From a virus: DNA of 43,051 nt. A program made the position numbers and the translations under genes. The first letter of the stretch is position 1. Each line of letters begins with the position of its first letter. Under the pieces are notes generated by a model. That model saw only the letters and a program-made list of their open reading frames with translations. It ran no database searches and was not told where the DNA came from. Shown here one piece after another: positions 1-43,051 of the stretch. Where the stretch lies: the IMG/VR virus record IMGVR_UViG_3300046675_000397, positions 1 to 43,051 of that record. The stretch is one strand, 5' to 3'.

Positions 1-89
1 CTGTCCGTCGCAACCTCGCCAGGGGGTTTATCCCCGGGGTCAGCGAAGCCCGAGCGACCATCTATGCGGCGAACGGCGGCGAAGTTCAT
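1..89 (-). CDS. Small ORF cut by the window edge (start at 89, runs off base 1)
   Basis: An ATG at 89 overlaps the stop of the upstream 125-aa gene (ATGA) and the frame stays open to base 1 (29 codons plus two bases). If the window is joined end to start, the same frame continues from base 43051 for eight more codons. It then stops (TGA) three bases before the GTG of the terminase small subunit, giving a 37-aa product. No family recognised. Its start overlap and its stop next to terS both look like an ordinary phage operon member, but it is very short. Confidence 0.45.
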   Translation of the reverse strand, partial: MNFAAVRRIDGRSGFADPGDKPPGEVATD

Positions 90-463
90 GGCTGCGGCGC
101 TCCGCCATTCGGAATCCTGGGCTGCCTAAGCGTCGGCTCGGTCGCAGTCAGCATCTCGAGCAGGATGGCCGCGCATTTCTCGATGTAGATGTCCTGCAGC
201 CCAGAGTCGCCGTGCTCATGCTCAGCGAGCAATGCCTCGAGCGGGACGTTCGTCTTGATCTCGGCTCGGCTTGCCCCTTTGCGAGAGAAGAGACGACGTG
301 CCTCACCTCGTTCGGGTAGAGCTTCGATCTCGAAGTGGGTGACCAGGGTGCTGCCATCCGGCATGGGAAGCGGGACCAACATGCGGTCCGCCTTCGCCTT
401 GATCGTGAAGCCCAACTGCCAGAGATGATCGGTGATCGGGTGCTGAATCTGGGTGGCGGCCAT
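86..463 (-). CDS. Hypothetical protein, 125 aa
   Basis: ATG start preceded by a purine-rich GGAAGGAAGG ribosome binding site. It is a soluble acidic/basic mixed protein with no membrane segment and no recognised motif. It lies between the HNH endonuclease gene (77-bp gap) and the end of the window. If the genome is circular it sits two genes upstream of terS, the usual place for small packaging-associated or hypothetical genes. Function unknown. Confidence 0.75.
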   Translation of the reverse strand: MAATQIQHPITDHLWQLGFTIKAKADRMLVPLPMPDGSTLVTHFEIEALPERGEARRLFSRKGASRAEIKTNVPLEALLAEHEHGDSGLQDIYIEKCAAILLEMLTATEPTLRQPRIPNGGAPQP

Positions 464-540
464 CGCGGCCTTCCTTCCTGAGCATCGCGCCCGGTCGGGT
501 TACGTAATTCGAAGTCTTCACATCGGATGGGCGGAGCTAT

Positions 541-894
541 TCATCCCACTCGCTTACAGCGCTCCAGACTCCGATGCGGTCTGTCGGCGGCCGCGAACCC
601 GCCGAAGTCTCCGCCGAACTCCTCAGCGGTCCGATCTCCCTTTGAGCCATTGCAGTCAGAGCAGGCGGCGACGAGGTTCTCTTTATCGTCGGTGCCGCCC
701 CTAGAGATCGGGTTCAGATGGTCGACTGCGGTGGCGGGGTTGCCGCAGTAGAAGCAGCGAAAGTGGTCGCGCTTCAGGACTTCGTCGCGGACCTTTCGCC
801 AGGCCCGGGTTGAGCCATTGCGGGTCTTGCCTTGGTGGTCCGGGCAGCGGATCTGGTCGGTGAGGGTGCCGCAGACAGTGCAGGGATAGAGCAC
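541..894 (-). CDS. HNH endonuclease, 117 aa
   Basis: Starts with GTG about ten bases after a GGAGG. The N-terminus has a Cys-x2-Cys ... Cys-x2-His cluster (residues 5-19). The core is a classic HNH nuclease: Cys-Phe-Tyr-Cys-Gly, then Val-Asp-His, Pro-Ile-Ser-Arg-Gly-Gly, Asn-Leu and Cys-x2-Cys-Asn-x-x-Lys. This metal-dependent DNA-nicking/cleaving fold is often encoded beside the terminase genes, where family members assist cos cleavage and packaging. Here it would lie just upstream of terS if the ends join. The packaging role is inferred from position; the nuclease fold is clear. Confidence 0.93.
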   Translation of the reverse strand: MLYPCTVCGTLTDQIRCPDHQGKTRNGSTRAWRKVRDEVLKRDHFRCFYCGNPATAVDHLNPISRGGTDDKENLVAACSDCNGSKGDRTAEEFGGDFGGFAAADRPHRSLERCKRVG

Positions 895-1102
895 TCATGG
901 CCTCCATCAGGTTTCGAGGACAGTGTGCTGCCGCCCGGGAATTCCGTTTTGCCACCCGGATCTTCGGGGCCTGCCTGGTCACCTAGCTATCCAGGCGGTT
1001 ATGGGATTGTCTTCATCTCCCCGCGTGCGTGGGCCTTGGATTTCGGCCCTCCGACGTCTGTACACCACGGCAGCGACCTTCGCCTCTACGCGGGGCGAAG
1101 TG
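895..1102. other. Gap with a weak inverted repeat, no supported gene
   Basis: No frame here has a convincing start or composition. A six-base inverted repeat (GCCTGG at 973-978, CCAGGC at 991-996) could form a small hairpin between the tRNA/small-ORF unit and the HNH gene. There is no T-tract to call it a terminator. Confidence 0.3.
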
Positions 1103-1225
1103 TCAGTGACGACCGAGCAACACGACCCCGGCGATGCACACTGCCGCCAGTAGAGCGAGCGCGACGTTCTCCCGTCCCTTGCGGGTCAGGGCGGCTTCTG
1201 CCAGGTCGTCGAGTCGGTACGTCAT
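1103..1225 (-). CDS. Possible 40-aa single-pass membrane peptide
   Basis: ATG at 1225 lies immediately after the tRNA 3' end. There is a polar N-terminal half of about 20 residues, then a hydrophobic stretch of about 17 residues (Ala/Leu/Val-rich) and a short basic tail. The composition suits a small membrane protein. No ribosome binding site is possible except within the tRNA, so translation would depend on tRNA processing or a leaderless message. Real status uncertain. Confidence 0.42.
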   Translation of the reverse strand: MTYRLDDLAEAALTRKGRENVALALLAAVCIAGVVLLGRH

Positions 1226-1226
1226 A

Positions 1227-1300
1227 TGGCGCCGGCAGGATTCGAACCTGCGACCTCCGGGATATGAGCCCGGCGAGCTACCAGACTGCTCCACGGCGCT
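1227..1300 (-). tRNA. Initiator-type tRNA-fMet (CAT)
   Basis: The full cloverleaf folds: 7-bp acceptor stem with its first pair open, 4-bp D stem, 5-bp anticodon stem, loop CTCATAT, 5-bp T stem and TTCGAAT loop; 74 nt, CCA not encoded. All three bacterial initiator hallmarks are visible: a non-Watson-Crick 1:72 pair (A:C), an A11:T24 D-stem pair, and three consecutive G:C pairs at the base of the anticodon stem (GGG/CCC). An elongator tRNA-Met or tRNA-Ile2 would have a pyrimidine at position 11 and a paired position 1. It is transcribed with the early operon. Confidence 0.92.
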
Positions 1301-1465
1301 ATGAAGATTCTCCCGACGTCGAAGGCAGGGAGCTCGACGCCGGGCGGATCACTACAGGGAGGTAATAGCGGAGCCGCCTGCACACGGGGTACTGACAACC
1401 GTGCCGCGCCCATTTAGGGGCCAATGGCTGGCTCGACGGAATAATCGACCCTTCGTCGGACGGAA

Positions 1466-2083
1466 TCAGGCAGCGGCCCGCTCGAGCACCTTGTCTTCGG
1501 CTGCGGCGATCCGCTTTTCGATCACCCGGAGGTCAGAGCTGATGTCGATGTTCCGATGCCGGGCCTGCTCGCGGAGCCGAACCAGGCGCTCCTCAAGAGG
1601 CGCAGTGGCTTCGGCGATGCGTCGCTCTGCCATCTCGCGCTCGTAGCATTGGCGAGCGGTTCGGCTCCCGGAATAGTTCGGGATCTCGTCTTTCGGCACC
1701 GCCTCCGGCTCGGGCTGATCGCCGAGAGCGGCGTGCTTCGCCGCAGCGGTCGGGTCGCGTTCATCGTTCGAGATCGCCCTAAGCGTCCCAGGCTCCGGAT
1801 CGTCCTGTGCCGGCATCGCCGCATCGATGTTCTCGGTGAGGCCGCCCCGGCGATCGAGGAATTCGGGCGTCGGCGGCACATAGCGTGCGAACTCAGCCCT
1901 CCACCACCAGTCACCACGTCCCTTCTGGATCCGGTGGATTTTGGTGATCTCGATCCGGCAGGAACGGAGCTGGAAGATATCGCCGAGCTCTACCGGGCAC
2001 TTCTGGCCCTCGTCGACCCACATCAGCGAGTAGGCGGTGCCCTCGTTGATTTCCTGGCGGCGGCCGGCCAACGGGTCCTTCAC
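1466..2083 (-). CDS. Hypothetical protein with C-terminal coiled coil, 205 aa
   Basis: GTG start at 2083 overlaps the stop of the preceding small gene (GTGA), indicating translational coupling. The N-terminal ~75 residues look like a compact beta-rich domain with Cys, a Trp triplet and alternating hydrophobics. A Pro/Glu/Asp-rich linker follows, and then a charged helical coiled-coil region over about the last 65 residues. No catalytic motif seen. It is the last protein gene before the tRNA in the early operon. Function not recognised. Confidence 0.75.
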   Translation of the reverse strand: MKDPLAGRRQEINEGTAYSLMWVDEGQKCPVELGDIFQLRSCRIEITKIHRIQKGRGDWWWRAEFARYVPPTPEFLDRRGGLTENIDAAMPAQDDPEPGTLRAISNDERDPTAAAKHAALGDQPEPEAVPKDEIPNYSGSRTARQCYEREMAERRIAEATAPLEERLVRLREQARHRNIDISSDLRVIEKRIAAAEDKVLERAAA

Positions 2084-2184
2084 AGCAGGTCCTCGATTGT
2101 GAATGGACAGGCGTCAGCGAGCGGGCGATCCACCTCGTTGCATCCACCGCCGGAGGACGGTGTCACCGCCGCCCGCTCGCTCAC
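2080..2184 (-). CDS. Small 34-aa protein following the helicase
   Basis: A GTG at 2184 overlaps the TGA that ends the helicase in its corrected frame (GTGA), and its own TGA overlaps the next GTG (2083). The stop/start overlaps at both ends are the same as elsewhere in this operon, which supports a real gene. It would otherwise be read as a meaningless tail of the helicase frame. The C-terminus is a short acidic-hydrophobic segment with two Cys residues in the peptide. No known function. Confidence 0.5.
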   Translation of the reverse strand: MSERAAVTPSSGGGCNEVDRPLADACPFTIEDLL

Positions 2185-3747
2185 GCCTGCACCGCCTTCA
2201 CATAGTTGCGCTGCGCCTGGTCGACGTCGGCCTCGAACCGCTCTTCCTTCGCCCGAATGTTTCTCGACCATCAGGCCCTCGAGCTCGGGGACGTGCGGGA
2301 GGTGGACGTGGACGGTGTCGCGCTGGCCGAAGCGGTAGGCGCGGCGCACGGCCTGATAGCGGCGCTCGAAGGAATCATCGATGCCGGAGAAGACCATCGC
2401 CTTGCAGCGCTGGAAGTTGAGGCCGAAGCCGACCAACTGCGCCTTGGTGACCAGCACGTCGACGTCTCCACGGCGGAAGCCGTGGATCACTTCGCCGGTG
2501 GCCTCCTCGGAGGTCGACCCCGACAGCTCGGCGACTTTCAGATCGTCGCGGAGTTGGCGGATCTCCCCGGCCAGGATCTCTGACTCCTCGTCGAAGTTGG
2601 TCCAGACGATCGTCGGGCGGCCTTCGTCTACCTCGTCGGAGACGAGGCGGGCGACGAGGGCGGGCTTGCGAGATGCGACCGCCTTCGCGATCCGATCCCT
2701 GCCGGTGCCCTCGTAGAGGAAGCCACGGGCGATCTGGGCGAGCTTGGAGCGCTCGCGGACGCCGTAGGTGGTGTCGAAGAGGCCCTTGCCGGAGGTGGTG
2801 AGCAATTCCTGCATGGCGACTCGCTGCTCATCGGTGATCGGGATCCGGTGCTCGAAGTACTCCGGATCCGGGAGGGTGTCGAGGATCGGCTCGAAGCCAT
2901 AGGCGGCCGGGTCGCGCAGGTAAATCGACCAGCCGGACATGAAGGCGTAGAAGGCGTCGCGGGCGTGGGGCTTCACCCGCCAGTTGCCGTACTTGTCGCG
3001 GGTGAAGTAGGTCCAGAGGATCTCGCCCTCATCGCGCAGCTTCTCCAGGAAGGAGGCCTGAGAGGCGTACTCCATGGTGTCGTTCGGCGCTGGTGTCGCC
3101 GTCAGCGAAAGCTTGTAGGGGATGCCTTTGGCGGAGTGGATCAGGTTCCACTTGATGGTCCCGCCGCCGGTCTTCAGGATGCTCGACTCGTCGAGGACGA
3201 TCCCGGCGCAACGGCGGAGCGGGAGCTCTCCCTTGGCCAGCTTGTCGATGTTGGTGATGGCGACCCCGGCGGCGGCCGACTCCAGCCAGGCGGTCAGCTC
3301 GGCGCGGTTGCGCAGGTCCCGGAGCTGCTCACCGTAGAAGCGCTCGGCCTCTTCGATCGTCTGGTCGATGATCCGCAGCGGCGAGAAGATCAGCACCGGG
3401 CCTTCCTGGGAGACCTGCCGGGCCCACTCCAGGAAGATCGCCGTCTTGCCGAGACCGGTGTCCGCCCAGACGGCATAGCGGCGAGCCTGCAGGGCCCGCT
3501 CGACGATCCAGCGCTGGTAGTCGAAGAGGTGGCTGGCGAGATCAGCCTGCAGGTCCTGCGCAAGCCTCAGGCTGGAGTCGAGGATGTGGGCGAAGCGCTC
3601 CGGGGCCACGATCTTGTAGGTGTCGGCCTCATGGTCGAAGCAGATCTGTTTCTCGGGAAGCTTCTTCGCTCGCAGGAAGAGGTCGTAGCCCTCCTGGTCG
3701 AAGTGGTCGAGCGCGACTTGAACCTGGCCATCGACGACGGTGATCAC
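2181..3747 (-). CDS. SNF2/DEAD-type superfamily 2 helicase, frame interrupted near its C-terminus
   Basis: GTG start overlaps the methyltransferase stop (GTGA). Motifs in order: Walker A GLGKT at about residue 100, DEAD-like box LDES, motif III SLTATP, and motif VI with the Gln-Ala-x-x-Arg-x-x-Arg-x-Gly-Gln series. Such ATPases act in phage replication and recombination. The uninterrupted frame ends in an implausible Gly/Arg/Ser tail. A +1 shift at an AAA run (2260-2262) restores a charged helical C-terminus that ends at 2181 and couples to the next start. One extra A is the simplest explanation: a sequencing/assembly indel, a real mutation or, less likely, programmed shifting. Confidence 0.88.
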
Positions 3748-4646
3748 GCGGCGAGGGCCTCCTCGATCGTCATCTGCGCACTGCCGCCATTAGCGACCCT
3801 CTCGAGGTTCTTGCAGGCCTGCCGGTGGTAGCTCTCCTTCAACTCGAAGCCAAGGCCCTGGCGTCCCTGTTCGACCGCTACGTAGGGGGTCGTGCCGATC
3901 CCAGCGAAGGGGTCGAAGACGACGTCGCCGGGGTTGGACCAGAGCTTCACGCAGCGGCGGACGACATCGAGCTGCAGCGGACAGACGTGCTTCTCGTCAT
4001 CCTGGTCGCGCCCCATCTGCCAGCCCTCCAGGACGTCGGTCTCGCGAACGTCGGTCCAGGTGCCCTTTGCCCACCGGATCCACTCATCGGTACTGACCCA
4101 GCCGTCCGGGTTCTTGCTCTCGTGGTAGAGGCAGGGGACCGCCGGTGCCTCCCCGGGTCGCTTGAAGACGAGGCAGTGATCGTTCACGGCCGGGGCGAGA
4201 GATCGGCCATCGCGATAGCCGGTGGCGAAGAGCAGCGAGTTGAGTTTCTGGCGCTGCGCGATCACCTGCGGGTTCTTGGGGATCGTGTACTCAGCCCACC
4301 AGTCGAAGCCGGCAGCGTTGAGGACGTCGACCGTGGCACCGCGCAGGTCGCGCCGGCCCATGTAGCCGTGCTGGACCTTGTAGGTGATCAGCTGCTGGAT
4401 GTGAATGGCGACCAGGGTGCCCGGGCGCGTGACCCGGAACAGCGCCTCGGCCCAGAAGCGGAGGTGGGCACCGAAGAACGAGCGGGCGAGGTCGGTGCCG
4501 TCCTCGTTGTTGCCGATGTCCTCAGTCTTGCCCGAATACATGAAGAGGGCGCCGAAGGGAATCGAGGTGACGGTGAGGTCGATCGAGTCCGGCTCGAGCT
4601 CGGCCATTCCGGTGATGCAGTCGCCCTGGTGGATCTCCCAGCTCAT
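3744..4646 (-). CDS. DNA methyltransferase (N4-cytosine/N6-adenine, beta-type motif order), 300 aa
   Basis: ATG at 4646 overlaps the stop of the sigma gene (ATGA). The catalytic motif IV (Thr-Ser-Ile-Pro-Phe, a variant of the DPPY/SPPF motif) lies near residues 26-30. The SAM-binding motif I (Asp-Pro-Phe-Ala-Gly-x-Gly-Thr-Thr) lies near the C-terminus, giving the beta-class order of IV before I. These enzymes methylate exocyclic amino groups of DNA. No restriction endonuclease is evident beside it, so it is probably a solitary phage methylase that masks host restriction sites or regulates expression. Target base and sequence cannot be told. Confidence 0.9.
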   Translation of the reverse strand: MSWEIHQGDCITGMAELEPDSIDLTVTSIPFGALFMYSGKTEDIGNNEDGTDLARSFFGAHLRFWAEALFRVTRPGTLVAIHIQQLITYKVQHGYMGRRDLRGATVDVLNAAGFDWWAEYTIPKNPQVIAQRQKLNSLLFATGYRDGRSLAPAVNDHCLVFKRPGEAPAVPCLYHESKNPDGWVSTDEWIRWAKGTWTDVRETDVLEGWQMGRDQDDEKHVCPLQLDVVRRCVKLWSNPGDVVFDPFAGIGTTPYVAVEQGRQGLGFELKESYHRQACKNLERVANGGSAQMTIEEALAA

Positions 4647-5050
4647 ATGGCAGGGGCTGCCTGCTCAAGCGGTTCATAGACCGCCGGATCGCTACCCTCG
4701 CGCCGCCGGATCACATTTCGGCGGACAAGGCCCTCCAGGATCGCCCGGGCATTGGTGGCACCGGCGATGATGTCGCAGGTCGCGGCAGCCTCGCGGGCGG
4801 TCCGACCGGAGCCGAGACAGGCCACGACATCCTTCTCGGCCTGGGTGATCGAGCTGCGGGGTTTCGCCGGGGGTTTCTTAGGACGCTCAGGCAAGCCCCC
4901 CCCCTCAGACTGCTGAAGGCTCTCAGCCTGCTTGCGCAGACCCTGGAGGCCCTCTCGATGGGTGCGCTTCGAGCCCAACTGGGCCTCGAGTGCCACGATC
5001 TCCTCGTCGATGCCGCTGATCTCGGCGTCGATCGACTCCACAATGCTCAT
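4643..5050 (-). CDS. Alternative separate product: 135-aa coiled-coil/winged-helix-like protein from an internal start
   Basis: ATG at 5050, in frame with the sigma gene, is preceded by AAGGAG (5060-5065) at nine bases spacing, one of the better ribosome binding sites in this arm. The product starts with about 50 residues of heptad-like Ile/Leu/Glu pattern, then a Pro/Lys linker. The last ~65 residues resemble a winged helix (Thr-x-x-Glu-x-x-x-x-Cys-Leu ... Leu-x-x-Leu-x-x-x-x-x-Ile-x-Arg-Arg). It may be made alone, as part of the fusion, or both. Confidence 0.6.
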   Translation of the reverse strand: MSIVESIDAEISGIDEEIVALEAQLGSKRTHREGLQGLRKQAESLQQSEGGGLPERPKKPPAKPRSSITQAEKDVVACLGSGRTAREAAATCDIIAGATNARAILEGLVRRNVIRRREGSDPAVYEPLEQAAPAI

Positions 5051-5743
5051 TCGTCTCGGCTCCTTCTGGTCGTGAGTTGGGCTGGGTCGCCGACGTCGCC
5101 GTGGGAGCGAAGTTCGCTTCACACAGACGGCGCGCGTGCGGATTGGGCCGGACGCTCCCGGCTGATCTCGGCGCAACTTCCGCCGGACTCGTTGAAGGGC
5201 GTTGTCGATTGACTTCTCGTTGACGCCGGCGCGGTCGGCGATCTCCTCATAGGGAAGGCCCTGAGCGAAGCCGAGAATCGCCTCGCGCTCGATCTCGCTC
5301 AGGCCTAGGCCTTGGATCACATTCCGGACCCGGTGCAACTCTTCGCGCAGGAAGAGCTGCTCATCGGGGCCGGGAGCTCGGTCGGCGATCACCTCGGCCA
5401 GGGTCAGGGTGTCTCTGTCGCCGTCACCGACCGGCTGCGAGAGCAGCGCCGCATGGTTCAGGGGCCCATGCTTGCCCCGGGTCGCGCCCTTCACCGCGGT
5501 GATCACCTGACGTTTCACGCAAAGGTGGGCGAAGGTGCCGAAGTTGGCACCCTTCCCGGGGCGATAGTCCCGGACAGCTTTGTGGAGGCCATAGAGCGCT
5601 TCCTGCCGGAGATCAGCGCGCTCGTGGCCGGGGGCGAAGTAGTCGCGAACCGTCGCCTCGAGCATTCCCCTATAGCGATCGATCAGTCGCCGGAAGGCGA
5701 GTTCGTCACCGCCGCGGGCCCGGAGGACCAGGGCGGTGCTCAT
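4643..5743 (-). CDS. SigH-like sigma-70 family factor fused in frame to a coiled-coil/winged-helix-like domain, 366 aa
   Basis: The chosen ATG (5743) overlaps the upstream stop (ATGA); the frame extends further upstream but that part is shadow sequence. Residues ~5-80 are sigma region 2 (tyrosine-rich helix, Asp-Leu-x-Gln-Glu-Ala recognition, Phe-x-x-Phe-Ala-x-x-Cys-x-x-Arg). Residues ~140-200 are region 4 with a helix-turn-helix ending in Arg-Val-Arg-Arg-Lys-Leu. After a basic linker of about 35 residues the frame continues into a 135-aa segment with a coiled coil and a C-terminal DNA-binding-like domain. That segment has its own good ribosome binding site. The sigma part would redirect host RNA polymerase to phage promoters. 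Confidence 0.85.
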   Translation of the reverse strand: MSTALVLRARGGDELAFRRLIDRYRGMLEATVRDYFAPGHERADLRQEALYGLHKAVRDYRPGKGANFGTFAHLCVKRQVITAVKGATRGKHGPLNHAALLSQPVGDGDRDTLTLAEVIADRAPGPDEQLFLREELHRVRNVIQGLGLSEIEREAILGFAQGLPYEEIADRAGVNEKSIDNALQRVRRKLRRDQPGASGPIRTRAVCVKRTSLPRRRRRPSPTHDQKEPRRMSIVESIDAEISGIDEEIVALEAQLGSKRTHREGLQGLRKQAESLQQSEGGGLPERPKKPPAKPRSSITQAEKDVVACLGSGRTAREAAATCDIIAGATNARAILEGLVRRNVIRRREGSDPAVYEPLEQAAPAI

Positions 5744-6267
5744 ATCGCCACCTCCCGCTTCGGGCTCTCCTCTTCGAGCCGCATCTGCATGAAGTCGGGG
5801 AGGCCGCCCACATACGCGAGCAGCTCGGGACTGAGCTCCTCGAAGTAGATGTAGTCGACCCGGCCCTCCACCTGGTTGTGGGCCAGTCGGCAGAGAGGGG
5901 CGCCGATCAGGGGGTTGAAGAGGATCGGCAGCAGCTCCTCCTCCTCGAGCTCGGAGAAGCGGAGGCGGATGAAGTCCTTTGGGATCAGGTGGTGAGCGTC
6001 GAGCGGGTAGTCGCAGACGTGATCCTCGCGGTGGCGATGGAAGAAGCAGGGCCACTGCATGACGGCGCGGTTGAAGTCCTCGCGGGCCCGGCGTTCGGCT
6101 GCGGATTCGCTGCGGCGGGATCGCGAGAGGGAGGAGAGGTTGTCAGTCGCCGGCGGGGGCGGATTACAATGATCGCCGCGGTGGACTGGGCAAACCCGTT
6201 CCCCTGGCGGGGGGTTGCCGCCAACCTTGAAGACGTGGCCGCCGTCCTCTGGGCAGTAGAGCTTCAT
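5740..6267 (-). CDS. HNH-like nuclease with zinc-binding N-terminus, 175 aa
   Basis: The N-terminus has paired Cys residues (Tyr-Cys-Pro, then Cys-Pro-x-His-Arg). The central part carries Cys, a His-Arg-x-x-x-His pair, then Asp-Ala-His-His-Leu-Ile-Pro-Lys and, ~40 residues later, Ala-Pro-Leu-Cys-x-x-x-His-Asn. This arrangement is typical of divergent HNH/recombination-type endonucleases. Its ATG overlaps its upstream neighbour and its stop overlaps the sigma start (ATGA). The role in DNA processing is inferred; the His/Asn metal site is seen. Confidence 0.75.
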   Translation of the reverse strand: MKLYCPEDGGHVFKVGGNPPPGERVCPVHRGDHCNPPPPATDNLSSLSRSRRSESAAERRAREDFNRAVMQWPCFFHRHREDHVCDYPLDAHHLIPKDFIRLRFSELEEEELLPILFNPLIGAPLCRLAHNQVEGRVDYIYFEELSPELLAYVGGLPDFMQMRLEEESPKREVAI

Positions 6268-6530
6268 CGCAGCTGCTCCGTCCCCGGCGGCTTGCCCAGG
6301 GGGACGTGCGTTGTGCCGATGGCGACCGGCGGGTGCCCATCGCCCCAGACGAAGAGCTCAAGGTTGGCGCCGTGGGCGATCGCCTGCCGCTCCTCCTTGG
6401 TCGGCTCCCAGACAGAGGAGATCATCGGTCCCTGGCTGCTATTCCGACGCTCGACCCAGAGATCGTTGTCTTCGGTCCCACCCAGCAGCCTGAAGACGAA
6501 GTTGCTGTCGTAGGTTCGGCGGGGCTTCAC
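6264..6530 (-). CDS. Small phage hypothetical protein, 88 aa
   Basis: Coupled by 4-base overlaps on both sides. The C-terminal half follows a pattern I know from many phage early regions: Ser-Val-Trp-x-Pro-Thr-x-x-Glu ... Leu-x-Val-Trp-Gly-x-Gly-His-Pro-Pro-Val-Ala. Those proteins have no assigned function. No membrane segment or metal site. Confidence 0.75.
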   Translation of the reverse strand: MKPRRTYDSNFVFRLLGGTEDNDLWVERRNSSQGPMISSVWEPTKEERQAIAHGANLELFVWGDGHPPVAIGTTHVPLGKPPGTEQLR

Positions 6531-6751
6531 CGACTCGCCCCCTGTGACAGAGCGAGCTCGGGCACCTCAGCGAGGTGGCTGCGGATCAGGTCGATCGTGT
6601 TGGCTTTGCGCTCGATTCGCGTGGCCGCTTCGATCCGAAGTTCCTCGTAGACGGCCAGGTCATGAAGGGCGGTGAGGCGCTTGCGGACCGTGACCAGGTC
6701 CGCATCGATCTCCTCGAGCTCGTTGAGGAAGGTGTCGCTGACGGTGGGCAT
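6527..6751 (-). CDS. Small helical/coiled-coil protein, 74 aa
   Basis: The frame is open further upstream, but the ATG at 6751 is chosen because it overlaps the preceding stop (TGATG). It also begins the only part with protein-like composition. The product is almost all charged amphipathic helix (Leu/Ile/Val heptads with Glu/Arg), so a dimeric coiled coil is likely. Function unknown. Confidence 0.7.
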   Translation of the reverse strand: MPTVSDTFLNELEEIDADLVTVRKRLTALHDLAVYEELRIEAATRIERKANTIDLIRSHLAEVPELALSQGASR

Positions 6752-7410
6752 CAGGCCGGCCGCTTCCCGGTGCATCCCTCGCAAGCTTGTTCCCGTTGAA
6801 GCCGGTCTATCTCGGCGGCGATGAGAGCGCCAGCCTTGACGAGGCTGCGAATGGGGTCGCCGGGAGTCGGCTTGAACCATTCGGCATTCCACGGCCAGTT
6901 CATTGGCGTCACCTTCCCGCCGCCCCTCCCGATCCACTCGCCATCGGGCGAATCGAGGTAGCCCTTAGCGGCAAGACGGATCTCGCCATACTTGTGCTGG
7001 TCGTCGTGCTCTGGTGTCCACCCCTCCTCGTTGACCTGTCGCTCGCGCTCGGCCGCAATCAGGCCAGCGCCGGCCTGCCCCTCCCGCGCCTCAGCTAATA
7101 GCTGCTCGGCGTGGTCTGCTCGGGTCTCGGCTTCCTTCAACTCGTCGTCCGCTTCCATGCAGCGCCCTTCCCAACGAGAGACCCGCTGGAACTCCTCATT
7201 CTTCTCCCGCTCCAGCTCCTCGACCTTGGCTAGGGGGACGACAGGGACCGCTTGCGTCGGCCCGTGACTCTCTCCGAACTTGCCGCCGCAGTTCTTTATG
7301 TCGCGCAATAGCGAACTCGTTGGACCAATCGCACCGCAGGCAAGGCACCGGGCAACCTCGACGCCGCTCTCGGGCCAGCCCTCCGGTATCTCAGCTTTCA
7401 GGTGGGTCAT
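6751..7410 (-). CDS. Putative dATP/dGTP diphosphohydrolase-like (MazG-like fold) protein, 219 aa
   Basis: ATG at 7410 follows GGGAGGAGCC; the longer frame upstream is rejected. Residues ~20-50 have a Cys-x2-Cys plus later Cys, possibly a zinc ribbon, followed by a coiled coil (~65-115). The C-terminal ~100 residues match a widespread phage domain: Glu-Arg-x-x-Gln ... Glu-Gly-Trp-Thr-x-Glu-His-Asp-Asp-x-His ... Trp-Pro-Trp ... Leu-Val-Lys-Ala-Gly-Ala-Leu-Ile-x-Ala-Glu-Ile. I associate this with the N-terminal domain of dATP/dGTP diphosphohydrolases. No PurZ-like adenylosuccinate synthetase is present, so a modified-base pathway is not indicated. Confidence 0.65.
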   Translation of the reverse strand: MTHLKAEIPEGWPESGVEVARCLACGAIGPTSSLLRDIKNCGGKFGESHGPTQAVPVVPLAKVEELEREKNEEFQRVSRWEGRCMEADDELKEAETRADHAEQLLAEAREGQAGAGLIAAERERQVNEEGWTPEHDDQHKYGEIRLAAKGYLDSPDGEWIGRGGGKVTPMNWPWNAEWFKPTPGDPIRSLVKAGALIAAEIDRLQREQACEGCTGKRPA

Positions 7411-7423
7411 TGGCTCCTCCCAT

Positions 7424-7921
7424 CTAGCTCGCCCCCCAGCTGCGCCGGGCCCGGACCAGCGCGGGACCGGGAATCTCGAGGCGCCCGCAGGGTGGCGATT
7501 CGCCGGCCGAGGAGTCGGGCAGTACGAAGCGGGGCGCATCATCGGGCGGGATCTCCGGTGGCGCCAGGAGGCGATCGTCTGACCAGCGGACGTGGGTCAT
7601 CGAACCCTCGCAGGGCCGCAGGTTGGTCAGCTCGGGGTTGACCTCCTCGCCCTCCGGCGCCCGCCAGGCCGGGCAGCTGATCACGAAGGGCACTGGCAGC
7701 GCCAGGCCGGCCTGCTTCAGTGCCCCTGGCCCTTCGAGGCCGAGCGCGAGGTAGACCTCCCACTCGAAGCCGCAGTCCTCACAGCGGTAGTTCATGGTCA
7801 AGCCGCAGAGCGAGCCCACGGCCTGGTCGATCAGCGCCGCCAGGACGGTCCAATCCTCGGCTGGCCAGGGGCCCTGTCCTTGGTCGATCCTCGCTGCAGC
7901 CTTCTCGTACTCGTTCACCAT
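7424..7921 (-). CDS. Hypothetical protein with a Cys-rich central domain, 165 aa
   Basis: ATG at 7921 overlaps the small ribbon-helix-helix-like gene in another frame. The N-terminus is helical. Residues ~44-55 carry Tyr-Arg-Cys-x2-Cys-Gly-Phe-x-Trp and further Cys residues follow at about 83 and 104, so a zinc ribbon is likely. The C-terminus is Pro-rich. No family recognised. Confidence 0.72.
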   Translation of the reverse strand: MVNEYEKAAARIDQGQGPWPAEDWTVLAALIDQAVGSLCGLTMNYRCEDCGFEWEVYLALGLEGPGALKQAGLALPVPFVISCPAWRAPEGEEVNPELTNLRPCEGSMTHVRWSDDRLLAPPEIPPDDAPRFVLPDSSAGESPPCGRLEIPGPALVRARRSWGAS

Positions 7922-8094
7922 TTCTCCCTCCCAGGATCGGCTCCGTTTTCGAGGCGATGCTTGGCCCGGCGCGCGGTTCGCTTCACGGTCGCCAGATAGG
8001 CGTACTCGCTGACGCTGATCCCGTTGGCCGTGGCTCGTTCTTCGACGAGCTGCTTGTCCTCGGCGCTCATGTAGACCGTGATCGGGACGCTCAT
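7915..8094 (-). CDS. Ribbon-helix-helix-like DNA-binding protein, 59 aa
   Basis: ATG 8094 overlaps the stop of the 71-aa gene (ATGA), and its TGA lies inside the start of the next gene (ATGGTGA). The N-terminus is a beta strand (Val-Pro-Ile-Thr-Val-Tyr-Met) followed by helix Ala-Glu-Asp-Lys-Gln-Leu-Val-Glu-Glu, a short Asn-Gly turn, then Ser-Val-Ser-Glu-Tyr-Ala and a basic tail. This is the Arc/CopG/MobC-type strand-helix-turn-helix plan. A transcription regulator of the early operon is a reasonable guess. Short but well supported by the overlaps. Confidence 0.78.
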   Translation of the reverse strand: MSVPITVYMSAEDKQLVEERATANGISVSEYAYLATVKRTARRAKHRLENGADPGREKW

Positions 8095-8306
8095 CGGTTG
8101 GCCTGGCGCTCGAAGGCCCGGTCAGCCGACCCGTAGCAGCGGGGGACGCCGCACACCCGGCAGATCGTCATCGTCTCCTCGGGCCAGCGGTATTCCTCGC
8201 CGAGGACATCGCCGAGCCGCAGCGTGATCCAACCGTGGTCGGGCAGGCGGCAGCCCTCGACAAGCTCGCGGTCGTACCCGCCGCCGAGCCAGAATTTGCG
8301 GCTCAT
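8091..8306 (-). CDS. Small Cys-pair protein, 71 aa
   Basis: ATG at 8306, coupled downstream by ATGA. Contains a Cys-x2-Cys followed five residues later by another Cys near residues 49-57, possibly half of a metal site, and a Gly/Trp-rich N-terminus. It is the first confidently called gene of the leftward accessory operon. Function unknown. Confidence 0.7.
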   Translation of the reverse strand: MSRKFWLGGGYDRELVEGCRLPDHGWITLRLGDVLGEEYRWPEETMTICRVCGVPRCYGSADRAFERQANR

Positions 8307-8572
8307 TCGGACCTGCCGGGTGGTAGCTGGCGGGCAAATGGTGGCCGGCCAGCTACCAGTTTGCTACTGGTTCGCCGGTTCCGAGCCTCGGAATCGCCCT
8401 TCGGGTGAAGTCGGCGCTGTGCGTCCAGGGCGGCCTCGATCGCCGCCCTGAAGCCGAATCGGAGGTTTCTGTCCCGAGTTGTCCCGCGTTGGGTCGGAGA
8501 CTTACTGAGTCGGGGCGATAGGTTTCCAACTGCGAGTCGCCCGCTCCCCAGGTCCAGGTCGCGGCGCCTCAT
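8303..8572 (-). CDS. Doubtful 89-aa ORF upstream of the leftward operon
   Basis: ATG 8572 has GGAG nine bases upstream and its stop overlaps the next start (ATGA), which favours coding. Against it, the product is very basic and low in complexity and carries an 11-bp inverted repeat (8321-8358) that looks regulatory. It could equally be a 5' leader/operator region. Confidence 0.4.
   Translation of the reverse strand: MRRRDLDLGSGRLAVGNLSPRLSKSPTQRGTTRDRNLRFGFRAAIEAALDAQRRLHPKGDSEARNRRTSSKLVAGRPPFARQLPPGRSE
8321..8358. repeat. 11-bp perfect inverted repeat (TGGTAGCTGGC / GCCAGCTACCA)
   Basis: Arms at 8321-8331 and 8348-8358 with a 16-base spacer. A partial further copy (ACCAGT...ACTGGT) overlaps its right side at about 8355-8371. 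There is no T-tract, so a terminator is unlikely. It lies 325 bp upstream of the integrase, as an operator or an accessory att element might. Confidence 0.45.
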
Positions 8573-8634
8573 CCGATCGTCTCCGCCCTAGCTGTGTCTG
8601 CCCAACAAATACCGAAACCTAGGGGCGTATACCC

Positions 8635-8650
8635 GTCGAGGGCCCTCGAC
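8635..8650. promoter_or_regulatory. Perfect 16-bp palindrome upstream of the integrase (operator or attP candidate)
   Basis: GTCGAGGGCCCTCGAC is self-complementary over 16 bases and ends 32 bases before the integrase GTG. Large serine integrases recognise imperfectly palindromic att sites of about 50 bp that usually lie next to their gene. A dimeric repressor site is the alternative. Confidence 0.4.
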
Positions 8651-8682
8651 ATGGCCCTTCGCCCTTCATAGCGTCGGATCGA

Positions 8683-10107
8683 GTGAATCTCGATGGCTAC
8701 ATTCGAGTATCGCGGGTCGGCGGTCGCGAGGGAGAGCGCTTTATCTCGCCGGAGGATCAGCGGGAACAGATCGATCGCTGGGCGAAGCTGCGCGGAGTCT
8801 CCATCGCCAACTGGGAGACCGACCTTGATCAGACTGGCCAGGTGTTGAGCCGGCCCGGTCTTGATCGCATCCTCGAGCGGATCCGCACCGGTCAGACCGG
8901 CGGCCTGGTCGTCGCCTACATCGATCGCTTTTCCCGCGCCGGCGTCGCCGATGCACTGAAGCTGGTCGAGCAGATCGTCGAGGACGGGGGCACCTTCGCC
9001 GCGGTCGACCTCGGCCTTGACCCGACAACTCCCTTCGGCGAGTTCGGCCTGACGATCATGCTTGGCCTCTCGAGGATGCGAGGGCGCCAGATCGGGGACC
9101 GCTGGTATGGCTCCCGCAAGATGGCGGTCGACCGCGGCGTATTCGTCGGCGGCTTTGTGCCGGTCGGGCTGCGCAAGCGGGAGGACGGACGGCTCGAGCC
9201 CGATCCGACGGTGCGCCGTGATCTGATCGCCGAGCTCTTCGGGCGCCGGGCTGGCCGGGAATCCTGGTCGAAACTCGCGGCGTGGCTCTCGGCCGAGCTC
9301 GGTGACGAGGTCAGCATCCCGCGTGTGCGAGCGGTGATCGCCAACCGGGTCTACCTCGGCGAGGTGAACGGCGGCCAGGGGCTCGTCAACCGCTCGGCCC
9401 ACAAGCCCCTGGTCGATCGCGCTCTGTTCGAGCAGGCCAACTCCGTCCGCGGTGTCGTGCCGGCGAGAAGCGGCAGGGCTTCCGGTCTGCTGTCGGGCCT
9501 TCTGCGCTGCGCCGGCTGCCGCTACGCGATGAAGGCCTCGATGAACGCGGGTGCCGGCGGCCTCGAATACAGGTGCAAGGCGAATCGCCGCGAAACGACC
9601 GAGCGCTGTCCGTCGCCGTCGTCGGTCTCGGCGCACCTGATCGACGGGCTGGTGCTCGAGCAGTTCTGGGAGTGGATCCGACGAGCCCGGGCGACCCAGC
9701 TCGAGGGCTCGAAGGCGGTCGAGGAAGCTGAGGGGCAGCTGCTCGGCGCCGAGGCGGAGCTCGATGCTGTCTTGGACACGCGGCTCTCGGAGGCTCTCGG
9801 CAGCGATTCCGAGCGCTACCTCGAGCTCATCGCCGATCGCCAGGGCCTCGTCGACGCCGCCAAGGGCGATCTCATCGCAGCCCAGCGCGCCCAGGTCGCG
9901 CTCCCGGGCAGCGATGTCGCCGATATCTGGCCGGATCTCGATCTCCATGAGCGTCGTCGTCTCCTTGCCTCAGCCCTTGACTGCGTGTTTGTTCGCCGCG
10001 GCCGGGACCTTGCGAGGCGGACGCACCTTTGCTGGCGCGGTGAGGCGCCGGACCTTCCCCGAAGCGGAGCGCGCTGGACGCCGGTCCCATTCGACTTTCC
10101 AGCGTGA
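8683..10107 (+). CDS. int: Large serine recombinase (site-specific integrase), 474 aa
   Basis: GTG start. The N-terminal resolvase domain begins Tyr-Ile-Arg-Val-Ser with the nucleophilic Ser near residue 10, and continues through the Tyr-x-Asp-Arg-Phe-Ser-Arg segment (~88) and the long catalytic helix. The recombinase domain follows (~165-260). A zinc ribbon (Cys-x2-Cys ... Cys ... Cys, ~285-315) comes next, then a coiled coil (~345-400) and the C-terminal Trp-Arg-Gly-Glu-Ala-Pro segment. It catalyses attP x attB integration through a covalent phosphoserine. It is on the opposite strand to both flanking operons. The tail overlaps a small antisense gene. Confidence 0.96.
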   Translation: MNLDGYIRVSRVGGREGERFISPEDQREQIDRWAKLRGVSIANWETDLDQTGQVLSRPGLDRILERIRTGQTGGLVVAYIDRFSRAGVADALKLVEQIVEDGGTFAAVDLGLDPTTPFGEFGLTIMLGLSRMRGRQIGDRWYGSRKMAVDRGVFVGGFVPVGLRKREDGRLEPDPTVRRDLIAELFGRRAGRESWSKLAAWLSAELGDEVSIPRVRAVIANRVYLGEVNGGQGLVNRSAHKPLVDRALFEQANSVRGVVPARSGRASGLLSGLLRCAGCRYAMKASMNAGAGGLEYRCKANRRETTERCPSPSSVSAHLIDGLVLEQFWEWIRRARATQLEGSKAVEEAEGQLLGAEAELDAVLDTRLSEALGSDSERYLELIADRQGLVDAAKGDLIAAQRAQVALPGSDVADIWPDLDLHERRRLLASALDCVFVRRGRDLARRTHLCWRGEAPDLPRSGARWTPVPFDFPA

Positions 10108-10173
10108 GCCCGTCCGCTCGTACATGATCTGAGTGAAGGTGTGCTCGAAGCTCTTGCGGGCCTCGTCGTTCAC
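9970..10173 (-). CDS. Small basic protein, 67 aa, overlapping the integrase 3' end
   Basis: GTG at 10173 overlaps the preceding stop (GTGA). The first ~30 residues are protein-like (acidic helix, then Tyr-Glu-Arg-Thr-Gly-Ser-Arg-Trp); the rest is Lys/Arg/Pro/Ala-rich. The last 138 bases are antisense to the integrase C-terminus, which is itself family-typical, so both strands appear used. It is the terminal gene of the replication operon. Confidence 0.6.
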   Translation of the reverse strand: MNDEARKSFEHTFTQIMYERTGSRWKVEWDRRPARSASGKVRRLTAPAKVRPPRKVPAAANKHAVKG

Positions 10174-10394
10174 ACCGGCTCCTCGACCGCGATCTCGGCG
10201 ACGACCAGGTCCCTGACGACCATGCCGCCGAGCCACATTTCCGGGCCCATCCGAGCCTTCACCAGGTCGTCGAAGATCTTGTCGGCGGTCTCGCGCGAGT
10301 AGGTCGACGCGCAGCGATAGCGGCCGTCCTGGAGCCAGCGGACCTGGAAGGGCATCGGCCCGTGTGGGAAGAGACGGGAGACGCGCTCGCTCAC
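10170..10394 (-). CDS. Hypothetical protein, 74 aa
   Basis: Overlaps its neighbours by four bases on both sides. It is a compact alpha/beta-looking sequence with Trp, Tyr-Arg-Cys and a helical middle, resembling small domains that bind nucleic acid or modify host functions in many phages. No specific family recognised. Confidence 0.72.
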   Translation of the reverse strand: MSERVSRLFPHGPMPFQVRWLQDGRYRCASTYSRETADKIFDDLVKARMGPEMWLGGMVVRDLVVAEIAVEEPV

Positions 10395-10600
10395 TGAGTG
10401 AAGCCCTCCAGCATCGGTTCCCGCAGGATCGATTCAAGCCGGTCGATCGCATCCGAGGCATCGCAGGACCAGTAGACCTGGGGCGGCTCTATGCGGGCCT
10501 GCCTCGCCAGAGCGGCGAGGCGATGGCGCTGGGCGGGTGTGGCCGGCCAGCGCAAGCGGCGGGTCCGCTCCGCGGCGATGAAGGGGGCGGATCGCTTCAC
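10391..10600 (-). CDS. Hypothetical protein of a small actinophage-type family, 69 aa
   Basis: After a basic N-terminus it follows the pattern Pro-Ala-Thr-Pro-x-Gln-x-x-x-Leu-x-x-Leu-Ala-Arg ... Ala-Ser-x-Ala-Ile-Asp-x-Leu. I associate this with short DNA-metabolism accessory proteins of actinobacterial phages that have no proven role. Coupled on both sides by overlaps. Confidence 0.7.
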   Translation of the reverse strand: MKRSAPFIAAERTRRLRWPATPAQRHRLAALARQARIEPPQVYWSCDASDAIDRLESILREPMLEGFTQ

Positions 10601-11397
10601 GCAGTCGCCCCTGCAGGAACGGGAAGGGCTTCCAACTCGGCAATGAGGCGGTCAGCCTCTCGGTCGAACGCCGCCGACCGCGCCGCCGACCGCGCCGACT
10701 CCGCCGCCGACCGCGCCGACTCCGCCGCCGACCGCGCCGACCGCGCCGCCGACCGCGCCGACTCCGCCGCCGACCGCGCCGACCGCGCCGCCGACCGCGC
10801 CGCCGACTCCGCCGCCGACTCCGCCGCCGACCGCGCCGCCGACCACGCCGACCGCGCCGCCGACTCCGCCGCCGACTCCGCCGCCGACCGCGCCGCCGAA
10901 ACGTTTTGCTTACCTTCAAGCGCCGCGATGACCTTCTCGATGGCGGCGACCACCTCACCTCGAATCGACTCTGGCCACTGACCGCTGAGGGGCAAGCACT
11001 CCTCCTTCAGCCGGCAAATGGCGAGGCGGTCGGCCAAGCCGTCGAAGTCGGCCCCGACCGGGATCGCCTCGGCGAAGCGGCGGGGCCACTCGGCTGCTTT
11101 CTCCTTCGGCAGCCCCTCGAAGATCTTGTCCTCCAGGTGGGCGAGCCAGGTGGGGAGGCCGAACAGCTCGGGGTAGAGCGCATGAAGGTCGTCCGTCGTC
11201 CGCTGCTCCACTGTCGCGGCCGAGTGGACTGAGCAGCCCACTGCACACCGTTCGTAGTGGCCGTTGGCCTTGCGGCCGTAGGTGCCCTGCACGATCGCGT
11301 CGGCTTTCTCGTGGGCGCCGATGTTCGCCAGGAGCACGTCCTTGGTGGGCTGCTCGCCGTGGTAGGCGCGCAGAGGTTCGGTTGTCGTCTCGGGCAT
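10597..11397 (-). CDS. Phage protein of unknown function with Ala/Ser helical repeats, 266 aa
   Basis: The N-terminal ~165 residues form a conserved-looking globular part: Tyr-Glu-Arg-Cys-Ala-Val-Gly-Cys-x-Val-His-Ser, then Pro-x-Trp-Leu-Ala-x-Leu-Glu-Asp-x-Ile-Phe-Glu-Gly-Leu and a Trp-Pro-x-x-Phe segment. Residues ~167-245 are Ser-Ala-Ala-[Arg/Glu] units, shifting to Ser-Ala-Ala-Glu-Ser-Ala-Arg heptads, then a short closing helix. I have seen this combination in phages of distant hosts; its role is unknown. The repeat should form one long charged alanine helix, probably a coiled coil. Confidence 0.82.
   Translation of the reverse strand: MPETTTEPLRAYHGEQPTKDVLLANIGAHEKADAIVQGTYGRKANGHYERCAVGCSVHSAATVEQRTTDDLHALYPELFGLPTWLAHLEDKIFEGLPKEKAAEWPRRFAEAIPVGADFDGLADRLAICRLKEECLPLSGQWPESIRGEVVAAIEKVIAALEGKQNVSAARSAAESAAESAARSAWSAARSAAESAAESAARSAARSARSAAESARSAARSARSAAESARSAAESARSAARSAAFDREADRLIAELEALPVPAGATA
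10669..10901 (-). repeat. GCC-rich 12/9-bp tandem repeat encoding Ser-Ala-Ala-[Arg/Glu]
   Basis: About 230 bp built from 12-base (four-codon) and 9-base (three-codon) units in phase with the reading frame, differing mainly at the Arg/Glu codon. Such an array can change length by slippage without breaking the frame. Confidence 0.85.
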
Positions 11398-11615
11398 CAG
11401 CTCTCCTCGCTGGAATCGTTGTCGTCGTCCTGGTGTGCGTCGAAGATCTCCTTGGCGCGCCGGAGGTTGACCGCGCAGCCCGCGTGGATCCAGCCGCGCT
11501 TCTCATCGCGCGCGATGTAGTCCTCGCCGGCGACGATCCGCCCCGAGCAGACCTTGCAGCGTCCATTCCGGCGGGCCAGCATTTCCGGGGCTTGGATGAG
11601 CTCAGCCACGGTCAC
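11397..11615 (-). CDS. Small zinc-finger protein, 72 aa
   Basis: GTG start overlapping the upstream stop (GTGA). Contains Cys-x2-Cys (residues ~20-23) followed by an Asp-Tyr-Ile-Ala-Arg strand and Trp-Ile-His-x-x-Cys (~42-47), a PARP/treble-clef-type Cys-Cys-His-Cys site. The C-terminus is acidic (Asp/Glu/Ser). Probably binds DNA ends or a protein partner; inferred only. Confidence 0.75.
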   Translation of the reverse strand: MTVAELIQAPEMLARRNGRCKVCSGRIVAGEDYIARDEKRGWIHAGCAVNLRRAKEIFDAHQDDDNDSSEES

Positions 11616-12337
11616 GCCCCCTTGCCTCCGAGACGGCGGTCGCCGCCCTCCATTCGAACCACACGGCAGCGGGCGAGCCGGGACATCAGCGGCTCGCCGA
11701 AGCGCTCGCCGATCTCGGAGAGCTTCAGGTTCGTCGTCACCAGCATCGGGGCGCCAGCCTGGTCGCGGGCATCGATCGCGGAGAAGAGCTGCTCGCGGCC
11801 GAACTCGGTCGGCCGGGCCTTGTCGAAGTCATCGAGGACGACGGGACCGGAGCCGGCGAAGACCCGGACGGCCTCCAGACGGCCCTCGTCGGTGTAGGCG
11901 GAGCCGAGCCGGGCCATGGCGCGGGCGATCGAGACGTAGGTGCAGCTCCAGCGCTCGAGGCGGGTCCAACAGGCCGCGGCGGCGAGTCGCGTCTTGCCGA
12001 TGCCAACCTCGCCGGCGAGCATCAGGCCGCCGGCATCCTCGGTCTTCGCCCAGTCGGTTGCGGCTGCATGGGCAGCCTCCTGGCCGGGCGCCACCGGGAA
12101 GTACTCGAGCAGCTCGCCGCGGAGGGGGCGAGGGAGCTGGCACCTACCGCGCCGCGCGTCGCGGGCCTGGTGGCGCTCGCGCTCGGCCTGATCGGCGTCG
12201 GCTCGCTCAGCGCATTCGTCGCACAGCGCCTTCGCGGCCATCCGCCGCAGCCAGCGGGCGGCGCCGCTGTCGCCATCGGGCACGGGAAGCGTCAGCTCGG
12301 TGCCGCAACCGCTGCAGATCGTGGTGACCGTGCTCAC
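11612..12337 (-). CDS. DnaC/IstB-like AAA+ helicase loader, 241 aa
   Basis: The chosen GTG (12337) overlaps the initiator stop (GTGA); the longer upstream frame is shadow. The N-terminus has a zinc finger (Cys-x2-Cys ... Cys-x2-Cys, ~9-50), followed by a charged linker. The AAA+ core has Walker A Gly-x-x-Gly-Ile-Gly-Lys-Thr (~110), Walker B Val-Val-Leu-Asp-Asp-Phe (~170) and sensor Val-Thr-Thr-Asn (~203). It would load the host replicative helicase at the phage origin, directly downstream of the initiator gene as in the lambda O-P arrangement. No phage replicative helicase or polymerase is seen, so host enzymes are presumably used. Confidence 0.88.
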   Translation of the reverse strand: MSTVTTICSGCGTELTLPVPDGDSGAARWLRRMAAKALCDECAERADADQAERERHQARDARRGRCQLPRPLRGELLEYFPVAPGQEAAHAAATDWAKTEDAGGLMLAGEVGIGKTRLAAAACWTRLERWSCTYVSIARAMARLGSAYTDEGRLEAVRVFAGSGPVVLDDFDKARPTEFGREQLFSAIDARDQAGAPMLVTTNLKLSEIGERFGEPLMSRLARCRVVRMEGGDRRLGGKGA

Positions 12338-13203
12338 GCGGCCGGCTCCATGACCTCGTCGTAGCGGGCGAACTTCGATCCGCCGCCGCCGGGTGCGTCC
12401 CCGTTGCTGGCCTGCATGCAGCGCTCGAACTGCGCGGCGCTGCCGTAGATGACCTCTGGCCCGGGGTGACCCGACCACCAGGGCGAGCGGAAGGTGGCGG
12501 CGATGATGGCGCGGTGGGCCTCGGCAGAGAGCCCGGCGTGTTCGCGGATCCGGCCGACGATCGGGGTGAGGTGGGCGCCGACGGTGTAGGTCGTCCGCGC
12601 CGCCTGGTTGAAGGCCTCGATGATCGCCGTCGCGGTCGAGTGCTCGGAATCGGTGACCGGCTTTCGGTTGACCCGGGGACGCGCACTAGTCTGTGTTGAC
12701 GTATCCCTTGACGTATCCCCTATAGAGACCGAGTCCGAATGTTCGGACCCTTTCTGTCCGGATCCTCGGACCCTTTGTTTTCGTGCCTGGTCCGAGCTCT
12801 CGGACCCTTTCGATTTGGCATCAGTCCGAATGTTCGGACCCTTTCTGTCCGGATCCTCGGACCCTTTGTTTTCGTGCCTGGTCCGAGCTCTCGGACCCTT
12901 TCTCATCCGCTGTTCAGCCTCGGAAACGTCGCCGTCGAGGCCCGGGAGTTTCAGCCAACGGAGGCTCGGCTTGCCCCGGCCGCCGCCGCCCTCGAGAATG
13001 GCCAGTTGGCCCGTCTTCTCGATCTCGCGGAGGACTTCGAAGATCGTCGCGCGCTTCATCCGGGTCTTCCTCATCAGCTCCTTGATCCCGGACCAGGCGA
13101 TCCCATGTTCGTCGGCGCGATTGGCGAGGGCAAGCATCGTCACCCGCTGGCGCTGGGTGCCCTCGAAGTACTTCCAGACGGCGTTGTAGGCCTCAACGCT
13201 CAC
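12334..13203 (-). CDS. Replication initiator (O-like, N-terminal winged helix), 289 aa
   Basis: GTG 13203 overlaps the upstream stop (GTGA). Residues ~1-85 are a winged-helix domain typical of phage initiators (Arg-Gln-Arg-Val-Thr-Met-Leu-Ala-Leu-Ala, then Ile-x-Glu-Leu-x-x-x-Thr and a recognition helix). Residues ~100-165 are a hydrophilic linker encoded by a 91-bp duplication that carries the six iterons. The C-terminal ~100 residues are helical with Trp-Trp-Ser-Gly-His, resembling replisome organiser C-terminal domains that contact the loader. It should bind the iterons in its own gene. Confidence 0.85.
   Translation of the reverse strand: MSVEAYNAVWKYFEGTQRQRVTMLALANRADEHGIAWSGIKELMRKTRMKRATIFEVLREIEKTGQLAILEGGGGRGKPSLRWLKLPGLDGDVSEAEQRMRKGPRARTRHENKGSEDPDRKGPNIRTDAKSKGSESSDQARKQRVRGSGQKGSEHSDSVSIGDTSRDTSTQTSARPRVNRKPVTDSEHSTATAIIEAFNQAARTTYTVGAHLTPIVGRIREHAGLSAEAHRAIIAATFRSPWWSGHPGPEVIYGSAAQFERCMQASNGDAPGGGGSKFARYDEVMEPAA
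12696..12719. repeat. Two tandem 12-bp repeats TTGACGTATCCC next to the iterons
   Basis: Exact copies at 12696-12707 and 12708-12719, 13 bp from the first iteron. They are within the initiator coding region. They may be a second class of origin site, an unwinding/boundary element or a host-factor site. Confidence 0.7.
12733..12901. repeat. Candidate replication origin: six 21-bp iterons
   Basis: Copies start at 12733, 12756, 12790, 12824, 12847 and 12881. Each has G, then TCCGA or TCCGG, four variable bases, TCGGA and CCCTTT, so each contains an internal inverted repeat. Starts are 23, 34, 34, 23 and 34 bp apart. The set arose by duplication of an 80-bp block (12732-12811 and 12823-12902). 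Iterons inside the initiator gene are the lambda O plan. Confidence 0.82.
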
Positions 13204-13418
13204 GCGGGCGCCTCGGCTTCCTCGATCACCGTGTCGATCTCGACGCCCCACTCGACGGCGACCGCCATCGCCTCGTCGAGCTCGGCCTCATGTTCATCGA
13301 GCTGCTCATAGGTGAGGTCGGGGTTCTCGACAGCCCGCGAGACCTTCATCCAGGCCACCACCAGCTTGCCCCGGGCCCAGGCCTTGCGCTCCCGGGAGAT
13401 CTGGGCCCCGGACTTCAC
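13200..13418 (-). CDS. Hypothetical helical acidic protein, 72 aa
   Basis: GTG start at 13418, coupled to neighbours by overlaps. Basic N-terminal ~20 residues (Arg/Lys/Trp), then acidic helices rich in Glu, Leu and Ala. Located between the switch and the replication initiator, where lambdoid phages carry small regulators. No family recognised. Confidence 0.7.
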   Translation of the reverse strand: MKSGAQISRERKAWARGKLVVAWMKVSRAVENPDLTYEQLDEHEAELDEAMAVAVEWGVEIDTVIEEAEAPA

Positions 13419-13627
13419 AGCTCGCCCCCGAGGAGCATCTGGTGTGCGCTGTCGCGGAGGACGCGACGGACCTGGCGGGCGCTCGCGGAGAAGTAGCCGA
13501 CCCCGCGGGCGAGCGGCCTGATCGGTATTCGCCCTCGCTCAGGGGCGCCGGTGACCGTCGCCTTGAAGCGGCGGCCGCGGATGTTGACCTCGACCTGGTC
13601 GCCGGTGTGGAGGTCGGCGAGCTTCAC
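13415..13627 (-). CDS. Small beta-barrel-like protein, 70 aa
   Basis: GTG start at 13627. The pattern Leu-x-x-Gly-Asp-x-Val-x-Val-x-x-Arg-Gly-Arg-Arg-Phe-x-Ala-x-Val resembles an SH3-like/KOW-like small barrel, followed by a basic tail. Nucleic-acid or protein binding is possible; function unknown. Overlaps the membrane-protein gene by four bases. Confidence 0.65.
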   Translation of the reverse strand: MKLADLHTGDQVEVNIRGRRFKATVTGAPERGRIPIRPLARGVGYFSASARQVRRVLRDSAHQMLLGGEL

Positions 13628-13902
13628 CGAGCTGCCCTCCTGGTGTACTCCGGGGGAAGGGCGGCCTCGATCTCCGAAGGGAGGGGGTCGAAGTGCTGGC
13701 CGCCGAGGACGTGCAGCGGATGGTCCCGGTCGGCCAGCGTCGACGTGATCGGGAACTCGCGCTGCTGTGGAGGGAGGCGGTCAGAGCGATGCCGGTGGTC
13801 GTGGACCAGACAGGCCACCCCCATCGTGATCAGCATGACCAGGTCGATGATCGCCGCGAAGATCAGGAAGACGAGGGCGATGTTGAGGACGGTCGCGAGC
13901 AT
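13624..13902 (-). CDS. Small membrane protein, 92 aa
   Basis: Starts with about 30 hydrophobic residues (two short or one long transmembrane segment, residues 1-33). A hydrophilic cytoplasmic or external tail rich in His, Asp and Pro follows. Sits between the second Cro-like gene and replication genes. Superinfection exclusion or host take-over are possibilities only. Confidence 0.72.
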   Translation of the reverse strand: MLATVLNIALVFLIFAAIIDLVMLITMGVACLVHDHRHRSDRLPPQQREFPITSTLADRDHPLHVLGGQHFDPLPSEIEAALPPEYTRRAAR

Positions 13903-14120
13903 CAGGCCGCGGCGGGCTCCGTGTCGTCGATCGGCCAGATGTCGGTGACCTGATAGCCGAGGAAGCTGGCGATCTTGAACGCGTTGCGGGCCGACATCGG
14001 CTCGCCGGCCTCGGCTCGACCCCAGACGCTGGCGGCGACACCGGCGCCGCGGGCGGCGGCCGCCTTCGAGAGCCCACGGTTCCGGCGCTCCTTGGTCAGG
14101 TTGACGGGGGGGGTCGTCAT
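13902..14120 (-). CDS. HTH (XRE/Cro-like) regulator, 72 aa
   Basis: A helix-turn-helix spans residues ~8-55: Leu-Thr-x-x-Arg-x-x-x-Gly-Leu-Ser-x-x-x-Ala-Ala, Val-x-Ala-Ser-x-x-x-x-Ala-Glu, then Asn-x-x-Lys-Ile-Ala. The C-terminus Val-Thr-Asp-Ile-Trp-Pro resembles that of the neighbouring HTH protein (Pro-Thr-Glu-Ile-Trp-Pro), so the two genes look like paralogues. Lies second in the leftward lytic transcript. Confidence 0.8.
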   Translation of the reverse strand: MTTPPVNLTKERRNRGLSKAAAARGAGVAASVWGRAEAGEPMSARNAFKIASFLGYQVTDIWPIDDTEPAAA

Positions 14121-14380
14121 TCGCTTCCGCCTCCGTTCAGCGGCCAGATCTCAGTGGGCAGCCTGTCGAAGACTCGGGCGATCGCGAACTGGGTCCGAGG
14201 GAGGGGAACGGTGCGGCCCTCCTCGGCGTCGCGGATCGTCTTGCCGCTAACTCCGGCTTGTATTCCGAGCTCGTTGGGGGAGAGGCCCGCGTTGATGCGA
14301 AGCTTGACCAAGGTCAGATTCCGCGGCCGCGGCCGCCGCGAGCGGATCTTCGAAACGCGGGTGACGGTTGGGGTCGTCAC
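14117..14380 (-). CDS. HTH (XRE/Cro-like) regulator, first gene of the leftward lytic operon, 87 aa
   Basis: GTG at 14380 is preferred over an upstream ATG (14437) because a good promoter with its -10 at 14388-14393 places the transcript start at about 14381, right at this codon. Residues ~15-25 are basic. The HTH follows: Leu-Thr-Leu-Val-Lys-Leu-Arg-x-x-Ala-Gly-Leu-Ser-x-Asn-Glu-Leu, then Gly-Val-Ser-x-Lys-Thr-Ile-Arg-x-Ala-Glu-Glu-Gly. By position, divergent from the repressor, this is the Cro-equivalent. Confidence 0.82.
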   Translation of the reverse strand: MTTPTVTRVSKIRSRRPRPRNLTLVKLRINAGLSPNELGIQAGVSGKTIRDAEEGRTVPLPRTQFAIARVFDRLPTEIWPLNGGGSE

Positions 14381-14387
14381 TTCCCGA

Positions 14388-14416
14388 AACGTAACACAGA
14401 CTCCCGTTAGATGCAA
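14388..14416 (-). promoter_or_regulatory. Leftward sigma-70-type promoter of the Cro-like operon
   Basis: On the minus strand: -35 TTGCAT (14411-14416), 17-base spacer, -10 TACGTT (14388-14393) preceded by TG-T, an extended -10. The start point would be at about 14381, giving a leaderless mRNA beginning at the GTG of the Cro-like gene. Confidence 0.65.
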
Positions 14417-14430
14417 GCAGTACCCGCTAG
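14403..14430. promoter_or_regulatory. Candidate operator pair CCCGTTAG / CCCGCTAG
   Basis: Near-identical octamers at 14403-14410 and 14423-14430, exactly 20 bp apart (about two helical turns). They overlap the spacer and upstream edge of the leftward promoter and lie just before the repressor start. This is where repressor and Cro would compete. Confidence 0.5.
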
Positions 14431-14438
14431 CCCCCAAA

Positions 14439-14774
14439 ATGGGTGTTTATGGTTGCCTCGTGGACGAGCTGGTGAAGCGCATTCGCGCAGCACGGGCCTT
14501 CGCGCAGCTCTCGCAGCCAGGTGTAGCCGAGCGGCTTGAGATGAGCGATAAGACCTACAAGCTGATCGAGCTCGGGCAGCGCAGGCCGAAGCGGTCAGAG
14601 CTTTTGGCGATCGCGGAGATCTGCACCGTCCCGATGTGGTTCCTCGAGGGCGGCTGGGAGGGCTGGCGCTCTACCGAATCAGGCGAAGGTGGCGAGCCCG
14701 GCGACCTCCGCCCGCGGAATCTGATCCCCCCGGAGGATCAAGGTGGCGCTGCAAATGAAGCCGAGCAAGCCTGA
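14439..14774 (+). CDS. Repressor-like HTH protein (lysogeny side of the switch), 111 aa
   Basis: ATG 14439 (or in-frame GTG 14460; neither has a ribosome binding site, so a leaderless message is possible). The HTH covers ~8-60: Val-Lys-Arg-Ile-Arg-x-Ala-Arg-x-x-Ala-x-Leu-Ser-Gln, Val-Ala-x-Arg-Leu-x-Met-Ser-x-Lys-Thr-Tyr-Lys-x-Ile-Glu-x-Gly. A Trp-rich then acidic/Gly tail follows. There is no Ser-Lys LexA-type protease domain, so it would not be inactivated by RecA cleavage like lambda CI. Transcribed divergently from the Cro-like genes. Confidence 0.8.
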   Translation: MGVYGCLVDELVKRIRAARAFAQLSQPGVAERLEMSDKTYKLIELGQRRPKRSELLAIAEICTVPMWFLEGGWEGWRSTESGEGGEPGDLRPRNLIPPEDQGGAANEAEQA

Positions 14775-15102
14775 GCTCGGAGGGCTCGGGTCCATGGTCC
14801 TGGAGGCCACACAGGGCCAGGTAGGCGATCACCAGCAGCCGCTCTCGTTTGACCCCGCCGAGCACAGCTACCGCATGCCCCCAGCCTTCCCGGTTCTCCC
14901 CTTTTTCGGTTGTTCTTCAGTGGACGACACTCGCCTCCCGATGGATGAGCCAACCCCCTGCCGGATTGGAGCGGTGATCACCTGGGCTAGATCACGGGGC
15001 GATCATAGGCCGGGTTTTCGAGCCACTGGCCAGATGCCCTACAGCCAATTTGGTGCGAGGACTTTCGCCTGTCCGCAAACAGCGAGAATCCAGTCGAGAT
15101 AG
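14743..15102 (+). CDS. Uncertain 119-aa ORF downstream of the repressor
   Basis: GTG 14743 has GGAGG six bases upstream and overlaps the repressor 3' end, a typical coupling. But the product has mixed composition, no recognisable domain and many rare-looking residues, and an antisense frame (14671-14865) looks about equally protein-like. Besides this ORF, nothing clear is seen in the stretch 14775-15112. Confidence 0.33.
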   Translation: MALQMKPSKPELGGLGSMVLEATQGQVGDHQQPLSFDPAEHSYRMPPAFPVLPFFGCSSVDDTRLPMDEPTPCRIGAVITWARSRGDHRPGFRATGQMPYSQFGARTFACPQTARIQSR

Positions 15103-15112
15103 GAGCCGAACA

Positions 15113-15337
15113 TTGAGCCATCGCCAGATATTCATCGGAGCATTCGCTGTCCTGGGCCTGCTGTTTATCTGGCCGCCGCTAGCAGCCCTGGTGTTGGCGG
15201 TGATGATCGTGGTCGCAGTCGTCACCTGGCTGACCGATAGCGGCCGGCCATGTCCTCGCTGCGGCGAGAAGGTCCCGACCGGCACCCTCGATTGCGAGCA
15301 TTGCGGCTTCGATTTTCGGACCATCGGCGCGGATTAG
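15113..15337 (+). CDS. Two-helix membrane protein with C-terminal zinc ribbon, 74 aa
   Basis: TTG 15113 is chosen because AGGAG (15101-15105) precedes it by seven bases; the longer frame from 15050 lacks this. Two adjacent hydrophobic segments (about residues 6-40) are followed by Cys-Pro-x-Cys-Gly ... Cys-x-x-Cys-Gly, a rubredoxin-like zinc ribbon. Expressed on the lysogenic strand after the repressor, so superinfection exclusion or envelope modification in the lysogen is plausible, not shown. Confidence 0.72.
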   Translation: MSHRQIFIGAFAVLGLLFIWPPLAALVLAVMIVVAVVTWLTDSGRPCPRCGEKVPTGTLDCEHCGFDFRTIGAD

Positions 15338-15515
15338 TGGCCGTGAAAAGCCCCAGTCTCGGAAGGGACTCCGGCGCCCGAGGTCTCAGGTGCATGTCGA
15401 GGGCCAGGCATGGCAGCCATCAACCTCAGGTCGAGGGCTAGCTGGATTTGCGGGAAATCTCGTAATTTGTCACCCCGGACCAGGCGGTTCCGGCTAGCAT
15501 GATTCGCCACAACGC

Positions 15516-15547
15516 AAAGAGGGAGGACCCGAAGGCCCTCCCTCTTT
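15516..15547. terminator. Bidirectional hairpin terminator
   Basis: Perfect 11-bp stem (AAAGAGGGAGG at 15516-15526, CCTCCCTCTTT at 15537-15547) with a 10-base loop. The T-run is only three bases on either strand, but the position between convergent transcription units fits a terminator for both. Confidence 0.7.
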
Positions 15548-15557
15548 GGAAATTCAT

Positions 15558-15633
15558 GGGGCTATAGGTAACGCCTGGTCCGCAATCGCCCTTCAAGCAC
15601 CGCGGATGTGGGTTCAATTCCCCACTAGCTCCA
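15558..15633 (+). tRNA. tRNA-like sequence, degenerate (possible tRNA remnant or att core)
   Basis: A 76-nt segment with a perfect 7-bp acceptor stem allowing one G:T (GGGGCTA/TAGCTCC), discriminator A, and a T arm GTGGG/CCCAC. The T loop has eight bases (TTCAATTC), one more than normal. The middle cannot form a normal anticodon arm: it gives a 3-bp D-like hairpin and a 6-bp stem (GTCCGC/GCGGAT) with an 18-base loop. No anticodon can be assigned. Either a decayed tRNA, an aberrant phage tRNA, or a piece of host tRNA carried as an attachment sequence. Confidence 0.4.
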
Positions 15634-15732
15634 TCACCGCTGACTACGTGGGTGTATATACCCCAAATCGGCCGTTTGTTGTGTTACGAGACCCGATCTG
15701 GACGAATTTTTAGTATCCGCTCACGCAGGGTA

Positions 15733-16350
15733 CTAGGCACAATCGCTCGGCAGCAGCCGAGCGATGCCCCATGAGTCGGTCGGGAACCCCCCAGCTGAGA
15801 GGCCGAGCGTGCCGGCGCCGGCGCCGGTGATGTCGATCGTCCGGCCCGTCCAGGGGGCAGGCCCTATATCGGTTTGTCGGAGGACCGCCGAGTGGCCGGC
15901 GACCCTGATCCGGAAGTAGGCGCCCAGGGTGTCGTAGTTGTAGAGGGCGATTCCGGGAAGCGCCGAGCTGATGCCCAGCGCCGTGGTCCCAGCCCCCTCG
16001 AGCGGGGGGCCGAAAACCGAGACCCTGCCGGCGAAGACGGGGCCGCCGCGGCAGTAGAGCTCATGCCGTCGCCGCTTGTAATAGGCGTGGCGATCGACCG
16101 CCCAGCTGTGCTTGATCGCGGCGCGATGGCCGGGACTCGCCGCACAGCGAACGTGACGATGGTGGGCCCTGATGGTCGTGGTCGAGGGTGATCCCCTGCG
16201 CCATCGCTCCGGCGCCCAGACCTGGGCCGCGAACACTGCCGCCTGCTTCGCTTTCACCGGCTGCGCACAGCCGACCGCAGGCGTATTGGGGTGCGCTGGC
16301 GCCGGCGAAACGATGGCGGCAGCGACTATGGGGGCAACGAGTGCCCGGAT
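15733..16350 (-). CDS. Secreted 3D/double-psi beta-barrel-like protein (lysis/wall-associated), ~205 aa
   Basis: The only standard start in frame is GTG 16257, which would omit an evident signal peptide encoded just upstream (Arg-Ala-Leu-Val-Ala-Pro-Ile-Val-Ala-Ala-Ala-Ile-Val then Pro-Ala-Pro-Ala). That segment begins at an ATC (16350) five bases after a perfect AGGAGG, with an in-frame TAG just beyond. The C-terminal ~95 residues have the pattern Ser-Val-Phe-Gly-Pro-Pro ... Tyr-Phe-Arg-Ile-Arg-Val ... Thr-Asp-Ile-Gly-Pro-x-x-x-Gly-Arg-x-Ile-Asp-Ile-Thr, like 3D/RlpA-MltA barrels acting on peptidoglycan. Last gene of the lysis cassette. Confidence 0.72.
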   Translation of the reverse strand: MRALVAPIVAAAIVSPAPAHPNTPAVGCAQPVKAKQAAVFAAQVWAPERWRRGSPSTTTIRAHHRHVRCAASPGHRAAIKHSWAVDRHAYYKRRRHELYCRGGPVFAGRVSVFGPPLEGAGTTALGISSALPGIALYNYDTLGAYFRIRVAGHSAVLRQTDIGPAPWTGRTIDITGAGAGTLGLSAGGFPTDSWGIARLLPSDCA

Positions 16351-16429
16351 ATGGACCTCCTGCTAGGGGACGGGACACCCGCACGTAGGACCGGAAACTC
16401 AGCCGGTCCCGGGGGTCATCAGGTGAAGC

Positions 16430-16795
16430 TCAGCGGAGGTTGTGCAACGGGACGGTGCGGAGTTCGTCGAGCGCCAGGTCGTGGGCGGCAGCAGCTCGCC
16501 GCTTGGCTCGCTCCGGGCGGTCGGCGCTGACCACATCGATGCGGGTCAGCTGGTCGCCGTCCTCCCTCAGGACGACATAGCGGGTTGGCAACCGCCTCGA
16601 ATTTGCCCGCCTGCGCCGCCTGTTGCCGTTATACGACGGAACGGCCGCCCTCTGTGGCCTCCGCCCCGGGTTGCACTTCTCCCAGTGCCTCTGCTTGTGC
16701 TCGTCGCAGCAGAATTTCGCCGTTTTCTTACGGCCGTCAATATCCTCGCCGCACCAGAGGCAGTGACGGGTGGGGGGCAGGATCTCGGCCAGCAT
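16430..16795 (-). CDS. Zinc-finger basic protein, 121 aa
   Basis: The N-terminus has Cys-Leu-Trp-Cys-Gly ... Phe-Cys-x2-Glu-His (residues ~12-34), a FCS/MYM-like or HNH-remnant zinc finger often written Cys-x2-Cys ... Cys ... His. A very basic middle follows, then a C-terminal helix rich in Ala, Arg and Asp. Nucleic-acid binding is likely. It lies within the lysis region but no lysis function is apparent. Confidence 0.75.
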   Translation of the reverse strand: MLAEILPPTRHCLWCGEDIDGRKKTAKFCCDEHKQRHWEKCNPGRRPQRAAVPSYNGNRRRRRANSRRLPTRYVVLREDGDQLTRIDVVSADRPERAKRRAAAAHDLALDELRTVPLHNLR

Positions 16796-16798
16796 GAG

Positions 16799-16960
16799 CT
16801 ACACCTGCCACCCTTCATCCCGTGCTCCCTTACGGGCAGCCTCCTCTTCGCGTTGCCGTTCGGCCTCCTGGGTCCTGGTCGGATCGATAAGCCGTCCGCC
16901 CTCGGTGATTTCAAGGAGGGCCGGTCCGGGCTCCCTGACCGTTGGCTCGGGGCTCTCCAT
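16799..16960 (-). CDS. Small charged protein, 53 aa
   Basis: ATG 16960 overlaps the stop of the holin candidate (TGATG). Composition is Glu/Arg-rich with a C-terminal amphipathic helix; no membrane segment. It could be a cytoplasmic partner of the holin. Function unknown. Confidence 0.58.
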   Translation of the reverse strand: MESPEPTVREPGPALLEITEGGRLIDPTRTQEAERQREEEAARKGARDEGWQV

Positions 16961-17136
16961 CAGCGATGGATCGCGTCGACGAACTCCGAGATGGCAAGCG
17001 GGCCGAAGGCGAGGACGACAGCCACGGCGCCGGCGACGACGGTCGGCAGGCCCACCTGGGTGGTGAAGCCGAAGACGGCGAGGCCCAGCGCCGGGCCGGT
17101 CAGGGACTCGGTGGGGCGCTTCTTGATCAGGCTCAT
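16960..17136 (-). CDS. Holin candidate, 58 aa
   Basis: ATG 17136 has AAAGGAA six bases upstream and overlaps the previous stop (ATGA). The short basic N-terminus (Lys-Lys-Arg) is followed by two hydrophobic segments (about residues 14-31 and 33-50) separated by a tight Pro/Gly turn, with a charged C-terminus. Size and topology fit a class II holin next to the endolysin. Most holins cannot be recognised by sequence, so the call rests on topology and neighbours. Confidence 0.65.
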   Translation of the reverse strand: MSLIKKRPTESLTGPALGLAVFGFTTQVGLPTVVAGAVAVVLAFGPLAISEFVDAIHR

Positions 17137-17345
17137 GGGTTCCTTTCGATAGGGCCGTTGACTTCGAGCTCGAAGGCGTGATCGGCGGCCGTCTCCCGGC
17201 GGGTGAGCCAGCAGGCGGCATAGGTGAGGTTCAGCCAGAGATGGCCGAGGTAGCCCATGGGGGCGTAGTGGCACTCGTCCTCGTAGAAGCGCCAGGGCAG
17301 GAGACCGAACCAGAGCGCGCAGGCGATGGCTCGAGCACGAATCAT
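17133..17345 (-). CDS. Small membrane-associated protein, 70 aa
   Basis: ATG 17345; the stop overlaps the holin candidate start. Hydrophobic stretches at about residues 4-18 and 30-46 contain Trp, Tyr and Cys, with an acidic C-terminus. It may be a second holin, an antiholin or unrelated. Coupling to the holin gene favours a lysis role. Confidence 0.6.
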   Translation of the reverse strand: MIRARAIACALWFGLLPWRFYEDECHYAPMGYLGHLWLNLTYAACWLTRRETAADHAFELEVNGPIERNP

Positions 17346-17555
17346 TCAGGCCGCCCGTCTCTTTCTCGGCGCAGCGCGGGCGTGAGCCATACGCCGGAGC
17401 ATGGCGGCGCGGTCTCGGTGGCCGTTGTAGACCTTCTCGCCGGCCAACGCCCTCTCTCCGCGAGCAACCATTGCTCCGGCAATGGCAGCGGGGTCGACTC
17501 GATAGGTGCCGTCCCGGACTTCCTGCTTTATCCGCGCGAGATGGTCGCTGAACAT
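17346..17555 (-). CDS. FlgM-like (anti-sigma-28) small protein, 69 aa
   Basis: The segment Leu-x-x-Ile-Lys-x-x-Val-x-x-Gly-Thr-Tyr-x-Val-Asp-x-x-Ala-Ile-Ala-x-Ala-Met (residues ~6-30) matches the core helix pattern of FlgM C-terminal domains that grip sigma-28. FlgM members bind the sigma factor and keep it off RNA polymerase. The remainder is basic (Arg/Lys/His). The phage encodes its own SigH-like factor in the early arm. The partner is unknown; the motif is short and similarity is by eye. Confidence 0.6.
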   Translation of the reverse strand: MFSDHLARIKQEVRDGTYRVDPAAIAGAMVARGERALAGEKVYNGHRDRAAMLRRMAHARAAPRKRRAA

Positions 17556-17559
17556 CGCG

Positions 17560-19155
17560 TCAGCGGGGAGCCTTCACCTGGTCGACCGGCCTTTCGTCCG
17601 CCACCGTCGGCGCCGCGTTGATCAGCTGCTTCCGGGATTCGCCGCCGAGTGGCAGCTTCACCTTCGCCCGCGGAGCTCGCCGGGCCCGGCGCGGCAGCTT
17701 CTTCACCCGGAGGTCGACCAGGGCCGAGCGCCCGCCGACCAGCTTGTCGACGTCGACGTCGCCATTGACGCCGGCCACGGTCGCAGTCGAGGTGTACTGC
17801 CAGAGCAGGTCCGTCGACCAGGGCGGGCTCGGGACCACCGCCTTGCTGACGCCGTAGTCGGCGATCCACAGTCGGTACTTGCCGAGCCAGCTGCAGCTCG
17901 AGAAGTAGGTCTGGGCGAAGCTCGGGTAGGTGTAGACGATCGCCTTGACTCCGAGGTTGCGGCGCACCAGGCGCAGGAAGGAGCCGACGTAGCGACAGGT
18001 CGCCTGTGGGTTAAGCTCGCTCGTCTCGACGTCGAGGACAGGCGGCAGGAAACCCTTGCCGTAGCCGGCGTGTCCGACCACCTGGGTAAACCAGGCCGCC
18101 TCCCGGGCGCCTGTGCGGTCGGCCCTGGGCCGAAGATAGTGGTAGACGCAGGGCACCAGGCCCGCCTCGGTGACGGCACGCAGCTTCTTGCGCCCGAAGC
18201 CAAAGTCGACGTAATCCTGACCCTCGGAGGCCTTGACGCAGGCGAAGCTGGCGCCGGCGTGGCGGACTGCTCCCCAGTCGATTTCCCCATTGTTGGAGGA
18301 GACGTCGATGCCCCAGGCCGGGCCCTTCGGCTTGTGGTGGTGCCGGTGCTTCTTCTTCGGCTTGTGGTGTTTCGGGTGCTTGACCGCCGGCGGCGCCTTG
18401 GCCGTGTGGGGGACGTGCTTCGGGGTCGTCTTGATCGGCTTGGAGAGCGGCCGGCGCAGGCGCTTCCACACCCGCGGGCTGATGATCCCGTTGACCTTCA
18501 GGTACTGCGCGTGCTGGAAGTGTTCGACCGCGACCTTGGTCGAGTGGCCGAACTCGCCGTCGACCGTGACGCTCTTGTCGCCGTGGCCGCGGAGCAGCTT
18601 CTGGACCTTGCGGACGTATACGCCCTGGCCGGGGCCGCCGGAATGCAGCCGCAGGATCGGGTCGTGGAGGTTCGTCCCGGGATTGGGGCGGTGGAAGACC
18701 GGAGTCCATTTGATATGCCACCACTCGCTCGGCGCGTCGGACCAGCACTTGCACCAGCCGAAGCGCTTCCCATGGAGGTCGATATAGCCACGGGTCGCCT
18801 GTGTGACGTCGATCGCCAGGCCGAGGCCGTGATTGGAGGTCCCCGGGATCGCCGCGTTGCCGCAGCTGCCGAGGCCGCACCAATAGGCGCGATAGTAGTC
18901 CTGGCGAGCCAGGGGCCGGTAGGCCGAATCGCAGCCGTTGATCGGGAGTCGCTGGCCGGCGCCGAGCGCCATCGAGTTGAAGGCCGCCGCCGCATGGTTT
19001 TCGAGCTGGCCCTCGAGGGGCGTGCACTTCACCCCGGAAGCGATCGGCGACATCGCGCTCGCCGGCGCGTCTCCATTGGTGAAAGCGGCGGCGCCCTGGG
19101 CGCCGCCGAGGATGGCTAGCAGCGCGCAGAGCGCAGCGAGGGTGGTCCGCCGCAT
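17560..19155 (-). CDS. Secreted two-headed endolysin: M15 peptidase + PG-binding + GH25 muramidase, 531 aa
   Basis: A Sec-type signal peptide spans residues 1-24 (two Arg, hydrophobic core, Ala-Ala-Ala). The M15/VanY-like peptidase domain covers ~40-160 with Ser-x-His109 ... Asp116 and Glu144-Trp-Trp-His147 as zinc/catalytic residues. A PG-binding-1 domain follows at ~165-232. The linker at 240-278 is extremely Lys/His/Pro-rich. The GH25 lysozyme domain covers ~280-475 with Asp284 and the Asp375-x-Glu377 pair. It would cut both stem peptide and glycan strands. The signal peptide implies export independent of the holin. C-terminal basic tail of ~50 residues. Confidence 0.95.
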   Translation of the reverse strand: MRRTTLAALCALLAILGGAQGAAAFTNGDAPASAMSPIASGVKCTPLEGQLENHAAAAFNSMALGAGQRLPINGCDSAYRPLARQDYYRAYWCGLGSCGNAAIPGTSNHGLGLAIDVTQATRGYIDLHGKRFGWCKCWSDAPSEWWHIKWTPVFHRPNPGTNLHDPILRLHSGGPGQGVYVRKVQKLLRGHGDKSVTVDGEFGHSTKVAVEHFQHAQYLKVNGIISPRVWKRLRRPLSKPIKTTPKHVPHTAKAPPAVKHPKHHKPKKKHRHHHKPKGPAWGIDVSSNNGEIDWGAVRHAGASFACVKASEGQDYVDFGFGRKKLRAVTEAGLVPCVYHYLRPRADRTGAREAAWFTQVVGHAGYGKGFLPPVLDVETSELNPQATCRYVGSFLRLVRRNLGVKAIVYTYPSFAQTYFSSCSWLGKYRLWIADYGVSKAVVPSPPWSTDLLWQYTSTATVAGVNGDVDVDKLVGGRSALVDLRVKKLPRRARRAPRAKVKLPLGGESRKQLINAAPTVADERPVDQVKAPR

Positions 19156-19203
19156 GGCGGGCCTCCTTTCGGGATTGGGGAGCCGGTCAGGGCCGGCGAG
19201 GAA

Positions 19204-19902
19204 TCAGCAGCTGGGGAATAGGCCGCAGGCTTGGCCGTGGACTTCTTCGACGACACCGTTGACGGCTTCGCCTACCTGGCCGACTGCTTTGCCGACCGGG
19301 CCCTGGTGGTCGGGACCTGTCGGACCGCTTGGCCCAGTGGGCCCGCTCGGGCCTGTCGTGCCTTCGGGGGCGGGTTCAGCATGTGGAATTTCCGGATGCG
19401 GCGCCGGGTTCTGAGATTTCGGCGGCTTTTTTGTCCCAGCCGGTGTCCCTCCGTGGTGCCCGCCCTTCGGCGGGCCTTGTTGCTGGCTTCCCTGGTGGGA
19501 AGGCTGGAAGGCATCACCCCCTCCAGGGGCCGCACTGGTAGCCCGATGCGAGTGTGTCTTCACCGAGATCCCGTTGGCCTCGCGCCGTTCAACCTCAGCG
19601 ACGATCCGCGGCTCGGCAGGGCAGCCGAGGCCGGCTTTAATCGTTGTCGCACAGGCCGCTCGAACCGACTGATGTTCGGAGACCCGGGTGTGAAGCTGGT
19701 CGCAGGGATGCCCCTGCGGGTTGCGAGTGCAGGGCGATTGTTCGATCTTTGTCACGTCCTTGTGGACGTTGGTGATGTCGTTGCCCTGGCCAACGTTGAT
19801 GGCGATCGCGTAGAGGGTCCCCAGGCAACAGAGGGCGACGACCACGACCAGAAGCCGCCGGGCGCGCTTCGCACTCCTGTCGATCGTCTCCGCCTCCGTC
19901 AT
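19204..19902 (-). CDS. Membrane-anchored protein with collagen-like Gly-Pro-x segment, 232 aa
   Basis: The N-terminal cytoplasmic part of ~15 residues is followed by one transmembrane helix (~17-37), then an extracytoplasmic region with four Cys. A long Pro/Gly/His/Gln-rich stretch leads to repeated Gly-Pro-Ser-Gly-Pro-Thr triplets (~183-196), a short helix and a Cys-containing end. Coding ends upstream of the endolysin. The topology resembles a spanin-like or wall-spanning tether; no family identified. Confidence 0.72.
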   Translation of the reverse strand: MTEAETIDRSAKRARRLLVVVVALCCLGTLYAIAINVGQGNDITNVHKDVTKIEQSPCTRNPQGHPCDQLHTRVSEHQSVRAACATTIKAGLGCPAEPRIVAEVERREANGISVKTHSHRATSAAPGGGDAFQPSHQGSQQQGPPKGGHHGGTPAGTKKPPKSQNPAPHPEIPHAEPAPEGTTGPSGPTGPSGPTGPDHQGPVGKAVGQVGEAVNGVVEEVHGQACGLFPSC

Positions 19903-20130
19903 CTAGATCACCCCTTTGAGCAGCGCGCCCGCGAACCCGGAGGAGATGATCAGTCCCACGAGGACGTACATCACCTGCGTGTTCGATCGAACCGTTTCCT
20001 TCAGCATCGCCACTTCCTTTCGGAGTCCGGGAACTTCCTCTTGGCCCCTGCGAAGTTCGTCGATCTCGCTCCCCTGGCGGTCCAGCTGCTTCTCGAGGAG
20101 GCGCAGCGGTTCAGATCGATCATCAGCCAC
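19903..20130 (-). CDS. XhlA-like hemolysin/holin-accessory protein, 75 aa
   Basis: GTG 20130 is chosen for the GGAGG just upstream; the longer frame to 20340 is shadow. Residues ~5-48 form a heptad coiled coil (Leu, Ile, Val with Glu/Arg). One transmembrane helix of ~20 residues sits close to the C-terminus. This coil-then-TM plan is that of XhlA proteins, which sit next to endolysins and cooperate with holins. Divergent from the metalloprotease gene with a 40-bp gap. Confidence 0.75.
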   Translation of the reverse strand: MADDRSEPLRLLEKQLDRQGSEIDELRRGQEEVPGLRKEVAMLKETVRSNTQVMYVLVGLIISSGFAGALLKGVI

Positions 20131-20170
20131 TCTCGCCTCCTCCGGGGTCGTTGGGGTTAGGATCATCCGC

Positions 20171-20980
20171 ATGAGCCCATCAACTGCTCGAGCGGCGGGG
20201 CTGCTTTCGGCCAGCGGGGTCATCCTTCTGCTGGCCCTGGGTACATCGGGGCCGGCGGCGGCCGCCGGACCTCCCCAGGAATGCCCTGAATCGGGTCCAC
20301 TGGGGCAGGGCATCGTGCTCGCCCGTGACATCAGCTGCACGAAGGCCCGGAGGGTGATCCGGTCCTTTATGAATCACGCCCTCCGGGAAGGACGACCACG
20401 TCTTTGGACGATGGGCTTCTACTGCAAGAACGTGGTCCCAGGCAATGGCCCGGGGATTATCTGCAACCGAGGCATGAAAATGGCCCGTTATCTCGGATCT
20501 CCTCCGGCCTATCGCTTGGAAGCGCAGGCCCAAACGACGATCACCTGCGAACCTTGCTCCTATCCCTACCAGCAATGGGTAGATGAAGCGAAGGTGCCGA
20601 CCCCCGATGTGACGCTGACGGTTGTCGAGCACTCATGCATCACGCCCTCGGCGCCGGCATGTTCATTCCCCGAAGAAGGCGTGGTCGACTTCGGGTCCGA
20701 CTTTCACCCCCGGCAGAGCTTCTACCACGAGCTCGGCCACGTCTTCGATTACTACATCCTGCCCGAATGGGCGCGGGTCCGCTTCGAGCAGATCGACGGG
20801 CAGAGCGCGCCGTGGGAAGAACCGGCGCTGCTGCACCGCTCCCCCAACGAGCAGTTCGCCGAGTCCTACGCCTTCTGCGCTCTGAAGGGGCACACCAAGA
20901 CGCCCTGGATCAACGGCCAGCACGTTCCTGGCGGTGTGACGGTTCACAACAGAGTTTGCCGCCTGATCGACCGCCTTTAG
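20171..20980 (+). CDS. Secreted HExxH zinc metalloprotease-like protein, 269 aa (cargo gene)
   Basis: The chosen ATG (20171) starts a signal peptide (residues 1-33, hydrophobic core then Ala-Ala-Ala-Ala-Gly). The mature part has several Cys likely to form disulfides (56, 85, 98, 126, 129, 156, 164, 236, 263). The zinc motif His186-Glu-Leu-Gly-His190 is followed by Phe-Ala-Glu231-Ser-Tyr as probable third ligand, a gluzincin-like arrangement. It sits alone on the plus strand within a minus-strand late region and converges with the tail gene, as lysogenic-conversion genes do. Substrate unknown. Confidence 0.82.
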   Translation: MSPSTARAAGLLSASGVILLLALGTSGPAAAAGPPQECPESGPLGQGIVLARDISCTKARRVIRSFMNHALREGRPRLWTMGFYCKNVVPGNGPGIICNRGMKMARYLGSPPAYRLEAQAQTTITCEPCSYPYQQWVDEAKVPTPDVTLTVVEHSCITPSAPACSFPEEGVVDFGSDFHPRQSFYHELGHVFDYYILPEWARVRFEQIDGQSAPWEEPALLHRSPNEQFAESYAFCALKGHTKTPWINGQHVPGGVTVHNRVCRLIDRL

Positions 20981-21561
20981 CAGATTCCGTAACCATATAG
21001 ACGGCGATTTTTTGCGGTGATAGTGCCGCTCGTCGCCTTGTATCGAGCAGTCACCGTGTATTCCCCTGCCGGGACTCCGTGAAACATCGGGCCTCCCGTG
21101 GTCCCAGTCGCCAGAAGAAGAAGAGCTGAAGTCGCCACACCCACCGGCCCTTCGCTGATATTCATCTTGTCGGGCGCGGTCGTGACAAAGCACCATCCAG
21201 TCCCGATACTGCTGCCCTCCACCTGGACGCTCGCGCCACCTCCGTAGCGAGCGACCTGTGTCCCGTTGATGAATAGCGCAATCCGGCCAGCCGCTGCCAC
21301 CGAGGACTCGATCTCCGCTGCATACTCGATCACCAGTAGACCCGCCGCGTTGACCGGGACTTTGATTTCATCCGGCGTGGTGAGAGTGCCATAGGCCGTA
21401 TTGGTTCGACTCTCTTCGGTATTGATGAGACTCGACCGTACTGTGCGGAGGGCCTGCAGCCGGTCGGCCATCGCTTTAGAGAGCGCGGGAACGTCCGGCG
21501 GTTTGTCGGTCGCAAGGGCATACGGAATTTCGTCAGGCGCGGTTTTGCCGGAAATGGCCAT
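20977..21561 (-). CDS. Tail fibre/baseplate-distal protein, 194 aa
   Basis: ATG 21561, last gene of the structural arm; overlaps the metalloprotease end by four bases. The helical N-terminus contains a short oligomerisation-like segment. The rest (residues ~60-194) is rich in Gly, Ala, Thr and beta-strand patterns (Ile-Ala-Leu-Phe-Ile-Asn-Gly-Thr-Gln-Val), like a TNF/jelly-roll-type fibre head. Position after gpI-like matches P2 gene H/fibre order. Receptor binding inferred. Confidence 0.65.
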   Translation of the reverse strand: MAISGKTAPDEIPYALATDKPPDVPALSKAMADRLQALRTVRSSLINTEESRTNTAYGTLTTPDEIKVPVNAAGLLVIEYAAEIESSVAAAGRIALFINGTQVARYGGGASVQVEGSSIGTGWCFVTTAPDKMNISEGPVGVATSALLLLATGTTGGPMFHGVPAGEYTVTARYKATSGTITAKNRRLYGYGIC

Positions 21562-21570
21562 TTAAGTTCC

Positions 21571-22206
21571 TCAGATTTCGGTCGGCAGGATCTCGGCGAG
21601 GTCCACGAAGGACGCGAACGTGGCGCCCAGACCCGCCCAGGTTTCCCATTTAGTCGACGCTGCGATGTCGGCCCAGGTCACACCTTCAATCGCTTCATAG
21701 TCGAGCTCCTCCCAGGCCGGGACCGCAGCCCGGACAAGAGCTTTCGTCCTCGCCGGGTCGGGAGTCTGCGAGAGAAGGGTGCGGATGTAGTGATGCCCCG
21801 GTTCCGGGGTGCGCGAGTGGATGATGACCAGCGGATCTTCGCCGGTCAGGGTCCGCTGCACGGTGAGTCGGATCACCGGATCGGTTCCACGCACCCAGCC
21901 GGTCGGCGCCGTGATCTCAGCGCGGATCTGCGCCTCGGACATCTCCGGGGTGATGACCACGCCGACGAATTGCGCCAGGTAGGGCAGTGCCGCGCCGGGA
22001 CACTCATCGGGATCCAGCAGCTTCGACCAGGCCGGGGTTCCGTCCTCGCCTTCCCCGGCCAGTTCGGCCACCGGATCGATGAGCGTTTCAACCCAGGCCG
22101 CGCAGAACTTCAGCAGCGCCCAGTCATTCGCTTCGTCTTCCGTGGTGAACCAGCCGAGCGCCGAATAGAGGTCTTCGGTGAGCGAGGAGACGACGGGCCG
22201 CGCCAT
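21571..22206 (-). CDS. Baseplate/tail protein I-like (P2 gpI family), 211 aa
   Basis: The family signature is visible: Asp-Pro-Asp-Glu-Cys-Pro ... Leu-Pro-Tyr-Leu-Ala-Gln-Phe-Val-Gly-Val, then Ile-Arg-x-x-Ile-x-x-Pro-x-Gly-x-x-Arg-Gly-Thr, a hallmark for this wedge-associated family that follows gpJ. It connects the wedge to the fibres. Only three bases from the gpJ stop. Confidence 0.85.
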   Translation of the reverse strand: MARPVVSSLTEDLYSALGWFTTEDEANDWALLKFCAAWVETLIDPVAELAGEGEDGTPAWSKLLDPDECPGAALPYLAQFVGVVITPEMSEAQIRAEITAPTGWVRGTDPVIRLTVQRTLTGEDPLVIIHSRTPEPGHHYIRTLLSQTPDPARTKALVRAAVPAWEELDYEAIEGVTWADIAASTKWETWAGLGATFASFVDLAEILPTEI

Positions 22207-22209
22207 CGT

Positions 22210-23604
22210 CTAGCTCGTTACGACGATTTGGGCAGGTTCCGGGAGGGCGACGGTGCCGGCCAAGCTCACATCGGCGATCCCCACCTTCACCGCCGAGCCC
22301 GATCCGTCAGAGGTGATGTTGATCGCGGCACCGCCCACCGTCGCGGTCAGCTTGAAGGCGTTGGCTTCGGCGTCGCGCACGTAGTAGACGGTTCCCGTCG
22401 CTAGTGGCGCCCCCGGGACCAGGCCGCTCCGCAGGACGACAGCATCGCCGTTGGAGAAGCCGTGTGCGGTCGAGGAGAAGACGTCGGTCGCGGCGGCGAC
22501 CGTGAAGGCTTTGCCGGTTCCCCCACCGACCAGCAGGGTGATGACCCGGCCGACACCGGCGGCGCGGTCAAGTTCAGAGATCAGCTCGTTGTAGTAAAGG
22601 GTCGTCTGGTTGGTCCAGCCGGATCCGCTGAGATCGCCCGACTGCGGCTTGCCCCATTCGGCGGGAGAGAGATAGGCGCTCAGCACCGACTCTCCGGCAG
22701 CCGTCACGGTCGCCGGATCGAAGCCGGTGTCGACGGAGACCTTCGCCACGACGATGATCGGGGTGTAGCTGGGGTCAGCCACATGGACGTCGACCCCGGA
22801 GGGAACCTTTGCCTGCTGGCGTTCCTGCAGGATTTCCTTGACCCCGGCGCTCAGTTTGGCCCCGTCCGCGTCGACCGGGAAGACCGACACCGCGAGTGCT
22901 TCTTCTTTCGATTCGGCGGCGTTGTAGGCCTCGATCGCCTTGGCCCGATCGATCCCGGCGACTGCGCGGGCGTCGATCTCGAAATCGCGGGCGATGATCA
23001 GCGATAGCGAGAGGAGCTGCAGCGTTTCGACCAGGCGGTTAAGGTAAGCATCTTCATCCTCCTCATCCACGCCGCCCGACGTCGGCGCCAGCACAGTGAT
23101 CGATTTGACGAACGCCAAAGCGTCGATCAGCGAGGGAGTGCCTTCCAGGCCGTTGCCTTCCTCGCCCGGTTCGACCGCTTCGATGAAGATCGTTGTCGTT
23201 TCACCGCCCGGGGCGATAGTGGCGTCTTCGGCGGTCTTGAAGCCGACCGACTGGTCCCCCGTCGCCGCGATCGCCACCTGCGTCCCAGCAGGGATCGTGT
23301 AGCCCGCCGTGTCGACCATCGTCCATTGCGTGAGGGCGGTGGCCGGGGCGGCCTGGATCGGGGGGACACCGGCGATCGCTTCGCCGAATCGCTTGAAGGC
23401 GGCGGCCGAGAGGATCGAGGCCTGGTCGAAGATCGTCGCGCCGATGCGCGAGAAGGCCTTCGTCAGCCAGACCTCGAGGTTGCCTTCGGCAGGCGTCCAG
23501 TCTCCGAACGCGGCCTCTATCGCTTCATAGACTTCCTGCTCGAGCGATGTGGCATCAGCTTCACCCTCGATCGCGACGAATTCGCTAGGCACTTGCTGGC
23601 TCAC
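22210..23604 (-). CDS. Baseplate J-like wedge protein, 464 aa
   Basis: N-terminal helical part (Ala-Phe-x-x-Trp-x-Pro), then the J-domain pattern Ala-Thr-x-Leu-Thr-Gln ... Gly-Tyr-Thr-Ile-Pro-Ala-Gly-Thr-Gln-Val and the Glu-Pro-Gly-Glu-Glu-Gly-Asn motif (~145-155). Further on is Gly-Gly-Val-Asp-Glu-Glu-Asp-Glu-Asp-Ala-Tyr-Leu-x-Arg typical of P2 J/T4 gp6. A Gly/Thr-rich C-terminal extension (~365-455) with strand repeats may be an added domain. Start overlaps the gp25-fusion stop by 20 bases. Confidence 0.92.
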   Translation of the reverse strand: MSQQVPSEFVAIEGEADATSLEQEVYEAIEAAFGDWTPAEGNLEVWLTKAFSRIGATIFDQASILSAAAFKRFGEAIAGVPPIQAAPATALTQWTMVDTAGYTIPAGTQVAIAATGDQSVGFKTAEDATIAPGGETTTIFIEAVEPGEEGNGLEGTPSLIDALAFVKSITVLAPTSGGVDEEDEDAYLNRLVETLQLLSLSLIIARDFEIDARAVAGIDRAKAIEAYNAAESKEEALAVSVFPVDADGAKLSAGVKEILQERQQAKVPSGVDVHVADPSYTPIIVVAKVSVDTGFDPATVTAAGESVLSAYLSPAEWGKPQSGDLSGSGWTNQTTLYYNELISELDRAAGVGRVITLLVGGGTGKAFTVAAATDVFSSTAHGFSNGDAVVLRSGLVPGAPLATGTVYYVRDAEANAFKLTATVGGAAINITSDGSGSAVKVGIADVSLAGTVALPEPAQIVVTS

Positions 23605-25606
23605 TTTCGATCGTCACGCGCTTGGTCATCTCCTCAACCGCCGCCTCACCGAGCAGGTGGGCCCGCGGCTCGACGGCCTCTACTGCGGCGAGGTAGAGAT
23701 CGGCATTCGGATTCGGCCCGAGCTGGGTGAAGGTCTCATCTGGGATCCCGTAGTCGGGGACGTCGAGGCGGGAGCCGGCTTCGGTGCTGAGCGCCGCAGT
23801 CACGCAATCCGTGATCTCATCCGTGCTGCCCTGCTCGACTGTCGCGGCCGAATCGCTGACCCGGAAGGGATGGGAGAAGTGCGGGCGCCCGCCCTTCGCC
23901 TTCTTCGGCGAGACGGTTTCGATCGTCGCTTCCAGCTCCCCACCCGGCTCCGGTACCGTCGTCAGCGGGGTGAGTCCGGCCGCCGCCGGCCCGAGATAGT
24001 AGCTGTTGCCGATCCCGCCTTTGTAGTCGGCTTCGGAGGCTTCTGAGGAGTCGCCCGGCCAGTCGAGCCGTTCGCCTTTTTCGTTGGCGACGATGTTGTT
24101 CCAGAAATAGACGACTGCCTTGATCCGAGGGAACTGTTCGGGCAGGACGTGGTCGTAGAGATTGCGCAGCCAGGTCGGCTTTGAGCCGCCGGTCTCTGAC
24201 GCCGCGATCTCGCCGAGCATGATCGGTAGGTTCGGGGCGAGCTGGAGGAGCTTTTCGTAGCTCGCCTTAAGCAGCGTGCGGGTCGTCTTCCAGCCGACGT
24301 TATGCAGCGGGCTCGAGCACGAGTAGGCGTCGAGCCCCGTCCAGTCGACGAACTCTTCTCCGGGCCAGGTTTTGTCGATCCATTCTTCGTCGATCGTCGC
24401 CGAGATCGCATTCGGGCACCACACGAAGGTCGCGTTCGGCGCGATCGCCTTGACGATCCGGTGAAGGTACTGCCACGCTTCCTTGTGTTCGATGTGGCGG
24501 GACCACGGCCAATTCGATTCGGAGAGGTTCTGCTCCCACCAGGGCCGCACGAAGAACGGGTGGCCGAACGCCCGGGCTGCCTGCGCCCACTTGATGATCG
24601 ACGTGTCGTGCTTGCCTTCGAGGACTTCTTTGAGGATGTTGGTCCCGCCACCGATCGACTTCATGACGATCGCCCCGCGTGCATGGACTGCGGCACTCGC
24701 GCCGGCGCCATAGCCGTCCCACCGCAGCCCGGCTTTCCCTTCTTCCTGTTCTTTCTTCGTGCCGGCGGTCCAGGGGTCGGAGATATGCAGGATGCCGACC
24801 TGCTTGCCCGCCTGGGACTCATAGAGATCGAGCGCTTCGAGCCCCTGGGCGCTATAGGGCGGGTCGTCGTTGCCGATCGCCTTGGTGTCGCCGTCGACCA
24901 CCGCGCCCTGGTAGCAGGCTGGCGGGCGGGCGGGCGGCGTAGTCGTCCCCGCGCCGTAGATCTCGGTGATATCCCCCGCGCTGAGCACACGGTCAAAGAG
25001 CGCAACATGGCCGATGTAGCCGTTCCAGTTCGTCGAGGCGGCGACTCCCACCTGGAAGACGCCCGCCGAGGCGCTGAAGTCTTTGGCCATCGTTTTCGCG
25101 CCCTGGCTCGCCGCGTTCAGATAGAGGATCGCGGAGTTGCCCGGGTTATCGAAGGTGACCGCGACGTGCCGCCAACCTTCTGCAGGGAAGACGCCGGCCC
25201 AGGCTGCGGTTCCGCCTTCGGCTCCATTGGCGTCGAAGTTGAATTGCAGCGGCGCTGTCCCGCTCGTCAGCCACAGACGAGCGGTGGCCGCTCCATTCGA
25301 TCCCATCAGGCGGTTGTTGGTCGCGTTCGGGATCAGGTAGGCCCAACACATCAGCGTCATCGAGGAGCCGGGCGTGAAGGGGGCGTAGCTGTTGTTCGCG
25401 TCGATCCGGTGCCCGGACGCGGCGGTGTATTTGACAGCCCGCTCGGGGTCGCCGGTCAGCGGGCCTGGCTGCGCAAGCAGGGCGCCATTCTTGTAGGTGC
25501 CGTCGCGACCATGGCCGGAGACGTCTTCGGCCACTGTGGCACCGGACTCGGCGCCGGGCCAGTAGAGAATCGGCGCATGTTTCATCACCGCTTCGCGGTA
25601 GGTCAC
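23585..25606 (-). CDS. Fusion: LamG-like lectin + GH26-like glycosidase + gp25-like baseplate wedge domain, 673 aa
   Basis: Residues ~1-220 form a concanavalin/LamG jelly roll (Ser-Met-Thr-Leu-Met-Cys-Trp-Ala, Gly-Trp-Arg-His-Val-Ala-Val-Thr-Phe, Tyr-Ile-Gly-His-Val-Ala-Leu-Phe). Residues ~231-545 resemble GH26 glycosidases: Val-Arg-Pro-Trp-Trp-Glu358 as acid/base and Met-Leu-Gly-Glu466-Ile as nucleophile, with Trp-Cys-Pro-Asn between. Residues ~575-670 match gp25/W wedge proteins: Phe-Ser-His-Pro-Phe, Leu-Ser-Thr-Glu-Ala-Gly-Ser-Arg, Pro-Asp-Tyr-Gly. No stop separates them. Gene order hub-OB-gp25-J-I is standard, so a glycan-degrading module was apparently inserted into the wedge gene. Confidence 0.85.
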   Translation of the reverse strand: MTYREAVMKHAPILYWPGAESGATVAEDVSGHGRDGTYKNGALLAQPGPLTGDPERAVKYTAASGHRIDANNSYAPFTPGSSMTLMCWAYLIPNATNNRLMGSNGAATARLWLTSGTAPLQFNFDANGAEGGTAAWAGVFPAEGWRHVAVTFDNPGNSAILYLNAASQGAKTMAKDFSASAGVFQVGVAASTNWNGYIGHVALFDRVLSAGDITEIYGAGTTTPPARPPACYQGAVVDGDTKAIGNDDPPYSAQGLEALDLYESQAGKQVGILHISDPWTAGTKKEQEEGKAGLRWDGYGAGASAAVHARGAIVMKSIGGGTNILKEVLEGKHDTSIIKWAQAARAFGHPFFVRPWWEQNLSESNWPWSRHIEHKEAWQYLHRIVKAIAPNATFVWCPNAISATIDEEWIDKTWPGEEFVDWTGLDAYSCSSPLHNVGWKTTRTLLKASYEKLLQLAPNLPIMLGEIAASETGGSKPTWLRNLYDHVLPEQFPRIKAVVYFWNNIVANEKGERLDWPGDSSEASEADYKGGIGNSYYLGPAAAGLTPLTTVPEPGGELEATIETVSPKKAKGGRPHFSHPFRVSDSAATVEQGSTDEITDCVTAALSTEAGSRLDVPDYGIPDETFTQLGPNPNADLYLAAVEAVEPRAHLLGEAAVEEMTKRVTIESEPASA

Positions 25607-25622
25607 TGACGTTCCTCCAGGT

Positions 25623-25916
25623 CTAGAAGGCTGAGTCGGGAACGGTGGCGCTCGGCTGCCACCAGATGATCACGCCGGGTCCGTCACGGTGGGCCGAGAT
25701 CACGGCGCGATCGCCCTGCTTCGGGTAGAAGACGCCGACCGCAGTGATGACCGGGTTCCACGCCATCGGGTCACAGACCTTCAGCGGGTCGAAGTTCGGG
25801 ATCACGCAGGTGACCTCCTGCCCCAGCGCGATCGCGCTTTCGTTGACCCGCGCCTCGTGCAGTTCACCGGGCGGGAGCCGGACACTGTCGGTCGTGAGTT
25901 TTCTGAGGTCGGGCAT
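25623..25916 (-). CDS. Small OB-like baseplate protein (gpV/spike position), 97 aa
   Basis: The pattern Gly-Gln-Glu-Val-x-Cys-x-Ile-Pro-Asn-Phe-Asp-Pro, then Trp-x-Pro ... Tyr-Pro-Lys-Gln-Gly-Asp-Arg-Ala-Val-Ile and Val-Ile-Ile-Trp-Trp-Gln-Pro fits a single OB fold like the base of gpV/gp5 spikes. There is no beta-helical needle or PAAR segment, so it may be only the collar of the spike. Position between hub and gp25 supports it. Confidence 0.7.
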   Translation of the reverse strand: MPDLRKLTTDSVRLPPGELHEARVNESAIALGQEVTCVIPNFDPLKVCDPMAWNPVITAVGVFYPKQGDRAVISAHRDGPGVIIWWQPSATVPDSAF

Positions 25917-27844
25917 CAGTACCCCGCCGGGTGGCGCTTTGTGTCGAATTGGGTGAGAAATGCCTTGACCTGACCTGGATCGACCTTGCCCCAGCCACCT
26001 GCGGAGTTCGTGTTCTCGCCGCCGCCACCGGACTCGAATACGTTTCCGGCGATGTCGATCGCGGTGTGTTCTTCTTCGGCACTGCCGGTCGTCTTCACAT
26101 ACACCGTGATCTCGGAGCCCTTGCCCGCCTGCCCGAAGGCTGCGAGGCCAGTGGTGTCGAGGGGCGAGCCGATGAAGCCGCCGACGTGGAGCACGAAGGA
26201 GACGCCCCCTGAGCAGTCGTAGGGCCCCGTGAAACCGGGGTCGTGGCCACCGCCCCAGGCATAGGGTCGCTTCTTCGCGGCCTCGTTTTCGGCAGCCTGG
26301 AGCATTCGTTCCACGGTCGCGTTGCCCGCTGCGGATCCGGTCAGGCCGCCGGCTCCGGATGCGCTCACCGTTGAGGTCTGGGCTGCAGGCTCGGGGAGCG
26401 GGGCAGTCGGTTTTTTCAGCGTGATCGTCGCGGCCCGGGCCTCGACATCGCCCGCCACAGGCGATTCGATCGCGGAGACGAGATAGCGCCCCTTGCCCTC
26501 ATGGGTCTTTGCCTTCACCGCCGAGCTGATGCCCTGGACCTGGCCCTGTTTGTTCGCCCTCAGTGGGGCGTCCCCGCTTCCCAGGCTGGCGGGGCCATAG
26601 TCGGCAAGGGTCACCACCGCACCGGGGGGAGGCTTCCAACCGTTGACCAGCGCAGTGACCGTGGCCTCAGTGACCGCCTTGTTGACATTGAAGTCGAAGT
26701 CGATGTTTTCGATGCCGTCCGTGTCCTGGTCGATCGCCAGCCGGACCTGGCCACGGATCAGTTCGATCTCATCGATGAAGAAGAAGCGGCCGGCGACGAT
26801 GAAGGCCCGCCAGTTGACCTCCTTGGCGAGCCGCTGGATCGCGTCCCAGTAGGTTTCCTTCGGTTCGACTTTGAATTCGTAGGGCTCAGTGACGGTGACC
26901 GAGGTGGAGGTGGTGCCACCGCCGAAGGCTTCAAGCCATTTGCGGGCCTCTTTACCGACGCCGTCATAGCGTTCGGGGAACTTCGACCCCTGGATGGCCT
27001 GGGCGATTTCGCCCGCCGAGGCACCGGGGTTCGCCCTGAAGTAGCCGATCGCGCCATTGCCGGTCGGGTCGACCCCCCATCCACCGGTCAGGAAGCGGTG
27101 GATGTCGGACTCGTTCGATTCCGACTTGGAGGCTGGTGTGGCCTGCAGGGGATTGCCAGGATCGAGCGACCCCATTTCGGTCTCGACGATCAGCGCCTCG
27201 ATCAGCGCGAGCGTGACCTTAAACGGAGCATGGACAGATTCGGCGATCCGCAATGCGTCATCACCGAGATTGACCTGATCGCTGTCCGCCGCATGGCCCT
27301 TGACAGTCAGGCCCTTGGTTTCGCCGATCCCCTTGCCGCGGTTGGCCTTCGCTTCTTCGCCGGCCTTCTTGCCCTGCGACTTTTTTTCAATCGGCTGTTT
27401 GTCGTGGAGCTGGGGGCAGAAGAAGTCGAGCGAGGGGTTCGCCTCGTGGACAAGCGACTTGATGAACTCGGCCCGTGTCACCTCTTCGCGGAACGCCCGT
27501 TTCGGCCCCAACACTTCGCGGATGATCGCCACGTCGCGGTCCTCGAGCGTCAGCGTCAGCGTCTTGCCGGCCTTGCTGGTCCCGATGTAGCGAAAGTGCA
27601 GGCCGTCGACCTCCGCGTCCCATTTTTCGGAGAGCAGAGAATGCCGCAGAAAGCTCAGGTTCGGGTCATAGACCGGGATCGTCAGCGAGGAGGAGCCGTC
27701 GATGGTTCGCGTTACCAGCGGCGTCGGGGTGATCCCTTCGCCGATCTCCTCTATGAGCTTCTTCCCACCGCGAAGTACGAGATCGCCGAGGTCGGAGCCG
27801 ATGCCCTGAACGCGGTCCCGCGCCGGCGCTTTAGCGGGGCTCAT
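25916..27844 (-). CDS. Tail hub protein (gpD/gp27-like) carrying lysozyme-like and NlpC/P60-like wall hydrolases, 642 aa
   Basis: The N-terminal ~140 and middle ~315-480 residues have hub-domain character (Tyr-Trp-Asp-Ala-Ile-Gln-Arg-Leu-Ala, Phe-Phe-Ile-Asp-Glu-Ile). Residues ~195-310 are a lysozyme-like insert: Leu-Ile-Glu-Ala-Leu-Ile-Val-Glu-Thr-Glu, Gly-Ala-Ile-Gly-Tyr-Phe-Arg, Glu-Ala-Arg-Lys-Trp-Leu, with Glu221 or Glu223 as catalytic candidate. Residues ~505-615 are NlpC/P60-like: Pro-Tyr-Ala-Trp-Gly-Gly, Tyr-Asp-Cys544-Ser-Gly, later Glu-His593-Thr-Ala-Ile. It would open the wall at injection. Follows LysM gene with a 4-base overlap. Confidence 0.88.
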   Translation of the reverse strand: MSPAKAPARDRVQGIGSDLGDLVLRGGKKLIEEIGEGITPTPLVTRTIDGSSSLTIPVYDPNLSFLRHSLLSEKWDAEVDGLHFRYIGTSKAGKTLTLTLEDRDVAIIREVLGPKRAFREEVTRAEFIKSLVHEANPSLDFFCPQLHDKQPIEKKSQGKKAGEEAKANRGKGIGETKGLTVKGHAADSDQVNLGDDALRIAESVHAPFKVTLALIEALIVETEMGSLDPGNPLQATPASKSESNESDIHRFLTGGWGVDPTGNGAIGYFRANPGASAGEIAQAIQGSKFPERYDGVGKEARKWLEAFGGGTTSTSVTVTEPYEFKVEPKETYWDAIQRLAKEVNWRAFIVAGRFFFIDEIELIRGQVRLAIDQDTDGIENIDFDFNVNKAVTEATVTALVNGWKPPPGAVVTLADYGPASLGSGDAPLRANKQGQVQGISSAVKAKTHEGKGRYLVSAIESPVAGDVEARAATITLKKPTAPLPEPAAQTSTVSASGAGGLTGSAAGNATVERMLQAAENEAAKKRPYAWGGGHDPGFTGPYDCSGGVSFVLHVGGFIGSPLDTTGLAAFGQAGKGSEITVYVKTTGSAEEEHTAIDIAGNVFESGGGGENTNSAGGWGKVDPGQVKAFLTQFDTKRHPAGY

Positions 27845-28482
27845 GGCAGGTTCAGCGTCTTGCCGGGGGGCAGCTTCCGGTTCGGATCGGAGAGATTGTT
27901 CTTCTGCCCGATCTCCTTCCAGCGCTTCCAGTCATGCAGGACATCAGCGGCGATCGAGATCAGCGTGTCGCCTTTCCGGGTGATGTAGGTGAGAGGAATG
28001 TGGTTGGCGACGTGCTGCTGGCGCTTCTTCTTGCGGAGCTTCACCTCGTCGGGCTTCACGTACTCGAGCAGGTGGAGCGTCAGGGCCTGGCGCAGCAGCG
28101 TCCCGTCGTCCTCGCGGATCACCGAGCTCGGATCGAGCTCGATCCCACCTTCAGGGAGCACCCAGCTCTTACCCTCGAAGTAGACCGGGCCGAAGACCTT
28201 GAAGACGGGCGGCACGTTCTCTTCGCCCACCGCATCGCGGCCGAGCTTGAAGATGGAGTTCAGTTCTCGCTCGACCGACCGCTCCTTCGCATAGCCGTCG
28301 AGCAGAAGCGGCACATCCTGCTGAAGCGGCGCCTGCCCAACCCAGTCGGTGATGGAGATGTCGTCGATGCGGTCGACGGTCTGCCAGCCGCCGAGGCCGC
28401 TGACGATCATCGCCGGGCCGTCCCCCATTTCGACACTGATATCGATGTCGGGGTTCTGGGCGATGATCCGTACTTCCCTCAC
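27841..28482 (-). CDS. LysM baseplate/tail protein (XkdP/gp53-like), 213 aa
   Basis: The C-terminal ~50 residues form a LysM: Tyr-Ile-Thr-Arg-Lys-Gly-Asp-Thr-Leu-Ile-Ser-Ile-Ala ... Ile-Gly-Gln-Lys-Asn-Asn-Leu-Ser-Asp-Pro ... Leu-Pro-Pro-Gly-Lys-Thr-Leu. The N-terminal part is a beta-rich domain of hub-associated type. LysM tail proteins sit between tape measure and hub in contractile-tail phages and relatives; the LysM may bind peptidoglycan or other tail proteins. Confidence 0.88.
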   Translation of the reverse strand: MREVRIIAQNPDIDISVEMGDGPAMIVSGLGGWQTVDRIDDISITDWVGQAPLQQDVPLLLDGYAKERSVERELNSIFKLGRDAVGEENVPPVFKVFGPVYFEGKSWVLPEGGIELDPSSVIREDDGTLLRQALTLHLLEYVKPDEVKLRKKKRQQHVANHIPLTYITRKGDTLISIAADVLHDWKRWKEIGQKNNLSDPNRKLPPGKTLNLP

Positions 28483-30182
28483 GCGAGTGCCGCCGCATTC
28501 CCGGCATGTCGGGCAACGCTCAGCGCGACCTCCCTGCCGTCGATGTAAGTGTGTACGTGGATCGGAGGGAGTCCGCGCCAGTCGATGCGCCGTTCGATAT
28601 TGGCCCTCGGCCGGCCCTGATGCTGCTGCCGACGATGCTGTTGATGGCGGGCCTGCCGTTCGCTATCCAGAGTCCAGCCGCCACGTTTCCCTGCCCGGAC
28701 CCTTTCGTGCTTCCCGGTCGGGCTGACGACGTTCAGAAGGTTCGGATTTGCAGGGAAGTCGAGCACCTTGTAGCCGAGGCTTTCGAGATGCGTGGCCTCT
28801 TCTTCCCGCGAGGATGCGTCGGCCTTCGGAGTGTTGAACAGGGAGAGGCCGGCGATTTCTTCAGAGTTTTCGACCGCGAAGACGATCTCCGCGATGAGGG
28901 CGCCCGCAGCTGCCACGCCCATCGCCGATCCGAGGATCTTGCCCTTGGAACCGAAGAGGGTTTTCAGCCCACCCATCTGGGAGCCAAGCGCCGAGCCCAG
29001 GCCTTCGACCCCCGCCTCGGCGGCAAAGTAGGGGGCGACGGTCTCCAGGAACTTCCAGCCGAGAGCGGTGGCGAGCTTCGCACCCACCCTTGCGCCGAGC
29101 CTCCCGATCAGGCTGAAGCCACCGAGGAACTTGAACAGCCACGCACCGATGACGAGCTTCCCCGCCAGATCGGAGTGCCTGAAGCCCGTCCAGACCGCCT
29201 CGGCCAGTTTCACCCCCAACTGGCCACCCTGTTCGGCCACTTTCGGGAGGGCACTCGCGATCGCCTTGAGCAGGAATTCCTCCAGGTCTTCAAACTGCTT
29301 CTCGATCCGGACGATCTTCTGGGTGGTCGTCAGCTTCGGGTCGTTGAGGGTGGCGATGAACTTCTGAAGCTGGCCCTCCCCAGCGTCGATCGCCGGCATC
29401 AGCGCCTTAGTCATCGCCACCTGCAGCCCGAGCATCGCCACTTTCGACTCGCGCTGTGCATTGACCATTTCCATCAGCGCGTTGTTGGTCTTGCCATCGA
29501 GGGTGACGCCGTACTTATCCGCCCAGTGGAGTTGTTCCTGCAGGCCCTTGTTGCCCTGGGCGAAAAGCGGCAAGACGGTCGAATAGCCTTTGCCGAGCAG
29601 CGACATCGCGGCCGACTGGCGCCGCGGACCCGCCTCGGCCTTGCCGAATTTCTTGCTGACCAGATCCAGCGCGTAGGCGAAGTTGTGAGCGCCCTTCTCG
29701 GTCTGCGCCTGGGTGATCCCGAGCTGATTGAGCGCCGTTCGCGCCGTGCCACCTTTACGGTTGGCTTCGACGAAGGACCGGCCCAGTTTGGTGAAGCCCA
29801 TGTTCAGCGCGGTGGAGGCGATCCCCCGGGCATGAGCGACCGCCGCCCACTCTGAGCCGACCTTCACTGATAGTCCAAGATTCCGGTTCAGGCCGGTGGT
29901 GACTTTCGAGAGTTCGGCGGTGTTTTCAACCGCTTTCTCAAGTGCGAATACGCCACCCACACCGATGAAGCCGAGGCCATAGCGAGCGGCCCTGCCGAGT
30001 TGGCCGTAGCCCTTGCTGAGAACGCTCGTCGCCTTGTGGGCTTTCGTCGTCTCGCGAGTCGTGCGGCTCGCAGCCGTCCCGACGCCTTTGATCCCCTTCT
30101 GCGCGACCCCGGTCCCCTCGGCCACTTCGCGGGCGCCGAGGAGCTTCATGCGGATCTCGATCAGCTCGTTTTTCGACGCCAT
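28479..30182 (-). CDS. Tape measure protein, 567 aa
   Basis: Basic N-terminus, then long helical stretches interspersed with hydrophobic Gly/Ala/Leu segments (about 60-85 and 345-455). The C-terminus is Lys/Arg/His-rich with the common closing motif His-Val-His-x-Tyr-Ile-Asp-Gly-Arg-Glu-Val-Ala. Preceded by the chaperone pair, as expected. Using the usual ~0.15 nm per residue, the tail would be roughly 85 nm, an estimate only. Start has AAAGGCGG upstream. Confidence 0.93.
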   Translation of the reverse strand: MASKNELIEIRMKLLGAREVAEGTGVAQKGIKGVGTAASRTTRETTKAHKATSVLSKGYGQLGRAARYGLGFIGVGGVFALEKAVENTAELSKVTTGLNRNLGLSVKVGSEWAAVAHARGIASTALNMGFTKLGRSFVEANRKGGTARTALNQLGITQAQTEKGAHNFAYALDLVSKKFGKAEAGPRRQSAAMSLLGKGYSTVLPLFAQGNKGLQEQLHWADKYGVTLDGKTNNALMEMVNAQRESKVAMLGLQVAMTKALMPAIDAGEGQLQKFIATLNDPKLTTTQKIVRIEKQFEDLEEFLLKAIASALPKVAEQGGQLGVKLAEAVWTGFRHSDLAGKLVIGAWLFKFLGGFSLIGRLGARVGAKLATALGWKFLETVAPYFAAEAGVEGLGSALGSQMGGLKTLFGSKGKILGSAMGVAAAGALIAEIVFAVENSEEIAGLSLFNTPKADASSREEEATHLESLGYKVLDFPANPNLLNVVSPTGKHERVRAGKRGGWTLDSERQARHQQHRRQQHQGRPRANIERRIDWRGLPPIHVHTYIDGREVALSVARHAGNAAALA

Positions 30183-30192
30183 GTGCCGCCTT

Positions 30193-30408
30193 TCACCTTT
30201 CGGAAAAGGATTCGCCGAGCAGTTCGATGATTCGCACCGCGAGGTCTTGGTTGAACTCCAACCGCTTCTCGACCGCCTTCTCGATGACGGCCTTGACGAT
30301 CAGGCGCTCGGAGGGATCGGTGAGCCTCAATACCTCAAGTGGATTGAGGCCATGCAGCCCCGCGAGGGCGACCGTCTCAATCCCCTCATCACCTGCGAGG
30401 CCCTCTAA
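30193..30408 (-). CDS. Tail assembly chaperone, second part (made by -1 frameshift)
   Basis: An open frame of 71 codons in the -1 phase of the upstream chaperone gene, with no usable start codon near its beginning. Translated it is clearly protein: acidic N-terminus, Leu-Asn-Pro-Leu-Glu-Val-Leu-Arg-Leu-Thr-Asp-Pro-Ser-Glu-Arg, then Lys/Glu helices, ending 11 bases before the tape measure ATG. It corresponds to the T part of G/GT chaperone pairs in tailed phages. Confidence 0.82.
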   Translation of the reverse strand, partial: LEGLAGDEGIETVALAGLHGLNPLEVLRLTDPSERLIVKAVIEKAVEKRLEFNQDLAVRIIELLGESFSER

Positions 30409-30923
30409 AAATCCCTGATCTCCCCCTCGGTGCCACCAGCCACCCAGATGTTGATCCGGGCGCTGTGGTCGATGATCGCGAGATCCTCGGGGAAGCGGTC
30501 GCTGATGATCTCCCGGGCGCTCGTGGCGTCGACCTCGAAGAACTCCGCTAGCCGCGAGTCATAGCGCACCGGTTCATTGCCCCACTCCTCCTTGTACTGA
30601 CTGAGCGGGACCAGCTCGCCATCCAATGCCCGAAGGTAGATGCCGACACAGGTCTGGGCAATGTTGTCCATCGCTACGTGCAGCACCGCCTCCTCGTCGC
30701 CTTCCTCTTCGAGTTCTGCGACTTTCGCATTGCGGGCCTGGATCTCAGGAATTGATGGAACCCGATATTTGGCGACGAGGCTGCCGTCGTATCCGGGGAT
30801 CTCCAGCTCGAGCGGCTTTCGGTTACGCCGCACCTTGCGGTGCTTGGCCTTCAGACGCTCGAACTCGCTTTCCGGGGCCGTCGCGGCCTCGGTCGGCTGG
30901 ACAGGCTTCGCGCCTGACTCCAT
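30405..30923 (-). CDS. Tail assembly chaperone, first part, 172 aa
   Basis: ATG 30923. Begins with a Pro/Ala/Glu-rich tail, then a basic segment and a compact domain (Leu-Glu-Ile-Pro-Gly-Tyr-Asp-Gly-Ser-Leu-Val-Ala-Lys-Tyr, then acidic helices). Located between tube and tape measure. It ends at a TAG directly after the slippery sequence G-GAT-TTT (30408-30414); a -1 slip there would fuse it to the frame ending at 30193. These chaperones coat the tape measure during tail assembly. Confidence 0.88.
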   Translation of the reverse strand: MESGAKPVQPTEAATAPESEFERLKAKHRKVRRNRKPLELEIPGYDGSLVAKYRVPSIPEIQARNAKVAELEEEGDEEAVLHVAMDNIAQTCVGIYLRALDGELVPLSQYKEEWGNEPVRYDSRLAEFFEVDATSAREIISDRFPEDLAIIDHSARINIWVAGGTEGEIRDF

Positions 30924-30956
30924 GAGGTGCCTCCTGTGTTGAGGGTGTGGGTACTG

Positions 30957-31373
30957 CTAGCCGACCGTGCCGTCGATCGAGACGACGATCACGACCTGGG
31001 CCGCGCCCGAGTCGGTGGAGTCGCGTTCGGGCGGCGTGACGGTCTTCAGGATGCCGGTCTGGACGATCGGGTTGCCGAAGGCGGTGTCGTTGGCATCGAG
31101 CGGCTGGTCCTTGATCTTCACAGTCGCCTTGCCGGCCCGGTTCATCCACCGCTTGATCTGAGGGAGATCGCGGGCCAGGTCGAAGGTCCGGGTCAGCGTG
31201 ACCGGGCCCGGGATCTGTTTCCCGCCGAGGGAGACAGGCGCCCTGCGGGCGCCTGGATAGATCTGGGTGTCGTCGGAGTCGACCTCGCCGCCCGACCTCA
31301 TCTCCCAGACATCGGTGTCTTCGCCGTCGATCGTGACGGTGATCGCCGACTGGTCCTTGCGGTTGCCCGCCAT
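30957..31373 (-). CDS. Tail tube protein, 138 aa
   Basis: Follows the sheath stop without a gap (TAG-ATG). It is beta-rich with the tube-like pattern Asp-x-Trp-Glu-Met-Arg-Ser-Gly-Gly-Glu-Val-Asp-Ser-Asp, then Leu-Thr-Arg-Thr-Phe-Asp-Leu-Ala-Arg-Asp-Leu. Size (~15 kDa) and position next to the sheath are typical of T4 gp19/P2 FII-type tubes. Hexameric rings would form the inner channel. Confidence 0.88.
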   Translation of the reverse strand: MAGNRKDQSAITVTIDGEDTDVWEMRSGGEVDSDDTQIYPGARRAPVSLGGKQIPGPVTLTRTFDLARDLPQIKRWMNRAGKATVKIKDQPLDANDTAFGNPIVQTGILKTVTPPERDSTDSGAAQVVIVVSIDGTVG

Positions 31374-32795
31374 CTAGATCGCCTCCTTGACCACTTCGAT
31401 TTCCACTCGCTCGGCGCTGGCGCTCATCTTCACGGCGATGATCGCCTTCAGCTTGCCTTCGCTGATCGTCTGCTCTGTGTTGACCTGTTCGCCCGTCTCG
31501 ACCTGGAAGGCTTCTTCGGGAGTTTCCCCGAACAGTGCTTCCTGGTCGAAGAGGGGCAACAACACCTCAGCGACGAGATCGCCGTTGAACTTGGCGATCT
31601 CATGCGTCGTGATCTGCGCAAACAGATGCCGCTCCGCGACGGCTTCTGCCCGTGAGCAGATCGCCATGTTGAGCCGAGCGTTCGAGAGCTGGATCCAGGT
31701 GTTATCGACCAGCGGGTTGACCAGCGTCACGTTGTCATAGGGACGCGGGACGCCGTTCAGCTGCCGGATCACGTTCACCCCGGCTTCGGAGAGCACGGTG
31801 CGGTTTTCCGCCGACCACGGCACCTGCGAGACGTTGGTGCAGTAGCGAGCCAGGTGTTCGACTCCCGCGAGCGCCTCGTTGGGGTTGCCGCCGGATCCGT
31901 CGTTCCGGGCCGCCAGCCCCGCCATCAGCGCACAGGGCGGCACGGTCCGGGTCGTCCCCGGCGTGATGCCCGGGACGATGACCCATGGCGCGAACAGCGC
32001 CATGTAGCGAGCGGTGGACTGTTCGCGCAGAGTCGTCGCCTGCGAGGTCAGGGTGCCAACCGTCGCCGTGTCGGTGCCATCGAGGAACGCGACGCGGTTC
32101 TTCGCCTTCGCATGGGCTGCGATCGCTTTCTGCGCCGCTTCGGTCGTTTTCCCGGGAGAGGAGACCTGGCCGGGACCGAGATGCGCCGAGAATAGCGCCA
32201 GCGCCGCTTCGTGCTGGGTCTCGGTGATGTTTTCCCGATCGTCGGTCCCCGAGGCGAGCGTTTTGGTCGCCGCCGCCGGGTTGCCTTTGCCGAGGTCGAT
32301 GAGGCGGATGTAGGGGGAGTTGGCGAAGTAGGCGACGGCCTCCGCGTTGGAGGCGAGGCCGGCCTTTTCTTCGACCACGACGCCGCCGAGTTTCACCTGA
32401 GCTTTGAATTTCGAGCTTTCCGTCGTGGTAATCAATTCGAGCCCATTCGCCCAGGAGCCAACCGAGGTCGCGTTGATGGTCAGGGTGTTTTCCGAGGAGC
32501 CATTTTTCGCGATCGCCGTGGCGAGGGCCGCGGCAGGGCCGCCTTCCCGGGCCACGTATAGACGCGAGCCGCCCTCTTCGAAGAAGGTCTGCGCGGCGTC
32601 GTAGAGGGTGATACCGCCCGATCGCTGGCCGAACTGCGACACAAAGGCGGCCATGTTGAGGATCAGGACGGGTTCGTTGATCGGGCCTTTTTCGGCCTGG
32701 CCCGTGACGAACCATGTCCCGGTGTCGGTCGGGGGAGACGATGACGGCGCAACAGACCCCGATGTGACGGAAACTCCTGGTGCTCCTGAACTCAT
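31374..32795 (-). CDS. Contractile tail sheath protein, 473 aa
   Basis: The N-terminal part has Thr-Gly-Thr-Trp-Phe-Val-Thr-Gly-Gln-Ala-Glu-Lys-Gly-Pro ... Phe-Val-x-Gln-Phe-Gly and Phe-Phe-Glu-Glu-Gly-Gly-Ser-Arg-Leu-Tyr-Val-Ala-Arg, the sheath signature. The C-terminal domain has Arg-Leu-Asn-Met-Ala-Ile-Cys-Ser-Arg-Ala-Glu-Ala and a final strand region. It defines the phage as a myovirus. Sheath subunits assemble around the tube and contract to drive it through the envelope. ATGA overlap with the small upstream gene. Confidence 0.96.
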   Translation of the reverse strand: MSSGAPGVSVTSGSVAPSSSPPTDTGTWFVTGQAEKGPINEPVLILNMAAFVSQFGQRSGGITLYDAAQTFFEEGGSRLYVAREGGPAAALATAIAKNGSSENTLTINATSVGSWANGLELITTTESSKFKAQVKLGGVVVEEKAGLASNAEAVAYFANSPYIRLIDLGKGNPAAATKTLASGTDDRENITETQHEAALALFSAHLGPGQVSSPGKTTEAAQKAIAAHAKAKNRVAFLDGTDTATVGTLTSQATTLREQSTARYMALFAPWVIVPGITPGTTRTVPPCALMAGLAARNDGSGGNPNEALAGVEHLARYCTNVSQVPWSAENRTVLSEAGVNVIRQLNGVPRPYDNVTLVNPLVDNTWIQLSNARLNMAICSRAEAVAERHLFAQITTHEIAKFNGDLVAEVLLPLFDQEALFGETPEEAFQVETGEQVNTEQTISEGKLKAIIAVKMSASAERVEIEVVKEAI

Positions 32796-32980
32796 TTCGC
32801 ATCCTCCTTGTTGCGGGGCTGACGCTTCGGAGGCAGCGGCAGGAGCCGTCCCTCATCGATCAACCGTTTGTCGTGGGGGTCGCTCGTCTTCACGCGTCGG
32901 GTCTCCTCGCCCGGGTCGACCATCTGGCCGCAGGCGATCTCCTCTGCGTGATTCGAGACGACCCGGAATCGCTGGGCCAT
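32792..32980 (-). CDS. Small protein upstream of the sheath, 62 aa
   Basis: ATG 32980 preceded by GGAGG; stop overlaps the sheath ATG. Contains Ser-Asp-Pro-His-Asp-Lys-Arg-Leu-Ile-Asp-Glu-Gly-Arg-Leu, like the short basic proteins that precede sheath or tube genes in several phages. Function unknown, probably a minor assembly factor. Confidence 0.65.
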   Translation of the reverse strand: MAQRFRVVSNHAEEIACGQMVDPGEETRRVKTSDPHDKRLIDEGRLLPLPPKRQPRNKEDAK

Positions 32981-33003
32981 CTGTGCCTCCGTTCGGGAAC
33001 TGC

Positions 33004-33600
33004 TCAGTTCGTCTTCTCGACTTCGGCCTCGACGTCGGTGACGACCGGCCAGCCTTCGGGCTGGGGATCGAGTTCGGGGTCGATCGGGCCGGCACCGACC
33101 GTCAGCACGTCCTCGCGCTCGATCACGAAACTCGCTTTCGCGCCGGCCAGGGAACGCCGTTTATCGGATTCGACCAGGGTGTAGCTCTCACCGCTCCAGT
33201 CGACGCCTTTCATCCCGGCGCCGAGGGAACGGCGCTGCATGATGCAGCCTCGCGCTGCGGCGATGTAGAGCTGGGAGTTGCGGCGGGTCTCAGTCTCCGA
33301 TGCCGCCGAGACCGAGATGCAGATTTCGATTGGCCACTTGGCGTCGAAGGCTCCGCCCCGATTGATCGGCGGATCGCCCGTGCCCGGATTGACGATCACG
33401 ATCGCGGGAAGCTGCTGCTCAGGCCAGCGGTCGAACTCCGCGACCGCCCGAATTGACCCAGGTGGGGCCAGTGTTAGGCCCCCGAGACCTCCACGCTGCC
33501 TGACGACCTCTTTGAGGTAGGTGGGCATCCAGGTCGCCAGCAGATCTTCCAGGGCGGCGTCGATCTGATCGCCGCCGAACAGGTCGCCGAAGATGCTCAT
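33004..33600 (-). CDS. Tail terminator/tail-completion-type protein, 198 aa
   Basis: ATG 33600 is chosen: it overlaps the upstream stop (ATGA), whereas the extended frame is shadow of the upstream gene. Pattern: short helical start, Leu-Pro-Ala-Ile-Val-Ile-Val-Asn-Pro-Gly-Thr, Trp-Pro-Ile-Glu-Ile-Cys-Ile-Ser-Val, then helices and a C-terminal strand Ala-Ser-Phe-Val-Ile-Glu-Arg-Glu. This alpha/beta plan and position before the sheath fit a gpU/gp15-like terminator. Family match is by plan, not certain. Confidence 0.68.
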   Translation of the reverse strand: MSIFGDLFGGDQIDAALEDLLATWMPTYLKEVVRQRGGLGGLTLAPPGSIRAVAEFDRWPEQQLPAIVIVNPGTGDPPINRGGAFDAKWPIEICISVSAASETETRRNSQLYIAAARGCIMQRRSLGAGMKGVDWSGESYTLVESDKRRSLAGAKASFVIEREDVLTVGAGPIDPELDPQPEGWPVVTDVEAEVEKTN

Positions 33601-34076
33601 GCGTGGCCGTGGACGATGTAGTCGGAGACGGCGCTGAGGATCTCCTCTTCCTCGCCGCGGGAAATCCCGGCCACCTTGCGGGCCGGGATGCCGGTGTTGT
33701 GGGAGCCGGCATCGGCTTTCGCCCCGCGAGTGAAGACCGAGTACCAGATGCTCGAGCCCGCCCGGGCGCTCGTCTTCGTCGCCCCTGTGCGTTTCCCCTT
33801 GCCGCCCTCCATCGATGCGCCCAGGGCGCCTGTCTTGCCATGCAGCGGCCGCGGATCGATGCCTTCGCGGGACTTCCGATCGAGCGTGGCCTGCGCCAAA
33901 GGCGCCCATGGCGCTCCGATGTGGCCGCCCTCGCTCTCGAAGGTCTCCTTGTTGGACTTGAGGAAGATCTCGCGCACCTTGCGCGTGGCCGGGCGGGCGT
34001 CTTCAGCCCGCTGGATCATCTTTTCCAAGTCGAGCAGCACCTTCTCGTCGCCGATGACCTCAGTGTCGACCCTCAT
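33597..34076 (-). CDS. Virion morphogenesis / tail completion protein (P2 S / Mu G-like), 159 aa
   Basis: Signature Trp-Ala-Pro-Leu-Ala-x-x-Thr-Leu-x-x-Lys ... Pro-Leu-x-x-Lys-Thr-Gly-Ala-Leu-x-x-Ser and late Gly-Ile-Pro-Ala-Arg-Lys-x-x-Gly-Ile-Ser. This is the family that completes the neck/tail junction. Overlaps both neighbours by four bases. Confidence 0.82.
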   Translation of the reverse strand: MRVDTEVIGDEKVLLDLEKMIQRAEDARPATRKVREIFLKSNKETFESEGGHIGAPWAPLAQATLDRKSREGIDPRPLHGKTGALGASMEGGKGKRTGATKTSARAGSSIWYSVFTRGAKADAGSHNTGIPARKVAGISRGEEEEILSAVSDYIVHGHA

Positions 34077-34798
34077 GGGAGCTGTTCCGCCGTCGAGAGC
34101 AGCCCCGACCCGGCGACATCGGAGCGGGTGCGGATCGAGTACATGCCCTGCTTGGTGGCGCTTGTATCAGGGATCGCCTCGATCAGCGCTTTGAGGCCCG
34201 CCTCGAACAGCTCGCGCAGGTGTTCATAGGCTGACTGATCGGTGTTGGTCTGCTCCGGGAAGTAGGAGAGCTCCACCCCCATCGCGCCGCGGATTGCAAC
34301 CAACTCCCGGGCATAGGCCCGGAGGTCGTCGCTGGGTAGTTCATCGGTCCCCAGCCGAGCCGCGATCTCGTTGACCGCCTGGCCGATCAGCACCTGAACC
34401 TGGCCTTTGGTCGGCCGAGTCGTGTCGGAGAAGGCTCCGCTCTCGGTTCCCATGTCCTGCGTCCGCGCCCGGAGGATCGTCGCGACGTCCCCGCTCGAGG
34501 CCCGCCAGTCCACACCCGAGCCGTCATCGAAGACGGGGTCGGTCGGCGTCGACTCGTTGTTGTCCGCGTCGAGAAAGGTGAGCCGGAAATACCCCTCGGC
34601 GAGGCTGCTGGAGAAGGTCAGGTCGCGCTTCGCGGGGCTGGTCGGGTCGGAGTCGACCGGCGATAGCGTCTGCACCCCGTCTTCGACCCAGGGCCCGTCC
34701 TCGGCTTCGGAGTGCTCGATGTGGACCCTGTTCCAGGGTTTGCCATCGGACCGGGCCGGCGGTCGGGCGCCGAGAAGTGTGTGGATGATGCTCGTCAT
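34073..34798 (-). CDS. Head-tail connector protein, 241 aa
   Basis: The N-terminal ~100 residues look like a fibronectin-type beta domain (Val-His-Ile-Glu, Tyr-Phe-Arg-Leu-Thr-Phe-Leu-Asp-Ala). The C-terminal ~140 are helical with Val-Leu-Ile-Gly-Gln-Ala-Val-Asn-Glu-Ile-Ala-Ala-Arg-Leu-Gly and Tyr-Phe-Pro-Glu-Gln, as in HK97 gp6/SPP1 gp15-like adaptors. The extra N-terminal domain is less usual for adaptors. Position before the tail completion gene supports the call. Confidence 0.68.
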   Translation of the reverse strand: MTSIIHTLLGARPPARSDGKPWNRVHIEHSEAEDGPWVEDGVQTLSPVDSDPTSPAKRDLTFSSSLAEGYFRLTFLDADNNESTPTDPVFDDGSGVDWRASSGDVATILRARTQDMGTESGAFSDTTRPTKGQVQVLIGQAVNEIAARLGTDELPSDDLRAYARELVAIRGAMGVELSYFPEQTNTDQSAYEHLRELFEAGLKALIEAIPDTSATKQGMYSIRTRSDVAGSGLLSTAEQLP

Positions 34799-36738
34799 TC
34801 GCTGCTCCTTCCGCCCGCTGGGGCTCCGGATGTGGCGCCGTGTGGTTCCCCGGGCGCCTCCTCGGCCGTATCGCCTGCGCTGGAGTTCGCGACATGACCC
34901 GCCCGGGAGCCCTGAAGTTGGCCGGTCAGACCTCGGCCCGAGAGGACGAGCCCCATGATCGCCGTGTCACTCAGGGTGAGCGCGTCACCGACGACCCTGT
35001 GAGCTGCCCGCTGGAGGCCGTCGGAGAGAGTGATGGCATCGCTGAGGGTGAGTTGCGTGCCCGCCCTGACTATTTCGGAGCTCTCAGCAAGCGAGAGCGA
35101 GTCGGCGAGGATCTTGTTTGCCGCCCTGATGGCCGCGTCGGCGAGGGCTAGGGAGTCAGCGCGGGCCAGAGCAGCACCGCGGCCGATCAACTCTGAGACC
35201 GCTAGCGTCTCTGCGCGGCTGAGTCCCGCGAGTTTCGAGAGCACGTCCGAGAAGGTGATCGAGTCGGCGGCGACGTGCCCGACCTGCTTCGCGAGGATCT
35301 CCGAAAGCGCAACCGAATCCGCCTTCGAAAGTGTCGGTGAAACCGAGCGGGACTCGGAGAGCGAGATGCTGTCTGCAGCGGTGTGGCCTAGGCGCTTGGC
35401 GACTTGCTCAGAGATTGCGAGGGCATCGGCCTTGAGCAGTGAAGGCGCCCGGGCCAAGGCTTCGGAGAGGGTCAACGAGTCGCCCTTTGGGAGCGCCGGG
35501 CCCTTGACGGCTGACTCCGACAGTGTGATCGAGTCGCTCTTTTCGAGCGTCTTCAGTTCCCCGGTGCCCGGGACGTACTCGACGATTAAGCCCATCAAGT
35601 CGACGAGGGCCGCGTTGGTCGAGGCAGTCGCCTTGCGTACGCGGACGCCCGGTTTCGTTCCCAGGGTCACCGTCGGCGCGTAGTTAACAGTGCCGAAGAA
35701 GGTCGTCCAGCCGGTCGGCTCGGTGCCTGCTGCGGTTGCTCCTGTGGCGAGCGATCCCTCGGCGGCATCCGGGCCCGGGTTGGACTCCGAGCGCACCTTG
35801 ATTTCCCGCGAGGTCGTGGTCGAGTTGCCGCCGCGGGCTTTCGCCTGCGTCAGGGTCACGGTGTCGCCTTCTTTCAGGCCGCCACCGCCGGAGGCGAGCG
35901 CGGTTGAGTAGGCCGCGCATTTAGCGACATAGACATCGGTTGTACCGCTCACGATGTCCCGAATTTGCTTTTCGGCTGATTCGGCGAGGTTGGAGTCGAT
36001 CACCCCGGTCGGCGGCCGGTTGTCCTCGGCTTTCCAGAGGTTCGTCGATCCGCCCCCGGGGGCCAGCCAGCCAGCCGAGCGTTCGCCGTCTTCGGCCGGC
36101 TTCAGTTCGACGACCTTCGCCCAGCCCGCCCAACTGTTCTGTTTTTCCCCGCTTGAATCGTTGTGAACGCTGTGCGAGAGGTAGATGTCGCAGTTCGTCT
36201 CTGAGCCGAAGTGGCCCGGCGAGAATGAAGTGATCGCGCTGTTGCCGATTTCAACCGATTTGTCGCCCGATTCGTAGAGCGTCGCCCCGGTTTCGCCGTT
36301 GTAGATTTTGAGGGCGACGGTGCCGTTTCCGGCCGCCCCGACCAACACCTTGACCTCGACCAGGTAGTGTTTTTCGGCTTCGAAGGTGAAGACGTCGGTG
36401 AGGATGTTGGCGGCTTTGAGGCTGTTCCAGAGCCTCAGTTTCCCGGCCGTCGTGAGCGTCGGGGCGATGTTCCCCGAGCCGGTGATGACCCGGAAGAATT
36501 CCATATTCGCCGACGGGGCGACCGAACTGAAGCGAAATGGGTGCCGGTAGTAGGCGGTGGTCCCCAATGCGACCGCCAGTGTTTTGGTGACGCGGTTTTC
36601 CGCCCCCTTGGCGAATTTCGCGCAGACCGTGCCGTCGAACTGCTTTTCGGTGTCGTAAGCGATGGCCCCCGTGAGCGAACTCCAGCCGTCCGCCTGGAAC
36701 TGGCGGCCCTCCATCGTGATCGTGGACTGGCGGGCCAT
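34795..36738 (-). CDS. Structural protein with jelly-roll N-terminus and 18-residue Asp-Ser-x-x-Leu-Ser-Glu repeats, 647 aa
   Basis: Residues ~1-215 form a LamG/concanavalin-like beta sandwich (Tyr-Leu-Val-Glu-Val-Lys-Val, Gly-Thr-Val-Ala-Leu-Lys-Ile-Tyr-Asn-Gly, Cys-Asp-Ile-Tyr-Leu-Ser-His). ~215-395 is a second beta-rich part. From ~400 to 600 there are about eleven copies of [Lys/Ala]-x-Asp-[Ser/Ala]-[Leu/Ile]-x-[Leu/Ile]-Ser-[Glu/Asp] at a strict 18-residue step (Asp at 402, 420, 438, 456, 474, 492, 528, 546, then 567 and 585; Glu at 510). The Gly/Ala/Pro tail overlaps the connector start. Probably a surface decoration or neck fibre; function inferred. Confidence 0.75.
   Translation of the reverse strand: MARQSTITMEGRQFQADGWSSLTGAIAYDTEKQFDGTVCAKFAKGAENRVTKTLAVALGTTAYYRHPFRFSSVAPSANMEFFRVITGSGNIAPTLTTAGKLRLWNSLKAANILTDVFTFEAEKHYLVEVKVLVGAAGNGTVALKIYNGETGATLYESGDKSVEIGNSAITSFSPGHFGSETNCDIYLSHSVHNDSSGEKQNSWAGWAKVVELKPAEDGERSAGWLAPGGGSTNLWKAEDNRPPTGVIDSNLAESAEKQIRDIVSGTTDVYVAKCAAYSTALASGGGGLKEGDTVTLTQAKARGGNSTTTSREIKVRSESNPGPDAAEGSLATGATAAGTEPTGWTTFFGTVNYAPTVTLGTKPGVRVRKATASTNAALVDLMGLIVEYVPGTGELKTLEKSDSITLSESAVKGPALPKGDSLTLSEALARAPSLLKADALAISEQVAKRLGHTAADSISLSESRSVSPTLSKADSVALSEILAKQVGHVAADSITFSDVLSKLAGLSRAETLAVSELIGRGAALARADSLALADAAIRAANKILADSLSLAESSEIVRAGTQLTLSDAITLSDGLQRAAHRVVGDALTLSDTAIMGLVLSGRGLTGQLQGSRAGHVANSSAGDTAEEAPGEPHGATSGAPAGGRSSE
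34939..35547 (-). repeat. 54-bp coding repeat array (about 11 units)
   Basis: Encodes the 18-residue repeats of the preceding gene. DNA copies are diverged, so the period is conserved mainly at the protein level, which points to selection on structure rather than recent expansion. Confidence 0.75.
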
Positions 36739-36750
36739 CGCCCCTGCTCC

Positions 36751-37182
36751 CTAGCCGACCGTGATGGTGTGCGTGACCTTCAGCGTGTCCAAGGCGCCGA
36801 TGTTGACTGCAGCGAATTTCGTGTGCGCGTAGAGGGTGCCTTCGGAGGAGGCCGACAGGATCCCCTCCTCGGTGATCGCGCCTTCAGCTTCGCCTGCGGC
36901 GAATTCTTTTTCGAGTTTGAGAACGGCGCCCGAGACCGAGACCGTCGCGGCGAGGCGTTTTTTCTCGGTTTTCAGTTTGGTATCGCCCGCTGCCGGTTCT
37001 TCGGTGCCGGTCCCCACGGCGATGTACAGGGGCCGTTCGCTGCCTTCCTTCAGGAGTTTGGCGATCGCTTCTTTGCCGACGGTGGGAACGAGGTTGTGGG
37101 CCTCTCGCCGCTCCTTGAGCTCGCCATCGGGGCCGCGGACCTCGAGCGAGACATTGTGAGTGAGCTTCATGACCTCTTGCAC
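36751..37182 (-). CDS. Head-module structural protein, 143 aa
   Basis: GTG 37182 (AAAGGAG upstream at slightly long spacing) or ATG 37170. The pattern Ile-Ala-Lys-Leu-Leu ... Tyr-Ile-Ala-Val-Gly-Thr-Gly-Thr ... Lys-Arg-Leu-Ala ... Ile-Thr-Glu-Glu-Gly-Ile is one I know from tail/baseplate-associated or decoration proteins carried by many phages with no fixed name. Beta-rich, no membrane segment. Confidence 0.7.
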   Translation of the reverse strand: MQEVMKLTHNVSLEVRGPDGELKERREAHNLVPTVGKEAIAKLLKEGSERPLYIAVGTGTEEPAAGDTKLKTEKKRLAATVSVSGAVLKLEKEFAAGEAEGAITEEGILSASSEGTLYAHTKFAAVNIGALDTLKVTHTITVG

Positions 37183-37223
37183 GCAGATCAGGCTCCTTTC
37201 AGAGGAAAGGTCGGGGTGACGGC

Positions 37224-37487
37224 CTAGAGCAGCAGCTCGTCGGGGATCTCGGTGATGTAGATGTCCCTCTGGGGGACCTCAGCGATCACGTTCTCTTCGG
37301 AGTCCCAGTCATCCGCTGCAGGAACCGCCTGGGCCTCGATCGAGGCGAGGAGGGACGGACGCCAGGCGAGGTCGAGCGCGACCCGAGCATCGCGGTTTCC
37401 CGCGAGCCCCACGAATCGACCCCTTCTCGCCTGGCGCCTCGCCGCGAGCTGCTCGCGGTAGAGGACAGCCCGTTCCTCCTCGGTCAT
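37224..37487 (-). CDS. Hypothetical protein, 87 aa
   Basis: The N-terminal half is basic and helical (Arg-Glu-Gln-Leu-Ala-Ala-Arg-Arg-Gln-Ala-Arg-Arg-Gly); the C-terminal half is acidic with strand-like Arg-Asp-Ile-Tyr-Ile-Thr-Glu-Ile. Two bases from the upstream gene. Probably a small virion or assembly component; function unknown. Confidence 0.65.
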   Translation of the reverse strand: MTEEERAVLYREQLAARRQARRGRFVGLAGNRDARVALDLAWRPSLLASIEAQAVPAADDWDSEENVIAEVPQRDIYITEIPDELLL

Positions 37488-37489
37488 GC

Positions 37490-37894
37490 TCAGGTGCGTT
37501 CGATCTTGACCTGGACCTCGCAGCCGGGGTCGACCAGGCCTTCCCCGACATGCAGCGATTCGAGGGTCAGCACGTCGCCTTCGGCGACGACGAGTTTGGC
37601 CGCTTCCGCGTTGAGCGTGAGCGCGGTCTCGTCATTGGCTTCGGCGTTGACGCCCGACAGGAACGCCTTTTCGGCGACCACCGTCGTGCCGGCACCGGCC
37701 TGGGTCTTGTTGACCAGCTTGTAGGTGCGCGAATTGGTATTCGCGCCGGTCAGTTTGGTCGGACAGATGACCGTGACCGAGGTCACCTTGCCGGCGAAGG
37801 GCGCGGGGCCCAGCGGGAAGACACCATCGGCGCCTTTCGCCACCGTGTCGGCGTCGGCGGTCAGCTTCCTGATCAGGGGTGTGGTGTCGGTCAT
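37490..37894 (-). CDS. Putative capsid decoration protein, 134 aa
   Basis: Directly downstream of the capsid gene region. It is a beta-rich single domain: Phe-Pro-Leu-Gly-Pro-Ala-Pro-Phe-Ala-Gly-Lys-Val-Thr-Ser-Val-Thr-Val, Arg-Thr-Tyr-Lys-Leu-Val-Asn, Glu-Gly-Asp-Val-Leu-Thr-Leu-Glu-Ser. Size and place suit a head decoration protein. Overlaps the 60-aa gene by one base (TGATG). Confidence 0.68.
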   Translation of the reverse strand: MTDTTPLIRKLTADADTVAKGADGVFPLGPAPFAGKVTSVTVICPTKLTGANTNSRTYKLVNKTQAGAGTTVVAEKAFLSGVNAEANDETALTLNAEAAKLVVAEGDVLTLESLHVGEGLVDPGCEVQVKIERT

Positions 37895-38076
37895 CAGCCG
37901 TTCTCCTTCACAGCCTGGCGCTGCTCCTCAGCGGTCGGCGAGTCGGGACCGGTCTTGATGCTGTACCGGTCGTTGTCGATCGGGTCGACCTCCTCGCCGA
38001 TGAAGCCCTTCTCCTCGGCGGCGTCGACCTTCTTCTGGACCTCGGCCTCACCGGCGTCGGTCTTTTTGGCAGTCAT
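37894..38076 (-). CDS. Small acidic protein, 60 aa
   Basis: ATG 38076 has a GGAG upstream. Charged throughout (Lys/Glu/Asp), no hydrophobic core, probably flexible. Between the capsid terminator hairpin and decoration gene. Function unknown. Confidence 0.62.
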   Translation of the reverse strand: MTAKKTDAGEAEVQKKVDAAEEKGFIGEEVDPIDNDRYSIKTGPDSPTAEEQRQAVKENG

Positions 38077-38113
38077 CAGAGATGACTCCTTTCGGTCTTG
38101 AGAGTTGGAAACG

Positions 38114-38147
38114 CGAAGGGGCGCCCCCGGTCAGAGGCGCCCCTTCG
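38114..38147 (-). terminator. Hairpin directly after the capsid gene
   Basis: Perfect 12-bp stem (38114-38125 with 38136-38147, CGAAGGGGCGCC and its complement) and 10-base loop, one base beyond the capsid stop. Little T-tract follows on the minus strand (CGTTTCC), so it may be a partial terminator or RNA-stabilising element that sets high capsid expression. Confidence 0.68.
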
Positions 38148-38148
38148 A

Positions 38149-39099
38149 TTAGGCCTTCAGGAGAACCGCGGCCGGGTACCGGCTCGCCTCGGTTTCCTGT
38201 TCGTAGTTGATGGTGTTGGCCGTCTGCCAGCCCGCCCGGAAGGTCACGCGCATCGCGACCAGGTCCTGCTGGGCGAGGTTGTAGACGATGTTGCCTTCGG
38301 TGTCCTGGATCACCGCTTCGTCGAGCAGCTTCCAGGTGATGTCCTGCCGGACACCGACGACCTGCTCGGCCGGATCCGTGGCGACCGCCTCGGCTTTGCC
38401 GGAGGAACGCGGCCACAGGCCCCGCATCGGGTAGGCGATGTCGATGCCGTGGACGCTGGCGGCGCTGACCTGACCGTCCTGCGGCTCGATCAGCGACTCG
38501 CCCGTCGTGGCGCGGGCCTGGCGGAGGAGGCCTTTGATGACGCGGTCGGCGATGATCGCCTCGGCGTCATAGCCCTCGACCTCGATCTTCCCGAGCAGGT
38601 CGGAGAAGTCGCCGACGATCCCGCCCGCTTTCGGTTCGTTGGCCCCCGCGGTGATTTTGTTCCCGGCGGCTTCGGCCGCCGCGACGATCGCTTCCGGCCA
38701 GCTTGCGGGCTTGTTGGTCCCGAAGTAGACCGCGGCGTCGAGGGTGCGGCCGATCGCCTGCTCCATGAGCGGCTGCACCTGCCCCCAGATGTCATAGGCG
38801 GCGTCATCGAGGACGGCCTCGGGGATCGGCACGATGCAGGCGATCTCCTCGATGTTCAGGTACTTGCTTTTCCAGTTGACCTCGGTGGTCTGCTTCAGGC
38901 CCGTGTCGCCGGTGACGAAGTAGGCAATCGGCAGCGCCGAGAGCACCGGGAAGCGCTCCTGGTTGCGGGAGACCGGGACTCGCAGGAACTGCGAGAGCAC
39001 GGCCGATGTTTCGCTGAGGCTCTTGAGCATTGCATTGGAAACCTCCTCGGGGACGAGGCCCTGAGCATCCGCTCGAGAGATGATGTTGTTGGTGGCCAT
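38149..39099 (-). CDS. Major capsid protein (HK97 fold), 316 aa
   Basis: ATG 39099 preceded by AAGGAG. Recognisable HK97-fold features: N-arm helix, Leu-Ser-Ala-Leu-Pro-Ile-Ala-Tyr-Phe-Val, Trp-Lys-Ser-Lys-Tyr-Leu-Asn-Ile-Glu-Glu-Ile-Ala, Val-Pro-Ile-Pro-Glu-Ala-Val-Leu-Asp-Asp as the spine, Tyr-Asp-Ile-Trp-Gly ... Ala-Val-Tyr-Phe-Gly and the C-terminal Arg-Val-Thr-Phe-Arg-Ala-Gly-Trp. Follows the scaffold gene. No maturation protease gene is seen nearby. Confidence 0.94.
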   Translation of the reverse strand: MATNNIISRADAQGLVPEEVSNAMLKSLSETSAVLSQFLRVPVSRNQERFPVLSALPIAYFVTGDTGLKQTTEVNWKSKYLNIEEIACIVPIPEAVLDDAAYDIWGQVQPLMEQAIGRTLDAAVYFGTNKPASWPEAIVAAAEAAGNKITAGANEPKAGGIVGDFSDLLGKIEVEGYDAEAIIADRVIKGLLRQARATTGESLIEPQDGQVSAASVHGIDIAYPMRGLWPRSSGKAEAVATDPAEQVVGVRQDITWKLLDEAVIQDTEGNIVYNLAQQDLVAMRVTFRAGWQTANTINYEQETEASRYPAAVLLKA

Positions 39100-39198
39100 T
39101 GAAGGTCACTCCTTGTGAGTCGGGATGGATGTGGGGCCTCCATCGCGGAGGGGTGACCCGATGGCCGTCGCGGCTTACGGGTGAGGTGCTGCGGTGCT

Positions 39199-39723
39199 CT
39201 AGGAGCGGCCCGCCGCCTGGCGGATCGCGGCACTCATGTCGGCGGGCGCCTTCGTGGACTTCCGGGCGCCGCCGTCGAAATCGGTGGTCTGATCCTCGCC
39301 GCCGACCAGCTCGAGCAGCTCGTCCGCATCGGCTTCCATCTCCTCCTTCGTGGAGCCGGTGAGCCGGGCAGCGAGCTTCAGCGGCAGCTTCTTTGCAGCT
39401 GCGACCTCGTAGCGCAAAGCGCGGGCCTCTGCGTCGGTGGCGCGTTTCTCCGCCTCCCTCTTGGCCTGCTCTGCTTTCTCCTGCTCGGACTTGTCGCGGT
39501 CCTCGAACTCCTTGACCTTCGTTGCCGCAGCCTCGGCCTTCTTGGACGCCTCGCGAGCCTTGGCCCGCTCGCTGCGGAGCGCCTTCTCGACCGCCTCGGG
39601 ATCTTTGCCCTGGGCGGCGATCTCTTTGAGGTCGGCATCGGGGTCGGTCGTGGTGGTGGAGGTGGTGGTGGTCTCTTCCTCGGTGGTCTCCTCCGTCGTG
39701 GAGGTGGTCTCCTCCTCTGCCAT
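39199..39723 (-). CDS. Scaffold protein, 174 aa
   Basis: The first ~27 residues are almost only Thr, Glu and Ser (disordered). A long coiled coil (~50-115) rich in Ala, Lys, Glu follows, then a short domain ending in basic residues, as scaffold C-termini that bind capsid do. Located between portal and capsid genes. It would be ejected or remain without proteolysis, as no protease is encoded. Confidence 0.85.
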   Translation of the reverse strand: MAEEETTSTTEETTEEETTTTSTTTTDPDADLKEIAAQGKDPEAVEKALRSERAKAREASKKAEAAATKVKEFEDRDKSEQEKAEQAKREAEKRATDAEARALRYEVAAAKKLPLKLAARLTGSTKEEMEADADELLELVGGEDQTTDFDGGARKSTKAPADMSAAIRQAAGRS

Positions 39724-39774
39724 CGCGGCAGGCTCCTTCCTTTTGCGCCGCTTCCTCGCGAAGCGGCTGAGGTC

Positions 39775-41205
39775 TTACTGCTGGGTGCGCTCGGCGACCG
39801 TGACGGTCGGAATCGGGGGTTCGGGGCCGGCAGGCGTTTCTCCGCCTTCGCCCGGGACGGCGCCTTCGCCAGGCCGCAGCTCGGGCTGCTCCTTGAGCTG
39901 CTTTTCGAAGTCCTTGACCTGCTGCGGGGTGAAGCCGACCCGCTCCCATAGGGAGGGGAGCGGAACGCTCAGGGCCCGCAGCTTGATCGCCGCGTCGACC
40001 TGCTCGCCCTCCGAGCGATACTCCGGGTCGCGCCAGATCGTTTCGGCGCCGAGTGCTTCGGCGAGCTCCTTCTGCCCGCGCAGTTGCAGCGCGATCCGCA
40101 TCGCCTCCTCCCAGCTATCGGAGAAGTCGATCTGCTTGCGCTTCACCTTGGCCACGAGGCCGGTCTCCGCCGCCTTCAGCGCATCACCGGAAGCGTTGAC
40201 GATCTGGCCGAGCAGGTAGTGCGGCGGGGTGCGGGTCTGGGCGGCCAGATGCTGCAGGAGCAGGGTGATCGCACCGACGTAGTTGCTCAGGTTCGCCGCT
40301 GAGAACTCGGCGACCTTCGCGTTCTCGTTCTCGAAGGCCCAGAAGCGCGAAACGGCCGCCTTCAACTCCGTCGCCGGAAGCGGAGCGCCGGTTTCATCGG
40401 TCGGCACCTCGACGCCCATCAGCACCCGCTGAGGGAAGGCCGCGAACTCCGAGGCGACGAGCATGTCCGCGACCTCCTTGTTGATCGCGTCCTGCAGGGG
40501 AACCGCCGGCATCAGGTCCGAGCGGCCGCCCTCCAACATCGAAGGGTTGTTGAGCAACGGGATCATCGGCACGACGCCGAGGGTGTTGGCTCCACCTTCG
40601 TCGTCGGGCTTCGGCACCCAGTTGCGCTGGATTTGGCCCGTCTGACCGGCCCGGATCTTCTCCTTCGTGCGGTACTTGACGATCCGGTCGGGGAAGTAGA
40701 GATTCGCGTAGACGTAGCCGTCCGTCTCGTCGTGCCACTTCTTGATCGCCGTGAGCCGCCGGCGCCGGTCCCCGGGGTCGCTCTCGACGTAGACCTGCGA
40801 GGGATGCTCGACCGTGATCCGGGGGAATTCCTCTCCCTTCGGGGTCGGCGCGATCAGGATGTAGGCAGCACCATTCTTGACCGCCTCGGTGTGGGCCATG
40901 ACCGACTCGGCGTCGAGCCCATTGGCCTGCCAGATCGCCCATGCTTCGGTGTCGGCCGGTTTGTCGGAGCCGAGCCGGAATCCCTCGACGAACAGCCGCT
41001 CCACCGGAGCATCGACCACGGTCACGCACCAGTTGTCGGCGAAGGCGCGGAACAGAGCACCGAACGCCTGGCGGAACTTGGCCGTCGCGAACGCGAGCCG
41101 GTGCTTGCCGTTGTAGTAGTCCTCGCAGAGCTGGACCGTTCGCTGCTGGTCGGCGAGCTTCAGCTCGAGATAGGTGAGCCAAGCCCCAGGGGTCTGCGGT
41201 GCCAA
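39775..41205 (-). CDS. Portal protein (SPP1 gp6-like), 476 aa
   Basis: TTG 41205 with AAGGAG upstream at six bases. Features of the family: Tyr-Tyr-Asn-Gly-Lys-His-Arg-Leu (residues ~29-36), Asn-Trp-Cys-x-x-Val-Val-Asp-Ala-Pro-Val-Glu-Arg-Leu-Phe-Val, Pro-Met-Ile-Pro-Leu-Leu-Asn-Asn, Pro-Pro-His-Tyr-Leu-Leu-Gly and the C-terminal long helices and Pro/Glu-rich tail. Twelve copies form the DNA entry vertex. Fourteen bases separate it from the TerL stop. Confidence 0.94.
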   Translation of the reverse strand: MAPQTPGAWLTYLELKLADQQRTVQLCEDYYNGKHRLAFATAKFRQAFGALFRAFADNWCVTVVDAPVERLFVEGFRLGSDKPADTEAWAIWQANGLDAESVMAHTEAVKNGAAYILIAPTPKGEEFPRITVEHPSQVYVESDPGDRRRRLTAIKKWHDETDGYVYANLYFPDRIVKYRTKEKIRAGQTGQIQRNWVPKPDDEGGANTLGVVPMIPLLNNPSMLEGGRSDLMPAVPLQDAINKEVADMLVASEFAAFPQRVLMGVEVPTDETGAPLPATELKAAVSRFWAFENENAKVAEFSAANLSNYVGAITLLLQHLAAQTRTPPHYLLGQIVNASGDALKAAETGLVAKVKRKQIDFSDSWEEAMRIALQLRGQKELAEALGAETIWRDPEYRSEGEQVDAAIKLRALSVPLPSLWERVGFTPQQVKDFEKQLKEQPELRPGEGAVPGEGGETPAGPEPPIPTVTVAERTQQ

Positions 41206-41219
41206 TGAAGCTCCTTGGT

Positions 41220-42629
41220 CTAGAGGAAGACGGCTTTCTTCGACTGCGGCTTGGTCCCGACCAGCGTGGAGTGGGCCATCGCCAGCGCGATCGCGCCGTC
41301 GATCGGCGCCCGCTTCCGTTTGCCCTTGACGAACTTCCAGCGCTCGCCCTCCTGCTTCGCCGAGGCGGCGAGAACGTGGGCGTTCAAGGTCGGGTCATCG
41401 GGGTGGGTGATGCGCTTCTCGCTGATCGCCTCCGAGAGACGCTGCGCCGCCAGTTGCATCGGCGTCGTCTTCTGAGAATGGATGGCGGGCTCGACGCCGA
41501 GCTCATCCTCGATCGTCTGCGCCAACTGCTCGCCGCCGGCCTCCGGGTCGAGCACGAAGACGACCTCCTCGAAGGATCGCGCCATCTCCTGGATCGGCTC
41601 CCAGATGCGCTCGAAGGGAGTCGCGGTGCCGTCGCGGGGAGGCACGACGATCACCGGCTCACCGACGATGGCTAGCTCGGAGCCATCGGCCTTCCAGACG
41701 GGGACGATCGCGGTTGTGTCCCACTTCCAGCCCAGGTCGATGCCGATGTAGACGCCCTTGGCCTCAGGGGGGATCGTCTCCTCGCCGGCGCAGGCTCGCC
41801 ACTCGGTCTCTGAGATCGCGGAATCCTCGCCGGAGAGCCAGACCCCGCAGGCGAAGCGTCCCCACTGCCACGGCTTCATCGACGGCGAGCGGTGAAGATC
41901 GGTCAGCGCCTTGATCGTGTGCCAGGGCGCTGGGTTCGCCTGCTTGACGATCCGCATGTTCGAGCGATCCTGATCTGGGTCAAGTGCCCACTCGTGCATC
42001 GCGAAGTTGTCGGTGCGGACGTAGCGATAGGCGCCCTTGCGAATCAGGCCGGGGAGCGCGTGTGCGGCGGTCCTCAGCTCGCCCAGAGGTGATGTCTCAT
42101 CATCGCCGGCGGTGGAGATCGTGACCATCCGGCCATTGCGGGGCCCCAGCCCATCGCGGAAGATCCCGTAGAGGTCTGCCGACTTGTGGCGGTGGAGCTC
42201 ATCCACCAGGGCGAGCGTCGGGATCACGCCATCTGCCGTATCGACGTCCGAGGCGAGAATCCGCACTCTGCCTCCGAGCTGGTTGTGAACGATCTCGCGC
42301 TGTTTGACCTGGAGGCGCTGCTGCAGTGAAGGCGATCGGCGGATGAAGCCCTGCGCCTGGCGCAGCATGATCGAAGCCTGGTCCCGCGATGCCGCGGCGA
42401 TCACGCACTCGGCATCGGGCGTTGTGCAGAGATGGAAGAGGGCCAGCGCGGCGAGCAGGGTGCTCTTGCCGTTCTTCTTCGAGATCAGGATCAGCGTCTC
42501 GCGCCGTCCTCCAAACAGGTCGCCCAGCATCTTGCGCTGGAAGGGGTAGAGCTTGAGTGGCTTCCCATCCTCCCGAGTTAGGGCCTGCTTGCAGAAGTCG
42601 GCGAAAAGGTCAAGCTCTTGCACCGACAC
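41220..42629 (-). CDS. Terminase large subunit, 469 aa
   Basis: GTG 42629 (or in-frame GTG 42623) overlapping terS by about 20 bases. ATPase: Walker A-like Ser-Lys-Lys-Asn-Gly-Lys-Ser-Thr (~50-57), Walker B Thr-Leu-Ala-Leu-Val-Asp143-Glu144-Leu-His, then Ser-Thr-Ala-Gly motif III. Nuclease: Tyr-Ile-Gly-Ile-Asp-Leu-Gly (~280), Val-Leu-Asp-Pro-Glu (~345) and a late Asp in Ile-Asp-Gly-Ala-Ile-Ala. Motor that translocates and cuts DNA. Confidence 0.96.
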   Translation of the reverse strand: MSVQELDLFADFCKQALTREDGKPLKLYPFQRKMLGDLFGGRRETLILISKKNGKSTLLAALALFHLCTTPDAECVIAAASRDQASIMLRQAQGFIRRSPSLQQRLQVKQREIVHNQLGGRVRILASDVDTADGVIPTLALVDELHRHKSADLYGIFRDGLGPRNGRMVTISTAGDDETSPLGELRTAAHALPGLIRKGAYRYVRTDNFAMHEWALDPDQDRSNMRIVKQANPAPWHTIKALTDLHRSPSMKPWQWGRFACGVWLSGEDSAISETEWRACAGEETIPPEAKGVYIGIDLGWKWDTTAIVPVWKADGSELAIVGEPVIVVPPRDGTATPFERIWEPIQEMARSFEEVVFVLDPEAGGEQLAQTIEDELGVEPAIHSQKTTPMQLAAQRLSEAISEKRITHPDDPTLNAHVLAASAKQEGERWKFVKGKRKRAPIDGAIALAMAHSTLVGTKPQSKKAVFL

Positions 42630-43023
42630 GCCTGGCCGCCAGCTCGTCCATCTTCCCTAGCGGGTCGGCGGGCTTCTTCTCTTCGCCCTCGCCGCCCCCC
42701 TTCTTGCGGTAGGTGTCGGTCCAGACCTTCATCGCTGGAACCGACCCGTTGCGGATGGCTCGCGAGAGGTGAAGCTGGACCTCCTCATCATCCACCGGCT
42801 CGTCGGAGTCGGGGGCGTCTCGCGCTTCCCGGATGAAGTCGATCGCGAAGGCGAAGTTCGCATAGGGAGAGTCGGGGTTCTTGCGCCCCTTGGTCAACCA
42901 GCCCTTCACGGTGCGTTCGGAGATGTCGTTTTCGCGACAGGCGTCCGCAAGCGAGGCACCGGCTTTCTGAGCAGCCACGATCCGGGGCGCTAGGTGGTCG
43001 AACTGGGTGCGTCCCTTGCCCAC
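42610..43023 (-). CDS. Terminase small subunit, 137 aa
   Basis: GTG 43023. The N-terminal HTH has Ile-Val-Ala-Ala-Gln-Lys-Ala-Gly-Ala-Ser-Leu, Asp-Ala-Cys-Arg-Glu-Asn-Asp-Ile-Ser-Glu-Arg-Thr-Val-Lys-Gly-Trp-Leu, typical of terS DNA recognition. The middle is helical (oligomerisation) and the C-terminus Lys/Glu-rich. It recognises the packaging site and loads TerL. Confidence 0.9.
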   Translation of the reverse strand: MGKGRTQFDHLAPRIVAAQKAGASLADACRENDISERTVKGWLTKGRKNPDSPYANFAFAIDFIREARDAPDSDEPVDDEEVQLHLSRAIRNGSVPAMKVWTDTYRKKGGGEGEEKKPADPLGKMDELAARRVGARA

Positions 43024-43051
43024 TGGTCAGCTCCAGGCGCGCGCAAAAAAG
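43024..43051. other. Right end: terS upstream region
   Basis: A GGAG (43031-43034) lies eight bases before the terS GTG, and a seven-base homopolymer-like run AAAAAAG ends the window. No direct repeat of the left end is visible, so the ends are not terminal redundancies. Confidence 0.4.

Follow-up and report, generated by a model that had tools for sequence, protein, structure and literature searches.

An initiator-type tRNA-Met gene with an A1×C72 mismatch in an actinophage-like virus record

Do phages seize control of translation initiation by means of a tRNA of their own? The literature treats phage tRNAs as elongators, although genes of the initiator type, labelled tRNA-Met, are in fact found on many phages. 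The question is raised here by one such gene in a 43,051-bp IMG/VR virus record, which was analysed over its whole length (hereafter the window). In a preliminary description the gene was read as an initiator-type tRNA-fMet with complete cloverleaf, its strand left unstated. The single tRNA that ARAGORN reports in the window is tRNA-Met(cat) at 1226-1301 on the minus strand, and Rfam model RF00005 is matched in full from 1300 to 1227 on the same strand (64.7 bits, E 6.1e-12); an ARAGORN run at low threshold gave noise only and was left unused. The tRNA reads, 5′ to 3′, AGCGCCG-TG-GAGC-AGTCTGGTA-GCTC-G-CCGGG-CTCATAT-CCCGG-AGGTC-GCAGG-TTCGAAT-CCTGC-CGGCGCC-A, followed by TAT. When it was parsed into canonical positions, 1:72 was found to be an unpaired A×C, 11:24 an A:U pair and 29-31/39-41 GGG/CCC around the anticodon CAU; position 54 is T, position 73 is A, CCA is not encoded, and the anticodon loop CTCATAT places T at position 38 (U38). 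The initiator call is thus upheld, and the minus strand is added to it (Table 1).

Table 1. Positions of the tRNA gene, its neighbours and other features of the window
Feature	Positions	Strand	Remarks
125-aa phage ORF	86..463	-	kept beside HNH/terS in G004, G005, G008
HNH endonuclease	541..894	-	downstream of tRNA; precedes terS/terL in relatives
Initiator-type tRNA-Met(CAT) gene	1227..1300	-	A1×C72, A11:U24, GGG/CCC, U38, no encoded CCA; ARAGORN, Rfam
Leader hairpin, 11-bp stem	1312..1344	-	11 nt upstream of base 1; alignment and fold, covarying pair in G408
205-aa phage ORF	1466..2083	-	upstream of tRNA; homologue beside helicase in G009
Large serine recombinase (integrase)	8683..10107	+	resolvase and zinc-ribbon domains; 74-75% identical to that of G408
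HTH repressor-like protein	14154..14774	+	92% identical to G408 over 121 aa
Terminase large subunit (terL)	41220..42629	-	PHROG/Pfam, gene order in relatives
Terminase small subunit (terS)	42610..43023	-	PHROG/Pfam, gene order in relatives

Both ARAGORN and Rfam are blind to the classes of Met tRNA, and the common label tRNA-Met conceals the initiator type of many phage genes, so that the gene might be thought an elongator Met or Ile2 tRNA, or else a host initiator on a chromosomal fragment. Such a reading is extremely improbable. Elongator Met or Ile2 identity is ruled out by three initiator features that are all present in the tRNA, namely the unpaired 1:72, the three G:C pairs beside CAU, and A11:U24. 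The pairs G2:C71, C3:G70 and G4:C69, which are formylation determinants in E. coli tRNA-fMet, are also found. An origin in the host chromosome is rejected, since phage genes lie on both sides of the tRNA in synteny with related phages, the record is a virus record, and structural, lysis and replication genes of a phage are encoded in the window; the earlier statement that the gene is phage-borne therefore stands.

The PHROG and Pfam matches in the window include terminase, portal, major head protein, tail sheath, baseplate and tape measure, as well as endolysin, replication initiator, DnaC-like loader, helicase, methyltransferase and sigma-factor-like genes. The best portal matches all belong to actinophages (Thermobifida, Streptomyces, Arthrobacter) and those of the tail sheath to Arthrobacter, Gordonia and Brevibacterium phages, and the phage is a myovirus with an actinophage-like portal. 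In a portal-based search of bacterial genomes for prophage relatives none was found to encode one, and phage records contained no near-identical DNA for the first 25 kb of the window. In related phages terS and terL come immediately after the HNH gene and the 125-aa ORF. By this gene order the tRNA closes one operon at its 3′ end, and the packaging genes follow just downstream; a search for a consensus promoter near the tRNA gene found none, though it may miss actinobacterial promoters. The same slot holds a tRNA-Gln(CTG) in G005, the sole close relative with any tRNA, and no tRNA was found in the other close relatives that cover the region, so the initiator tRNA is dispensable in the clade.

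The preliminary description had also regarded initiator tRNA genes on phages as uncommon. The gene of the window is indeed phage-borne, but when the window tRNA with its flanks was used as query, 273 INPHARED records were found to contain a similar stretch, 190 of them from Mycobacterium phages. The two genes read among these (DrPhinkDaddy and Bread, both Bixzunavirus) are true initiators with A1×C72, A11:U24 and GGG/CCC that are labelled only tRNA-Met. Initiator-type genes were also found on Micromonospora phage pMLP1, Stenotrophomonas phage QDWS359 (annotated as tRNA-fMet) and Acinetobacter phage MD-2021a, and Clavibacter phage CN1A carries at 1994-2070, about 45 bases downstream of its annotated tRNA-Trp, an unannotated initiator-like tRNA with T1:A72, AGG/CCT and U38. 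In IMG/VR a 20-base string of the initiator D arm matched at least 118 stretches, prophage and host flank among them. Initiators carried by phages thus often go unlabelled and are not very rare. According to one survey, the enteric phages it examined with respect to S. flexneri VapC generally avoid tRNA-fMet (PMC10264068). The Bixzunavirus (cluster C) tRNA, about 81% identical to that of the window, shares with it the phage location, the A1×C72, A11:U24 and GGG/CCC features, the CCGGG/CCCGG anticodon stem and the lack of an encoded CCA; however, it lies in a long tRNA array of a phage of about 155 kb and has A38 in both genes sampled, whereas the window holds a solitary gene with U38 in a 43-kb phage.

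How does such a tRNA differ from the initiators of the presumptive hosts? The D arm, anticodon stem and T arm of chromosomal actinobacterial tRNA-fMet are nearly identical to those of the window tRNA, but the actinobacterial initiators among the matches listed all have A38 and begin with C or T, in place of U38 and A1. A comparison of bases 1, 72, 11, 24 and 54 with actinobacterial initiators had been suggested earlier; the listed ones differ from the window tRNA at base 1. The full-length initiator pattern with A1 and C72 was found on 24 IMG/VR contigs and in 0 of 396 actinobacterial genomes, although a looser pattern, in which position 1 may be A, C or T, has matches in 292 of these genomes, most of them with a single copy. 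Among 59 distinct IMG/VR initiators that form an unselected set, A1:C72 occurs five times and the paired A1:T72 once. Given the 24 contigs against none of the genomes, A1×C72 looks like a virus-side signature relative to Actinomycetota, the phylum surveyed. What is new here is the occurrence of A1×C72 with an otherwise standard initiator on viral contigs, unseen in the 396 sampled actinobacterial genomes. The mismatch, often found on phage initiators, thereby offers a simple sequence test for sorting them.

The 24 distinct viral A1×C72 genes, the window included, keep standard pairs everywhere except at 1:72. Their alignment gives 71 compensatory cells against a shuffle mean of 16.6, with none of 500 shuffles as high; the search pattern fixed the D arm (including A11:U24), GGG/CCC and 1:72, so that constancy in these parts follows by construction and the other stems alone are informative. 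G2:C71 is present in 23 of the 24 genes, C3:G70 in all and G4:C69 in 18. The closest homologue lies in a 38.6-kb IMG/VR record, IMGVR_UViG_3300046517_002079 (G408), where 147 bp of the tRNA region are 84% identical to the window; relative to the window tRNA it has double changes at 6:67, 29:41 and 51:63 and it keeps A1×C72. These compensatory stem changes around a retained mismatch indicate that the tRNA gene is under selection.

No phage other than G408 was found to have a close integrase, and a further search for integrase relatives by alignment returned G408 alone again. The G408 tRNA likewise lies upstream of HNH/terL, in a phage with integrase and repressor of the types seen in the window; it differs in A38, in A:U at 29:41 and in a D loop that is one base shorter. 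A 62-nt leader is common to both tRNAs; its hairpin, which was found in G408 and in none of the other loci compared, is a candidate operator, processing or leader element. The endolysins of the two phages are 96% identical, and a few small genes are also common, whereas TerL is only 30% identical and the head module is unrelated. The tRNA thus appears as a conserved unit that follows the lysogeny and lysis modules and not the head module; this association may be read from two phages only, and their pairing leaves a functional link unproven.

The complete fold, the initiator hallmarks, the phage location and the compensatory conservation together make a functional phage initiator tRNA gene the best explanation, and it is rather probable that the gene serves, in the course of the phage life cycle, as a source of initiator tRNA or as a reserve for that of the host. 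The tRNA would be transcribed from the phage, receive its CCA from a host enzyme, be charged by host MetRS and formylated by host Fmt, and its fMet-tRNA would then be used by IF2 at the ribosomal P site. In that way it may supplement the host initiator, often single-copy in the surveyed actinobacteria, when high initiation capacity is needed, or alternatively fill in when infection depletes the host initiator pool; A1×C72 would be a viral way to keep 1:72 open, as an initiator requires. Extra initiation capacity, proposed already in the preliminary description, is plausible, but the accompanying idea of host takeover left out of account the serine integrase and the repressor-like gene, which indicate that the phage is probably temperate. 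Genes of this general kind are already known; what makes the present one interesting is its viral signature at 1:72, together with a link to lysogeny that can be tested.

Other explanations for its presence have to be set against this function. It might be a passive passenger without a role, caught from a host through imprecise excision or as the remnant of an old attachment site; tRNA genes are common attachment sites, and the gene is missing from several close relatives. The intact fold and the compensatory evolution argue against neutral drift or recent capture, as does a mismatch that is absent from the 396 sampled actinobacterial genomes, and the passenger reading seems highly improbable. 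Only slightly less improbable is a nuclease-resistant replacement, in which U38 removes a bond cut by VapC-type toxins, so that the tRNA of the phage would withstand the anticodon nucleases of the host. The cut made by enteric VapC in tRNA-fMet falls between A38 and C39, as quoted in PMC4105405, loop-based escape of phage tRNAs has been proposed in general (PMC10264068), and Clavibacter phage CN1A has U38 as well. A scan that took a single genome from each species (84,980 species) found U38 with standard initiator arms on only three contigs, from a Curtobacterium plasmid, a phage of Actinomadura and a Subtercola MAG, so that U38 is very rare in cells and in two of the three lies on a mobile element. 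Yet A38 is found in the G408 tRNA and in all 23 other aligned viral A1×C72 genes, and the Subtercola U38 belongs to a seemingly chromosomal initiator. M. tuberculosis is named, without detail, among the cases of tRNA-fMet-cutting toxins (PMC12321070), and no actinobacterial toxin of this kind is confirmed in the literature consulted. U38 is therefore rejected both as a phage-wide escape mark and as a strictly mobile trait; it is rare, leans towards mobile elements and is not conserved among viral initiators. Of the VapC escape suggested earlier, the fit of U38 to the enteric cleavage site remains, and the lack of conservation suggests that such escape would be at most a local adaptation.

The main rival reading is a tRNA-dependent lysogeny, in which a host initiator gene would be disrupted by phage insertion through the serine integrase, or put out of action in another way, and the essential tRNA would then be provided by the phage copy. 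The principle is established for temperate actinophages that encode, like the phage of the window, both a tRNA and an integrase (PMC10865867). In its favour are also the serine integrase and repressor-like gene of the phage, and the fact that G408 shares with the window the integrase, repressor, endolysin and initiator tRNA with leader, and not the head genes. The comparison covers, however, two phages only, with other modules such as the endolysin in common too. The known cases concern tyrosine integrases whose attB overlaps the cognate host tRNA, with tRNA-Lys, tRNA-Leu and tRNA-Ile2, and the table of that report holds no initiator-type phage tRNA (PMC10865867); the window has a serine recombinase in this place and no match to Phage_integrase (PF00589). 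An attP resembling the tRNA was sought in the integrase flanks and not found, though serine integrase att sites need little sequence. Moreover, an integrase of 50% identity is located on an element that looks conjugative; the flanks that were examined contain no initiator tRNA, and the genome's own initiator is intact. The Bixzunavirus phages, which are lytic, carry A1×C72 initiators as well. A lysogeny of this type is thus unlikely for the window phage, and it is a shade more doubtful that phages keep their own A1×C72 initiator class for a dedicated purpose, e.g., to replace a host initiator lost or silenced in serine-integrase lysogeny. If true, tRNA-dependent lysogeny would here for the first time combine an initiator tRNA with a serine integrase.

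Some further observations concern the three U38 contigs. The Curtobacterium pusillum plasmid pCPAA3 (567 kb) has at least 19 tRNA genes in 8 kb, the U38 initiator among them, and the chromosomal copy has A38. The Actinomadura sp. KC216 phage contig of 37.8 kb (also IMG/VR 2866649352_000006) holds an initiator with A1×C72, U38 and one extra T-stem base; in the 9.1-Mb draft no other initiator was found with up to three mismatches, which could be due to assembly loss or to a disrupted host gene. In the Subtercola MAG the only initiator of the contig has U38, and the adjoining UPF0182 and PDZ-Lon protease genes give the contig a chromosomal look; if the MAG is right, U38 would be compatible with essential initiator function.

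Two repeat regions were also seen in the window. Dense 9/12-base repeats (CGCCGACCG...) at 10606-10931 lie within an ORF and constitute a low-complexity coding repeat, and the replication initiator gene contains, at 12732-12902, short inverted repeats (TCCGAANNTTCGGACC-like) arranged as two exact direct repeats of 80 bp, which are likely an origin of the lambda O type.

Follow-up and report, generated by a model that had tools for sequence, protein, structure and literature searches.

The fusion gene and its surroundings

The analysed DNA, called the window here over its full length of 43,051 nt, was the IMG/VR record IMGVR_UViG_3300046675_000397, a single linear virus contig of metagenomic origin that may be incomplete. 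The following features were assigned:

31374-32795, minus strand: tail sheath gene (phrog_23, 3.5e-37).
25623-25916, minus strand: 97-aa gene immediately upstream of the fusion, assigned to the spike/OB slot by position alone with no Pfam or PHROGs family match.
25614-25618, minus strand: ribosome-binding site GGAGG, 7 nt upstream of the GTG start.
23585-25606, minus strand: fusion gene of 673 aa with LamG, GH26, linker and gp25 sheath-initiator parts (ORF, Pfam, PHROGs, structure model, coding signal).
24968-25393, minus strand: LamG or ConA-like lectin domain, residues 72-213 (PF13385, E = 1.9e-17).
23987-24925, minus strand: GH26 (beta/alpha)8 domain, residues about 228-540 (Pfam, profile, model).
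24533-24535, minus strand: predicted acid/base Glu358 in the motif RPWWEQN.
24209-24211, minus strand: predicted nucleophile Glu466 in the motif PIMLGEIAA.
23885-23986, minus strand: Pro/Gly-rich linker of ~35 aa, residues 541-574, of low model confidence.
23588-23884, minus strand: gp25/TssE-type sheath-initiator domain, residues 575-673 (phrog_5026 and family profile).
23663-23671, minus strand: EPR motif, residues 646-648 (E646, P647, R648), invariant in the alignment.
22210-23604, minus strand: baseplate J gene, directly downstream of the fusion with a 20-nt overlap (PF04865, 2.5e-25; phrog_6, 4.7e-27).
21571-22206, minus strand: gpI-like tail protein (Tail_P2_I, 21.7 bits versus 20.6).

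The fusion gene consisted of 673 uninterrupted codons starting with GTG, and stops were present in the plus-strand reading. A preliminary description of the sequence had proposed a single 673-aa frame with LamG, GH26 and C-terminal gp25 parts; this layout was recovered by the ORF, Pfam, PHROGs, profile and model analyses, which added the strand. The third-position GC was steady over the entire frame, linker included. The score of the LamG domain with PF13385, 64.2 bits, was well above the cut-off of 27.6. In the AlphaFold2 model, pLDDT was below 50 across residues 541-575. No in-frame ATG, GTG or TTG was present from codon 464 to 601 of the gene. The gp25 part thus has no start codon of its own and would not be made without the enzyme by ordinary initiation.

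The tail sheath gene in the record indicates a contractile tail. The genes were arranged in the order hub, 97-aa OB/spike-slot gene, fusion, J and gpI, and the fusion therefore occupies the slot directly before J, as the preliminary description had stated; in a sheath-bearing phage this is the slot of gp25. Two cultured phages, Altadena of Arthrobacter and DalanDe of Gordonia, encode a 'baseplate wedge protein' directly before J, with a length of ~105-107 aa. The C-terminal stretch of the window J, residues about 368-439 (22213-22510, minus strand), matched tail-fibre and unknown phage families, and J was shorter in two related contigs, L004 (388 aa) and L008 (385 aa). The hub-like protein (25916-27844, minus strand) ended in YDCSGGVSFVLHVGG...HTAIDI and resembled an NlpC/P60-type cysteine hydrolase, with no Pfam match. 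A probable endolysin was located at 17560-19155 (minus strand); its single chain combined a GH25 lysozyme domain with a peptidoglycan-binding domain and a weakly VanY-like part.

The GH26 domain

PF02156 was matched at residues 336-430 with an E-value of 1e-3 and 19.0 bits in hmmscan, against a cut-off of 20.2, and with 20.9 bits, above the cut-off, in the genome search. With a profile of seven phage relatives, CtLic26A was retrieved at E = 3.9e-44 and other GH26 enzymes ranked after it. The AlphaFold2 model had a mean pLDDT of 59 overall, with mostly 70-93 in the barrel blocks, where eight strands alternated with helices; the confidence of the LamG and gp25 portions was low. CtLic26A was also the first hit of Foldseek with the predicted barrel (E = 2e-19, TM-score by target 0.78-0.83). 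The profile search and the structure prediction, both suggested in the preliminary description, thus led to the same enzyme, and the GH26 assignment is certain once the relatives are added.

CtLic26A, the lichenase of Clostridium thermocellum, is the nearest solved enzyme by sequence and fold, and its catalytic Glu residues align with those of the window protein. It differs in being bacterial, in having about 22% identity and in carrying His where the window protein has Trp before the acid/base. The predicted acid/base, Glu358, follows strand 4 of the model and was aligned with the acid/base of CtLic26A. The predicted nucleophile, Glu466, lies in strand 7; its counterpart in the alignment is CtLic26A position 222, a Gln in the entry 2cip. 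Catalytic Glu residues at strands 4 and 7 are the arrangement of clan GH-A, and the same two residues had been picked as acid/base and nucleophile before any model was available. E358 and E466 were invariant in all the relatives compared, from phages and from bacteria.

The position preceding the acid/base was occupied by Trp in the phage clade and, among the bacterial relatives shown, by His, Pro, Ala, Asn or Cys. The His of CtLic26A is thus absent from this position in the window protein and is not strictly kept within the bacterial relatives either. The replacement of the usual GH26 His by Trp beside the acid/base makes the activity and the substrate uncertain. In a sample of 397 genomes from the phylum to which an actinobacterial MAG belongs, 39 had GH26 relatives, which makes a bacterial origin of the enzyme plausible. 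Among cultured phages, the sole match to the 673-aa protein was a 23%-identical 'endoglucanase' of GX15bay, encoded as a separate gene.

The gp25 domain

In PHROGs, residues 577-630 matched phrog_5026 'baseplate protein' with an E-value of 5.9e-6, accompanied by a weak gp25 match. The window domain alone reached 14.9 bits with PF04965, below the cut-off of 27.2, whereas the relative L007 passed with 29.1 bits. A 20-member profile of the family, 18 members of which matched PF04965, retrieved the solved structures 2ia7 (7e-7), T4 gp25 (5iv5, 1e-4), TssE (6.5e-3) and pyocin PA0617 (7e-3). The identity between the window domain and the same-slot proteins of five contigs related through J (L003-L007) was 48-56%, and the EPR motif, known from gp25-type proteins (PMC3352280), was invariant. 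Taken together, profile, motif and gene position assign the C-terminal domain to the gp25 family. The gp25 proposal of the preliminary description was therefore upheld by the family profile, which recovered T4 gp25, and by phrog_5026, but not by PF04965 with the single sequence.

All PF04965-, phrog_5026- and GH26-like matches of the record fell within the fusion gene. A gp25 gene elsewhere had been named beforehand as evidence against the fusion acting as gp25; no second gp25-like sequence was detected across the 43 kb of the linear, possibly incomplete record.

Occurrence of the fusion in related contigs

The gp25 slot was compared in the five viral contigs related via baseplate J. A stand-alone protein of ~100 aa was encoded there in L003, L005, L006 and L007, and a 647-aa fusion in L004 (IMGVR_UViG_3300046796_000847). 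The L004 protein was 41% identical to window residues 218-671, straight through the GH26-gp25 junction. Its GH26 part scored 34.0 bits (cut-off 20.2), its gp25 part matched phrog_43 at 9e-8, and its N-terminal ConA-like domain had no match to the window LamG. No gp25 was found outside the fusion in the L004 contig. This second case answers the call for the same fusion in relatives, and, as an independent contig, it excludes that a stop was lost between residues 545 and 575, which had been raised as an objection. An in-frame ATG preceded by AGGAAGG was present at codon 538 of the L004 fusion, just ahead of the gp25 part, and could allow separate production of gp25. The sheath frame of the L004 contig (C1:23689-25107) was broken by one in-frame TAG, due to a sequencing error, a pseudogene or read-through.

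About 50 contigs with this gp25 type were collected by gp25 motifs, as a survey and not as a random sample. An enzyme on gp25 was detected only in the window and L004; nearly all the others had a stand-alone gp25 of ~100 aa. In L008 (5509-6252), whose gp25 is 64% identical to that of the window, a domain of ~145 aa with a weak CBM_4_9 match (E = 2.9e-4) was inserted between the first strand of gp25 and the remainder, which indicates that cargo is accepted at the N-terminal edge of gp25. For L008, the AlphaFold2 model (pLDDT 52) was too poor for use. By sequence, the gp25 N-terminal edge in this lineage is thus assigned added modules in three contigs: the window, L004 and L008.

Other long gp25 frames (L006/L016, L017, L019, L020, L025, L027, L032, L035, L036 and L047) were rejected as fusions because the arginine content of the upstream frame was 21-32%, compared with 3-4% in both real fusions, and a normal gp25 start was present just before the domain. 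With the whole 673-aa protein, no match was obtained among the genome contigs and viral contigs; the relatives surfaced with domain alignments.

The lectin and GH26 cassette in other phage proteins

Window residues 2-569, comprising LamG and GH26, aligned with an internal region of a 1,644-aa protein from L048 (35% identity), and L004 residues 1-533 with the N-terminus of a 1,053-aa protein from L051 (42% identity). No gp25 or sheath match was obtained in the L048 and L051 contigs. Stand-alone members were detected in L049, L052 and L053. Downstream of its tail genes, the L004 contig had a further GH26 gene, separate from the fusion (14188-15588; PF02156, 42.4 bits). In L006 (11145-13049), a 634-aa fusion protein joined another baseplate component, gpI (Tail_P2_I), to LamG and to a polysaccharide-lyase domain (PF14099). 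By these alignments, the lectin and GH26 cassette is a shuffled module, found again in phage contigs lacking a sheath, where it is part of large proteins. The fusion itself was correctly recognised in the preliminary description, which had one case in view; it is an instance of a wider module exchange.

In L110 (3-2006), the frame of a GH26 with the canonical His-Glu continued into a neck adaptor of the SU10 type (PF24175, E = 9e-19). An AAGGAA ahead of an internal ATG suggests that this adaptor may be made alone, possibly giving two products.

Discussion

The fusion is confirmed by sequence comparison as real and present in at least two phages, and its anatomy is well supported: one gene, with the only gp25 of the record, encodes three domains and has both predicted catalytic Glu residues in place. 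The protein is probably the tail-sheath initiator (gp25/TssE) of a contractile phage with a transplanted N-terminal lectin and GH26 cassette, forming about six baseplate arms that would clear host glycan. The sheath initiator of XM1 sits on each (gp16)2-gp17 wedge bundle and is tied to the first sheath ring; after contraction it is fitted rigidly except for the N-terminal 22 residues (PMC10457771). TssE was assigned six copies (PMC5813253). If this placement in XM1 and T6SS is carried over by analogy, about six gp25 copies would sit on the wedge bundles beneath the first sheath ring, and about six LamG-GH26 arms would therefore hang around the baseplate on flexible tethers of ~35 residues. LamG may hold a surface glycan and GH26 may cut a beta-linked host polysaccharide, and the cutting would open the way for the tail, either ahead of contraction or in the course of it. 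As no start codon is present between the enzyme and gp25, the baseplate would not be buildable without the enzyme. The copy number of six, a substrate among capsule or wall polymers and the link to contraction, all put forward in the preliminary description, would follow from the knowledge of T4, XM1 and T6SS.

The GH26 domain could instead be catalytically dead and serve, with LamG, only as an adhesin, making the fusion a receptor-binding arm on the sheath initiator. Trp stands in place of the usual His beside the acid/base throughout the phage clade, the fused forms always keep a lectin-type domain, and the CBM-only gp25 of L008 shows binding alone in use. We nevertheless consider a dead enzyme unlikely, as both catalytic Glu residues were invariant in all the phage and bacterial relatives compared and the barrel was intact in the model. 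It is also quite improbable that most baseplates contain bare gp25, produced by cleavage or from an internal start, with the LamG-GH26 half as a separate or minor-copy enzyme: the ATG of L004 at codon 538 with its upstream AGGAAGG would permit this, but the absence of ATG, GTG and TTG between window codons 463 and 602 leaves cleavage only. We know of no protease site in the fusion.

The gp25 domain might serve as an anchor only, while the sheath is started by an ordinary second gp25 encoded elsewhere in the genome. Such a gene could lie beyond the ends of a linear, possibly incomplete record, but the tail module is otherwise complete, with the fusion in the position of gp25, and neither the window record nor the L004 contig had another gp25, which makes this very improbable. 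That two genes were joined by an assembly or frame error deleting a stop is hardly credible. Although the record is a single metagenomic contig, the same order and frame were found in L004, which comes from a different assembly and is 41% identical across the junction, and the coding signal was even and the arginine content normal (3-4%) along the frame. An enzyme-bearing sheath initiator is the preferred reading.

A broader proposal is put forward tentatively and with considerable doubt. The phage-specific Trp-Glu GH26 subfamily with its lectin might be a mobile module that uncultured phages graft on core virion proteins: on gp25 where the tail is contractile, and on large proteins of tail type where there is no sheath. 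When fused to gp25, it might form an enzyme ring at the wedge-sheath joint and so couple polymer cutting physically to contraction.

Few small components of contractile injection machines are as conserved as gp25/TssE, and its solved examples are, with few exceptions, bare proteins of about 105-150 aa. That gp25 here carries some 570 extra residues, including an enzyme, implies an N-terminus able to point outward and to take a load. One lectin and enzyme cassette is shown to move between unlike tails, and attention is drawn to a subgroup of GH26 whose active site is altered. The fusion makes it testable whether a surface-polymer hydrolase can be indispensable to the core of the baseplate, and whether its action precedes contraction or accompanies it.

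Comparison with known systems

No gp25-enzyme fusion and no GH26 baseplate protein were found in the literature search, with most subscription papers outside its reach; the preliminary description likewise knew of no described example. The stand-alone gp25/TssE-type initiators (T4 gp25, XM1 gp15, pyocin PA0617 and the Arthrobacter and Gordonia wedge proteins) share the family, the EPR motif and the slot before J with the fusion, but have about 105-150 aa and no enzyme. The solved Photorhabdus chain 9qgl (239 aa) is of the gp25 type with an N-terminal extension. Gp119 of Bacillus phage Vp4, a baseplate wedge protein with carbohydrate-binding modules, was shown to bind cells (PMC11406892); it is similarly a core wedge protein bearing glycan-binding domains, but it is another wedge protein (BW3, A511 gp105-like) which only binds and has no glycosidase. 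Gp255 of the Bacillus jumbo phage BpSp is a virion glycoside hydrolase bound to a baseplate protein (PMC4870245). It likewise places a glycosidase at the baseplate of a contractile phage, but as a separate protein with LysM domains and a cell-wall substrate, unfused to a core protein. The evolved Dit proteins of phages that infect Gram-positive bacteria, which carry CBMs (e.g. PMC6669499), are also small conserved ring proteins of the tail end that gained glycan modules, whereas they belong to non-contractile tails, are Dit and not gp25, and lack GH26. With the present fusion, the sheath initiator joins the list of sites where phages mount glycan-active modules.
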